DNA of 53,246 bases, from NCBI GenBank assembly GCA_905478555.1, contig CAJQIZ010000009.1, forward strand, positions 1-53,246, written 5' to 3'. Under the pieces are notes generated by a model. It did not search any database. It was given only the letters and a program-made list of their open reading frames with translations, and had not been told where the DNA came from. Of this stretch, positions 1 to 53,246 are shown in pieces (position 1 is the stretch's first letter; each line of letters begins with the position of its first letter). Both the position numbers and the translations under genes were made by a program. This stretch comes from an uncultured Flavobacteriales bacterium. Lineage in GTDB: Bacteria; Bacteroidota; Bacteroidia; Flavobacteriales; BACL11.

Positions 1-3000
1 CATCATAGTTAGTTGCTGTTGAATCTGTACATCCTAAGATAGGACCACAAGCAGCACCTCCTACTGAAATACTAGTATAAGTACCAGTTCCAGCTCCAAC
101 TAAAGAAGCAAAGTTAAATGAAACTTCAGAAGGGAATGAACCACCTCCTACAGTTACATCATAACAACCAGCAACTAAACATAAAGTATCAGTACCAAAG
201 TATCCTGAAGCAAGACCTCCTGAAGCAACAGAAACACCACCTATAGAAACATCATAAGTATTACCGTTCCATCCATCACCATAAGAATCAAACATCTCAA
301 AAGTAACTTCATTGTCTAAACAAGGGTATTGACAAGAACCGTCATCAATAGTAGCCGTTGCATCATAATTCCAAGCAGTAGAGTCAGTACAACCATACAC
401 TTGAGAACCATCAACAAACGACATTGCATCAATAGCAATATCAGAATAGTATGTTGTACCAGTAGTTCCTGTAATTTTTACAGTTACACCTGTAGCAGCA
501 TAAGCAGAAACATCAATATTAGCCTGAGCCCAGTCAACACCTTGGTCACCTGAAACAGTCCAAGTAGAATCCCAAGTAGCACCACCATCAGAAGATAATT
601 CAACATTTAATGATCCCATTCCACTCCCGTACATATTGTACCAGAATTTCAAGCTAGCATTAGATAATGTAGATAAATCGAAACAATGAGATGTCATAGA
701 AACATTATTGTTATAGTTACCAGAAGCTTCTATGTACATATAGTAGTCACCTTCCATTGCATAACCATTACCACCGTAATTAGTAGAGTAATTTGGTCCT
801 GTAAGAGAAGATCCTGTACCTAAGTTATCATGTAACCAATTACCATAAGTACCATGTCCACCAATATTGTCATCAGTGTTCTGTATCCAGTCAGCTGGAG
901 TTAGAGCAACTTGAGCAATACCATCTTCAAATCCTGTAGCGTATCCAGTTGCAACATGACAAGGATATACACAAGAACCATCAGAAGCAGTAGCAGCTGG
1001 GTTATAGTTAGTAGCTAACACGTCCATACAACCATAGATAGCACTTACAATGCTGATATTATCAACATAAGAGTTATCACCACTAGCATAGTAATCATCA
1101 GTATATTTACCAACTGATTGGAAATCAATATCTATTGAAGTACCTGCATAAGCAGATAAATCATAAGTATGATTCACCCAAGGATCTAAACCAGAGGTAG
1201 TAGGACTATAGTAATCCATACCAGCAGTTGAAGTTAATACAGTAGAATCAGATTTAACTCTGAACCAAGAGTAAGTAGCATTAAAAGAGTATTCTTGTCT
1301 TAAATCGAAACTCATTGCAACTGTAGAACCTGGAGCAAATGAAGTTAAGTCAACACAAATAGAACCTGTCGCAACATGCGTTACACTCATAAATGCATCA
1401 GGACCTGTTCCGTAAGGGAATAAGTAACCAGCAGATGTTCCCCCTTGACCATGCCAAGTATATTGATTAGTTGCTGTAACATTATTGTTACTATCAATAG
1501 AAGAACCTGCATTACCACCTGTATACATAGTTAAGTAAGCACTTGAACCTGTTTCGAAATCTTCACTAAATGGATATACAGTAGCACACATTGCATATGC
1601 ACAACTTAAATCATCCGTATTAGCTGTAGCATCATAGTTAGTTGCTAAAGGATCCGTACAACCGTAAATGTAACAACCTAAAGCAGGAGAACTTAATGAA
1701 GCAGAACCAGAAAGACCACTAGCTAAAGTAGCTGTAGTAGATACACCAGACATAGATTCAGTAATAGAGAATACGTTTCCGTTCCAACCATCACCCCAAG
1801 AGTCAATCATGTCGATAGTATAACAACCAACCGCTAAACAAGTATCTAAGTTAAATGGAGCACCACCAGATAATACAGTTAAACCAGAAGCATCTAATAA
1901 ATTCCAAGAAACTTCAGATTGGTAAGAACCTCCATCACAATTGATATTTACATACGCATAACCAGCACCACAAGTAATACAAGAACCGTCATCAGTATTT
2001 GCAACAGAACTATAATTAGAAGCTAATGAGTCAGTACATCCATAAACAGGAGCAACAGCAGCTATAATGTTAATATTATCAACAAAAGCATTATCACCTC
2101 CTTGGTAGTAGTCATCATTATACTTACAAGCAGATTCAAAGACAATAGTAGCTTGAGTTCCTGCAAGAGCAGTTAAATCTAAAGTTATATTGCTCCATGC
2201 ATCAGAATCCGGAGTAGTTGGCTGGAAGTATTGTGATCCAGTATTATCAGAAAGAACATTAGTTCCATCAGTTACTCTAAACCAAGAATAAGTAGGATTA
2301 AACGAATATGTTTGTCTTAAATCAAACGTCATCATTACACCTTGTCCCGCATAAGCAGTAAGATCTATACATAATGAACCAGAAGCAACATGCGATGGTG
2401 AGTATGTAAATGCGTCAGGACCGGTAGAGTAAGGTACATTCCAACCAGTAAATAAACCACCTTGACCATGCCAAGAGAAAGTTCCATTATTAGTACTATC
2501 TACAGAAGATAAAGATTCACCAGTTGATGCACTCCAAGTTAAAGTCATATCATTAGCAATACCAGTTGAGAAGTCCTCAGTGTAAGGCAAAGCAGATCCA
2601 CAACCAGGATAGATACATGATGTACTATCGTTAACATTTATATTTGCATCATAGTTAATTGCAGCCATGTCCATACATCCAACATAAGCACAAGAATCAG
2701 CTAATACAGCTAAAGAGTCATAATTGTTTGCTAAAGGATCCATACAACCTGTAGCACAAACAGTAGTTGCACCTAAAGTAATGTTTCCAGAGAATGGTGC
2801 ACCACCAGATAATATAATATTACCAGCAGCATCCACTAAATCCCAAGAAACTTCAGATTGATAAGAACCATAATCAACAATAATATTATAACAACCATCA
2901 ATAACACAGAAAGATTCAGAACCAGCTGAACCACCTGTTAAAGTTGCAGCAGCAACAGTAGAACCTAAAATAACATCTGACATTATGAAAGAGTTACCGT

Positions 3001-6000
3001 TCCAACCATCACCCCAAGAGTCATACATGTTTAATGTAAGTAAGTTATCACTACAGAAGATACAAGCAGTACTATCACTGATAGTTGCTGTAGCATCATA
3101 ATTTGTAGCTAAAACATCCATACAACCAATAATACAAGTAGAGTTTACTCCGAATATATCAGAAGCAGAAGAACCAGTAGCAATAGTAGCTCCAGAAAGT
3201 AAAGTGTCTCCATTAGAATTTTGAATCATAATGTTTCCTGAACCAAAGCCCCATCCGTCACCCCACGAATCTTGCATGTCGATAGTAAAACAACCATCAT
3301 TAACACAAGCAGTAGTAACATAAGTAGCAGTACCAGTAGCGTAAGGTACAGAAGCAGCAACTGTATCTCCATTAGAATTTAAAATTTGCCAAGAAGTTTC
3401 GTCAGCATAGAAATCAGAATTATAAGTAATAGTAATTTCATCATCATAACCATAATAGTTACAAGAATAAGTACAAGAACCATCATCTAAATTAGAAGAT
3501 GCATCATAATTAGAGGCTAAAGTATCAGTACAACCAGGATAAGTACAAGAAGAATCACTAGTATTTGCAGCTGGATCAAAGTTAGACGCTAAAGTATCTA
3601 AACAACCAGGTACAGCAAGAGCCATAACAAATCCATTCCAAGTAGAAATACAACCATTACAGTCAGTAATTGTACAAGCAATTGGTCCCATTCCTAATCC
3701 AGAAACATCTTGAGTAGTAGCACCATTAGACCACGCATAAGTATAAGACGCAGTACCATAGTTTACATTACCAGCAAAGTCTCTAGCTCCATTAGGAGGA
3801 CCAAAAACTGAACCACTAAATGCAACATAAGTACCTAAACCAGCTCCATTAGAGATAGCAAGGTTAGCATCAGAAGAAATAATCGTAGTATAAGCAGCAG
3901 CGTTACCTGAAGTATATTGCATACCATTAGAACAAATAACATAAATACCAATAGTATCACCAGCAGTAGCTGAAATACTTACAGGAACATTTACTAAACC
4001 AGCAACATTTAACATAGTAGCTTGATTAGCAGCAAGTGTCCAAGCAGAAGCATCTAATTCCAATCCTTCACCAGAACCATTTCTATAGTATACATCAACA
4101 TCACCAAGACCAGCTTGACAGAATAAATCTAAAGAAGATATACCTAAGTCAGCAGAAGCAATAATATTAAATACATTTCCTCCATAAGAGTTGTTAGGTG
4201 CAGCACCTGAAACAGTATTAGCCCCAGAATAACAAGGAGTACCATTACCAACAGTTAAATCAACAGCACCATCCGTAGCAAGAGGAGAAGTAGCGTTTAA
4301 AATAACAGCAGAAGTTACAAGAGCAGATGGCTCACCAACCACTGCAGTAGCAGTAGCTATACAACCATTTAATGTATCAGTAGTAGTACAAGTATAAGTA
4401 CCAGCAGATAAACCAGTAGCAGTAGCAGTAGTTTGTCCGTCAGACCATAAATAAGTATCATAAGTAGCATTCGGAGAACTTACTGAAGCAGTAGCTGTTC
4501 CGTCTGTACCAGCATTACAAGATGCATCAGTAGCAGTAGCAGAAGCAGTATAGTAAGTACAAGGAAAAACACTAAATACATTAATGTTATCTATTCTTAC
4601 ATAATCAGCAACAAGAGCATTATATGCTGGACCATACTTAACAGCAGCCTCAAATATAATATACACTTGAGATTGTTGTGCATAAGCAGATAAATCATAA
4701 GTTAAAGTACTAAGACCTGATAAAGTTTGATTATTATAAGAAGTATTACCATTAACATCAGCAAAACCATTAACATCACCAGCAATTCTTATTCTAAACC
4801 ATCCATAAGCAGAAGTATAGTATGAAACTAGTTCAGCATCTAAAGTCATATTAACAGTAGGAGCAGAAACACTCATGTCAATACAAATAGTAGATGACGC
4901 TAAGTGATCAGTATTTGCAAATGCACCAGCTTCTGTAGTCGAATTAATCCAACCAGTAAAAGAATTACCAGTAAACTCAAGCGATACAGTATCTGCAATA
5001 GCGTTAGCAGAAGTTAATGCAACAGATGCTTCAGCGCCAGATAAAGTAGTCCACCCATTCCCAGAAAGGTTAGCTGCTTCAAAATCATCAGAAAAATCTA
5101 TTGTGTTACAAACTGGATAAACACAAGAAGTGCTATCGTTAACATTACAAGAAGCACAGTAATTAACTGCTAAAGGATCTAAACAACCAGGGAACAGACA
5201 AGTACCATCATCAAATACCGCTAATGGGTCATAGTTTGATGCGAATAAGTCTGTACAACCTGCTAGACAAGTAGAGTTTAAATTAAGGTTTTGACTACCA
5301 GGAGCACCACCGGATGTTACAACTGCACCAGAAGTGTCAGTTAAAGTCCAAGATACTTCAGCTTGCCATGAACCTCCATCACATGAAAGAGTATAACATC
5401 CATCAGGGATACAAAAAGATTCTGTTCCTGTAGAACCTGAAAGAAGTGTTCCCGAAGCAACAACATTTCCAGATAAGTCATACATGTTCCATACATTTCC
5501 GTTCCAACCATCACCATAAGAATCAGTCATGTTTAAAGTTAATGCGTTACCCGCACAACCATAAGTACATGATCCGTCATTAAAGGCAGCAGTAGGATCG
5601 TAGTTAGTTGCAGTAGAATCTGTACAACCAGAAATACATGTAGCGTTGATTGAAGTTAAATCAACACCTAGACTTCCAGTAATAAGACCTCCTGAACCAT
5701 AGATAGTTCCCAATGAGTCAATAATTTGGTAAGTACCACCGTTCCAACCATCACCCCAAGAGTCATATAACTCCATGCTGTAACAGCCGTCAGTAACATC
5801 TACCCAATAATCAACAGGTACTCCAGTTAAAGAGTAGTAACCAGCAGAAGTAGAGGCTAGAGCAGTACCAGAAGCGTCATTCAATGACCAACTGATTTCT
5901 CCAGCATACGAACCTGCAGTTACTTGGACATTTACCCAAGTTGCAGATACTGTCGACACACTAAGTGCGATAGTAGCAACAAAAGCAAACATCATTTTAC

Positions 6001-6016
6001 TAAATTTGTTTTTCAT
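1..6016 (-). CDS. Giant secreted mosaic repeat protein, 3' end beyond the window
   Basis: This open frame of about 2005 codons starts at the ATG at 6016-6014 and is still open at base 1, so the C-terminus is missing. The N-terminus (MKNKFSKMMFAFVATIALSV) is a signal peptide. The rest is a mosaic. It has about 13 Cys motifs of the form GC(T/L/M)D-x-x-A-x-NYD followed by DDGSC (for example near 5610, 5240, 3520, 3110, 2740, 2030, 1650, 1030, 390 and 30). Six modules contain (W/Y)GDGW (5760, 5510, 3265, 3010, 1790, 275). Four MAM/cleaved-adhesin-like jelly-roll domains lie at about 5115-4570, 2600-2050, 1590-1050 and 960-420. Two SprB-type repeats occur near 4540-4340 and 4310-3640, the second with an inserted domain. 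No enzyme motif was seen. It is probably a surface or matrix protein exported by the T9SS whose core genes lie at 28-34 kb; the sorting tail would lie outside the window. The frame was read by hand from the minus strand and spot-checked for stops. Confidence 0.85.
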   Translation of the reverse strand, partial: MKNKFSKMMFAFVATIALSVSTVSATWVNVQVTAGSYAGEISWSLNDASGTALASTSAGYYSLTGVPVDYWVDVTDGCYSMELYDSWGDGWNGGTYQIIDSLGTIYGSGGLITGSLGVDLTSINATCISGCTDSTATNYDPTAAFNDGSCTYGCAGNALTLNMTDSYGDGWNGNVWNMYDLSGNVVASGTLLSGSTGTESFCIPDGCYTLSCDGGSWQAEVSWTLTDTSGAVVTSGGAPGSQNLNLNSTCLAGCTDLFASNYDPLAVFDDGTCLFPGCLDPLAVNYCASCNVNDSTSCVYPVCNTIDFSDDFEAANLSGNGWTTLSGAEASVALTSANAIADTVSLEFTGNSFTGWINSTTEAGAFANTDHLASSTICIDMSVSAPTVNMTLDAELVSYYTSAYGWFRIRIAGDVNGFADVNGNTSYNNQTLSGLSTLTYDLSAYAQQSQVYIIFEAAVKYGPAYNALVADYVRIDNINVFSVFPCTYYTASATATDASCNAGTDGTATASVSSPNATYDTYLWSDGQTTATATGLSAGTYTCTTTDTLNGCIATATAVVGEPSALVTSAVILNATSPLATDGAVDLTVGNGTPCYSGANTVSGAAPNNSYGGNVFNIIASADLGISSLDLFCQAGLGDVDVYYRNGSGEGLELDASAWTLAANQATMLNVAGLVNVPVSISATAGDTIGIYVICSNGMQYTSGNAAAYTTIISSDANLAISNGAGLGTYVAFSGSVFGPPNGARDFAGNVNYGTASYTYAWSNGATTQDVSGLGMGPIACTITDCNGCISTWNGFVMALAVPGCLDTLASNFDPAANTSDSSCTYPGCTDTLASNYDASSNLDDGSCTYSCNYYGYDDEITITYNSDFYADETSWQILNSNGDTVAASVPYATGTATYVTTACVNDGCFTIDMQDSWGDGWGFGSGNIMIQNSNGDTLLSGATIATGSSASDIFGVNSTCIIGCMDVLATNYDATATISDSTACIFCSDNLLTLNMYDSWGDGWNGNSFIMSDVILGSTVAAATLTGGSAGSESFCVIDGCYNIIVDYGSYQSEVSWDLVDAAGNIILSGGAPFSGNITLGATTVCATGCMDPLANNYDSLAVLADSCAYVGCMDMAAINYDANINVNDSTSCIYPGCGSALPYTEDFSTGIANDMTLTWSASTGESLSSVDSTNNGTFSWHGQGGLFTGWNVPYSTGPDAFTYSPSHVASGSLCIDLTAYAGQGVMMTFDLRQTYSFNPTYSWFRVTDGTNVLSDNTGSQYFQPTTPDSDAWSNITLDLTALAGTQATIVFESACKYNDDYYQGGDNAFVDNINIIAAVAPVYGCTDSLASNYSSVANTDDGSCITCGAGYAYVNINCDGGSYQSEVSWNLLDASGLTVLSGGAPFNLDTCLAVGCYTIDMIDSWGDGWNGNVFSITESMSGVSTTATLASGLSGSASLSSPALGCYIYGCTDPLATNYDATANTDDLSCAYAMCATVYPFSEDFETGSSAYLTMYTGGNAGSSIDSNNNVTATNQYTWHGQGGTSAGYLFPYGTGPDAFMSVTHVATGSICVDLTSFAPGSTVAMSFDLRQEYSFNATYSWFRVKSDSTVLTSTAGMDYYSPTTSGLDPWVNHTYDLSAYAGTSIDIDFQSVGKYTDDYYASGDNSYVDNISIVSAIYGCMDVLATNYNPAATASDGSCVYPCHVATGYATGFEDGIAQVALTPADWIQNTDDNIGGHGTYGNWLHDNLGTGSSLTGPNYSTNYGGNGYAMEGDYYMYIEASGNYNNNVSMTSHCFDLSTLSNASLKFWYNMYGSGMGSLNVELSSDGGATWDSTWTVSGDQGVDWAQANIDVSAYAATGVTVKITGTTGTTYYSDIAIDAMSFVDGSQVYGCTDSTAWNYDATATIDDGSCQYPCLDNEVTFEMFDSYGDGWNGNTYDVSIGGVSVASGGLASGYFGTDTLCLVAGCYDVTVGGGSFPSEVSFNFASLVGAGTGTYTSISVGGAACGPILGCTDSTATNYD

Positions 6017-6054
6017 AATACGTGTTTTAGTTAATAAAAAGGTTAATTATATAT

Positions 6055-6085
6055 AAAAAAACCCTTGCGCTGGGACGCAAAGGTT
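6055..6085 (-). terminator. Terminator-like hairpin in the leader of the giant gene
   Basis: Read on the minus strand, AACCTTTGCG (6085-6076), loop TCCCAG and CGCAAGGGTT (6069-6060) form a 10-bp stem with one G-U pair. A U tract follows (6061-6055). The hairpin ends only about 40 bases before the ATG at 6016, on the same strand. No gene ends just upstream of it, so it is not the terminator of a preceding gene. Its place between promoter region and start codon is that of an attenuator. What controls it is unknown. Confidence 0.6.
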
Positions 6086-6141
6086 GTCTTACCGTAGTTA
6101 TATATGTAGCGTCTGCAGATGTGTAACATCTGTAATTTACA
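6086..6141 (-). promoter_or_regulatory. Structured leader upstream of the attenuator-like hairpin
   Basis: On the minus strand this contains a 7-bp hairpin, CAGATGT / TAC loop / ACATCTG (6132-6116), next to TGTAAATTACA (6141-6131). GACGC at 6113-6109 is complementary to GCGTC at 6078-6074, which includes the inner end of the terminator's 5' arm. The two pairings are therefore mutually exclusive, as in an antiterminator. I do not recognise a named riboswitch class. A role as a regulated leader RNA is inferred from layout only. Confidence 0.4.
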
Positions 6142-6461
6142 TCACTCCATACCTGATAATTGTAAATATTTACCATATCGTTTTTTAAATTGTTAAAAAT
6201 CAGATTCCAAATTTAAGAAAAATATTCGAGACAGAGAGTTGAAAAGGTGAAAAAATCTGATTTATTAACATTCTGTTTTTAATAAGTGTCTATCTTAAGG
6301 AAGAACCTCAGAAATTTAAACGAACAGAAATGAATTAGGTTACAGAACTAAGGAAATATATTTATTGAATAATAATTCTTTTAAATTGAGAAGTATTAAA
6401 AGATTTTAACTCTACCATATAAACAAATTAAAAAAATGAGAAAGATTGAAATGATGTAAAG
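6142..6461. other. AT-rich spacer between divergent giant genes
   Basis: About 320 bases with no credible open frame and no repeat that I could recognise. The minus-strand promoter of the left giant gene should lie here, probably near 6160-6220, but I find no clean TAnnTTTG match at a sensible distance. Confidence 0.5.
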
Positions 6462-6588
6462 AATTATAGTTAGTTGCTGTAGAATCTGTACATCTTAATG
6501 CACCATAACAAGAACCATCATCCACATTAGCTGTAGTATTATAATTACATGATAAAGGATCAGTACATCATAAAATAGGATAAATACA
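6462..6588 (-). pseudogene. Decayed fragment of the GCTD..NYD / DDGSC repeat module
   Basis: Read on the minus strand from 6588, the frame gives CIYPIL, a TGA stop where the intact module has GGA (Gly), CTDPLSCNYN, VDDGSCYGALR and CTDSTATNYN. This is the same repeat found about 13 times in the giant gene at 1-6016. At DNA level, 31 of 33 bases from 6466 match bases 5-37 at the window's left edge. There is no start codon, and the frame closes on both sides. It is a remnant of a longer or duplicated repeat array, stranded upstream of the present gene. Confidence 0.7.
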
Positions 6589-6637
6589 AACAAATTAGTT
6601 AAATAGAAGTAAATTAGTCACTTAAGGAGTATTTTAT

Positions 6638-6645
6638 TATATTTG
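6638..6645 (+). promoter_or_regulatory. Bacteroidota -7 element for the SprB-like gene
   Basis: TATATTTG fits the TAnnTTTG -7 consensus. The expected -33 position (about 6614) has only TTAG, a weak match. Transcription would begin near 6652 and leave a leader of about 24 bases before the ATG at 6676. This supports the ATG over the in-frame TTG at 6643, which lies inside this element. Confidence 0.5.
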
Positions 6646-6675
6646 CAGATTATACGAAATAACAAAAAAACGGAT

Positions 6676-9600
6676 ATGAAAAAAACATTACTATTAATAA
6701 CTTTTATTCTCAGCACTTTAATTGGATTTGCACAACATCCTATTAACTTAACATCATCAAACATAACATCATCTTCATCAGAATTAAGCTGGACTGATAA
6801 TGGATGTTCAACATCTTATAAATTAAGATACAGAGAGCAGGGTGGTTCATGGATACCTTCTAATTCAGGACAAACAAATGTTACATCTCCAACTACAATA
6901 GATACTTTAAATCCTAATACAATATATGAATGGAGCGTTAAATGCTCTGGAACATCTGGATGGTCAGCAAACGAAATCTTCACTACTAATATAGGATGTT
7001 CAATAATATCTACATCATCTATAATAAATTCATCATGTACAGGACTAATGAATGGAGAGATAGATTTAACTGTCACCAATGGATCTACACCATACACTTA
7101 TTTGTGGAGTAACGGTACAATAACTGAAGATTTAATCGGAGTAAGTGACGGAGATTATATTGTAACTATTACAGATAATTCTGGATGTATACTAATAGAT
7201 ACTATTACAGTAGGAATTGATGGAGGAGTCTCTATATCACAATCAATTACAGGATTTAATCCTAATCCATTAACCTCCTACCAAAGTTGGTCATACGACA
7301 CATTAAACATTACCAATACTGGATGTTCTGTCAGATTACGACCTGATTTTGTGATTTCATGTAATTCTGGATCAATACAACAAGGAGATTTTGTTTTAAG
7401 ATATAACTCGTTTGGAGCTAATTGGCCTATAATACCCTACAGTATTAATGCAAATGGAGATGCTTATGGATTTTGGAATCTCACTACAAATGATTCTACT
7501 GGAACAAATATCGCTTATGGTCAAATTCAGGACATAATAATTAGAGTTAAATTTGTAAACCCTGCAATACTAGGAACCTACACCGCTACTTGGACAACTA
7601 ATGAAGTAGACAATCTGGGTAATGTAATCTCCCAATTAGACGTTCCTACTATTTCTTCACTATATTTAGTCAATTGTTCTACTTTCTCTATTGACAGTAC
7701 AACAACTACATCAACTACTTGTTTAGGAGGTTCAGACGGAACAGCAAATATCAACACTATATTAAATGGATCTGGACAGTACAGTTATTCCTGGAACAAT
7801 GGAACAACAAGTCAAAATATTACAAATGTATCAGCTGGAACATATACATGTATAGTAACAGACAACAACTGGGGATGTACAGATTCTGTCACTATTACTG
7901 TCCCATCAGCTGATAGTTTACAATCTTTTTTAACTGGAACTCAAATAAGTTGTAATGGATTGAGTGATGGAACACTAACAGGTTCTGCATCAGGAGGCTC
8001 AGGAAACTACAAATTTATTTGGTCCCCTTCATTACCATTTATCCCTACACACACAGCACTAGCATCAAATACTTATACTTTAACAATAGATGACTTAGGA
8101 TGTCCGGGGAGTTATTCATCAGTCAGTTACATGATAAACGAACCAGATCCTCTTCAAGAATCTACAATATATTCAGATAATTCATCATGTGATAGTACTA
8201 ACTGTAATGGAAGTATTAATATTTCTATTTCTGGTGGAACAACACCTTATAGTATTATTTGGAATAATGGAGATAGTGCTGTAAATAAAAGTAATTTATG
8301 TGCAGACACTTACATTATCACCATTACTGGGGATAATAACTGCTCTACTTTTACAGAAACAATTACAATTTCTGATAGTGCCTCCACGCCAAATATAGCT
8401 ATTTCTTACACTAATATTGTATGTAACGGAGATGCAAATGGTTCTGCAGAAGTACAGATTGTTTCAGGATCTGGAGGAACTGGAAATATAGCTTCTAATA
8501 ACTATTGCGCATCTACAGTTGGAGAATCATTTTATACAAATATTGAACTTGTAAAACTAGCAGGAGATAACAGTACAATAAACAATTCTACTGCTGGTAT
8601 TTGCGATACTTATGACGACTTTACTTCTTTATCTTCTGACTTAACCCCAGGACAAAATTACACAGTACATTACAATATTAATGATTGTAATAACATTGGA
8701 GCTACTGCTGGAACAAAGATATTTATTGATTGGAATATTGATGGAGATTTTGATGATGCAGGGGAGGAAATTGGAAGCACTTCCTTAACAGCCGCTCCTT
8801 ATTCTGACAGTATAACTTTTATAGTACCTAATATTGGATTTTTTGGAGCTACAAAAATGAGAGTTGTCTCTCAATATAATGATGATGATTTTGGAGCTTG
8901 TGAAGTAGGAACTTACGCTCCCACTTATATACAACCATGGTTCGGAGCTACGGAAGATTATACCGTTATAATTAATGGTACAGTACCAGCAACATATCTT
9001 TGGAATACTGGATCTACTAATAATTCTATATCCAATCTTTCTGGAGGGAACTATTATTGTACAGTTACAGATACAAATAACTGTACCGTTTCAGACACCA
9101 TTACCATTACAGAACCATCTGTAATTTCTCCTACAGAAAGTATTACAAATGTAAATTGTAACGGAGGAAATGATGCTACAGTTACTTTATCTATTTCTGG
9201 AGGAACTGCTGGATACATTACTGATTGGGGAATAAACAACCCAACAGCACTTTCTGTAGGAACTTACAATTATACTATTACAGATACAAACGCTTGTAAC
9301 TACACAGATTCTGTTATCATCACCGAACCAGATGTACTAAGTATCAGTTCTTCTATTACAGATATACTTTGTTATGGAGATTCAACAGGAAATATTAATA
9401 TTACTATTTCAGGAGGAACTATTAATTACACCTATTCTTGGAGTAACGGAAGTACGAATGAAGATTTAACAAATGCGATAGCAGGAACCTACTACTTATC
9501 TGTAACGGATTTAAATTCATGCGTTCTATTAGATACATTTATTATTAGTGAACCTTCTATAATATCGGTTAACTCTACAACAACAGACGCTTCTTGTTTC

Positions 9601-12600
9601 TCTTATTCTGACGGGAACGTTACACTTTCAATTTCTGGAGGAACCTCAGGATATTCTACCGATTGGGGAACAAATAATCCAACAGCACTTTCTGCAGGAA
9701 CTTACAACTACATTATTACAGATACAAACGCTTGTACATTTATAAACTCTGTAACTATTAACCAACCTAATACTATTACTACTATTGCTACAACAACAAA
9801 TGTAAGTTGTAACGGATCTTCAGATGGAACTGCTTCTATATCTATATCTGGAGGAACTGCAGGATACATTACTGATTGGGGAACAAATAACCCAACAGCA
9901 CTTTCCGTTGGAACATATAACTATACCATTACAGATACAAATGCTTGTAACTACACGGATTCCGTTATCATAACTGAACCATTAGTATTATCCGCTACAT
10001 ACACACAAACAAATGTGACTTGTAATGGACTAGCAGATGGATCTGCATTTGTAAATATCGCAGGAGGAACAACAGATTATATTCTTTCTTGGGATACATT
10101 AACCTATCCTTTACCATTTGGTTTGTCAGTATTTAACACTCCTGTTGGAGTACCTACTGGTACTTATCCTTTTGGAGTAACAGATGTTAACGGATGTTAT
10201 TTTACAGATACAATAACAATAATAGAACCTAACCCAATTTCGGTTTCAGAACTAATTACTAATGTAAGTTGTAATGGAGGAAATGACGCTACAGTTACCT
10301 TATCTATTTCTGGGGGTACTTTAGGATACACTACAGATTGGGGAACAAACAACCCACAAGCACTTTCGACAGGAACTTACAACTACACTATTACAGATAC
10401 AAACTCGTGTACATATAACAATTCAGTTACAGTAACAGAGCCATTAACTTTAACTTCCTCCATCTCTGCTACAGATCTATCTACTTGTTTAATTTCAAAT
10501 GGCGCTATTAATTTATCCGTAAATGGTGGAATATCTCCATATAGTTACCTTTGGAATAACTCAGATACTACTGAGGATTTAACAAATCTTTCAGCTGGTA
10601 ACTACTCTGTAATAATTTCAGATATGAATGGATGTTCTGACAGCAATAACATACTAGTAAATCAACCTTCTAACGGATTATCTATATCGTTAAATGCTAA
10701 TACAATTAACGGTTATGAAATATCATGTTATGGAGGGAATAATGGTAACATCATCACTAACACATCTGGAGGAGTAGGTAACCTAACTTTTGTATGGAAT
10801 AGTGGAGACACTACTCAGAATATCTCTAACTTAACTGCAGGAAATTACTCCGTAACAATCACTGATTCAGTAGGATGTTCATTATCTGACAATATCACTC
10901 TAACAGAACCTTATGCAATTTCATCAGTCTATAGTACAACACCTGTCCTTTGTAATGGAGATAGTACTGGATCTGCAATAGTAAACTTTAGTGGTGGTGT
11001 TACAAACTATATTCTGAATTGGTCTGGATTTACTTACCCTTTACCAAATGGATTAACTACATTTATTACTCCAGTAGGTGTTCCCTCGGGAACATACCCT
11101 TACTCGATAATAGACGCAAACGGATGTATGTTATACGATACAATTACTATAACAGAACCTAACCAAATCAGCTCTACCTACACATCATCTAATTATAATG
11201 GATTTGAGGTTTCATGTAATGGAGGTACAGACGCTTCTATTAATTTTTCTTGGAATGGAGGGGTAACTCCTTATTCAAATTGGTTTAATAATATTTCAAC
11301 AACTGATTCCATTCAAAATAATTTAACCGCTAATACTTATACGGATTCTATTATAGATGCTAATGGATGTACTTTCAGTCAATCTATAACTTTAACAGAG
11401 CCTACTGCACTTTCATTAAGTTTAAATTCTACAGATAATAGTTGCTACAATTCTTGTGATGGAACTATTAGTTCACAAATTTCAGGTGGAGTCGCTACTT
11501 ATTCTTATCAATGGAACAATGGAGCTAATACTGATAGTATCTTTAACTTATGTGCAGGAAATTACAATGTAGTGCTTACGGATGCAAACGGGTGTACTAT
11601 TCTGGATAGTACTACCATATCCGAACCTAATCAAATTACAATTACTACAGATTCTATTACAGAAGTAAGTGTTTATGATGGAAATGATGGAGAGATATAT
11701 ATCTCTACTAATGGAGGATTTGGAAACTATTTATACATTTGGAATGGACCTACAGGATACAACTCCACTTCAGAAGATATAAATAATCTATATTTTGGAA
11801 ATTACCTTATTACAGTTACTGACTCTACAAATTGTAGTAATTCGGATTCAATTTTTGTTAACCAACCTCCATCCCTATCTATTTCTATAGATACAATAAT
11901 TAATCTTTCATGTTATGAAGAATGTAATGGGCAAATAAACATTACAGCTGATGGTGGAGATTCTACTTATAGCTACATATGGATAGGTCCTAATGGATTC
12001 ACATCAACTGAGGAAGATATAGATAGTTTATGTGCGGGTACTTACGAGCTAATAGTTTCAGACACAACTAGTTCAATAAATACTACTATAACTATTTTAC
12101 AACCTACACAATTACAAATTATTACAATCACAGATACTGCTCTTTGTTTTGGAGGAGCAGCATCAGCTACAGCTTACACTTACGGAGGGCAATATCCGTA
12201 TATAACAAATTGGGATAACGGATCTAATTCTATAACTACTTATTTAAATGCAGGAATGCATTATGTGAATATAATGGACAATAACGGATGTTCAGTATCT
12301 GATTCTGTTTTCATTATTGAGAATGACTCTATCAGTGTTACAACATCAAGTACTAATATTAGTTGTTACGGACTTACTGATGGTAGCGTTCAAGTTAATA
12401 TTATCTCAGGAGGTGTTTCTCCTTACACTTATTCTGATAATAACGGTATTAACTTCCAAAACAGTAATATTTTCACTAACCTTTCAGTAGGGACTTACAA
12501 TTATATCCTTATGGATAATAATGGATGTATAACTTCCACAACAGAATCCATAAACGAACCATTAGAACTCTCATTTACGATATCAGCTACTTCTGTAAGT

Positions 12601-13245
12601 TGTAATGGAGAATGTGACGCAACAGCTATAACCAACATTACAGGAGGAACAACACCTTATTATGCAGATTGGGGAGGATTAGATGAAAATGCACTTTGTG
12701 CAGGATTAACTACAGTAATAGTAGAAGATAGTAATTCTTGTTTAGCTATCAACTCTGTTATTATAAATGAACCCAACCCAGTTATTGTAGTAATTACCGC
12801 TAATGGAATGACATTAAACGCAACTTCTGGATTTTTATCCTACCAGTGGATAGATGAAAATGGTGACAATATTTTAGGGGCTACATACGAAACCTACACT
12901 CCAACTACTGCAGGACAATATGCTGTAAATGTTACCACAAATAATGGATGTTTAGGAACCTCTATTTATATTCAATTTATTATTGAATCTGTGGGAGATA
13001 TAAATTCTATTCTTTCTGTTTATCCAAATCCAACAAATTCTTGGATAACAATTGAAACAAAAGAAATAGTGGAAAACAATATAAAGATTTACAATACTTT
13101 TGGAGAAATAGTAAACATTATTCCTTCTGAAAACTTCAATGACTATTCAGAAAGAGTAGATTTATCCTCTTTATCTAAGGGAATTTACATTATACAACTT
13201 ATTAACAATAACACTATTATTAACTACAGAATCATTTTGCAATAA
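6676..13245 (+). CDS. SprB-like giant adhesin with T9SS type A sorting tail
   Basis: A 2189-residue secreted protein. The chosen start is the ATG at 6676, which gives the signal peptide MKKTLLLITFILSTLIGFAQ; the in-frame TTG at 6643 overlaps the promoter. Order of domains: fibronectin-III-like (about 27-108), a first SprB repeat, an unassigned beta-rich domain (about 195-335), then some 20 further SprB repeats. Each SprB repeat runs roughly from (S/T)CNGxxDG through SGGTxxYxxxW to (A/V)GTYxxxxTDxNxC and ends in a TEP motif. A GEVED-like domain (about 603-766, ending ATEDYTVII) sits inside one repeat. An Ig-like segment follows, then the tail (about 2110-2189: VYPNPT, SLSKGIYIIQL) that directs T9SS export. 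In Flavobacterium johnsoniae SprB is the mobile gliding adhesin; this protein is smaller, and its role in gliding is inferred. Likely partners are the PorP and Gld proteins at 28-34 kb. Confidence 0.9.
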   Translation: MKKTLLLITFILSTLIGFAQHPINLTSSNITSSSSELSWTDNGCSTSYKLRYREQGGSWIPSNSGQTNVTSPTTIDTLNPNTIYEWSVKCSGTSGWSANEIFTTNIGCSIISTSSIINSSCTGLMNGEIDLTVTNGSTPYTYLWSNGTITEDLIGVSDGDYIVTITDNSGCILIDTITVGIDGGVSISQSITGFNPNPLTSYQSWSYDTLNITNTGCSVRLRPDFVISCNSGSIQQGDFVLRYNSFGANWPIIPYSINANGDAYGFWNLTTNDSTGTNIAYGQIQDIIIRVKFVNPAILGTYTATWTTNEVDNLGNVISQLDVPTISSLYLVNCSTFSIDSTTTTSTTCLGGSDGTANINTILNGSGQYSYSWNNGTTSQNITNVSAGTYTCIVTDNNWGCTDSVTITVPSADSLQSFLTGTQISCNGLSDGTLTGSASGGSGNYKFIWSPSLPFIPTHTALASNTYTLTIDDLGCPGSYSSVSYMINEPDPLQESTIYSDNSSCDSTNCNGSINISISGGTTPYSIIWNNGDSAVNKSNLCADTYIITITGDNNCSTFTETITISDSASTPNIAISYTNIVCNGDANGSAEVQIVSGSGGTGNIASNNYCASTVGESFYTNIELVKLAGDNSTINNSTAGICDTYDDFTSLSSDLTPGQNYTVHYNINDCNNIGATAGTKIFIDWNIDGDFDDAGEEIGSTSLTAAPYSDSITFIVPNIGFFGATKMRVVSQYNDDDFGACEVGTYAPTYIQPWFGATEDYTVIINGTVPATYLWNTGSTNNSISNLSGGNYYCTVTDTNNCTVSDTITITEPSVISPTESITNVNCNGGNDATVTLSISGGTAGYITDWGINNPTALSVGTYNYTITDTNACNYTDSVIITEPDVLSISSSITDILCYGDSTGNINITISGGTINYTYSWSNGSTNEDLTNAIAGTYYLSVTDLNSCVLLDTFIISEPSIISVNSTTTDASCFSYSDGNVTLSISGGTSGYSTDWGTNNPTALSAGTYNYIITDTNACTFINSVTINQPNTITTIATTTNVSCNGSSDGTASISISGGTAGYITDWGTNNPTALSVGTYNYTITDTNACNYTDSVIITEPLVLSATYTQTNVTCNGLADGSAFVNIAGGTTDYILSWDTLTYPLPFGLSVFNTPVGVPTGTYPFGVTDVNGCYFTDTITIIEPNPISVSELITNVSCNGGNDATVTLSISGGTLGYTTDWGTNNPQALSTGTYNYTITDTNSCTYNNSVTVTEPLTLTSSISATDLSTCLISNGAINLSVNGGISPYSYLWNNSDTTEDLTNLSAGNYSVIISDMNGCSDSNNILVNQPSNGLSISLNANTINGYEISCYGGNNGNIITNTSGGVGNLTFVWNSGDTTQNISNLTAGNYSVTITDSVGCSLSDNITLTEPYAISSVYSTTPVLCNGDSTGSAIVNFSGGVTNYILNWSGFTYPLPNGLTTFITPVGVPSGTYPYSIIDANGCMLYDTITITEPNQISSTYTSSNYNGFEVSCNGGTDASINFSWNGGVTPYSNWFNNISTTDSIQNNLTANTYTDSIIDANGCTFSQSITLTEPTALSLSLNSTDNSCYNSCDGTISSQISGGVATYSYQWNNGANTDSIFNLCAGNYNVVLTDANGCTILDSTTISEPNQITITTDSITEVSVYDGNDGEIYISTNGGFGNYLYIWNGPTGYNSTSEDINNLYFGNYLITVTDSTNCSNSDSIFVNQPPSLSISIDTIINLSCYEECNGQINITADGGDSTYSYIWIGPNGFTSTEEDIDSLCAGTYELIVSDTTSSINTTITILQPTQLQIITITDTALCFGGAASATAYTYGGQYPYITNWDNGSNSITTYLNAGMHYVNIMDNNGCSVSDSVFIIENDSISVTTSSTNISCYGLTDGSVQVNIISGGVSPYTYSDNNGINFQNSNIFTNLSVGTYNYILMDNNGCITSTTESINEPLELSFTISATSVSCNGECDATAITNITGGTTPYYADWGGLDENALCAGLTTVIVEDSNSCLAINSVIINEPNPVIVVITANGMTLNATSGFLSYQWIDENGDNILGATYETYTPTTAGQYAVNVTTNNGCLGTSIYIQFIIESVGDINSILSVYPNPTNSWITIETKEIVENNIKIYNTFGEIVNIIPSENFNDYSERVDLSSLSKGIYIIQLINNNTIINYRIILQ

Positions 13246-13297
13246 GTTAAAAATAAATACTTATTTTGGCAACATTAAAATTTTAAACATTAAAACT

Positions 13298-14920
13298 ATG
13301 TTAAAGAACATAATTAGAATCAATTTACTAGTAGCTATATCATTTTTCACATTAATAAATACTGCACAAGCAACTATCACAACAGATAGTATTACCAGAA
13401 CAGAATTCTTAAATGCATTTGATTGGGAAGTAATTTCTGGAATTGAAAATATTATGCAACACGATAATATGGAACAATTATCAAAGAATTCAATAAAGAA
13501 ATTAAATGAGGGAAATACTCTTTATACTGAAGGAATTCAATTAATGGAAAACAAAAACTATACTTCTGCTATAGAAAAGTTTATGTTAGCCAGAAAAAGT
13601 TACAAAAGAGCTAAAATTAGCACACATGCTTATAATTACATCAATATTAATCAGGCATTATGTTACGCAAGTTCTGGAAAAGAAAAAGATAAAGCAGTTG
13701 CAAGCAGATATATCAGTTTAGTAACAAGTAAAATAGATAAAGAACAATACTGGTTATACAACCTATCCATTGCTAATCATTTAATTGGGAACTATTCTGA
13801 ATCCTCTGCTAACTTAAGTCAAAGTATCCGATTAGATGAAAATTATTTTCAGGCATATATTACTTTAGAACAGATTTTAAGAAATACAAATGATAAAGAC
13901 AATGCAGATAAAGTAAGAGATAGAATGGAAACTGCTGAAGCAAAAGTAATTAAAAAGGCAAACAAGAATAAAAAAAATAATAAAACAGAAGTAAGAGATA
14001 AAACAGAGGTAAAACAATTAGTTGTAGAAGGAGTTGAACCTAACATTACAAAACTAAAAATAATTAAAGGAGACGACAACTTAGAATTCAACAAAGTTGC
14101 ACTTATAAAAGAAAGAACAATGAGTATGGTTCAGGAAGGAATTGGAGCCTATAATAATGGTACAGATGAATTAAGTAATGGAAATTATGAAACAGCAATT
14201 ACTGAATTAAAAATTGCAGAAAAGAAATTAAAAAGAGGAAAGATAAAAGAACATGGTTTAAATTTTTCGAGAGCACAATTATCAATAGCTTACTTATGTA
14301 CTGGTGAAAAAAGTAAATATGGACAAGTAAAGAGAAACCTAAGGAAAATAACTAATAAGTTATATTACAGTAGAGATTGGACTTATAACCTAGCGGTAGC
14401 AAACTACACTTATGGGGTATCTACAGTAAGGGGAGAAAGAGATACAGATAAATGGATTTCAAAAGCTAAAAACTCTATATTCCTAAAAACCGCTATAAAA
14501 TTATTTAAGCTTACTATAAAACATGACAAACTTTATCTAGCTCCTTATGAAAACTTAGTATATGTATATACTATTTTAGGAGATGACAATAAAGCAGAAA
14601 AATACCAGAAACAATACAATAAGAGAAGAGATGAGTTGATTCGTTCTTTTGATAGAGAAGAACAAATAAAAATGGGAGTAGATAACGAATATGTTTTCAG
14701 AATACATATGGGAGTATACAGAGAATATGAAGCTCCAGCAGATATGTTTGATGAAGAATATTTAATTACTGTGCCTATCAATGAAAGAAAAACAGCTTAC
14801 TTAGCGGGTATGTACTATAGCTTAGATGATGCTATTGTATATCAGAAAGAAATGATTAAGAATGGTTATTTAGATGCGTATATTGTAGCTTATAAAGATG
14901 GAGATAAGATAGATTTCTAA
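13298..14920 (+). CDS. TPR-type periplasmic protein with SPOR-like C-terminus
   Basis: 540 residues with a signal peptide (LLVAISFFTLINTAQA). Two homologous halves, about 60-210 and 275-450, share a TPR-like pattern: a GNY-TAI element, KR-KI-H and a Gly-Glu-Lys-rich turn. They are separated by a Lys/Asn/Glu-rich linker (about 213-240). The C-terminus (about 465-540) reads FRIHMGVYREY and then LAGMYYSLDDAIVYQKEMIKNGY, the layout of the SPOR-like sequences common in Bacteroidota; SPOR domains bind denuded peptidoglycan. The gene lies 52 bases after the SprB-like gene on the same strand, so co-transcription is likely. A role in anchoring or exporting the adhesin is inference. No catalytic motif is seen. 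Confidence 0.7.
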   Translation: MLKNIIRINLLVAISFFTLINTAQATITTDSITRTEFLNAFDWEVISGIENIMQHDNMEQLSKNSIKKLNEGNTLYTEGIQLMENKNYTSAIEKFMLARKSYKRAKISTHAYNYININQALCYASSGKEKDKAVASRYISLVTSKIDKEQYWLYNLSIANHLIGNYSESSANLSQSIRLDENYFQAYITLEQILRNTNDKDNADKVRDRMETAEAKVIKKANKNKKNNKTEVRDKTEVKQLVVEGVEPNITKLKIIKGDDNLEFNKVALIKERTMSMVQEGIGAYNNGTDELSNGNYETAITELKIAEKKLKRGKIKEHGLNFSRAQLSIAYLCTGEKSKYGQVKRNLRKITNKLYYSRDWTYNLAVANYTYGVSTVRGERDTDKWISKAKNSIFLKTAIKLFKLTIKHDKLYLAPYENLVYVYTILGDDNKAEKYQKQYNKRRDELIRSFDREEQIKMGVDNEYVFRIHMGVYREYEAPADMFDEEYLITVPINERKTAYLAGMYYSLDDAIVYQKEMIKNGYLDAYIVAYKDGDKIDF

Positions 14921-14928
14921 AAGAATAC

Positions 14929-16017
14929 TTATTTTAATTTTGATATCATAAAATTTTCATATTCAGAAAGAATATTATTCCAAGCATACTCTGCCTTTAC
15001 TTTACTTATATTATTTTTTATATAAACCTCTCTTTTCTCTATTAAATCTTTATTTACAAGTATAGTAATACATTTCTGGCAATTAAAATAGAAAGCATCC
15101 TCTCCAAGAATTGCTCTATTAAACTCATTATCATTAGCACAAATTAATGCAGAAGAACCCATTGCTTCTAACAAGGATGGATTTGTACCGCCAACAGAAT
15201 GTCCGTGAAAATATAAATGAGAATACTTTCTTAAAATATTTAATTTGTCTATTCCTGAAATATATCCTAAATAAATAACTCTAGGGTCTGAGAACTTATT
15301 TTTAATATACTGGCCAAATCTATTATTAGTACTACCAATAACAAGAAATTTTCTTTTTGTAGATGAAGACACAAAACCTTTCAGAATAGTTTCTATATTA
15401 TTTTCTGGAACCATTCTAGCAATAAGCAAGCTGTATCCACCTTTTTCAAGAGATAAATCTTGTAAAACAAATTTATTAAGATCCTCCTTCATTACATGAG
15501 CACCATAAGGAATATATTTTGATTCTACTGAATACTTATTTTTCAAATAATTTTGAATACCAGTAGAGTCTGAAATAAGAAAATCACTGGTTTTCACAGT
15601 AAGGCTTTCTGTAAAAATAATAATCTTTTTAACTATATAAGAAAACTTACTTCTTCTCCATTCTAAACCATCCATATTAGTAATAACTACCGCCTTTTTA
15701 GGAAGTAACCAAAACCAAATAGAAGATGTAACATATCCTAACTGTAGGATAATATCAAAATTTCTTTTTCTAGAATCTAAGATGCAATTGAAATCATAAA
15801 TAAATTGACCGGCAGGACCAATTATATTTTCAGGATCCTTAATGTGTATAATATTTACTCCTTTCCATTCTGACTTCTGATAGGGATGTGTATGAGAATT
15901 ATACACATATACTTCATGACCTTTTTTCACTAAATGTTCAGAAAGATATTGTGCAAATTGCTCAAAACCGCCATAAAAATTTGGAATCCCTCTAGTACCT
16001 AAAATTGCAATTCTCAT
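14929..16017 (-). CDS. Glycosyltransferase family 4 (DUF1972 type)
   Basis: 362 residues. The N-terminus MRIAILGTRGIPNFYGGFEQ is typical of DUF1972 rhamnosyltransferase-type GT4 enzymes. The C-terminal Rossmann half carries VPENNIETILKGF and SVGGTNPSLLEAMGS, the usual nucleotide-sugar-binding region with its late Glu. It should add a sugar from a nucleotide donor to a lipid-linked glycan on the cytoplasmic side of the membrane. It is the last gene of the polysaccharide operon and overlaps the preceding gene by 4 bases. Its stop lies 8 bases from the stop of the convergent TPR gene, and no terminator hairpin is visible between them. The donor sugar cannot be read from the sequence. Confidence 0.85.
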   Translation of the reverse strand: MRIAILGTRGIPNFYGGFEQFAQYLSEHLVKKGHEVYVYNSHTHPYQKSEWKGVNIIHIKDPENIIGPAGQFIYDFNCILDSRKRNFDIILQLGYVTSSIWFWLLPKKAVVITNMDGLEWRRSKFSYIVKKIIIFTESLTVKTSDFLISDSTGIQNYLKNKYSVESKYIPYGAHVMKEDLNKFVLQDLSLEKGGYSLLIARMVPENNIETILKGFVSSSTKRKFLVIGSTNNRFGQYIKNKFSDPRVIYLGYISGIDKLNILRKYSHLYFHGHSVGGTNPSLLEAMGSSALICANDNEFNRAILGEDAFYFNCQKCITILVNKDLIEKREVYIKNNISKVKAEYAWNNILSEYENFMISKLK

Positions 16018-17873
16018 AAATTAATAGTTTTGTATCCATTTACATTCTTCAATAAAATTTCTTTTATTTCAATATCATTTTGTACTTCTCTCAATTTTGA
16101 AATTTCATTTACCTTTTTAATAATAAGTTCTAAAGGAAGTTTTTCCTCTCGAGCTTGCATGATTCTTGGATGTTCAGATTGAATTACATCATCACCAATT
16201 AATAATTCTTCATATAACTTTTCACCCGCTCTTAATCCAGTAAATTTAATCTTAATATCTCCATTCGGATTTTCAGTATCAATAGGTATCAATCCACTTA
16301 AATGAATCATTCTATAAGCCAAGTCTAATATCTTTATCGGATCTCCCATATCTAAAACAAAGACATCCCCTCCTTTTGCCATTGCTCCTGCTTGTAATAC
16401 TAATTGTACCGCTTCCGGAATAGACATAAAGTAACGAGTAATGTTTCTATGCGTTACTGTAACAGGACCACCTTCATTAATTTGACCTCTAAAGAGAGGA
16501 ACAACAGAACCAGCTGAATCTAAAACATTTCCAAAACGCACCATAGAAAAGCATGTATTACTTTTCTCCTCAGAAAATGCTTGAAGAATTAATTCTGAAA
16601 ACCTTTTTGAAGCTCCCATAACATTAGTAGAACGAACCGCTTTATCTGTACTAATAAGTAACATGTTTTCTACATTATTGTCTAAAGCAGCTTTTGCAAC
16701 ATTATAGGTTCCTATCACATTATTATAAACTCCTTCGGATATATTCATTTCTACCATAGGAACATGCTTATATGCAGCAGCATGGAAAATAGTATTTATC
16801 TCGTGTTCTTTTATAATCTGATTTACTTGTTGCAAATTAGTAACCGTTGCTAGCTTTGGGATTATTTCAGCTCTTTTCTTACTTTTTAATAACTCTTGAT
16901 GGACGGAATAAATATTAAATTCTGAATTCTCAATTAATACAATTTTACTAGGACTTAATTCAAAAATTTGTCTACATAACTCCGAACCAATACTTCCACC
17001 GGCACCTGTAACTAGTATATTTTTTCCTTTAATATTCTTCTTTAATAATTTCTCTTGTGGTACGACAGCTTCTCTTCCTAAAATATCTTCCACTTGTACC
17101 TTTTTGAGACTTTCTATAGTTACCTCACCATTTACAATATTATCTACTGAAGGGAGTACTTTTACTTCTAATGGGAATTTAGACAACTTCTTTAAAATTT
17201 CTACTCTCCTAGAATAAGATGTAGAAGGAATTGCAAGTAAAATTAACTTTGCATCATGTTTCTTTATTACTTTTTGTAATGAAGTAAAAGAAGATATTTT
17301 AAGAAAATTAATAATTGTACCGTACTTTTGTTTATCATCATCAATAAAAGCAACAGGAGCATAATCAATACTTTTCTTTAAACTTTCCGCTAGCTGAACA
17401 CCAGCACTTCCCGCACCATAAATAATGGTTTGCTTTCTTTTGTTCACACTATTATCCCAAGAATACATCATACCTTTAAGTAAAAACCTAGAAGTAATAA
17501 TAAATGTATTCGAAACAAACCAAAATATAGGCATAATTGATCTTGGCAAATCATTACTACTATCCAAAAAGAAATACATAAAGAAAGTAATAGCAAAACA
17601 ACTAATTGTAATAGAGTTAAAAGAAGTTGTAATTACCTTAACACCAATATATTGTAATACAGCTCGGTATAAACCTAACTTAACAAAAAGAGGGATTGCT
17701 ACTATAGGAACAAAAATAAATAACCATAAATTATCTACCAAATACGGATTAAAAGGTTCACCAAATCTTAAGGCAAAAGATAACCATAAAGAAACAGTTA
17801 AAATAATTACGTCAAAAAATAATGTAATAAGCTGTTTGTAGATTCTATCTAAAGTTAACAATTTAGTTTTCAA
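16014..17873 (-). CDS. Membrane-bound nucleotide-sugar 4,6-dehydratase (PglF/WbpM/CapD type)
   Basis: 619 residues. Four N-terminal transmembrane helices (to about residue 130) are followed by a first Rossmann motif, GAGSAGVQLAES. The catalytic extended-SDR domain begins at about residue 285 with VTGAGGSIGSELC. ISTDKAVRSTNVMGASKR carries the conserved Met-x-x-x-Lys of this family, where Lys replaces the usual Tyr of the triad, and FGNVLDSAGSVVPLF follows. The length matches full-size PglF/WbpM proteins. These convert UDP-GlcNAc to the 4-keto-6-deoxy sugar that the neighbouring aminotransferase would use. The start overlaps the aminotransferase end by 11 bases. Confidence 0.9.
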   Translation of the reverse strand: MKTKLLTLDRIYKQLITLFFDVIILTVSLWLSFALRFGEPFNPYLVDNLWLFIFVPIVAIPLFVKLGLYRAVLQYIGVKVITTSFNSITISCFAITFFMYFFLDSSNDLPRSIMPIFWFVSNTFIITSRFLLKGMMYSWDNSVNKRKQTIIYGAGSAGVQLAESLKKSIDYAPVAFIDDDKQKYGTIINFLKISSFTSLQKVIKKHDAKLILLAIPSTSYSRRVEILKKLSKFPLEVKVLPSVDNIVNGEVTIESLKKVQVEDILGREAVVPQEKLLKKNIKGKNILVTGAGGSIGSELCRQIFELSPSKIVLIENSEFNIYSVHQELLKSKKRAEIIPKLATVTNLQQVNQIIKEHEINTIFHAAAYKHVPMVEMNISEGVYNNVIGTYNVAKAALDNNVENMLLISTDKAVRSTNVMGASKRFSELILQAFSEEKSNTCFSMVRFGNVLDSAGSVVPLFRGQINEGGPVTVTHRNITRYFMSIPEAVQLVLQAGAMAKGGDVFVLDMGDPIKILDLAYRMIHLSGLIPIDTENPNGDIKIKFTGLRAGEKLYEELLIGDDVIQSEHPRIMQAREEKLPLELIIKKVNEISKLREVQNDIEIKEILLKNVNGYKTINL

Positions 17874-18993
17874 AAGCTTCTTTTATTTTTTTTACAATTC
17901 TATTTAAGTCCTGATCAGACATATTACTGCCAGAAGGAAGGCATAAGCCATACTGAAATAAATACTCTGAATTATCACCACCAAATGACAAACAATGCTT
18001 GAAAATTGGTTGTTGGTGCATTGGTTTCCACAGTGGACGAGCTTCAATGTTATCTTTTTCTAAATGCAATCTCACATCTTCTCTATTAACTTTTGAATCC
18101 TTAGAAATTAAAATTGTAGACAGCCATCTATTGGAATAAAAACCATCTATTTCCTCAACAAAAGAAATTTCTTTAATTTGAGATAGTTCTCTTTTATAGT
18201 AATCAAATATCTCTCTTCTTCTATTCACTCTATCTTGTAAGACCTCTAACTGACCTAAACCAATTGCAGCAGATACATTACTCAACCTATAATTAAATCC
18301 GATATGAGAATGTTCGTAGTGAGGAAAATCATCTCTAGCTTGAGTAGATAAAAACTTAGATTTTTTTATTTTTTCTTTATCTGAAGAAATAAGAGCTCCA
18401 CCTCCTGAAGTGGTTATTATTTTATTTCCATTAAAAGAATAAATTCCGAATTCAGCTAAACATCCTAATGGCTTACCAAAATAAGTAGATCCTAATCCCT
18501 CTGCAGCATCTTCAATAATCGGGATATCATATTTTTTTGAAATTGTAATAATTTCAGTCATTTTAGCTGGCATACCATAAAGATGAACAACAATAATTGC
18601 CTTAGGTTTTATATTGTTCTCTAATCTATTAATTATCGCCTCTTCCAGATATTTAGGACAGATATTCCAAGTATCTAATTCAGAATCTACAAATACTGGT
18701 TTAGCTCCCTGATATACAATAGGATTTGCTGATGCAGAGAAAGTAAAAGAAGAACAAAGCACTTCATCACCACACTCTACTCCTAATAAAATTAATGCCA
18801 AATGAATAGCTGAAGTACCAGAACTAAGTGCTGATACCTCTTTCCCGTCTGATATCTCCGATAGCTTTTTTTCAAAATTATTTAAGTGAGGGCCTACTGG
18901 AGCAATCCAATTTAAATCGAATGCTTCAGTAACATATTTGTATTCGTTCTCTCCCATATGAGGAGAAGAAAGCCATATTTTTTTGTTTTCCAT
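17863..18993 (-). CDS. DegT/DnrJ/EryC1/StrS sugar aminotransferase
   Basis: 376 residues. The PLP site is visible: SSGTSAIHLALILLG, IIEDAAEGLGS with the Asp that contacts the pyridine nitrogen, and SFNGNKIITTSGGG with the Schiff-base Lys. GFNYRLSNVSAAIGLGQL is the conserved dimer-interface segment. The family aminates 4-keto-6-deoxy nucleotide sugars (PglE, WecE and relatives). Between the 4,6-dehydratase and the phosphoglycosyl transferase it likely makes a UDP-4-amino-4,6-dideoxy sugar, the precursor of a bacillosamine-type residue. The exact product is inferred from context. It begins directly after the preceding gene's stop. Confidence 0.9.
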   Translation of the reverse strand: MENKKIWLSSPHMGENEYKYVTEAFDLNWIAPVGPHLNNFEKKLSEISDGKEVSALSSGTSAIHLALILLGVECGDEVLCSSFTFSASANPIVYQGAKPVFVDSELDTWNICPKYLEEAIINRLENNIKPKAIIVVHLYGMPAKMTEIITISKKYDIPIIEDAAEGLGSTYFGKPLGCLAEFGIYSFNGNKIITTSGGGALISSDKEKIKKSKFLSTQARDDFPHYEHSHIGFNYRLSNVSAAIGLGQLEVLQDRVNRRREIFDYYKRELSQIKEISFVEEIDGFYSNRWLSTILISKDSKVNREDVRLHLEKDNIEARPLWKPMHQQPIFKHCLSFGGDNSEYLFQYGLCLPSGSNMSDQDLNRIVKKIKEAFEN

Positions 18994-19581
18994 TCAATAG
19001 GATCTTCTGAAGATTGTTGCAAAGATAATTTTAATGTCTAACCAGAGCGATTGTTTTTCATAATATTCCAAATTTAATTTAACTTTATCTGGAAAAATCA
19101 CTTCATCATTATATTTTTGAGGATCTTCTTTTGCAGCTAATATTTCTTCTTCATTTGCATATTTCAAACTTGCTGTGCCTGTAATCCCTGGTCTTAGTTT
19201 CAGCATGTTTATATCTGTTCCTTTCAAACTATCTGCATAACCTGGAACATCTGGTCTTGGACCTACTAAACTCATCTCTCCAATTACAACATTCCATAAT
19301 TCAGGAAGTTCATCTAGTTTATACTTTCGCAGAAAAGCTCCTATTTTAGTAATTCTCACATCACCACGAGCAGTAGCAGTATTAGATGAATCTTGTTGCA
19401 CCGTCATAGATCTAAATTTAACTAAGGTAAACAACTTCCCATCTCTACCAACTCTTTTCTGTGAGAAGAAAATCGGACCAGAAGACCCTATCTTTATAGC
19501 AAGAGAGACGAAAATTAAAAGAGGAAGTAAAATTATTAACCCAATAAATGAAGAGAAAAAATCAAAGATTCTTTTTATCAT
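18994..19581 (-). CDS. Initiating phosphoglycosyl transferase (bacterial sugar transferase, PglC-like)
   Basis: 195 residues, the size of the minimal monotopic PglC-type enzyme, not the long WbaP type. It shows an N-terminal re-entrant hydrophobic helix (SSFIGLIILLPLLIFVSLAI), FFSQKRVGRDGKLFTLVKFRSM, LRKYKLDELPELWNV with the catalytic Asp-Glu, MSLVGPRP and LRPGITG. It transfers a phospho-sugar from UDP-sugar to undecaprenyl phosphate and so starts repeat-unit assembly. It overlaps the GT2 gene by 4 bases. With the dehydratase and aminotransferase next to it, the first sugar is probably a di-N-acetyl-trideoxyhexose, though this is not proven. Confidence 0.92.
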   Translation of the reverse strand: MIKRIFDFFSSFIGLIILLPLLIFVSLAIKIGSSGPIFFSQKRVGRDGKLFTLVKFRSMTVQQDSSNTATARGDVRITKIGAFLRKYKLDELPELWNVVIGEMSLVGPRPDVPGYADSLKGTDINMLKLRPGITGTASLKYANEEEILAAKEDPQKYNDEVIFPDKVKLNLEYYEKQSLWLDIKIIFATIFRRSY

Positions 19582-20330
19582 GACATTCTTTTTTTAATTG
19601 CGTTATATGCATAACCTATAAAATTATATACACTAAAAATAATATTCAATTTCTCTACTTTTCTATAAACATCCCATACTTCTTTTGCAGCCTTCCATTT
19701 TATGGAAGTATTTGAGTTAGATACTATTCTATAATATGCTAAATTCTCATCTAAACCATATGCAGAAAATCCTCTTTTCATAATAAGTAACCACAATGCC
19801 ATATCATGAGAAGATCGAATATTTGGCATCTCAAAATCTCCCGTCTTTTCTTTATCAATAATTACAGTAAGGCATCCAATAATAGTATTTTTTAAATAAG
19901 AATGATAAGTCATTTTTTTAGGAGCTTTAATAACGGAATATTTTTCCATTCCATCTTCTGAAATTGGCTGATAACATGTAAATGAAAATGCGATATCCTT
20001 TTCATTCATAAATGCAATCTGCTTTTCTAATTTATCTTTTATCCAAATATCATCCGAATCTAGAAAAGCAATATATTTTCCTTTCGCTTCTCTTATTGCA
20101 ATATTTCTAGATGCAGCTGCTCCAATATTTTTTTTTAAGGAAATAAATTTTAATCTATCATCTTTTGTTGATAAATCAGAAATGATTTCTCTAGAATTAT
20201 CATTAGAACAATCATCCACAATAATCATTTCCCAATTCTGAAATGTTTGAGAGATAACAGAATCTATACACCCCTCAATAAATTTTGAGGAGTTATAAGA
20301 TGGAGTTATTATAGATACTAGTTTATTCAT
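19578..20330 (-). CDS. Glycosyltransferase family 2
   Basis: 250 residues. The GT-A start VSIITPSYNSSKFIEGCIDS, then IIVDDCSNDNS, AAASRNIAI and FLDSDDIW (the DxD metal/UDP site) are all present. Length and motifs fit a single-domain GT2 that adds one residue to the lipid-linked repeat unit on the inner face of the membrane. The start overlaps the preceding GNAT gene by 8 bases, consistent with translational coupling. Donor and acceptor are not deducible. Confidence 0.9.
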   Translation of the reverse strand: MNKLVSIITPSYNSSKFIEGCIDSVISQTFQNWEMIIVDDCSNDNSREIISDLSTKDDRLKFISLKKNIGAAASRNIAIREAKGKYIAFLDSDDIWIKDKLEKQIAFMNEKDIAFSFTCYQPISEDGMEKYSVIKAPKKMTYHSYLKNTIIGCLTVIIDKEKTGDFEMPNIRSSHDMALWLLIMKRGFSAYGLDENLAYYRIVSNSNTSIKWKAAKEVWDVYRKVEKLNIIFSVYNFIGYAYNAIKKRMS

Positions 20331-20823
20331 CTATTTTACAATATATTCCAAAAACTGATCTTTTTTCAACATCAAAAATCTTCTTAAATCCTGACTTTCT
20401 AATTACATTCAAACTAGCAATATTTGATGTTTTAGAACCAATAAGAATTTTTCTATCATTAAACTTCTCTTGTATCTTAGATAAAGCAAAAGGATATAAC
20501 TTCATTCCTCTATATTTTTTATAAGTCCAACAATTTACTATCTGTACATCCCCCTTTTCCATGAATCTATATTTAAAAATATTTGGCAATATGTTAGAGA
20601 AATGCGCTATCTCCCCAGATGATTTATCTCTAATGTATAAGATATGATATCTACCTACAGTAAAGATAAACCAAAAAATATATAATAAATTAGAATAACG
20701 ATATAATCCTTTATGTAGCTTTCTTTCAAATATAGAAGGTGAAAAATAAAAAAAATCAAACCCTTCTGGAAGATCAATTTCACAAATCTCATTATTCTTA
20801 AAAAAGTGATATTTATCTTTCAT
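20323..20823 (-). CDS. GNAT-family acetyltransferase
   Basis: 166 residues. The C-terminal half has the GNAT acetyl-CoA region: KKYRGMKLYPFALSKIQ (motif A, here RGMKLY in place of the common RGxGxG/A), then IASLNVIRKSGFKKI, the classic end-of-fold motif B. The N-terminal half is divergent. It may N- or O-acetylate a sugar; the neighbouring 4-amino sugar is a plausible substrate, since no PglD-like left-handed-helix acetyltransferase is present. That assignment is inference. It overlaps both neighbours (11 and 8 bases). Confidence 0.65.
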   Translation of the reverse strand: MKDKYHFFKNNEICEIDLPEGFDFFYFSPSIFERKLHKGLYRYSNLLYIFWFIFTVGRYHILYIRDKSSGEIAHFSNILPNIFKYRFMEKGDVQIVNCWTYKKYRGMKLYPFALSKIQEKFNDRKILIGSKTSNIASLNVIRKSGFKKIFDVEKRSVFGIYCKIDE

Positions 20824-21628
20824 AACTCCTTCTAATATTTTCTTGTTTAAGTAATATATTTAATTTTATAAATATTCCAAAATTTAAAAAACCTAATATC
20901 AAACGGAAAGGATAAATTAAAGATAATAATAATCTAACTTTTGTACTGTAAATAATATTTAATTTACAATAAGCTTTTCTAAATCTAAATTTATCTATTA
21001 AAAAAGTTTGAATATTAGTTTCATGTGATATACTTCTTGCTCCATCATTTACATACCTAAAATTATTTTCATTTAAATAATACTGATTCATAATATAGAA
21101 GAGAGCATAACTAGGATATAAATTTAAATAATCAGGATGAAATTTAATTGTAGAATAATCACAATAATCATCAATAATTTTATTTTGACTATATCCAATT
21201 AAAATATCCTCATAATAAACACCCCAGAAATCCCACGAGTCATCAAAAGAATTTATCTCTTCCTGAAATTGAATTATTGTTTTCGGAGATAAATAAGTAT
21301 TATATCTAGAGAATGCTGAAGAATAACAATCATATCCATTTTCTAGAAGAATATCTTTAGTTGTCATCTTAACCTCACATTGTTTTAAACCCCTTCTTAT
21401 TTTACTTCTAGTATTTCTACTTAAATCTTCAATAGGAATAAATTTATCACAAATAACATACCAAAATTCTGTCACTTTTTTACAATCAAAATCTGTGGTC
21501 CAACGAGCAAAAGAAACATTTTCTTCTAAAATTTTCTTATCTAAAGAAGAGTCATCTACTTTAAAATGAGGAGGAGTAGAAGGAATTAAAGCTCCATTAT
21601 ATTTTTTCCAAGTTTTCATATTATTCAA
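20813..21628 (-). CDS. GNAT/FemAB-like acyltransferase
   Basis: 271 residues without a textbook motif. SRNTRSKIRRGLKQCEV and DFWGVYYEDILIGYSQNKI, followed by LYPSYALFYIMNQYYL, resemble the GNAT-fold or FemAB-like proteins often found in polysaccharide clusters, where the Arg/Lys-rich helix precedes the acyl-donor site. The C-terminus has a hydrophobic segment (LLLSLIYPFRLILGFLNFGI) that could dock on the membrane. Two starts are possible: 21628, overlapping the sulfotransferase stop by 8 bases, or the ATG at 21619. I keep the longer because overlaps are the rule in this operon. Substrate unknown. Confidence 0.5.
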   Translation of the reverse strand: MNNMKTWKKYNGALIPSTPPHFKVDDSSLDKKILEENVSFARWTTDFDCKKVTEFWYVICDKFIPIEDLSRNTRSKIRRGLKQCEVKMTTKDILLENGYDCYSSAFSRYNTYLSPKTIIQFQEEINSFDDSWDFWGVYYEDILIGYSQNKIIDDYCDYSTIKFHPDYLNLYPSYALFYIMNQYYLNENNFRYVNDGARSISHETNIQTFLIDKFRFRKAYCKLNIIYSTKVRLLLSLIYPFRLILGFLNFGIFIKLNILLKQENIRRSYER

Positions 21629-22415
21629 TTCTAAATATTTTTCTTCTTAATGTAAAAATAAGATAATAAACCGTTTTACTAACTAGTGAAAAATTACCTC
21701 TTTCAATTTTACTAATATCATTTACATGTTGAGCCCTGAAGTGTTTTCTCCAATCTCCTACTTTACCTTGTCTAAAAAGCTTCCAATTATCTTTTGTGTT
21801 AGTAGGATAATAATTAATATTCCCCTTCTTTAGCTCTTCTCTAAGCTTATCTAAAGTAGTTTGTTCTTTTATCTGAGCAATTTCTTCTTCTGAAATATTA
21901 TTAATTCCAATTACTCTCGCTATATCAATAACAGTAGTTTCAAAATCTGATATTAAGTCTGAGAAATGAAAGAAGTTTTTCTCTCCCATATATTGTTTAC
22001 ATCTCTTATTAAATAAACTAATTTCATACGCCTTATATCTACCTACAAAAAAATAGTACAAAGAAAAACTAATTTTATTTCTGTATTTGTTCTGAATATG
22101 AAAATAATGAGAAACAATTGCATCTCTCATGTCTCTTTCAATAAAAAGAAAATTTACATTTTCAGGATAAGTTTTCTTTAAGGTTTTCTTCTTAAAGAAG
22201 TGAGATTTCGTTAGGTAATTATTAGAATTAAAATCTTCTACAATAAGAAAATTAGATAATTGACTTTCTACAATTGTTGTTGGTGAATTCACATCATTAC
22301 TATATTTAATTGGAACCTTTTCAAGGTTCAATTTCTGCACTATAGTAAGTTCTACCAAAATTGCATGTAACCAAGAAGATCCGGACTTAAAAGCCCCATT
22401 ACAAATTATTAACAT
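21621..22415 (-). CDS. Sulfotransferase (PAPS-dependent)
   Basis: 264 residues. The 5'-phosphosulfate-binding loop is seen at the N-terminus (NGAFKSGSSWLHAIL; family pattern KSGTTW). The 3'-phosphate-binding motif is FIERDMRDAIVSHYFH, with its conserved Arg and Ser. The late RQGKVGDWRKHF corresponds to the RKGxxGDW region. The enzyme would move sulfate from PAPS to a hydroxyl or amine of a carbohydrate. In this operon it points to a sulfated surface polysaccharide, as is frequent in marine bacteria. There is no PAPS-synthesis gene in the window. Confidence 0.85.
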   Translation of the reverse strand: MLIICNGAFKSGSSWLHAILVELTIVQKLNLEKVPIKYSNDVNSPTTIVESQLSNFLIVEDFNSNNYLTKSHFFKKKTLKKTYPENVNFLFIERDMRDAIVSHYFHIQNKYRNKISFSLYYFFVGRYKAYEISLFNKRCKQYMGEKNFFHFSDLISDFETTVIDIARVIGINNISEEEIAQIKEQTTLDKLREELKKGNINYYPTNTKDNWKLFRQGKVGDWRKHFRAQHVNDISKIERGNFSLVSKTVYYLIFTLRRKIFRIE

Positions 22416-23576
22416 TTATTTATTTTCAATACTCATTAGTGGAATAAAAACTAATAATAATCTAGCATCATTCAAATCACCACTTATCATACTATTTAAT
22501 ATTAAGAATACAAAGGTATAAAACAACAGATTTCCATAGTCATTATTTCTATCTTTAATATTTAATTTATAAGATTTAATAGTAGAATATAATATATATA
22601 TAAAGAAGAGTAATCCAGAAAACAATCCAAACTCTGTAAAAATCTCTAAGAATATATTATGAGGATAAAATAATTTTTTATTTTTAAGATACATTCTCTT
22701 GTCAGAATAGACTACAAAATTACCAGAACCAACGCCAAACGGATATGAAATAAATTCATTTATAGAAGTTTTATATAAAACAGATCTAGCTGTAGATTTA
22801 CGAAATCCACCCTCATTAATATTCATAAATACTCTAGAAACCGTACCAAATTCAGCTAACTTATTATAAAACCCACTGATAAAGATAATAGATATTAGTA
22901 AAGTTAAAACAAATAAAACCTTCAAAAATATTCTTCTAAAATTCATCAATAAATAAATAAACATTACAAATAACAAGGAGAAAAATGGGCCTCTACTTCC
23001 AGTAAATAATGACATTACTAGAAATATAGTAAAATATAATAAGCGAAAATTTTTGATTTTTGGGTGAAAGAATAAAATAAGAGCACCAAAACATAACCAC
23101 CTAGATAATACTATTGGGCCTCCACCTAATACTCCTGACCTATTAGATGAAAGAGACGAAAAATTAAAAATAGCAATCAATAATAAGAAAACAGAAATAG
23201 ATAATAAAATATAAATAAAAAAATTTCTATCTTTTATCTTAAAATATTCAGAAACAATAACAGAAATTGGGATAGTAATTAAAAGTAAATTGATAAATTT
23301 AATAAAACCGTATTCTTGAACATCATAAAATATCCACAAAACAAGATTAGAAACAATTAAAGAGAAGTAGAATAAATACTGTAGTACTTTGAGAACACTT
23401 ATTTTAATAAACTTTTTCGTTAAAAATAATGCAATTAAAAAAATACAATAGAAAGAACTCAATAAAATAGTAAGGTTAACTCCATATATTTCTAACCTAG
23501 GATCATAGAATCTGCCAATTGCTAACATTGCAGAAGCAAACAAAATAAATAAAAATATAAGTACTTTTCTACTCAT
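22416..23576 (-). CDS. O-antigen ligase/polymerase family membrane protein (Wzy_C)
   Basis: 386 residues with about ten to eleven hydrophobic helices. The large periplasmic loop has the family pattern FGVGSGNFVVY followed by FYPHNIFLEIFTEFGLFSG (the PHN-x-x-L-E element). FTGSRGPFFSLLFV matches the conserved Gly-Ser-Arg motif. Members either polymerise repeat units (Wzy) or ligate chains to lipid A-core (WaaL). As a second polymerase-like protein (EpsG type) is adjacent, I cannot say which role each one has. It begins immediately after the EpsG-like gene. Confidence 0.8.
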   Translation of the reverse strand: MSRKVLIFLFILFASAMLAIGRFYDPRLEIYGVNLTILLSSFYCIFLIALFLTKKFIKISVLKVLQYLFYFSLIVSNLVLWIFYDVQEYGFIKFINLLLITIPISVIVSEYFKIKDRNFFIYILLSISVFLLLIAIFNFSSLSSNRSGVLGGGPIVLSRWLCFGALILFFHPKIKNFRLLYFTIFLVMSLFTGSRGPFFSLLFVMFIYLLMNFRRIFLKVLFVLTLLISIIFISGFYNKLAEFGTVSRVFMNINEGGFRKSTARSVLYKTSINEFISYPFGVGSGNFVVYSDKRMYLKNKKLFYPHNIFLEIFTEFGLFSGLLFFIYILYSTIKSYKLNIKDRNNDYGNLLFYTFVFLILNSMISGDLNDARLLLVFIPLMSIENK

Positions 23577-24572
23577 CTATATTAAGAATTGTCTTGAACT
23601 AGCAAAAAATAAAGTAGGAAGACTAAATAACAACAATAAAGTCAACCTAACTAAAGACCTTATTCCTCTATTTTCAATTTCAGAGGAGTATTTATATAAA
23701 TCATATGTAATAAAACAAATAAACATCATACCTAAACGCTCTGCAACCATATCTACATTTAAGGCCACTAATCCCATCATTAAAAGTACAATGAAAAATA
23801 AAGAAGGAGCCTTTTCGAATAGTATATATATATTTTTCCGGAAGACTAGTAATGCAACTACTAACAACAACACAAATACTAGCAGATAAAACATTCCCAT
23901 ATTTAAACCTGTTTGTTCAACCGATTTTAATTTTACCAAAAAACCTAAAGAAGCTATAAATACTAAAGTAATAATAGTAGAAATCTGCATTCTATCAGGA
24001 AAATTAAATTTGTAAAATTTCTTAATCAAAAATAATGGCAATAATAAAGCTACTATATTATGCATAAAGAAAGAAACAACTAAAAAAAATAAAGACATAT
24101 AATACTTTTTCTCAATTAAAGAATAAGATAATAAAGCAAATACTGTTGCAAAAAACTGTCTATATATATTCTCATAACCAAAAACAAAAGGAAAGGAAGT
24201 CATTAAAACAAGTAATAGGGCATTATTTAAATTTTCACTTTTAAAAGAAGACATTCTATTTCCTACCTTAATCATAACAATAATCCAAATTAAATCCATA
24301 AATAAAAAGGAAAGAAACTCATCTTGAATAACATAATATACAAACCTACTACCCAACCAAAAAATAAATTCTCTTAAATAATATAGGTCCATTCCAGTAG
24401 AATGCATTTGCCTTGCATAGTCTTCTATATCAGTATCAAATCCTTCATTCCTTACTATAAACATAAAAACCATAATTGAAGGAATAAAAATCCATTTATA
24501 AAGAAATTGACTTTCTGAAAGAATAGTAATAACAGAGATAGAAAGTAAAATTATATATGAGATTAATTCCAA
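23577..24572 (-). CDS. EpsG-like polysaccharide polymerase
   Basis: 331 residues, nearly all hydrophobic, with roughly nine predicted helices. The early loop NEGFDTDIEDYARQM and the later FGYENIYRQFFATVFALLSYSLIEKKYY are typical of EpsG/Wzy-like proteins of Gram-positive and Bacteroidota exopolysaccharide clusters, including the conserved Arg-Gln. A Wzy-type polymerisation role in the periplasmic leaflet is likely by position between flippase and ligase-like genes. It is contiguous with both neighbours. Confidence 0.7.
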   Translation of the reverse strand: MELISYIILLSISVITILSESQFLYKWIFIPSIMVFMFIVRNEGFDTDIEDYARQMHSTGMDLYYLREFIFWLGSRFVYYVIQDEFLSFLFMDLIWIIVMIKVGNRMSSFKSENLNNALLLVLMTSFPFVFGYENIYRQFFATVFALLSYSLIEKKYYMSLFFLVVSFFMHNIVALLLPLFLIKKFYKFNFPDRMQISTIITLVFIASLGFLVKLKSVEQTGLNMGMFYLLVFVLLLVVALLVFRKNIYILFEKAPSLFFIVLLMMGLVALNVDMVAERLGMMFICFITYDLYKYSSEIENRGIRSLVRLTLLLLFSLPTLFFASSRQFLI

Positions 24573-25841
24573 TTAATTATTATTTAGATAATATATATAA
24601 GAATATACAGATAAAATCACACTAATGAATGACGAAAAATACATCATAATAAGAGATTCGTATTTTACATCAAAATTTAAAAACCAAGATAATAAAAATC
24701 CAAATATAATAGTTATGATAAAAATTAAAGATATTCTCTTTCTTACTATTCTACTTTTTTTAATATCTAAAGAAAAGAAAGGTTGAAACAAAGTAGTAGA
24801 TATAAAAATCAGAATGAAACTATAACTTAATTGTTTAATAAATATAGTTGTCTTTTCTACATCATCAAGGTTAAATTCACCTCTCATAAAAATTAATTGT
24901 ATTAATCTAAACCCAAAATACTCCAATCCTAGAACAAGACCTATTCCCATTAAAAAAGAAATGACTAAAGAGTAAAGCATAAAATTAGTATTCTTCTTAA
25001 TTGACACTTTTCTAAGTAATAATGTGCTAATATTTCCGACTACAGTAGTTAGAAGTACATTAAGAATAAATATTGAGTATGTAAAGTAAGTAATATTTAC
25101 TCCACCATCTGCTCCAGAAATAAAACGAGAGCATAAGAGAATTATATTTGCAAAATTACCTAAAATTAAAGTAGGTATATTGAAATCTTTTCTCTTTAAT
25201 TCTATTTCATACCCTTCATTTTCTTTATTCATAGGTAAAACATAGGCAAAGGTAATAGATAAAACTCCAATTATTCTACTAATAACTAAACCTGTTACAT
25301 CTAATAGAACAGAAAGTGGATAGATAAATACAGCAACTGAAAACTCATTTAAAGTTGTTGCAAAAGAATAACTTCTAAATTTACCCTTTGCTTGTAGTAG
25401 GGTTAAATAAATATTATTGTAAAAATTAAAACAAACTGTTACACTTAAAAAAACTGATATGATCAATAAATATTTTGAATAATCAGAGTCAAGATAAAGA
25501 ATAATAAAAAACTGAATAATTTGACTAACTACAAATAATAGAAGCATAGACTTTTTAGAAAAAGATAATATTTTTCTAAATGAGACAACTTTATGTTCTG
25601 AAAATATCTTAGTAAATTTTGGAAGTAAGTTAGCTTTTAATGCATTTCCAATAGTAAACTGTGAAAACAGACCTGAAACTGATTGAAGTAATAAAAAGTT
25701 TGCATATAAAATAGATGACCCAAAAATAGAGGCTGTTATAATTTCTCTAAATAATCCGAAAAATTTCTGAATTATATTTGCAAAAAACAAAGAAGAAAAA
25801 TCCTTTAGCGATCTAGACCTAAATGCTTGTCGGATTTTCAT
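24573..25841 (-). CDS. MOP-family lipid-linked glycan flippase (MurJ/Wzx-like)
   Basis: 422 residues and about 12 helices. The start (KDFSSLFFANIIQKFFGLFREI) and the segment RLIQLIFMRGEFNLDDVEKTTIFIKQLSYSF resemble MurJ/MviN (FxRGxFxxxD), more than the classical Wzx group. Because it lies in a polysaccharide operon, it more likely flips undecaprenyl-linked repeat units than lipid II. A separate housekeeping MurJ is expected elsewhere. It sits 3 bases after the UDP-glucose dehydrogenase gene. Confidence 0.75.
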   Translation of the reverse strand: MKIRQAFRSRSLKDFSSLFFANIIQKFFGLFREIITASIFGSSILYANFLLLQSVSGLFSQFTIGNALKANLLPKFTKIFSEHKVVSFRKILSFSKKSMLLLFVVSQIIQFFIILYLDSDYSKYLLIISVFLSVTVCFNFYNNIYLTLLQAKGKFRSYSFATTLNEFSVAVFIYPLSVLLDVTGLVISRIIGVLSITFAYVLPMNKENEGYEIELKRKDFNIPTLILGNFANIILLCSRFISGADGGVNITYFTYSIFILNVLLTTVVGNISTLLLRKVSIKKNTNFMLYSLVISFLMGIGLVLGLEYFGFRLIQLIFMRGEFNLDDVEKTTIFIKQLSYSFILIFISTTLFQPFFSLDIKKSRIVRKRISLIFIITIIFGFLLSWFLNFDVKYESLIMMYFSSFISVILSVYSYIYYLNNN

Positions 25842-25844
25842 AAA

Positions 25845-27164
25845 TTATTTTACACCAATTTGAAAGTATTCAAACCCATGTTTATTTATTTGTTCAGTAG
25901 AAAACTGGTTTCTACCATCAATAAGTATTTTATTCTTCATTAATTCAGCCATCTTAGTGAAATTTGGAGAACGGAACTCTTTCCATTCAGTAACTAAAAT
26001 CACTGCATCTGTACTCTCTAAAGTGGAATATTTATCTTTACAATAATTAACTTCCAATGTATCTAAATAGAATTTAGCCTGATCTACCGCTTTCGGATCA
26101 TAAGCATTCACCTTACCTCCATTTTTTATAATGGAGTGAATTAAATTAATAGAAGGAGCTTCCCTCATGTCGTCCGTACCTGGTTTAAAGGAAAGCCCCC
26201 AGATAGCAAAGGTTTTTCCAGTTAAATCTGTTCCAAATTTCTGTACTACTTTTTTAAATAGAATATTTTTCTGAACTGCATTTACTTTTTCTACAGAAGA
26301 AATTAATTGTGCGTTATATCCACTTTTATCCGCAATATTAATAAGAGCTTTAACATCTTTTGGAAAACAACTTCCTCCATAACCACAACCTGGGTAAATA
26401 AACTGATAACCTATTCTCTTATCAGATCCAATTCCTATTCTTACTTGATTAATATCTGCCCCAACATGCTCACATATATTTGCCATTTCATTAATAAAAG
26501 ATATTTTAGTTGCAAGCATTGCATTTGCTGCATATTTTGTCATTTCTGCTGAACGAATATCCATACCGATAAATCTATCATGATTAAATGTAAAAGGAGC
26601 GTACAATTCTTGCATTAGTCTCATAGCATCCTTATTATCAGCACCAACTACCACTCTATCAGGCCTCATAAAGTCATCAATAGCAGCTCCCTCTTTCAAA
26701 AACTCAGGATTTGAAACAACATCAAAAGTTAAATCTGAATTTCTATTATTTAAAGTATCTTGAATTTTTAATTTCACCAAATCAGCTGTACCTACAGGAA
26801 CAGTACTCTTATCTACAACAACTAAATAATGAGACATTTTTCTCCCAATATCTTCTGCAACCTGCAAAACAAATTTTAAATCTGCACTACCATCATCTCC
26901 CATAGGAGTACCAACAGCAATAAATATTATTGTAGCTTCATCTAATGCATCTTTAATATTAGTGGTAAAATGTAATGTTTCTTTTTTCTGATTATTCACA
27001 ACTAATTCTTCAATTCCAGGTTCATAAATTGGAACCTTTCCTTCTTTTAAACTTTTAATTTTACTCTCATCAACATCTACACAGATTACCTTATTTCCCA
27101 TTTCCGCAAAACAAGCGGCAGCTACTAATCCAACATAACCTGAACCAATTATTCCTATATTCAT
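25845..27164 (-). CDS. ugd: UDP-glucose 6-dehydrogenase
   Basis: 439 residues, full length. NAD-binding MNIGIIGSGYVGLVAAACFAE lies at the N-terminus, and PIYEPGIEELV and VGTPMGDDGSADL follow. The catalytic Cys is in GYGGSCFPKDVKAL, and the C-terminal domain contains WGLSFKPGTDDMREAPS. It oxidises UDP-glucose to UDP-glucuronate in two NAD-dependent steps, so the polysaccharide made by this operon probably contains glucuronic acid or a derivative. The gene is 5 bases after the Wzz-like gene and 3 before the flippase. A UDP-ManNAc dehydrogenase is less likely because the motifs fit the Ugd/TuaD group closely. Confidence 0.95.
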   Translation of the reverse strand: MNIGIIGSGYVGLVAAACFAEMGNKVICVDVDESKIKSLKEGKVPIYEPGIEELVVNNQKKETLHFTTNIKDALDEATIIFIAVGTPMGDDGSADLKFVLQVAEDIGRKMSHYLVVVDKSTVPVGTADLVKLKIQDTLNNRNSDLTFDVVSNPEFLKEGAAIDDFMRPDRVVVGADNKDAMRLMQELYAPFTFNHDRFIGMDIRSAEMTKYAANAMLATKISFINEMANICEHVGADINQVRIGIGSDKRIGYQFIYPGCGYGGSCFPKDVKALINIADKSGYNAQLISSVEKVNAVQKNILFKKVVQKFGTDLTGKTFAIWGLSFKPGTDDMREAPSINLIHSIIKNGGKVNAYDPKAVDQAKFYLDTLEVNYCKDKYSTLESTDAVILVTEWKEFRSPNFTKMAELMKNKILIDGRNQFSTEQINKHGFEYFQIGVK

Positions 27165-27169
27165 TTATT

Positions 27170-28018
27170 TTATTTTTTAAGTGGATTATTTTTCACTTCT
27201 CTTACAATAGATATAATTATAGAGATAATAAAAGACAAAAAACCAATTGCTGTTCCCCATACAAACACCTCTCTTTCCTCTATTGTCGTTAATGTAAAAT
27301 CATCCACAAAAGTTAGAGGTAAAAACATATTATCGTCTGAAATAATTACCGATTTTTTATGTGTTAAATCTACAATTTGATTTTGAATATCCATATGATT
27401 TCTAGATGACAATATTGTATTAGTACTTAAATCTATAGTGGAGTTTTCTTTATATCTCAACGCTCTTAATTCATCAATTTCTTTATCTATTGAAGAAATA
27501 ATTTGAGAATTAGTAGTATTAAAAATCATCTTATAATCACTAATATATTTATTAGTATTAAAGTAGGTTAATAAGCCCTCCTGAATAATTAATATACTAC
27601 TTTTATTTCTAACTAAAAGATGAATACTAAATTTAGGAGTATTATGTTTCTTTTCATCTTGATCCTCTCTAAATATTTGTTCTGCTTCAATAAACTTTAT
27701 CATTGAGGCTTGATATTCAGAAATATCTAACTTTGAGGACAAGGCATTATAATCCTCCTTCCGAACATCTAACTGCAAATTGTTTATCATATTAATTGCT
27801 GTTCTTTGATTTAAGATATCATCATCTTCAAATCTTTCGTAGGCAGCAACACCTGATGTAGCTATAGAAGTAGTGGAAAAATAAGCTGGCTTCAACTTCT
27901 GAAATAGTATAACAGATACAATACCGAAAATTGTAACTGATATAATTAAAAATTTATTTCTAATAAAAAATAATATAATATCGGAAAACAACTTTTCTAA
28001 ACTTAGCTCTTTATTCAT
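27170..28018 (-). CDS. Wzz-like chain-length determinant
   Basis: 282 residues with the Wzz layout: a cytoplasmic N-terminus, one helix at about 20-42 (FLIISVTIFGIVSVILF), a periplasmic domain rich in Asp, Asn and Ile, and a second helix at about 252-274 (AIGFLSFIISIIISIV). The usual Pro-rich stretch before the second helix is weak. It would set polymer length with the Wzy-type protein. It has no kinase domain, and neither Wza nor Wzc appears in the window. It is the first gene of the polysaccharide operon, and its ATG lies 22 bases past the terminator hairpin that ends the gld operon. Confidence 0.75.
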   Translation of the reverse strand: MNKELSLEKLFSDIILFFIRNKFLIISVTIFGIVSVILFQKLKPAYFSTTSIATSGVAAYERFEDDDILNQRTAINMINNLQLDVRKEDYNALSSKLDISEYQASMIKFIEAEQIFREDQDEKKHNTPKFSIHLLVRNKSSILIIQEGLLTYFNTNKYISDYKMIFNTTNSQIISSIDKEIDELRALRYKENSTIDLSTNTILSSRNHMDIQNQIVDLTHKKSVIISDDNMFLPLTFVDDFTLTTIEEREVFVWGTAIGFLSFIISIIISIVREVKNNPLKK

Positions 28019-28040
28019 AATTAAAAGTTTTATTTTAAAG

Positions 28041-28064
28041 AAAAAACCCCATAAATGGGGTTTT
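28041..28064 (-). terminator. Terminator after gldN
   Basis: AAAACCCCAT (28043-28052) and ATGGGGTTTT (28055-28064) are perfect arms around AA. Read on the minus strand, the U tract GGGGTTTTTTCTTT follows. It closes the porP-gldN operon and stands 22 bases before the start of the polysaccharide operon, so it also lies in the leader of the Wzz-like gene. Confidence 0.85.
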
Positions 28065-28087
28065 GTAAATTATTATTGTATATGGAA

Positions 28088-29026
28088 TTAATACTCCCAC
28101 ATATCGTGCTCTATGTTAAATATCTCTTCCTTAATTCTTTCAGATTCTAGTAAAGCATCTAATCCTATCATATAATCAGTAACAGATCTATTCATAATAT
28201 TAGATTCTTGTAGAATTCTACTGCCAAACATTCTTTTTTCAAATATTCCTAAATAAGATCGTTGTTGAGCATTATTTTTAGTGAAATTAGCTACTTTAGT
28301 TTGAACTAATACATCTCTAAAATCAGGGAAGTAAATCCAAAATAATGGCATATCTCTTTCTTCGTTATTCTCATCAATATAAGTTCTGATAGGGCATAAT
28401 CCAATAATTCTTGCAGACATTTTTGACCTGTGTTTATCAAAAAACCACTCCTCTTTCACATTCCATCTTAAAACTTCAGTTCTGTTAAAAGGAGTTACAA
28501 TATCAGAATAATATTGAGTGATACCGTTAAGAATAGAATCTCCTCCTCCCCATTCAGATTGTATTGCTTCACCTTTCTGAACACTAGCTCCAAGTCTCAT
28601 TTTTTCAACGTTAGTAAGTTGACCGTACTTAAATTCATTTCCAGGAGGAGCATTATTAACAATCTTAAAACACCTAAAAGACTCAGATACAGTATCCTGA
28701 AGAGATTCCATAATAACATCGATCAAACTCATCTTTTCAGGATTCAAATTTGCTTTATTTTCAATTGCTGGAAAATAAAAATGATGATTAATTTTCTGCT
28801 TTAAGTCAATTTCTCTCCAAATAGTACGAGACCATACAATATCTTTTTCGTTAATTTCTGGATAATGATAAGCTTCTTCTTTCTCTTGATTATGAACCTT
28901 ATTATAAGCTCCATTAGTTATATCCTCTGGCTGTTCCTGTAAAGGTTCTAAAACTTGAGCCATTGAAAATAATGGCAACAAAAAAGAGATTGTAATGATT
29001 AATACTTTTCTTTTAATTTTCTTCAT
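28088..29026 (-). CDS. gldN: T9SS/gliding protein GldN (PorN)
   Basis: 312 residues with a signal peptide (VLIITISFLLPLFSMAQ). The body has the GldN/PorN pattern: DIVWSRTIWREIDLKQKIN, FYFP, LIDVIMESL, VEEW-like KEEWFFDKHRSKM, ICG-like RIIGLCPIR, MPLFWIYFPDFRDVL and IMNRSVTDYMIGLDAL. PorN/GldN forms the periplasmic ring with PorK/GldK around the trans-envelope T9SS. The gene is 5 bases after gldM, as in other Bacteroidota, and is followed by a strong terminator. Confidence 0.95.
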   Translation of the reverse strand: MKKIKRKVLIITISFLLPLFSMAQVLEPLQEQPEDITNGAYNKVHNQEKEEAYHYPEINEKDIVWSRTIWREIDLKQKINHHFYFPAIENKANLNPEKMSLIDVIMESLQDTVSESFRCFKIVNNAPPGNEFKYGQLTNVEKMRLGASVQKGEAIQSEWGGGDSILNGITQYYSDIVTPFNRTEVLRWNVKEEWFFDKHRSKMSARIIGLCPIRTYIDENNEERDMPLFWIYFPDFRDVLVQTKVANFTKNNAQQRSYLGIFEKRMFGSRILQESNIMNRSVTDYMIGLDALLESERIKEEIFNIEHDMWEY

Positions 29027-29031
29027 AATTT

Positions 29032-30777
29032 TTATTTAATAGTATAGTTAAAACCTACAGAAGGTCCCATTCTTCTAGTTGATCCTCCTTTTTGTTTTAC
29101 TATAATGTTACTTATTATCACTTTATTACCCTTTTTCAATCTTCCTATTTCAGTTTTTATTTTACTAGATATTATAGAAACACCTTCAAAAGCTTCAGAT
29201 ACAGTACCAATACACTCAACATCAAACTTAACAACCTTAAATACAATTCCTTCAAAATCGAAATTCAATAGTTTAGCGGACAATTTTGGTTTACCTGTTA
29301 TCTGTTCTTTAGATACTTTATTAGAATTTAAATGAAAAATAGTAGGATCCGGTACTTCCTTAACTCTAAACTCCATTTTACCTATTGATTTTTTCTTACC
29401 ATTCTTATCTTTAACAGTTACAGATACATAAATTTTCTTTCCTAACATTTTATTATCTGGAGTAACCATATATTCTCCTTTCTTTCTATTTACAGTCGTG
29501 TATGACGCACCACTCATAGAAATAGAAACTTGATCGGGTTGATAACCAGCAACAGAAACTGATATTGGATTATCAATCACTGTATATAAAATATTCATCT
29601 TAGTTGGAGAAACTGCAAAAGATTTGTTAGCTACAATATACTCACCTTCAAAAGGATAATATTGATCTCCATCATCTTGTAATATCTTAATAAGACCTTT
29701 ATACGATTTTGGTCCAACACTTCCTCCTTTAACAGTATAAATACCCTGTCCGTTTACAACAGGAACAACCTCTGGAGTTCCTATCATCTGATATGTTCCA
29801 TCAGGTAACGAGTCATAATCACCAATTAATATTTCAGGATTAGCAGTTTCATCAAAAGCAGTTAGAAATATAGTGGATTTAAACTCTTCTCCTTTTAAAA
29901 CAAAATTAGATGAAGGTATTGTAGTTGCCATTGCAGTAGTGAACTTCAACGAATTTGCATCAATATTTTTAGCTAAGAAAGAAATAACCTCCGCTTCCAT
30001 ATTTTTTATATCAGCTTGCCACTTTGAAAGTAGAGTTAAAGCACCAACTGAAGGCATATCATAAAAATTATAATATTCCCAAGTTACTTTTTTTCCTTTT
30101 TCTCCATAAACTTTACCATCCTCAATTTTAAGAGAACTATTAATCTCATCAGCTAAAAATTCAGAAGACCCTTTAATTATCCATGAAGAATCTTCAGCAA
30201 CTTTTAAAACTGATAGTAAAGTTTGTCTAAACGACTCAATTTCATTTTTCATTTGAGTACATTTTCCAATTCCATCTATGTTTGGTAAAGATGCTTTATT
30301 TTCAGGATTAAAAATATCACCAGCAGCATGTCTATCATCTTTAGCTCCTAAGTGAGCAATTTTTTTAGACTTTTCTAGAGAAGATAGCTCAGAATATTCT
30401 ACTTCAAATATATTAGATTCTATTTCGTCTCCCTCTTCATCCTTATAATCTCCTAAGAACACTTGCTTATCAGCTTTTAAAACAAGATTGTATTTCATTT
30501 CCTGAATTCCTTCTACTAAAGACATGGAAATAGGTTTCACTGTATTTGCTAAATTTTTATAATTTTTAACTTTCTCTTGATTAGATGCATTTTCAAATCC
30601 ATCATAAGTATCAATATTTTTTTTATCAATACTTTTAGTTGTTTTCACAATTCCTAAATTCACCTCAAAGAAAGAGTTCAAAACCTCCTTAGAGACATTT
30701 AAAGCAAGAAGTGCTGTAAGCACTAAATACATCATATTAATCATTTTCTGTCTTGGTGACAAATTACCTCCTGCCAT
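29032..30777 (-). CDS. gldM: T9SS/gliding motor protein GldM (PorM)
   Basis: 581 residues. The N-terminus MAGGNLSPRQKMINMMYLVL, with one inner-membrane helix at about 10-33 (LVLTALLALNVSKEVL), is diagnostic. A long periplasmic part made of helical and beta-sandwich domains follows (about 40-520 residues), as in the elongated GldM dimer. With GldL it forms the proton-driven rotary motor that powers secretion and gliding. It is located between gldL (33-base gap) and gldN. The C-terminus (GPSVGFNYTIK) is intact. Confidence 0.96.
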   Translation of the reverse strand: MAGGNLSPRQKMINMMYLVLTALLALNVSKEVLNSFFEVNLGIVKTTKSIDKKNIDTYDGFENASNQEKVKNYKNLANTVKPISMSLVEGIQEMKYNLVLKADKQVFLGDYKDEEGDEIESNIFEVEYSELSSLEKSKKIAHLGAKDDRHAAGDIFNPENKASLPNIDGIGKCTQMKNEIESFRQTLLSVLKVAEDSSWIIKGSSEFLADEINSSLKIEDGKVYGEKGKKVTWEYYNFYDMPSVGALTLLSKWQADIKNMEAEVISFLAKNIDANSLKFTTAMATTIPSSNFVLKGEEFKSTIFLTAFDETANPEILIGDYDSLPDGTYQMIGTPEVVPVVNGQGIYTVKGGSVGPKSYKGLIKILQDDGDQYYPFEGEYIVANKSFAVSPTKMNILYTVIDNPISVSVAGYQPDQVSISMSGASYTTVNRKKGEYMVTPDNKMLGKKIYVSVTVKDKNGKKKSIGKMEFRVKEVPDPTIFHLNSNKVSKEQITGKPKLSAKLLNFDFEGIVFKVVKFDVECIGTVSEAFEGVSIISSKIKTEIGRLKKGNKVIISNIIVKQKGGSTRRMGPSVGFNYTIK

Positions 30778-30810
30778 ATTATTTTATGTTTTATTTAGTA
30801 ATTAAAATGA

Positions 30811-31461
30811 TTATTTATTTGGATTCATTGCAGTAAGCATACCACCATATACTTTATTCATTTGTTCTAAATTAACTGATAATTGAGAAACTTGTTCTTG
30901 GAAATTCTTAGAATCTTCTACAGAAGCTTGTAAGTTTTGAAGGAACATAGTAGTAGCTTCCATTTGCTGATTAGAAGCTTGTAACTGCAATTCATATAAG
31001 GAGTTTAGAGCATTCATATTTTTAACACCCTCTTGAATTTGATCATTATATTCTGTGATACCTGTTGCAGCCGAAATAGTTTCGTTTAATTGAGATGAAG
31101 CTTCTCCAAAAGATCTTAGTCCTTCATTTAAACTTTCAATTAATGCATTATCAATTTTAGCTTTTTCTAAAGCACTATCTAGTTGTTGAGCAGGTGACAT
31201 ATTTGCTGGGTCGGTCATATCTTCATTAGATAATTGAGGATATACTTTTTCCCAATTATATTCTTCATGAGTTTTTTCAAATGCAGAAAAGAAGAAAATA
31301 ACAGCCTCAGTTCCTAAACCAATAATTAACATTATAGAAGCTCCTGGTAAGTGTTCAATCTTAAATAACGCACCTATAATTACAAGAGCGGCACCCCATC
31401 CATAAAGTTTTGGCATCATTTTTTTGTACCATTTTGCTTCTGTTATATTTCCTAATCCCAT
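30811..31461 (-). CDS. gldL: T9SS/gliding motor protein GldL (PorL)
   Basis: 216 residues. Two inner-membrane helices at the N-terminus (about 16-36 and 40-60; YGWGAALVIIGALFKIEHLP, then ASIMLIIGLGTEAVIFFFSA) carry the conserved Lys and Glu residues tied to proton use in the GldLM motor. The rest is a cytoplasmic domain with coiled-coil tendency (INALNSLYELQLQASNQQM). It is found directly upstream of gldM in the conserved order. Confidence 0.96.
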   Translation of the reverse strand: MGLGNITEAKWYKKMMPKLYGWGAALVIIGALFKIEHLPGASIMLIIGLGTEAVIFFFSAFEKTHEEYNWEKVYPQLSNEDMTDPANMSPAQQLDSALEKAKIDNALIESLNEGLRSFGEASSQLNETISAATGITEYNDQIQEGVKNMNALNSLYELQLQASNQQMEATTMFLQNLQASVEDSKNFQEQVSQLSVNLEQMNKVYGGMLTAMNPNK

Positions 31462-31494
31462 TTTTTTATTTATTTAGTTATTTTTTTAATATTT

Positions 31495-32811
31495 TTATTG
31501 AAAATCTTCCTTATCCCTTCCTAAGAAGTCCATTACACACCTGAAACCAATATAAGATGTAGAAACATCATAATATTCATATGATCTAGTCGAATTTTGA
31601 ATGAAGTAAGAAATATCTTTCCAAGAGCCACCTCTTGTTACTTTTCTCTTTAATACATTAGCATCTTCATTTTCTGAAATATAAGAATTATCGGAATTCA
31701 TATCGTGAGAGTAAGAACCTGAAGTTTCATCATATACAGTAGAAGTCCATTCTGCAACATTTCCAGCCATATCATACAAACCGTAGTTATTAGGATTATA
31801 TTGCCTCACTTTGATAGCTTTTAAACCTCCATCAGCAACATAGTTACCTCTTAAGGGTTTGAAATTAGCTAAGAAACAACCTCTCATGTTTCTTGTGTAG
31901 GGACCACCCCAAGGATATGGAGATTGAGATAAACTTCCTCTGGCAGCATACTCCCATTCTGTCTCAGTTGGAAGTCTAAAATCTGGTAACAAAGGTTCTG
32001 ATTGAGCTCTTAAGAATGAATTCATTATATGCGTTCTCCAATGACTAAAAGCTGTTGCTTGTTCCCAAGTAATACCTACTACAGGATAATCATCATGAGC
32101 AATATGTTCATAATTAAATGTAGCATCTGTTTCATTATTAGCGTAAGCATAGTCAGATTGATAATCTAAAGTAGAAGGATACATTTTTACTTCTTTTTCT
32201 ACAACAAAATTATCTCTATAAGTAGAAGCATCCATCTGATCAATAGCTTCTTCATCTGTTTTATTAGATTTTGAAAGAGATCTTACATCTAATACTTCAT
32301 ATCTGTAAATAAAATTATCTTCTTCTTTAATTGGCTTTCCATCAACATAAGTTTTTATAAATAACGAATCGTATAAGAATTTGTACTCTTCATCATTTGT
32401 GTTTATTCTTACATTCCAGTCAATCAATCTTAAAGTATCTCCATTTACAACATATTTACTTAACAAAGTATCTCCTCTGTTATTCTTAAATACATTCATT
32501 TCAGTTCTAATCATTGAATCTACCACCCATCTTTCAAATTGACGATATTCGTTATTCGTAATTTCTGTTTCATCCATATAAAATGCACCAACAGAAACTC
32601 TCTGATTAGTAGAAACATTTGCGAATGGGACATCTTGATCAGAAGGACCCATAACAAAACTACCTTGAGGAATAAAAACCATTCCATAAGGATCTGTTGG
32701 ATTCCAAACTAATCTATCCGTTCCACCAATTAGTTCTCCATTTCCAGAGCCAGCACATCCACTTAATAAAGTGACTACTGCACTTAAAAATAATATTTTT
32801 TTCATATTCAT
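31495..32811 (-). CDS. gldK: T9SS lipoprotein GldK (PorK), FGE/sulfatase-modifying-factor fold
   Basis: 438 residues. The lipobox LLSGC (Cys near residue 20) marks an outer-membrane lipoprotein. The FGE-like domain shows MVFIPQGSFVMGPSD, DETEITNNEYRQF, PVVGITWEQATAFSHWR, RLPTETEWEYAARG, NNYGLYDMAGNVAEWTS and RKVTRGGSW, then YIGFRCVM. PorK/GldK rings sit under the outer membrane. Two in-frame ATGs, at 32811 and 32805, differ by two residues; the second (MKKILFLS) may be the true one. Next gene upstream: porP, 47 bases away. Confidence 0.96.
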   Translation of the reverse strand: MNMKKILFLSAVVTLLSGCAGSGNGELIGGTDRLVWNPTDPYGMVFIPQGSFVMGPSDQDVPFANVSTNQRVSVGAFYMDETEITNNEYRQFERWVVDSMIRTEMNVFKNNRGDTLLSKYVVNGDTLRLIDWNVRINTNDEEYKFLYDSLFIKTYVDGKPIKEEDNFIYRYEVLDVRSLSKSNKTDEEAIDQMDASTYRDNFVVEKEVKMYPSTLDYQSDYAYANNETDATFNYEHIAHDDYPVVGITWEQATAFSHWRTHIMNSFLRAQSEPLLPDFRLPTETEWEYAARGSLSQSPYPWGGPYTRNMRGCFLANFKPLRGNYVADGGLKAIKVRQYNPNNYGLYDMAGNVAEWTSTVYDETSGSYSHDMNSDNSYISENEDANVLKRKVTRGGSWKDISYFIQNSTRSYEYYDVSTSYIGFRCVMDFLGRDKEDFQ

Positions 32812-32858
32812 TTTAATTTAATTCACTTCTAAAAAATTAGAGTGAAAGGTTTTTAATT

Positions 32859-33770
32859 TTATAAGTATCTTGGGTTTTCATAACTTTTTATCGGTCTATC
32901 GTAATCTACCTTAAAGCTGTAACCCAACATAAATTCAATACTGTTATTTTTTATCTGATTTAATACTACATCATAAGCTAAACCAAATTTTAAGTCATCA
33001 TTAATATTCATACCCGTTAACAATACTATGCCTTCATCTAATCGATAACTAACGCCACCCCATATCTTATTATTGTATAATATATTTGTATTTACATCTA
33101 ACTGTGAGGTTGTACCATCAGATTTTAGATAAATAGAGGGGTTTAAAGAAAGTAAAGGATTAATTTCATGGTAGTATCCTGCAAGTAAAAAATAATGACG
33201 AGAAAGGTTAATAATCCCACCATCTGTTTTTTCAATTGAAGGCTCTGTAATATGTAAAGTGGAAAGACCAATATACACATCTTGTGTGTTATAGTAAACA
33301 CCACCTCCAAAATCCATAGCTGACCCACTTACTTCTCCATTAGGAATAGAAATATCACCAATATCTGCAGGGATTAATTTTACACCATTTAAACCACTCT
33401 GAAACATCCCAGCTGAAGCACCAATTCCTAACTGACCATCTCCTAAATCTGTACGATAAGCATAAGAAAGTTGAACTCCTAAGTTTGAGTATTCAGCAAT
33501 TGCATCTGAAACTATATTCAAACCTAAACCTCCATTCAGTAACTCAAAAGGAGCATCTACCGAAAGATTTAAGGTTGTTGGAGCACCGTCAAAACCCATC
33601 CACTGAGAACGGTGCAAAACAATAGCGTTTATATTACCTGAACTACCAGCAGAACCTGGATTATTCGCTAATTTATTAAACATGTTCTGGCTAAACTGAG
33701 GAACTTGTTGAGCTTTTAAACTTCCAAGACACAAGGTCATTAAGGATATAATTAGTATGTTTTTTTTCAT
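32859..33770 (-). CDS. porP: PorP/SprF-family T9SS outer-membrane protein
   Basis: 303 residues. A signal peptide (ILIISLMTLCLGSLKAQ) is followed by the family's opening, QQVPQFSQNMFNKLANNPGSAGSSG, and IVLHRSQWMGFDGAPTTLNLSVDAP. The remainder alternates short beta strands, as in a barrel. PorP is an outer-membrane part of the secretion apparatus; the SprF paralogue in Flavobacterium helps secrete SprB. Being first in the operon before gldK, as in the por operon of Porphyromonas, favours PorP, though a SprF-like link to the adhesin at 6.7-13.2 kb is possible. Confidence 0.88.
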   Translation of the reverse strand: MKKNILIISLMTLCLGSLKAQQVPQFSQNMFNKLANNPGSAGSSGNINAIVLHRSQWMGFDGAPTTLNLSVDAPFELLNGGLGLNIVSDAIAEYSNLGVQLSYAYRTDLGDGQLGIGASAGMFQSGLNGVKLIPADIGDISIPNGEVSGSAMDFGGGVYYNTQDVYIGLSTLHITEPSIEKTDGGIINLSRHYFLLAGYYHEINPLLSLNPSIYLKSDGTTSQLDVNTNILYNNKIWGGVSYRLDEGIVLLTGMNINDDLKFGLAYDVVLNQIKNNSIEFMLGYSFKVDYDRPIKSYENPRYL

Positions 33771-33805
33771 ATTTGATTTAAAGTAAACACCTTTTTTTTC
33801 GGTTG

Positions 33806-33813
33806 CTAATATA
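33806..33813 (-). promoter_or_regulatory. Possible -7 element of the porP-gldN operon
   Basis: On the minus strand TATATTAG differs at one position from TAnnTTTG. It lies about 36 bases upstream of the porP ATG, in the only intergenic gap between the arginase-family gene and porP. No convincing -33 TTG is seen, so this remains weak. Confidence 0.3.
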
Positions 33814-33861
33814 AGTATTTTTTATTAGAAAGTAGAAAAATATGAAAAATACGAGTTTTTA

Positions 33862-35022
33862 TTACAGAAACCTACTATATGTTTTCAACCATCTGTGTGG
33901 TATTTCCCCCCTGTTTGCATGTTGGTAGTCGTCATAAGAACAAGCTACAAAATAGTTGTCAAAACTATTAGTTATTTGGTTCTTAAAAGGAACTCCCATC
34001 CACCATCTACCACTTGTATTACTCTTAAAAAACTCTATTTCAGTTTGTTCATCTTCAAAAGCTACTGTATATTTAATGCAATTTTCAATATTTGGATTCA
34101 ATTCCATCTTACGGAATTTAACTCCCTCAATAAAATACCACATCATTTGAGAAATAAGTTGCGCCCCCTGATTATAAACATCTAAATCCTGATTATATTC
34201 AAAAATACCAAAACAAGACATTTTATCACTTATCCCCGCATATCTAGCTATTTTACAAGATTCTTCTTCATTAAAACCATTTGGAGTAGAATATACATTG
34301 GAAGAGAAGGAAGAAGAAGAAACAGAAGACATGTCAAAACTTAGGAAATCTGTATTTCGTAAAAAAGGTTCAATCTCCTGCATATTGTTTTTAATCTGAC
34401 CTAATCTATGAATTTCAAAATTTAAATCATTTAATAATTTAATTTCTTCTGGTTTTACATAAAAACTTTGATATCCTAAATTTATAAAATTAAATAAATG
34501 ATTTGGTTTAAACGAAATCATTTTACTTAAATAGGAATGTGTATTTAGTTTATCATCTGATTGTCCAATATTAAAAGTAGAGTCTACACTGCAAAAAGTG
34601 ATTGTCTTTGCAAGTTGTGCATAAGCTTTATAAATTGCATAAGAGACATCTTGTCCCCCTCCAATAATCAATGGGATAATCCCTTTATCAATCAAATCTG
34701 AACAAACTTCAGTAATTAAATCAAAAGATTCTTTTCTGTTTATCATCAACTGTAAAGTGCCTAAATCTACCATATTTGGCAACCCCTCAAAATATAATCT
34801 ATAAAACGAATCTCGAACCTTACAATCCATTGAAGAAGAAGCAACATTATTCGTACCCTCATATTCCGAAATATTAAAAACGGCAATCTGAGAATAATCT
34901 ACATCAGGAAAATGATCTTGAGTATGAGAATCAATTTGAAAACCTATTTGAGAAGGGTTCCATCTTTCTTTTAAAGAATATAAACCAGGGTTTAAAGGAA
35001 TAAAATTAGATGAGATTTCCAT
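33862..35022 (-). CDS. Arginase/formimidoylglutamase-family protein with degenerate metal site
   Basis: 386 residues. The ureohydrolase fold is recognisable from PLIIGGGQDVSYAIYKAY (family GGxHx), the strand FCSVDSTFNIG (family DAHxD), and FLSFDMSSVSSSSFSSN (family SxDxDxxDP), followed by YSTPNGFNEEE. Of the six usual Mn ligands only about two Asp residues remain: His is Gln in the first motif, DAHxD reads DSTFN, and the second Asp of DxD is Ser. Hydrolysis of arginine or formiminoglutamate is therefore doubtful, and a binding or scaffold role is possible. It follows topA without a gap, and the two are probably co-transcribed. Confidence 0.75.
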   Translation of the reverse strand: MEISSNFIPLNPGLYSLKERWNPSQIGFQIDSHTQDHFPDVDYSQIAVFNISEYEGTNNVASSSMDCKVRDSFYRLYFEGLPNMVDLGTLQLMINRKESFDLITEVCSDLIDKGIIPLIIGGGQDVSYAIYKAYAQLAKTITFCSVDSTFNIGQSDDKLNTHSYLSKMISFKPNHLFNFINLGYQSFYVKPEEIKLLNDLNFEIHRLGQIKNNMQEIEPFLRNTDFLSFDMSSVSSSSFSSNVYSTPNGFNEEESCKIARYAGISDKMSCFGIFEYNQDLDVYNQGAQLISQMMWYFIEGVKFRKMELNPNIENCIKYTVAFEDEQTEIEFFKSNTSGRWWMGVPFKNQITNSFDNYFVACSYDDYQHANRGEIPHRWLKTYSRFL

Positions 35023-37359
35023 TTATTTCTTCTTTCTCTTAAACTTTGACTTTGGCTGATTCTCCTTTAACTCCAAACATTTCTCTCTTGTTAATTCTTT
35101 TGGTTCTAAATCTTTTGGAATTTTAACATTTATTTTCTTTCCTTTTGGAGGAGTTACCTGAATAAAAGCACCATATCTTCCATTTAAAACCTGAACTAAA
35201 GGATCTCCATCAAAGTTTAAAATTAATCTATCTTTATCTGCTTGAATCTTAATTTTTATTAATTCAATTGATCTATCAATCTCAATAGATAAAGGGTCGT
35301 CACCATCATCTTTTTTAATAGATATAAACTTACCATCATATCTTAAATACGGACCAAATCTACCAACAGAAGCAACCACCTCTTTACCATCAAAATCACC
35401 AACTGTTCTTGGTAATTTAAATAATTCTAACGCTTCTTCTAAAGTTATTGTTTGTATAGATTGATCTTTCATTAATGATGCGAATTTTGGTTTTGGAGCA
35501 TCCTCATCTTCCTGTTTTTCTCCCAATTGAACCATAGGTCCAAAAGGACCAATACGAACATAAACAATGTTCCCTGAATCAGGGTCTTTTCCTAAATTAC
35601 GCTCACCTAACGCCTTTTCTGCTGTACCAATTACATTCTCTACTTTTAAATGGAAAGGAGCGTAAAACTCTTGTAACATATTGTTCCATTTTTTCTTTCC
35701 ATCAGCAACCTCATCAAACTGATCCTCTACCCCTGCTGTAAAACCATAATCAAGCACACCATTAAAATGTGTAACCAAAAAATCATTTACCACAACACCA
35801 ATGTCTGTTGGAAACATTTTATTTTTCTCAGCACCAGTATTCTCTGTTTTTACTTCATTAGTAATTGAATCAACTTTCAACATAAGGTGATGGTACTCTC
35901 TCTTAAATCCATCTCTATTTTCTTTTACAACATATCCTCTTTTCTGAACAGTTGTAATTATAGAGGCGTAAGTAGATGGTCTTCCAATTCCTAAATCTTC
36001 TAACTTTTTCACTAAAGTAGCTTCTGCATACCTAGCGGGATGTCTTGAAAAACGCTCAATAGCAGTAATTTCATTCATTATTAAATCATCATTTACATTT
36101 AGTTTTGGAAGCATCCCTTCTTGCTCTTCAGAATCATCATCCTTTCCTTCCATGTAAACCTTCATAAATCCTTCAAACTTAATCATCTCTCCTTTTGCGG
36201 TAAACTGCTCATCAGAACTAGAAATGTCAATTTTAGCAATAGTTCTTTCTAATTGAGCTTCAGACATTTGAGAAGCGATAGTTCTTTTCCAAATTAAATC
36301 GTATAATTTCTGATGAGAACTCTCTCCATCCACAGTGTGTTTAGTCATATCTGTTGGTCTGATCGCCTCATGCGCTTCCTGAGCTCCTTTAGATTTTGTA
36401 GCAAATGATCTTTCTTTAGAATATTCTGAACCATAAGAAGAGGTAATTTCACTTGCACAAGCTTGCCTAGCATCATTCGATAGATTTACACTATCAGTTC
36501 TCATATAAGTAATTTTACCCGATTCATATAATCGTTGAGCTACATTCATAGTTTGAGCTACTGAATAACCTAATTTTCTAGAAGCTTCCTGTTGTAAAGT
36601 TGAAGTAGTAAATGGTGCAGAAGGAGATTTTTTAGCTGGTTTAGTTTCTAAATCAGAAATTTTATAAGATGCGGTAATACATTGTTTTAAAAACACTTCC
36701 GCTCCCACTATAGTTTGGAACCTTCTAGAAATTTCTGATTTAAATGTTTTACCTTCTGGAGTTGTAAATATTGCTGACACTCTGTATGAAGACACAGATT
36801 TAAAATTCTCTATTTCTTTTTCTCTTTCTACAATTAACCTAACCGCAACCGATTGAACCCTACCTGCAGAAAGACCTTGTTTTACTTTTCTCCAAAGTAC
36901 AGGAGAAAGCTCAAACCCTACTAATCTATCTAACACTCTTCTTGCTTGCTGAGCGTCTACTAAGTTCATATCAATCTCTCTAGGGTTTTTCACAGCATTA
37001 GTAATTGCTTTTTTTGTTATTTCATGAAAAACAATTCGTTTTGTATCTTTTTTATTTAAATCTAACACTTCTTGTAAATGCCATGCAATAGCTTCCCCTT
37101 CTCTATCCTCATCCGTTGCAATCCATACCGTTTCTGCAGATTTAACATATTTTTTTAATTCCGTTACTACATGTTTCTTGTCTTCCGAAACTTCATAGTT
37201 AGGAGCAAAACCATTTTCAATATCAATCCCCATCCCTCCTTTCTTAGGTAAATCACGAATGTGACCTATACTTGATTTCACTACAAAATCTTTTCCTAAA
37301 TACCCTTCAATTGTTTTTGCTTTTGCTGGAGACTCTACAATTACTAAATTTTTTGCCAT
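35023..37359 (-). CDS. topA: DNA topoisomerase I
   Basis: 778 residues. The Toprim domain at the N-terminus has NLVIVESPAKAKTIEGYLG and WIATDEDREGEAIAWHL (acidic DxDxE). The type IA core has GRVQSVAVRLIVEREKEI and the active-site Tyr in GKITYMRTDSVNLS. The C-terminal third lacks Cys4 zinc ribbons and carries Toprim-C-like repeats instead (FGPMVQLGEK, VGRFGPYLRYDGKF, NGRYGAFIQV), the pattern usual in Bacteroidota. It relaxes negative supercoils by transient single-strand cleavage. It is divergent from miaB across a 184-base AT-rich gap that must hold both promoters. Confidence 0.97.
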   Translation of the reverse strand: MAKNLVIVESPAKAKTIEGYLGKDFVVKSSIGHIRDLPKKGGMGIDIENGFAPNYEVSEDKKHVVTELKKYVKSAETVWIATDEDREGEAIAWHLQEVLDLNKKDTKRIVFHEITKKAITNAVKNPREIDMNLVDAQQARRVLDRLVGFELSPVLWRKVKQGLSAGRVQSVAVRLIVEREKEIENFKSVSSYRVSAIFTTPEGKTFKSEISRRFQTIVGAEVFLKQCITASYKISDLETKPAKKSPSAPFTTSTLQQEASRKLGYSVAQTMNVAQRLYESGKITYMRTDSVNLSNDARQACASEITSSYGSEYSKERSFATKSKGAQEAHEAIRPTDMTKHTVDGESSHQKLYDLIWKRTIASQMSEAQLERTIAKIDISSSDEQFTAKGEMIKFEGFMKVYMEGKDDDSEEQEGMLPKLNVNDDLIMNEITAIERFSRHPARYAEATLVKKLEDLGIGRPSTYASIITTVQKRGYVVKENRDGFKREYHHLMLKVDSITNEVKTENTGAEKNKMFPTDIGVVVNDFLVTHFNGVLDYGFTAGVEDQFDEVADGKKKWNNMLQEFYAPFHLKVENVIGTAEKALGERNLGKDPDSGNIVYVRIGPFGPMVQLGEKQEDEDAPKPKFASLMKDQSIQTITLEEALELFKLPRTVGDFDGKEVVASVGRFGPYLRYDGKFISIKKDDGDDPLSIEIDRSIELIKIKIQADKDRLILNFDGDPLVQVLNGRYGAFIQVTPPKGKKINVKIPKDLEPKELTREKCLELKENQPKSKFKRKKK

Positions 37360-37486
37360 AATTATTTTAAAGTTTGTGATTAAATGTTTTGCAAAGAAAA
37401 TATAAAAATTTTGAATCTGCCAAATCTATATTAAATATCAATTTTTATATATTATAAATAATATAATCAAAATAACAAATGACACA

Positions 37487-37519
37487 TTGTCATAACTTGT
37501 CAGTTTTTTTATACTTTTG
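37487..37519 (+). promoter_or_regulatory. Promoter of the miaB operon
   Basis: TACTTTTG at 37512-37519 matches TAnnTTTG exactly. A TTG at 37487 stands 22 bases upstream, slightly more than the usual 19-21. Transcription would start near 37526, giving an approximately 18-base leader before the ATG at 37544. Confidence 0.55.
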
Positions 37520-37543
37520 CAATTACAAAAATGAAATAATTTA

Positions 37544-38989
37544 ATGAATTTAGAGAAATTAATTGAAAAAGATATTGACGAAAGCAAGCAAGGACAAAGC
37601 TTACAGTTAAAAGAAAATCCTCACTCCACACGCAAAATGTATATTGAGAGTTATGGCTGTCAAATGAATTTTTCAGATTCAGAAATTGTTGCATCTATCC
37701 TAACCAAAGAAGGTTTTTCTACAACAAAAAACATAAATGAAGCAGATTTAGTTTTTGTAAATACTTGTTCTATTAGAAAAAAAGCAGAACAAACGGTAAG
37801 AAAAAGATTAGAATTTTATAATGCTATAAAAAGAGATGAAAACCCTGGTATGATTGTAGGTGTTCTAGGATGTATGGCAGAAAGATTAAAGGAAAAATTT
37901 CTGGAAGAAGAACAACTAGTTGATTTAGTAATCGGTCCAGACGCCTATAGAGACTTGCCAAATTTGATACGAGAAGTAGATGATGGAAGAAAGGCAGTAA
38001 ATGTAATTCTATCAAAAGAAGAAACTTATGCAGATATTAGCCCAGTCAGATTAGGAGGGAATGGGGTAACTGCATTCGTATCTATTACTAGAGGATGCGA
38101 CAATATGTGCACCTTTTGCGTTGTACCTTTTACCAGAGGAAGAGAAAGAAGTAGAGATCCTGAAAGTATCATAAATGAATGTATAAAATTAGTTCAAGAT
38201 GGGTACAAAGAAGTAACTCTTTTAGGTCAGAATGTAGATTCCTATTTATGGTACGGAGGAGGAGCTAAAAAAGATTTTAATAAAGCAACTGAACAAGCTC
38301 AAAAAAAAAGTGTTAATTTTTCGGACTTACTAGATAAAGTAGCTAGAGCTTGTCCAGAATTAAGAATCCGTTTTTCTACATCTAACCCACAAGATATGAC
38401 TCTTGAAGTAATCAAAACTATGGGGAAACATGAGAATATCTGTAAATCCATTCATCTGCCCGTACAATCAGGTAGCAGTAAGGTTTTGAAAGCAATGAAT
38501 AGAGGATACGATAGAGAGAAATACATCACTCTGATTGATAATATTAAGAATATGTTAGCAGACTGCTCCCTCTCCATGGATATGATTACAGGTTTTTGCG
38601 GTGAAACAGAAGAAGATCATAAAGAAACATTAAGTCTAATGGATTATGTGAAATACGAATTCGGATATATGTTTAAATATTCTGAGAGACCCAACACACC
38701 AGCAGCAAGACTAGAAGATGATATACCAGAAAAAACAAAACAAAGAAGACTTTCTGAAATAATAGAAAAACAACGGTCACACGCCTTACAACATATGCAA
38801 GAAAAAATCGGAAAAACTTTTGAAGTATTAGTGGAGGGTACATCAAAAAAATCTGAAGACAAACTCTACGGAAGAACCACCCATAACAGTGCAGTAGTTT
38901 TTGATAAAAAACACTACAAATCAGGAGATTTTGTAATGGTTTATATTGAAGACTGCACTTCTGCAACATTAAAAGGAAAAGCTATTTAA
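37544..38989 (+). CDS. miaB: tRNA-2-methylthio-N6-dimethylallyladenosine synthase MiaB
   Basis: 481 residues. The UPF0004 domain begins at about residue 32 ([18 protein letters not shown]) with the three auxiliary-cluster Cys in [17 protein letters not shown] and LGCMAERL. The radical SAM motif [19 protein letters not shown] gives CxxxCxxC. A TRAM domain ends the protein. It methylthiolates i6A37 of tRNAs. The first about 30 residues are not part of the domain but are common in Bacteroidota MiaB. It starts the plus-strand run that goes on to the sigma-54 activator with a single-base gap. Confidence 0.95.
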
Positions 38990-38990
38990 A

Positions 38991-40157
38991 ATGAATAATA
39001 TTCAAGTAAAACAAAGGTTTTGTATCATAGGAAATAATCCTCAATTAAACAGAGCAATTGATATTTCACTTCAGGTTGCTCCTACAGATATATCTGTTTT
39101 TGTTAGCGGAGAAAGTGGAACTGGAAAAGAAAATATTCCTAAGATAATTCATCAGAATAGTAAGAGGAAACATAATAATTATATTGCAGTAAATTGCGGA
39201 GCGATACCAGAAGGAACTATTGACAGTGAACTTTTCGGACATGAAAAGGGGGCGTTTACTGGAGCACACGACAGCCGAAAAGGATATTTTGAAGTAGCAG
39301 ATGGTGGTACCCTATTTTTAGATGAAGTAGCTGAATTACCTTTATCTACTCAAGTGAGGTTACTTAGAGTATTAGAGAGCGGTGAATTTATGAAAGTAGG
39401 TTCTTCTAAATCAGTTAAAACAAATGTAAGGGTGATAGCGGCAACAAATGTAAATATACCAACTGCTATTTCTGAAGGAAAATTTAGAGAAGATTTATAT
39501 TACCGATTAAATACTATTAGCATTTTCATACCCGCTCTTAGAGATAGAAAAGAGGATATATCTTTACTTTTTAGGAAGTTCGCTTCTGATTTTGCGGAGC
39601 AATACAACTCACCATCTATTCGTCTAGATGAATCAGCAATGGACATTATCACTAACTATAATTGGCCTGGAAATATCCGACAATTAAAAAACTTAGTAGC
39701 TCAATTATCAGTTATTGAAACAGAAAGAAATATTTCTGCATCCACTATATTAAACTCCTTACCAGAAAACAGAAACAAGAACAATAGTCCTATATTGTTT
39801 GAAGAAAAAAACAAGGCAGAACTTTCTGAAAGAGAAATATTATACAAGGTTTTATTCGACATGAAAAGAGATTTAACCGAATTGAAAAAAATCACTTTTG
39901 ATTTGATTAATAATAACGCTGGAGTAAAAACAGATTTCTTCAATGAAATAAAAGAAAAAAACACTTCCAATATCACTCCAAATAAGGAAGAAAGAATTAT
40001 TGATGTAGCAGCAACAATTTCATTAGCAGATCAAGAAAAAAACTTAATAAAACAATCTTTAGAAAGACATAAAGGAAAAAGGAAACTAGCAGCTACCGAA
40101 TTAGGAATATCAGAAAGAACTTTATACCGAAAGATTAAAGAATTTAAATTACAATGA
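38991..40157 (+). CDS. Sigma-54-dependent transcription activator, AAA+ plus Fis-type HTH
   Basis: 388 residues. Walker A is GESGTGKENIPKII, and the sigma-54 contact loop GAFTGA is intact in HEKGAFTGAHDSRKGYF. Walker B is GGTLFLDEV, and sensor motifs and PGNIRQLKNL follow. The Fis-like helix-turn-helix is at the C-terminus (LAATELGISERTLYRKIKEF). There is no receiver or other sensory domain ahead of the AAA+ module, only about 10 residues. It should activate RpoN promoters, but what switches it on is unknown. Its stop overlaps the start of lptE by 4 bases. Confidence 0.92.
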   Translation: MNNIQVKQRFCIIGNNPQLNRAIDISLQVAPTDISVFVSGESGTGKENIPKIIHQNSKRKHNNYIAVNCGAIPEGTIDSELFGHEKGAFTGAHDSRKGYFEVADGGTLFLDEVAELPLSTQVRLLRVLESGEFMKVGSSKSVKTNVRVIAATNVNIPTAISEGKFREDLYYRLNTISIFIPALRDRKEDISLLFRKFASDFAEQYNSPSIRLDESAMDIITNYNWPGNIRQLKNLVAQLSVIETERNISASTILNSLPENRNKNNSPILFEEKNKAELSEREILYKVLFDMKRDLTELKKITFDLINNNAGVKTDFFNEIKEKNTSNITPNKEERIIDVAATISLADQEKNLIKQSLERHKGKRKLAATELGISERTLYRKIKEFKLQ

Positions 40158-40648
40158 AAAAAATAATATCAATTTTTATAATATCTATTTTTAGTTCTTG
40201 CGGGTTTTATTCTTTTACAGGAGCCTCTATTTCTCGTGAAGTAAAAACCTTTTCTGTGAATTATTTTCCAAATAAATCGAATAGTATCAACCCAGCATTA
40301 AGTAGCGTATTTACCGAAATGTTAAAAGAACATTTTAGTACACAAACTAATTTAAACGAAACGGAAGAAATTGGCGATCTATCATTTAATGGAGAAATAA
40401 CAACCTATACCATTAAACCAATTGCCATAAAAGCAAACGAAACTGCACGACAAAACAGATTAACAATTAAAATAAAAGTAAATTTCGTAAATAAATTTGA
40501 AGAGAAACTCAACTTTATAAGTACTTTTAGCAGATACAAGGATTATCCTGTAGAGGAGAATTTTAGTAGTGTAGAAGAAATATATATGGAAGAAATATGT
40601 AAAGAGTTAGTAGAAGATATTTTCAACAAGTCAGTAGTAAATTGGTAA
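40154..40648 (+). CDS. lptE: LPS-assembly lipoprotein LptE-like
   Basis: 164 residues. The lipobox is ISIFSSCGFYSFTGAS with Cys at about residue 16, and SREVKTFSVNYFPN followed by NPALSSVFTEMLKEHF is the common Bacteroidota LptE pattern. Lipoprotein LptE plugs the LptD barrel and helps place LPS in the outer leaflet. The gene is coupled to the sigma-54 activator upstream (4-base overlap) and to the TPR gene downstream (TAATG). Assignment rests on family pattern and synteny, since LptE sequences diverge strongly. Confidence 0.8.
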   Translation: MKKIISIFIISIFSSCGFYSFTGASISREVKTFSVNYFPNKSNSINPALSSVFTEMLKEHFSTQTNLNETEEIGDLSFNGEITTYTIKPIAIKANETARQNRLTIKIKVNFVNKFEEKLNFISTFSRYKDYPVEENFSSVEEIYMEEICKELVEDIFNKSVVNW

Positions 40649-41343
40649 TGAGAAAAGAAAGAATAATATCATTAATAAATAATCCTCATTTAATAAATAA
40701 GGAAGACAATAAATTTCTTGAAGACATTTCAGAAAAGTATCCTTATTTCTCTATTTCACATATTTTACTTTCTAAAGGATTACTGAATATTGAAAGTGTT
40801 AGATATAACAGAAAACTAAAACAAGCTGCTCTTTATTCTATAGATAGAAAACAACTTTTTAAACTAATATTAGAACAAAAAAAAGTGACATCTGATATAG
40901 TAAAAGAAAAAAATAAAGTCATAGAATTAGAAAGACCCCTTAATTTTGAAGAAAAAAAAATAGAATTAAAAATTGGAGAACCTTTAGAATTTGATGAAAC
41001 AGAAGAACATTCCTTTTCGGAATGGCTATCACTTACTAAGGTAAAAAAGATAAATAGAACAGAAGTAAAAAAAGAGGAAACAGACTTAATAGATAGATTT
41101 ATTAAAACACAACCTACTATTAAAAAAGAAAAGAATAAATTCTTCTCCCCAACTGAAACTGCCAAAACTTCATTAATTGAAAATAATGAGTTAGTAACAG
41201 AAACTTTGGCTCGAGTTTACCTAGAACAAGAACATTTTGACAAAGCAATTCAAGCTTATAAAAAATTAAGTTTGAAATATCCGAAAAAAAGTAGTTTCTT
41301 TGCGAACCAAATTAAATTGATAAACGACTTAAAAAAGAAATAA
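40648..41343 (+). CDS. Hypothetical protein with C-terminal TPR-like motif
   Basis: 231 residues from the ATG at 40648, which shares its A with the lptE stop; an in-frame TTG two codons earlier is less likely. The N-terminal half is helical and Lys/Glu rich. A low-complexity charged linker occupies the middle. The end, ETLARVYLEQEHFDKAIQAYKKLSLKYPKKSSFFANQI, is one clear tetratricopeptide motif. There is no signal peptide, so it is probably cytoplasmic. Its place between lptE and secG is conserved in related genomes as I know them, but the function is not known to me. Confidence 0.75.
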   Translation: MRKERIISLINNPHLINKEDNKFLEDISEKYPYFSISHILLSKGLLNIESVRYNRKLKQAALYSIDRKQLFKLILEQKKVTSDIVKEKNKVIELERPLNFEEKKIELKIGEPLEFDETEEHSFSEWLSLTKVKKINRTEVKKEETDLIDRFIKTQPTIKKEKNKFFSPTETAKTSLIENNELVTETLARVYLEQEHFDKAIQAYKKLSLKYPKKSSFFANQIKLINDLKKK

Positions 41344-41347
41344 AACA

Positions 41348-41668
41348 ATGTATACAATTTTCGCAACCCTAATTATTATTTGTTCCATATTACTAGTACT
41401 AATTATTCTAATTCAAAACCCTAAAGGAGGTGGATTGTCTTCTTCTTTCGGAGGTGGGGCTAGCCAAATGATGGGAGTTAAAAAAACTACTGACTTTTTA
41501 GAAAAAGGAACTTGGACTTTAGCAATTTCTCTTATTGTATTAATACTTGCTTCTAACTTTGTAATAGGAGGAACAGATGACCCTAAAAACAATCCACAAG
41601 GAGAAAGCACAGAATCAACAATCAATATTGAGGAAAAAACTCCTTCTGGAGAGGATACTACTTTATAA
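41348..41668 (+). CDS. secG: Protein translocase subunit SecG
   Basis: 106 residues. Two transmembrane helices (about 3-25 and 55-75) flank the conserved cytoplasmic loop NPKGGGLSSSFGGGASQMMG. The acidic tail (about 80-106) is longer than in E. coli, as is common in Bacteroidota. SecG aids SecYE-mediated export, on which the signal peptides of this window's secreted proteins depend. It is 4 bases after the TPR gene. Confidence 0.93.
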   Translation: MYTIFATLIIICSILLVLIILIQNPKGGGLSSSFGGGASQMMGVKKTTDFLEKGTWTLAISLIVLILASNFVIGGTDDPKNNPQGESTESTINIEEKTPSGEDTTL

Positions 41669-41719
41669 TGCTAACAAATTTTCGGAAGTAAGATCTTATT
41701 TTTTAATCAGTTATAATAA

Positions 41720-41748
41720 TTGAACTATTAAGTTCAAAAATAAATGTT
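41720..41748 (+). promoter_or_regulatory. groES-groEL promoter with inverted repeat
   Basis: TTGAACT (41720-41726), ATTA and AGTTCAA (41731-41737) form a perfect 7-bp-arm inverted repeat. Its first TTG would be the -33 box, followed 18 bases later by TAAATGTT (41741-41748), six of eight matches to TAnnTTTG. It is not the CIRCE element (TTAGCACTC-N9-GAGTGCTAA). A repressor site for the chaperonin operon is plausible but unproven. Confidence 0.4.
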
Positions 41749-41766
41749 AATCTAAAAATTATATAT

Positions 41767-43694
<1,928 letters not shown>

Positions 43695-43737
43695 AATTAG
43701 ACTACTATATTTTAGTAGTTAGATATTAGATATAATT

Positions 43738-43769
43738 AAAAATCCCTGCCAATTTGGTGGGGATTTTTT
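43738..43769 (+). terminator. Terminator after groEL
   Basis: AAAAATCCC and GGGATTTTT, joined by TGCC / GGTG pairing (two G-U) around AATTT, make a stem of about 13 bp followed by a T tract. It ends the plus-strand operon. Because both arms have A/T runs it could also stop minus-strand transcription coming from 43846. Confidence 0.85.
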
Positions 43770-43845
43770 ACATCACACATTTTGAAATACTACACTAAAA
43801 AATACCCACAATAATAGCATCTGAAAAATAGTAGTAGTTTATTCA

Positions 43846-44304
43846 TTAGAATTTATTTAGTTTATTTTTTTTCTTTTGTATAGAAAACGCTTTAAAGAAA
43901 TAAAAGATACTTGAATAACCAAACAACATTAATAAAGTTACATACGCAATTAAAGAGGTGTTATTTGTGCTACAAGTAGATGCATCATTAATACAATGAA
44001 AACCATCTAAGATCCAAACTACAAATACAATTAGAGCAAGAGTAAATAAAACAGCAGCAGATTTATACAAATCACTAGATTTTATATTATTTATATTTTT
44101 TACTGCAATACCACTTCTACAACTTTCACATACGCAATTCTTAATATCAAATCCTTGTTTTTCCATTCGGAGATGATATTGTTCTGTAGTTTCTTCTAAT
44201 ACAACTTGAGTAGTATCTGCTTTATTAGTATCTATAGGAAAAGAAGCATAACTTAGACTAGAAAATGTAGATAAAGTTATTATAATTAAAATTAGTTTTT
44301 TCAT
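43846..44304 (-). CDS. Small secreted/membrane protein, function unknown
   Basis: 152 residues. The signal peptide (LILIIITLSTFSSLSYASFP) is almost the same as that of the gene just upstream, which suggests shared origin. A Cys-containing loop (NCVCESCRSG, with CxCxxC spacing) comes next, then two transmembrane helices (about 85-103 and 120-140) separated by a loop with two more Cys, and a Lys-rich tail. The Cys cluster could bind a metal or form disulfides. I do not recognise the family. It overlaps the gene upstream by one base (TAATG). Confidence 0.65.
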   Translation of the reverse strand: MKKLILIIITLSTFSSLSYASFPIDTNKADTTQVVLEETTEQYHLRMEKQGFDIKNCVCESCRSGIAVKNINNIKSSDLYKSAAVLFTLALIVFVVWILDGFHCINDASTCSTNNTSLIAYVTLLMLFGYSSIFYFFKAFSIQKKKNKLNKF

Positions 44305-44648
44305 TATAAATTCCTATCAAAAAAGTTAATCCAAGATGAATTTATACTCTGCAATATAAGAGCTAGTATAATAAAAGCAAGGATTAATAATAATGTAAGA
44401 GCAAAAGCATAAGTACTTAATCTTTTTCTTTCAATAGGATCGGTAGTTTTTGATGATTGACGAAAAAGATAGAATATTAATATTGCGATTGCCAATCCCG
44501 TTAGTTCAAATGGATCGTTAGAAGATTCATTGTCTGATTCTGAGAACTCAAAAACATCAGTTTCAATTTGATTATTTAACGGAAAAGAAGCATAACTTAC
44601 ATTAGTAAATGTAGTTAGAGTAATTAAAAATAGTAGTACTTTTTTCAT
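44304..44648 (-). CDS. Small membrane protein, function unknown
   Basis: 114 residues with a signal peptide (KVLLFLITLTTFTNVSYASFP), an acidic Ser/Glu stretch (about 31-46), and two hydrophobic helices (about 48-62 and 80-103). It shares the signal-peptide region and the two-helix plan with the protein encoded next to it, but lacks the Cys motifs. Part of the same minus-strand cassette as the desaturase (26-base gap). No family was recognised. Confidence 0.6.
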   Translation of the reverse strand: MKKVLLFLITLTTFTNVSYASFPLNNQIETDVFEFSESDNESSNDPFELTGLAIAILIFYLFRQSSKTTDPIERKRLSTYAFALTLLLILAFIILALILQSINSSWINFFDRNL

Positions 44649-44674
44649 AATTCAAATTTATTATTTTAATGATT

Positions 44675-45745
44675 TTATTCTCCTAGTTTTTTTAAGTATC
44701 TGAAATGAGATTTAATAGTACCCCACAAAGTTAAAACATTATACCTATAATTATACACTTCTGCTTTCTCTACTATAACAGGTGTTATCTTAGGATATAT
44801 TGTATGCGGCAAATTTGGAAACAAATGATGCGCAGCATGAGAATTAAATCCTCCAAACAAAAAAGTAGCAATTTTACTTGTAGGGTGATAATCCATAGAA
44901 ACTATTAGTTGGTGCTCAGCAAAATTATACGGCAACACCCCATCTTTATTTGCAGTAGGAAACTCCGTTTCCATTGTAAAATGTGTAGTAGCTAAAGTAT
45001 AAATAAAAATATTCGATCCCACTACAACCATTATCATATAAGCAGTTAACAATTCCAAAATAGTAAAGTCTAACAAATAGTAAGGTAAAATAATCATATA
45101 AGAAAGATAAACCAATTTCCAAATAGCAAACTCTATTGTATACCAAAATGGATAATTTTGATTTCTGAGATTTGCTAAATTCTTTTTCTTTAAATACACA
45201 AAATCTTTTACATAAATCCACACTACAAAATACAAGGAATACAAAAATGGAGCGTACAAATGTTGGTATTTCATAAACCATTTTTTACTATGATTCGGAG
45301 AAAATCTTATTAAAGGATTATCATCTACATCTGCATCACAACCATCTACATTAGAAAATAAATGATGAGAAGAAACATGTCTTATTTTCCATAACCTAGC
45401 ATTTGTACCTTGCATGTTAAAAGTAAAGTAAAATATAAGATTATTAACCCATTTCTTTTTACTGAAATTTTCATGACAAGCATCATGAGAACTATTAAAA
45501 GCAAGAAGAATACCACTTACACCAATACACAAATAATTTAATATTAAATAACCTAGATGGTCTGAATAAGTATTCATATATAAAAAGGTAATACTGAGCA
45601 GAAAACAACTTAAATAGAAGAATAATTTGAACCAAAGAAAGCGAACTGCTTTCTTAATATCAGCTTTTGTAAAAGTATTTTTAATAGTTTTATGCAAATC
45701 CTTAGAAAAACCATCAGTATCTGTTTTAAATAATATTTTATCCAT
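44675..45745 (-). CDS. Membrane fatty acid desaturase
   Basis: 356 residues. Three histidine boxes hold the di-iron centre: HDACHENF (about 108), HVSSHHLFSN (about 147) and HAAHHLFPN (about 310). The last has His where many front-end desaturases have Gln (QxxHH). There are four main hydrophobic helices in two pairs. Length and box spacing fit the acyl-CoA/acyl-lipid Delta-type group found in Bacteroidota. No cytochrome b5 domain is present, so electrons must come from a separate donor. It introduces a double bond into membrane acyl chains. It overlaps the upstream gene by one base. Confidence 0.9.
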   Translation of the reverse strand: MDKILFKTDTDGFSKDLHKTIKNTFTKADIKKAVRFLWFKLFFYLSCFLLSITFLYMNTYSDHLGYLILNYLCIGVSGILLAFNSSHDACHENFSKKKWVNNLIFYFTFNMQGTNARLWKIRHVSSHHLFSNVDGCDADVDDNPLIRFSPNHSKKWFMKYQHLYAPFLYSLYFVVWIYVKDFVYLKKKNLANLRNQNYPFWYTIEFAIWKLVYLSYMIILPYYLLDFTILELLTAYMIMVVVGSNIFIYTLATTHFTMETEFPTANKDGVLPYNFAEHQLIVSMDYHPTSKIATFLFGGFNSHAAHHLFPNLPHTIYPKITPVIVEKAEVYNYRYNVLTLWGTIKSHFRYLKKLGE

Positions 45746-46299
45746 TAGAATTGATATTTTAAGTTAATAAGTGGCATAGGAAAAAAAAGTAATGTGAAAT
45801 CATAACTAAAAAAAGTAGTTGTTTCCCAAATCTTATCCATAGATTCAAATTCATGTGTGTATTGCCATCTAACGAACTGAATCTGGGCACCATAGTTCAA
45901 CGACCAATTTCCAGAATAACCTATTTCTCTTTCTTTCACCCAAGAATATCTTAGTAACACAACCGGATCAAAATCTAACCACATATCAACATCTTCAGCA
46001 CCCATAGCCACCGCTAAAGTATGAATATGATTATTTAAATCATTTACATGCCTTAATCCAATTCCAACAGTAGTAAAAGCCAAATAAAAATTATCACTTA
46101 ATGGAAGATCATAATTTAAAGAAACACCTCCTGGAGCATGTGAAGTACCAGGTCCCACCTCAAAAGAAAAGCCCTTAGACAATCCATTTTGAGCATATCC
46201 CAAATTAGTAAATGTAGTTATCATGATTAGAAGTAATAGTATTCTTTTACTCCTTTTTATTTGATTTTTAAATGTATTCGTGAACTTGAAGAGTTTCAT
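45745..46299 (-). CDS. Probable outer-membrane beta-barrel protein
   Basis: 184 residues. After a basic stretch comes a signal sequence (ILLLLIMITTFTNLGYAQ). The mature part alternates polar and aromatic residues in short strands (FSFEVGPGTSHAPGGVSLNY, NFYLAFTTVGIGLRH) and ends in Phe (LINLKYQF), the mark of outer-membrane barrels. About eight strands would fit. It is first in the desaturase cassette, behind a promoter with an inverted repeat. Function not recognised. Confidence 0.6.
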   Translation of the reverse strand: MKLFKFTNTFKNQIKRSKRILLLLIMITTFTNLGYAQNGLSKGFSFEVGPGTSHAPGGVSLNYDLPLSDNFYLAFTTVGIGLRHVNDLNNHIHTLAVAMGAEDVDMWLDFDPVVLLRYSWVKEREIGYSGNWSLNYGAQIQFVRWQYTHEFESMDKIWETTTFFSYDFTLLFFPMPLINLKYQF

Positions 46300-46327
46300 A
46301 ACTATTATATAATGATTAATTATGTTA

Positions 46328-46371
46328 CAAAAATATTCTATAAAAAAAGAAATACTATGCTAAGCATAGTA
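46328..46371 (-). promoter_or_regulatory. Desaturase-cassette promoter with operator-like inverted repeat
   Basis: On the minus strand TATTTTTG (46335-46328) fits TAnnTTTG. The leader to the ATG at 46299 would be about 20 bases. A perfect inverted repeat, TACTATGCTAAGCATAGTA (46353-46371; 9-base arms, one-base centre), covers the region 17-36 bases upstream of the -7 box, where the -33 box should be. That suits binding by a dimeric regulator. No protein for it is identified here. Confidence 0.5.
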
Positions 46372-46412
46372 ACTCTTCATATAACCTAGAAAAAAAGAAT
46401 AAAATTGGGCAT

Positions 46413-46444
46413 AAAAAAATCCCCAACAAAAGTTGAGGATTTTT
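46413..46444 (-). terminator. Terminator after ftsZ
   Basis: AAAAATCCCCAAC (46415-46427) and GTTGAGGATTTTT (46432-46444) pair with one mismatch around an AAAA loop. On the minus strand it ends in seven T residues. It lies 22 bases past the ftsZ stop and closes the dcw cluster. Confidence 0.85.
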
Positions 46445-46466
46445 AAATATGAGCGATTTTCAATAA

Positions 46467-48173
46467 TTAGTCTACATTATCATGTAAAAAAGAATTATTC
46501 TGTTTCAATTGTACCACATTATCCTCTCCCAAAGATAATGTTTGGTTTGAAAGTTCCGATTCAGAAGAATGAGCTACATCTTCTAAATTAATTCCATTTC
46601 TTTTAAATGCAGGTTCATCTATTAAATTTGTTAAACCAGATGGAGTTCTTAAAATATTAGATATATTTTTTAATTTTTCCTCTCTTTTTCTAGATGTAAT
46701 TTTATTTTCCTCTAATTCTTGAGGATTTATTTTTACTCTATCTCTTATTTGCATTTCAGAATTTGGAGCTTCTACTTTTTTTTCTGACATATCAAAAGTA
46801 AAACTTACTTCCTCCTTTTCTTCTACTTCCGAAATAGTAGTTTCTTCTACACCCAAACTAAACTCCATTGCAGGAAGTTCCTCCTCTTCCAACTCATCAT
46901 CTAAAGTTAAAACTACTCTATTTTCTACTACCACCTCCACTTCTGTTTCAATAGAGATTGTATCTTCCGTATTACTTATAGTAAACTCCATTAAATCTTC
47001 TTCACTATCCTCAACAGTTTCATTAAAATCTAATTGACATTCCTCTTCAAACTCTAACATGGATTGTTGAGTAAAATCTTCTGAAATAGGTAAAGGAGTA
47101 TCTACTTTTCTGTTAGTTTTAGATTTATTCATAGTATCTAAATTCTGAAACTCATTTATGTCTACTACAACATCTTCTATCTCTTCAGTAACCTCAAAAC
47201 CAGTAGCAATAACAGTAACTGAAAGTTTAGGACCTAATGCAGGGTCCGTACCAACACCATTTATAATATTTACATTATTACCTGCTTGTTTCTGTATAGT
47301 ATCCGTAATAATTTTCAACTCATTCATTGATATCTCATCTTCCTCCGAATCGCCAGTTACAATTTTAAGTAATACATGTTTTGATCCATAAATATCATTA
47401 TCATTTAATAGTGGAGAATCTAAAGCATTTTTAACTGCTTCTACCGCTCTATTGTCTCCCTCCGCTTCAGCTTGACCCATAATAGCTGTACCACTTTTTT
47501 GTAACACTAATCTAGCATCACTTAAATCAATATTCACTGTAAGGTGCTGAGTAATTACTTCCGCTATTCCTTTAGTTGCAGTATTCAATACCTGATTGGC
47601 CTTACTGAAGGCTTGTCTAAGTTTTAAATCTCCATGTACTTCTAAAAGTTTCTGATTGTTAATTACAAGTAAAGTATCTACATTATTTCTTAACTCTTCT
47701 AAACCTACTCTGGCATGTTCAAGTCTTCTACCTCCTTCTGTATCAAAAGGCATAGTAACCACACCTACCGTAAGGATTCCTTTTTCCATTGCCGCTTTAG
47801 CAATTACAGGAGCAGCTCCGGTACCAGTACCACCACCCATACCTGCAGTAATAAAAAGCATATTGGTATTCGAATCTAAAAGTTCGTTTATCCTATCAAT
47901 ACTCTCTTCAGCAGCTCTTTGTCCTACTTCAGGGTTCGATCCCGCTCCTAGTCCATTGGTTAGGTTTTCTCCTAATTGAATTTTCACAGGAATAGGACTC
48001 GCTTCTAAAGCTTGAGTATCTGTATTGCAAACAGCAAAATCTACTCCTTCAATTCCATTTTCATACATGTAATTAATTGCGTTTCCACCTCCTCCTCCAA
48101 TTCCGATTACCTTAATAACGGACGATTGATTTTTTGGGAGATTGAAATCAATTATATTGTCATTTTCGCTCAT
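46467..48173 (-). CDS. ftsZ: Cell division GTPase FtsZ
   Basis: 568 residues. The GTPase part shows VIGIGGGGGNAINYM, the tubulin signature GMGGGTGTGAAPVIA, and NVNIINGVGTDPALG near the end of the core (about 320). The next 210 residues are an unusually acidic linker (many Glu/Asp and Thr/Ser runs), longer than in E. coli but normal for Bacteroidota. It ends in NSFLHDNVD, the probable binding peptide for partners such as FtsA. It polymerises at mid-cell to form the Z-ring. It follows ftsA with a 31-base gap. Confidence 0.97.
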   Translation of the reverse strand: MSENDNIIDFNLPKNQSSVIKVIGIGGGGGNAINYMYENGIEGVDFAVCNTDTQALEASPIPVKIQLGENLTNGLGAGSNPEVGQRAAEESIDRINELLDSNTNMLFITAGMGGGTGTGAAPVIAKAAMEKGILTVGVVTMPFDTEGGRRLEHARVGLEELRNNVDTLLVINNQKLLEVHGDLKLRQAFSKANQVLNTATKGIAEVITQHLTVNIDLSDARLVLQKSGTAIMGQAEAEGDNRAVEAVKNALDSPLLNDNDIYGSKHVLLKIVTGDSEEDEISMNELKIITDTIQKQAGNNVNIINGVGTDPALGPKLSVTVIATGFEVTEEIEDVVVDINEFQNLDTMNKSKTNRKVDTPLPISEDFTQQSMLEFEEECQLDFNETVEDSEEDLMEFTISNTEDTISIETEVEVVVENRVVLTLDDELEEEELPAMEFSLGVEETTISEVEEKEEVSFTFDMSEKKVEAPNSEMQIRDRVKINPQELEENKITSRKREEKLKNISNILRTPSGLTNLIDEPAFKRNGINLEDVAHSSESELSNQTLSLGEDNVVQLKQNNSFLHDNVD

Positions 48174-48204
48174 AATTTATTGATTTTATTTATTAATATT
48201 ATAC

Positions 48205-49530
48205 TTAGTTTATATTATCGTCAGAAAATAAATCTTCTAACATTTTTTTAAATTTACCACCTAACCCTAATCCGACAGTTGGAGGTTCTGGTTCTGGATT
48301 AACTACATTAACTACTTCTAAAGAAGGAGATACTTTTTCCCAATCTACTTCTTCAAATCCTTTTTGCACCAATCCAACCCCTGTAGAATAAATAGGGTTT
48401 TTAATCATATTAGCTGAATCTACTCCTAAATGTTCGTTAGGATACCCAACTCTAACCTCCTTACCAGTTATATAAGATACTAATTGAGGTAAGTTTTTTA
48501 ATAAAGAACCTCCACCAGTCAATACAATTCCAGTCATTAATTTATCTCCATATCCAGAAGATTTTATCTGATAGTTTACCAAGTCAATAATCTCCTTCAT
48601 TCTGGATTCAATTACAGCAGATAGATTTTTTACTGATACTTCTTTCGGATCTTTACCTCTTAATCCTGGTATAGAAACAATTACATTTTCCTTAGCAGAA
48701 TCACTCATTGCATACCCAAATTTTACCTTTAGCATTTCCGCTTGTTTCTCTAAAATTTGAATACCCTGTTTTATATCTTTAGTAATTACATTTCCACCAA
48801 ATGGAATTACTGATGTATGACGAATTATTCCATCTAAAAATATAGCAACATCAGTAGTACCACCACCAATATCTACTAAGCATACTCCTTCCGAAAGTTC
48901 GTCCTCATCTAACACAGCAACTGCAGATGCAAAGGGCTCTAAAATTAAATTTTTAGATTTTAAACCTGCCTTTTGTACACACCTAACTATGTTTTTTACA
49001 GCAGCCACTTTAGCAGTTATAATATGAAAATCTGCTTCAATATTTACTCCCGCCATTCCTTTCGGGTCTTGTATAAAATCTTCTCCATCTACAGTGTATT
49101 CCTGAGGAATAACATGAATTACCTCCTCATCTGGGAATGTAACTAACTTATACATATTTGAAATTAATTTATCTAAATCTGCTTTTGCAATCTCTTCATT
49201 AATATCATCTCTAACTAAAGCACCTCTATGTTGCAAACTCTTTATATGTTGGCCAGCAATACCTACATATACTTCTTTAATATCAATACCAGATTCCGCC
49301 TCTGCTTGTGCTACCGCAATTTTAATAGAATCAACTGTTTTATCAATATTTGCAACCACACCTCTACTAACACCATTAGAAACAGATTTTCCTGTACCAA
49401 GTATGTCTAACTTGCCATATTGATCTTTCTTACCAACTAAAACTGATATTTTAGTAGTACCTATATCTAAACCAACTACAATTTCAGATTTGTTTTTTTC
49501 TAGTTCCATATTGTTTTCTGTGTTTTCCAT
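48205..49530 (-). CDS. ftsA: Cell division protein FtsA
   Basis: 441 residues of the actin/Hsp70 fold. Phosphate 1 is VVGLDIGTTKISVLVG and phosphate 2 is CLVDIGGGTTDVAIF. The adenosine motif is in TGIVLTGGGSLLKNL, and the 1C domain includes VIPQEYTVDGEDFIQDPKGM. The C-terminus KFKKMLEDLF is an amphipathic helix that tethers FtsZ filaments to the membrane. It sits between ftsQ (3-base gap) and ftsZ. Confidence 0.96.
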   Translation of the reverse strand: MENTENNMELEKNKSEIVVGLDIGTTKISVLVGKKDQYGKLDILGTGKSVSNGVSRGVVANIDKTVDSIKIAVAQAEAESGIDIKEVYVGIAGQHIKSLQHRGALVRDDINEEIAKADLDKLISNMYKLVTFPDEEVIHVIPQEYTVDGEDFIQDPKGMAGVNIEADFHIITAKVAAVKNIVRCVQKAGLKSKNLILEPFASAVAVLDEDELSEGVCLVDIGGGTTDVAIFLDGIIRHTSVIPFGGNVITKDIKQGIQILEKQAEMLKVKFGYAMSDSAKENVIVSIPGLRGKDPKEVSVKNLSAVIESRMKEIIDLVNYQIKSSGYGDKLMTGIVLTGGGSLLKNLPQLVSYITGKEVRVGYPNEHLGVDSANMIKNPIYSTGVGLVQKGFEEVDWEKVSPSLEVVNVVNPEPEPPTVGLGLGGKFKKMLEDLFSDDNIN

Positions 49531-49533
49531 ATT

Positions 49534-50244
49534 CTATTTTTTAATGCAAACTATTTGATTTTTATATTCTAAGTTGAGTGTCTTATATTCTTTGTTTTGA
49601 GAATTTCCTTTTTCGTAATACAACATTAAATTCTCAAATTTTTCTTTTACATCCTTAATTTTCCCAAACTCTAATTGTTCCCCTAATTTTGTAAGCATCA
49701 ACAATTTTGACTTCTCTATGTTTATCTGTACAATTTGCTTTTTCCAGAAAGTATTGTTATATATAAATTCTGATAATTCAAATAATTCTGCATTCTTAAC
49801 AGAGTGTATTTCCCCTGTAACTAACAACATTCTAGAAGTGAAAATATTAGAGAGAGGCATTTTCAATCCGTCCTCATCTAAATAATAACCTTTTTTACCT
49901 TCTTGAATTCTAACAATTGGTTTTCGTTGTGTTAATGTTATAAATACATTAGCACTCATATCGGAATACACGTCAGCCGACTTAATAGAAGGATGATTAA
50001 TCAACATATTCTCCATATTACTAAAAGATACATTATTTAACAAAATAGAATCTGGATACAAGGTATTCTCTTTTAAATATTCAATTACCACTTCATTAGT
50101 TACAAATTTATTTTCATCTATCTCAATAGTGATTTCAGATAACTTACAATATTTATCTCCCATACTATCAACAGCAAAATATATCATTGTTATCAATAAC
50201 AAAATCCCTAGTATAAATCTTATAAGATTAAAAATATTTCTCAT
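49534..50244 (-). CDS. ftsQ: Cell division protein FtsQ
   Basis: 236 residues. One transmembrane helix at about 6-24 (LIRFILGILLLITMIYFAV) is followed by a POTRA-like segment (ITIEIDENKFVTNEVVIEYL, NHPSIKSADVY) and the FtsQ beta domain (LTQRKPIVRIQEGKKGYYLDEDGLKMPL). It links cytoplasmic ring proteins to the septal wall synthesis machinery. Sequence is divergent, but context is decisive: ATGA overlap with murC and 3 bases before ftsA. Confidence 0.9.
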   Translation of the reverse strand: MRNIFNLIRFILGILLLITMIYFAVDSMGDKYCKLSEITIEIDENKFVTNEVVIEYLKENTLYPDSILLNNVSFSNMENMLINHPSIKSADVYSDMSANVFITLTQRKPIVRIQEGKKGYYLDEDGLKMPLSNIFTSRMLLVTGEIHSVKNAELFELSEFIYNNTFWKKQIVQINIEKSKLLMLTKLGEQLEFGKIKDVKEKFENLMLYYEKGNSQNKEYKTLNLEYKNQIVCIKK

Positions 50245-51614
50245 AATAATGAAGTTTTAATATCCCCTACTATTGTACCAATATCTCCTGCACCTAAAGT
50301 TAACAATAACTCAACTTCCTCTCCTTCCAACAATTTTACCACATCATTTAAACGACAAAGTTGTAGTTTATTTACATTACATTTTTCTGCCAACACTTCT
50401 GAACTTACCCCATTAATAGGTTGTTCTCTAGCTGCATAAATATCTAACAAAATCAGATGATTACATAACGAAAGTGCAACAGCAAATTCATTCATAAAAT
50501 CATTAGTTCTACTATATAAATGAGGTTGAAAAAGTACTGTGATTTTTTTATTAGGATACATTTTTTTAACCGCCTGAATACTTACAGTTATTTCTTTCGG
50601 ATGATGAGCATAATCATCAATATATATTATTTTTTCAGAAATAATATGAGTTTCGAACCTTCTCTTTATTCCTTTAAAACTATTAATTCCATCAAGCAAA
50701 CAAACATTACTCACTCCTAATTGTTTTGATACAGCAATAGAAACAAGAGCATTAGAAACATTATACTCTCCTCCCATATTTAACTTAAACTGACTTATTA
50801 ACTCGTTGTTTATCTCTACATCAAACAACATATTATTAGCAGATGAAGAAATATTTAGGGCGGTACAGTCAGAAGTTAGAGAGCTACTATACTTTAAAAT
50901 AGTAATATCGTCTCTTACAACAAAAGTGCTATCAATATTTGCTTCTAAATATAAAGTACCACCAGTTTTAATGTTATTTGTAAAATCAGTAAATGCTGAA
51001 AGTAAATTTTCTTTTGTTTTGTAAATATCTAAATGATCGGCATCTACAGAAGTAATAATAGCAACATCCGGACTTAAAGTTAGGAACGACCTATCAAATT
51101 CATCCGCTTCCACAACAATAATACTTTTTACAGAACCTAAAACAAGGTTAGAATTATAGTTAGAACTAATACCACCTAAAAAAGCAGTACAATCAACATC
51201 AGAGTTATGTAATACATGAGCAATCATAGTAGAAGTAGTAGTCTTCCCATGTGTACCAGCAACGGCAATTGAAAAATTGTCTTCTGTTATTTTACCTAAA
51301 ACTTCTGACCTCTTTAATACTTCAAATCCATTTTCTATAAAATAAGACAACTCTTTATTTTCATAAGGAATCGCGGCAGTATACACTACCAAACTTTCCT
51401 GTTTATTTTCCTTAATATTTACTGAAATATTCTCTACACTATCCAAATAATGGATTTCCATACCCTCTTTTTCTAAATCAGAACACAAGGTGGATTTTAC
51501 TTTGTCATAACCATAAATATTTATTTTTTTTGCATTAAAATATCTAGAAAGAGCACTCATACCAATACCTCCGATTCCAATGAAATAAATATTTTTATAT
51601 TCTGACAAACCCAT
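50241..51614 (-). CDS. murC: UDP-N-acetylmuramate-L-alanine ligase MurC
   Basis: 457 residues. The UDP-binding N-terminus has YFIGIGGIGMSALSRYF. The ATP P-loop is AVAGTHGKTTTSTMIAHVL, the middle domain has VEADEFDRSFL and SVDADHLDIY, and the C-terminal ligase domain has YIDDYAHHPKEITV and FQPHLYSRT. It adds L-Ala to UDP-MurNAc, the first amino acid of the peptidoglycan stem. Start and stop overlap murG and ftsQ by 1 and 4 bases. Confidence 0.97.
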   Translation of the reverse strand: MGLSEYKNIYFIGIGGIGMSALSRYFNAKKINIYGYDKVKSTLCSDLEKEGMEIHYLDSVENISVNIKENKQESLVVYTAAIPYENKELSYFIENGFEVLKRSEVLGKITEDNFSIAVAGTHGKTTTSTMIAHVLHNSDVDCTAFLGGISSNYNSNLVLGSVKSIIVVEADEFDRSFLTLSPDVAIITSVDADHLDIYKTKENLLSAFTDFTNNIKTGGTLYLEANIDSTFVVRDDITILKYSSSLTSDCTALNISSSANNMLFDVEINNELISQFKLNMGGEYNVSNALVSIAVSKQLGVSNVCLLDGINSFKGIKRRFETHIISEKIIYIDDYAHHPKEITVSIQAVKKMYPNKKITVLFQPHLYSRTNDFMNEFAVALSLCNHLILLDIYAAREQPINGVSSEVLAEKCNVNKLQLCRLNDVVKLLEGEEVELLLTLGAGDIGTIVGDIKTSLL

Positions 51615-52714
51615 TATTCTATTAAATTTAACGATAAATCTGATATTCTGACTGCAGCATTATCTACAGATAATTTTTGAATATTACTACTTAACAATCC
51701 TTGTAAATCCTTATTTCTAGATAAAGATATCAACTCACTTACAAGTTTACGCTTTGCATCAACATCTTTTACCATGAGTGCAGAATTCTTATTAACTAAC
51801 GATTGTGCATTTTGTGTCTGATGGTCTTCTGCAACATTTGGTGAAGGGACTAAAAGGATAGGTTTTCCTACAAAACACAACTCCGAAATTGCTATTGCAC
51901 CTGCTCTGGAAACAATAATATCTGATGCTGCATAAGCTAAATCCATTTCTCTAATAAACATATGAGAAGATATACCATATATATTTATATCTTCAATAAT
52001 ATTTTTAGCTTCATCACTAAAAGAAGTTCCAGTTTGCCAAATTAAGTTCAATTCATTATTAGCAAACTCTGAGATACTCTCTTTTATAGATTCGTTTATA
52101 GTACGAGCACCCAAACTACCCCCCACAACTAAAATAGTAATTTTACCATTATTTACTCCGAATAATTTTTTCCCTTCTTCTCTTTTATCTTTAAAATTTA
52201 ATATCGCTTTTCTAATTGGGTTTCCAGTAAATATAATTTTATCTTTAGGGAAGAATCTCTCCATATTATCATAAGCAACACATACCTTATTTACATATTT
52301 TGATAGTACTTTATTTGTGATTCCAGGGTATGAATTTTGTTCTTGAATAACAGATGGTATTCCCTTTCTGCTGGCAACAAAAAGTAAAGGACCACTTGCA
52401 AAACCACCCGTACCGATCACCAAGTCAGGTTTAAATCTCCTCACTATTTTCATTGATTTAATAACACTACTAATTAATTTAAAAGGAAACATTAAATTTC
52501 TGCTACTAAAACTTCTTTGAAAACCAGAAATCCATAGACCTTCAATTTTATAACCTGCTTCCGGAACTTTCTGCATCTCCATTCTATCTTTCGCTCCAAC
52601 AAATAATAATTCAATATCACTTACTTTATTTTCTAAAGATTTTGCAATTGCAATTGCTGGGAATATATGACCCCCAGTACCACCTCCACTCACTATTACT
52701 TTAAGCTTTTTCAT
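51614..52714 (-). CDS. murG: UDP-GlcNAc:lipid I transferase MurG
   Basis: 366 residues. I start at the ATG at 52714 (MKKLKVIVSGGGTGGHIFPA) because the family begins there; the ten extra codons to an upstream ATG at 52744 would run well into ftsW. Motifs: the lipid-binding loop GGGTGGHIFPAIAIA, GTGGFASGPLLFVAS, QEQNSYPGITNK, VVGGSLGARTINE, and SRAGAIAISEL for UDP-GlcNAc. It converts lipid I to lipid II on the inner face of the membrane. Even the shorter start overlaps the end of ftsW by 14 bases. Confidence 0.96.
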   Translation of the reverse strand: MKKLKVIVSGGGTGGHIFPAIAIAKSLENKVSDIELLFVGAKDRMEMQKVPEAGYKIEGLWISGFQRSFSSRNLMFPFKLISSVIKSMKIVRRFKPDLVIGTGGFASGPLLFVASRKGIPSVIQEQNSYPGITNKVLSKYVNKVCVAYDNMERFFPKDKIIFTGNPIRKAILNFKDKREEGKKLFGVNNGKITILVVGGSLGARTINESIKESISEFANNELNLIWQTGTSFSDEAKNIIEDINIYGISSHMFIREMDLAYAASDIIVSRAGAIAISELCFVGKPILLVPSPNVAEDHQTQNAQSLVNKNSALMVKDVDAKRKLVSELISLSRNKDLQGLLSSNIQKLSVDNAAVRISDLSLNLIE

Positions 52715-53246
52715 AATCTCTATCTTCAGGGTTTCTACTAACACTTAGAATAATACCAACCGCAATACATGTAAAAATAATTGAGGTACCACCTTTACTT
52801 ATTAAAGGTAATGTTTGTCCTGTAACTGGAAACAAACCAACATTAACAGCCATATTAACAGCTGCTTGAAAAATTAACGCAAATGATAGAGAAGCTACCA
52901 TTAACGAACCAAATACACTCTCTGTTCTATGAGAAATGATAATAGAACGATAAAAAATTATTAGATATAATAACATAGGAAATATACCTCCTAAAATCAA
53001 ACCATATTGTTCCACAGTTATGGCATAAATAAAATCAGAAGATCCCGCATAAAGAAAATGTCTTTGAACTCCTTTACCAGGTCCTTTACCAAAAAACCCT
53101 CCATTTTTAATCGCAATTTTCGATTCATTTAATTGATGACCCTCATTCTTATTATGGTTTACTGAAGGATCTAAAAACCCATCTATTCTACTCACCCAAG
53201 TTGCAGATCTTGGCACAATTTCTTTTACAATAGGAAAATATTTCCC
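52701..53246 (-). CDS. ftsW: FtsW lipid II polymerase, C-terminal part (cut by the window edge)
   Basis: The frame is open to the right edge and begins GKYFPIVKEIVPRSATW, so only the last about 181 codons are present. Features of SEDS proteins: the loop VSRIDGFLDPS, NGGFFGKGPGKGVQ before the extracytoplasmic segment SDFIYAITVEQYGLILG, then three helices with NVGLFPVTGQTLPLISKGGTS, the conserved Pro/Gly-rich end. RodA is less likely because murG and murC follow directly. It polymerises septal glycan with a class B PBP. Confidence 0.93.
   Translation of the reverse strand, partial: GKYFPIVKEIVPRSATWVSRIDGFLDPSVNHNKNEGHQLNESKIAIKNGGFFGKGPGKGVQRHFLYAGSSDFIYAITVEQYGLILGGIFPMLLYLIIFYRSIIISHRTESVFGSLMVASLSFALIFQAAVNMAVNVGLFPVTGQTLPLISKGGTSIIFTCIAVGIILSVSRNPEDRDYEKA

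Follow-up and report, generated by a model that had tools for sequence, protein, structure and literature searches.

The window, by which we mean the whole stretch of 53,246 nucleotides analysed here, derives from an uncultured, probably marine bacterium of the order Flavobacteriales. At its beginning lies a minus-strand gene for a giant Cys-rich surface protein, preceded by a 184-nt leader whose fold (-36 kcal/mol) is more stable than those of shuffled sequences (z -2.96). The features of this leader, together with the gene itself, are listed below in the 5′ to 3′ order of the minus strand.

6262-6270, minus strand: upstream motif TGTTAATAA, found 93-104 nt before the leader ORF in 11/24 relatives
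6208-6215, minus strand: predicted promoter -7 box, TAAATTTG, matching the Bacteroidota sigmaA consensus TAnnTTTG
6027-6176, minus strand: leader ORF of 49 codons (MVNIYNYQVWSDVNYRCYTSADATYITTVRQPLRPSARVFLYIINLFIN and stop), which passes through the terminator and stops 10 nt short of the giant gene
6116-6132, minus strand: upstream hairpin, CAGATGT-TAC-ACATCTG, which includes Cys codon 17 (6128-6126)
6053-6092, minus strand: extended hairpin, in which GUAA (6092-6089) pairs with UUAU (6056-6053) and encloses the terminator stem
6060-6085, minus strand: terminator stem-loop, AACCTTTGCG-TCCCAG-CGCAAGGGTT, 11 pairs by the scanner
6055-6061, minus strand: U tract of the terminator, seven T
6017-6054, minus strand: conserved spacer, ATATATAATTAACCTTTTTATTAACTAAAACACGTATT, which holds the ORF stop TAA (6029-6027) and is free of a TAnnTTTG box
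2-6016, minus strand: gene of the giant Cys-rich surface protein, truncated at the contig end

The hairpin and its T run, which end 38 nt ahead of the giant gene's ATG at 6016, were the core of the original prediction, and the coordinates given there (6085-6055) agree with those of the scanner. A single terminator-like match is nevertheless weak evidence, because chance would supply about one such site in the 3 kb scanned (three were found on both strands, against 1.0 +/- 1.0 expected). It is conservation that lifts the leader above the chance level, since 24 further leaders lie at an equal distance from the gene start. Compensatory covariation, the absence of which had been named beforehand as refuting the prediction, is strong in these homologous leaders. 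Specifically, 92.7% of the cells of the stem and its GUAA/UUAC extension are paired in the 24-sequence alignment (A2), with double changes at nine of the 12 terminator pairs; the double-changed cells number 32, as against 9.7 +/- 2.8 in shuffles, and fall to 0-5 when the partner strand is slid as a control. For the extension helix the paired fraction is 93.7%, with GC/AU/GU and UA/UG/CG exchanges, and the out-of-sample leader L056 has a wholly different stem (GCTATTATT/AATAATAGC) with full pairing. Judged by these alignments, the predicted terminator is conserved and covarying. Five T after the stem are invariant across the 24 leaders, but many relatives have a U tract of only these five, and termination may therefore be partial.

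The same prediction held that no gene ends just upstream of the hairpin, which is correct for long genes but misses the 49-codon leader ORF that overlaps the terminator. Its ATG, found in 24/24 leaders, lies 141-167 nt ahead of that of the giant, and a stretch of 34 codons is free of stops in its frame in 23/24 relatives (counting L020 from its second ATG, as the orthologous start gives 8 codons only), whereas the other two frames over the same stretch contain stops in 24/24 and 23/24. Among 11 close pairs (leaving out L031, whose ORF has a stop), 264 substitutions gave rise to no stop in the ORF frame; when the substitutions were relocated, stops appeared in 7.2 of the 11 pairs on average, with a minimum of two across 500 trials. 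Most gaps within the ORF have lengths divisible by three; where this is not so (the window's clade and L024), a second indel restores the frame. The peptide sequences have diverged among relatives, dN/dS is about 1 and changes are spread evenly over the three codon positions; these last two findings indicate that it is the openness of the frame that is selected, and not the peptide. The ORF stop lies beyond the U tract in 20/24 leaders and inside the hairpin in three, while that of L031 precedes the hairpin by 17 nt. Roughly half of the relatives have an ORF that ends, as it does in the window, 10 nt ahead of the giant's ATG, a gap that would suit reinitiation. All of the leader features are present in L056. 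Since the conserved feature is thus a translated-looking ORF that passes through the terminator, control by the ribosome is indicated.

The predicted promoter lies upstream of all this. Its -7 box fits the flavobacterial -7 box and the Bacteroidota sigmaA consensus TAnnTTTG (PMC9723704), and transcription is expected to start near 6202, which would leave the leader ORF a predicted 5′ UTR of about 27 nt. Of the 24 leaders, 20 have a TAnnTTT[GA] box 39-49 nt ahead of the ORF, and a recognisable box is missing in three g2 leaders. The motif TGTTAATAA, which precedes the -7 box by about 55 nt and keeps a nearly fixed distance from the ORF, is possibly an activator site. No TAnnTTTG box was found between the terminator and the giant gene, so that the sole recognisable promoter box stands upstream of the terminator.

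Given that the ORF has a promoter box, a conserved open frame and a terminator to itself, it could be argued that it is a small-protein gene in its own right and that the giant is transcribed independently. However, with the stop beyond the terminator in 20/24 leaders, the terminated RNA would be a non-stop mRNA, which argues against an ordinary small-protein gene; the diverged peptides with their dN/dS of about 1 and the missing promoter box between terminator and giant tell against it as well, and this explanation is highly improbable. The hairpin may alternatively be an mRNA stabiliser or a ribosome stand-by structure, the leader ORF serving only to bring ribosomes for reinitiation at the giant's ATG. 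The covarying extension of the stem through the U tract would be in keeping with such a role, as would the 10-nt distance between ORF stop and ATG in about half of the relatives, but five invariant T right after the stem are what termination requires, reinitiation needs no hairpin within the ORF, and the ORF of 4/24 leaders does not extend beyond the hairpin. This role is therefore considered improbable.

The second hairpin, at 6132-6116 on the minus strand, is present as originally described, and most relatives can form a hairpin at its place (mean z -1.85), which recurs with changing sequence. In the commonest register 66% of the cells are paired, against 38-44% when slid, and double changes occur at 6/6 pairs. 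As the register differs between clades, the case for this hairpin is weaker than that for the terminator, and only its position and a partial covariation are claimed here; a possible function is that of an RNA polymerase pausing hairpin. The pairing originally proposed as an antiterminator, GACGC at 6113-6109 with GCGTC at 6078-6074, is indeed complementary, but it is restricted to the window and in the alignments is absent from L023 and L027, which belong to the same genus. An unbiased scan of column pairs in the alignment detected no conserved competing helix. A long-range helix between the 5′ ACGACAAAAA and GTCGT/TCGTCG before the terminator, seen in several single-sequence folds, is not claimed here, its register shifting between relatives. 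In L021, L024, L033, L037, L040 and others, the segment just ahead of the ORF has a near-invariant 5′ end, TTTACGACAAAAA, which is not seen in the window's own clade and may pair with the GTCGT/TCGTCG before the terminator.

These results bear directly on the possibility of a riboswitch or protein-controlled attenuator, in which a ligand or a protein would select between the terminator and an RNA antiterminator, and the ORF would be incidental. The structured leader, the covarying terminator and the upstream helix are all features that such a switch might have, yet the proposed antiterminator is not conserved even within the genus and nothing conserved takes its place. A search of the window with Rfam 15 returned no family above the gathering score, and at permissive thresholds the best matches (E 1.5-2.9) were far under the cut-offs and nothing credible. 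The frame open in 23/24 relatives would also be left unexplained, and such a switch is accordingly quite improbable. Of the original prediction, the attenuator in the 5′ leader is supported by a conserved, covarying terminator behind the predicted promoter, whereas the RNA antiterminator and riboswitch readings are not supported.

The leader was found in many of 40 relatives by DNA search, and a covariance model built from the terminator and spacer (R1) gave 24 sites in 23/52 genomes of one Flavobacteriales family, with no site outside this family among 395 genomes of the order (about 350 other genomes). A second model comprising the ORF and terminator (R2) matched 24 genomes strongly, besides weak matches, and added a genus, G009 (L056), that had not been used in building; together the two models cover 25/52 genomes of the family and 11/15 genera. 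Viral contigs gave no match. The window's own genome contains one strong R1 site only; three further, weak sites in it (L017-L019, E 0.1-0.3) are situated where other genes end and resemble ordinary terminators, and the weakest R2 matches (L074 and L075, E 0.03-0.09) proved on inspection not to be leaders. The leader always stands ahead of a gene for a secreted protein, mostly a giant one. In the leader-less genomes of the family no match to the giant's signal peptide was found, matches beginning at residue 22 or later; since the signal peptide match is missing too, these genomes provide no instance of the gene lacking its leader.

Relatives of the giant protein comprise 2600-2980 aa, some of them still cut, and have a Cys content of 3.9-4.5% (the giants as a whole, 3.5-4.5%). 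The copy at L077 is complete; it carries a MAM domain and has a T9SS type A sorting domain at its end. Behind one and the same leader stand at least two unrelated signal peptides, MKNKFSKMMFA... and MKTNxxKxNPKKxLGYLMAFAMVFF..., the two sets being L025, L026, L028, L030, L031, L034 and L037 versus L016 and L020-L023, which suggests that the 5′ part of the giant gene has been exchanged. A tandem paralogue in G006 (L078, about 8400-8900, minus strand) has an identical start region and signal peptide and retains the 40 nt immediately ahead of the ATG, is without leader ORF or terminator and has its own TATTTTTG box. Without the whole leader as it is, this paralogue indicates that the gene can run without one. 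Two further features lie nearby. At 6441-6570 the intergenic region holds, on the giant's strand (minus), a remnant of a GCTD...DGSC repeat (CTDPLSCNYNTTANVDDGSCYGALRCTDSTATNYNSLHHFNL), probably a scrap from recombination or duplication of the mosaic gene, and a divergent gene of 2200 aa at 6643-13245 (plus strand) encodes repeated modules, a T9SS sorting domain and 2.8% Cys; a similar large divergent gene occupies the equivalent place in L077 and L080.

Codon usage in the leader ORF offers a possible hint at the signal, namely the supply of Cys-tRNA. Cys accounts for 6.9% of leader codons, as compared to 0.8% in 17 ordinary genes of the window and 2.3-3.0% in the other frames of the leaders, so that the enrichment is frame-specific, and the 46 Cys codons observed exceed the 27.6 +/- 4.6 of stop-free base shuffles (maximum 40 in 200 shuffles). 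At least one Cys precedes the hairpin in each of the 24 leaders (L056 has three), Cys at codon 20 is kept via both TGT and TGC, and the amino-acid bias of the leader tracks that of the giant, itself Cys-rich (r 0.61, reached by 2/500 shuffles). A Cys-specific attenuator could be envisaged on this basis, in which the Cys codons (with those for Trp and Tyr) would gauge whether charged tRNA is at hand for the giant; a ribosome held up at Cys codons around 13-20 would remain upstream of the terminator, which would fold and switch off the gene. Against this, codons 17-20 double as the upstream hairpin, and TGY triplets could be dictated by its pairing, and Gln, Asn and Tyr are enriched in the leader ORFs to a similar or greater degree. 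The dN/dS of about 1 gives no sign of constraint at the level of residues, and in the window the terminator is preceded by a single Cys codon of the leader ORF. The choice of tests was post hoc, with the data already in view. Because of the hairpin overlap, the other enriched residues and the post hoc tests, Cys sensing is regarded as rather unlikely. A broader version would be a demand-matching checkpoint, in which the leader ORF samples the giant's scarce residues (Cys above all, also Trp and Tyr) and transcription continues only when the tRNAs for them are charged. We consider it speculative and unlikely; if true, it would reverse the usual logic of amino-acid attenuators and amount to a feed-forward test of supply for a luxury protein.

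Taken together, the conserved terminator, the ORF that is open through it and the promoter-like box upstream make it probable, as far as sequence can tell, that the leader is a translation-coupled transcription attenuator built like that of E. coli pyrBI. Transcription would start near 6202 and a ribosome would begin the leader ORF at 6176, while the upstream hairpin at 6132-6116 would probably pause RNA polymerase and allow the ribosome to catch up. A ribosome following closely would then enter the terminator region within the ORF and block the hairpin, so that RNA polymerase could read into the giant gene; having ended at the TAA 10 nt ahead of the giant's ATG, the ribosome may reinitiate. 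Were translation weak, or stalled upstream, the terminator would fold and transcription would stop near 6055. The peptide itself would not be the product, and the signal that we infer is translation capacity, possibly Cys-tRNA charging. In E. coli, ribosomes repress terminators within about 27 nt of a stop codon; the same paper cautions that a terminator less than 100 bp into a coding region will often evade the ribosome if no pause couples the two processes (PMC4824070). That an early stop would save energy in the case of so costly a protein, as originally proposed, is plausible. If the pyrBI-like reading is true, (i) cells would check their translation capacity, and perhaps their Cys supply, before making a protein of 2000-3000 residues, (ii) a known attenuation plan would now be placed ahead of one of the costliest proteins in small-genome, probably marine Flavobacteriales of at least 11 genera and (iii) the leader would constitute a defined, unlisted RNA element with testable logic. 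As a caution, giant surface genes in uncultured bacteria carry unannotated upstream ORFs.

The classical settings of leader-ORF attenuation are nucleotide or amino-acid synthesis and drug resistance, and to our knowledge few leader-peptide systems have been characterized in Bacteroidota. With the attenuators of amino-acid biosynthesis (trp, his and the leader peptides of Bacteroidota, for instance those ahead of amino-acid operons in Flavobacterium psychrophilum; PMC9723704) the present leader shares a short ORF, a terminator and, possibly, regulatory codons. However, in those attenuators it is stalling of the ribosome that promotes an antiterminator and so switches the operon on, and the terminators lie more than 20 bp beyond the ORF (PMC4824070), whereas here stalling would turn the gene off and an antiterminator was not found. 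The uORFC-8-2 motif of the cysS leader combines a uORF, in which conserved Cys codons (14-15) lie within a hairpin, with a terminator further on (PMC8632094), and thus resembles the present leader in having Cys codons in a hairpin of the uORF with the terminator after it; it differs in controlling cysteinyl-tRNA synthetase, in that stalling is thought to cause read-through and in that its terminator is, by its description, outside the ORF. The closest likeness is to pyrBI of E. coli, where a terminator lies within a 135-bp leader ORF (pyrL) and a close-following ribosome permits read-through (PMC4824070, PMC10135430): the leader ORF is of similar length (150 bp here) and likewise contains the intrinsic terminator. 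The two differ in that the sequences are unrelated and from different phyla, and that nothing points to UTP as the signal in the window, where the run ahead of the terminator is not U-rich (a U-rich run precedes the terminator in most relatives). The leader described here, unlike that of pyrBI, has a conserved upstream hairpin and would control a giant secreted surface protein.
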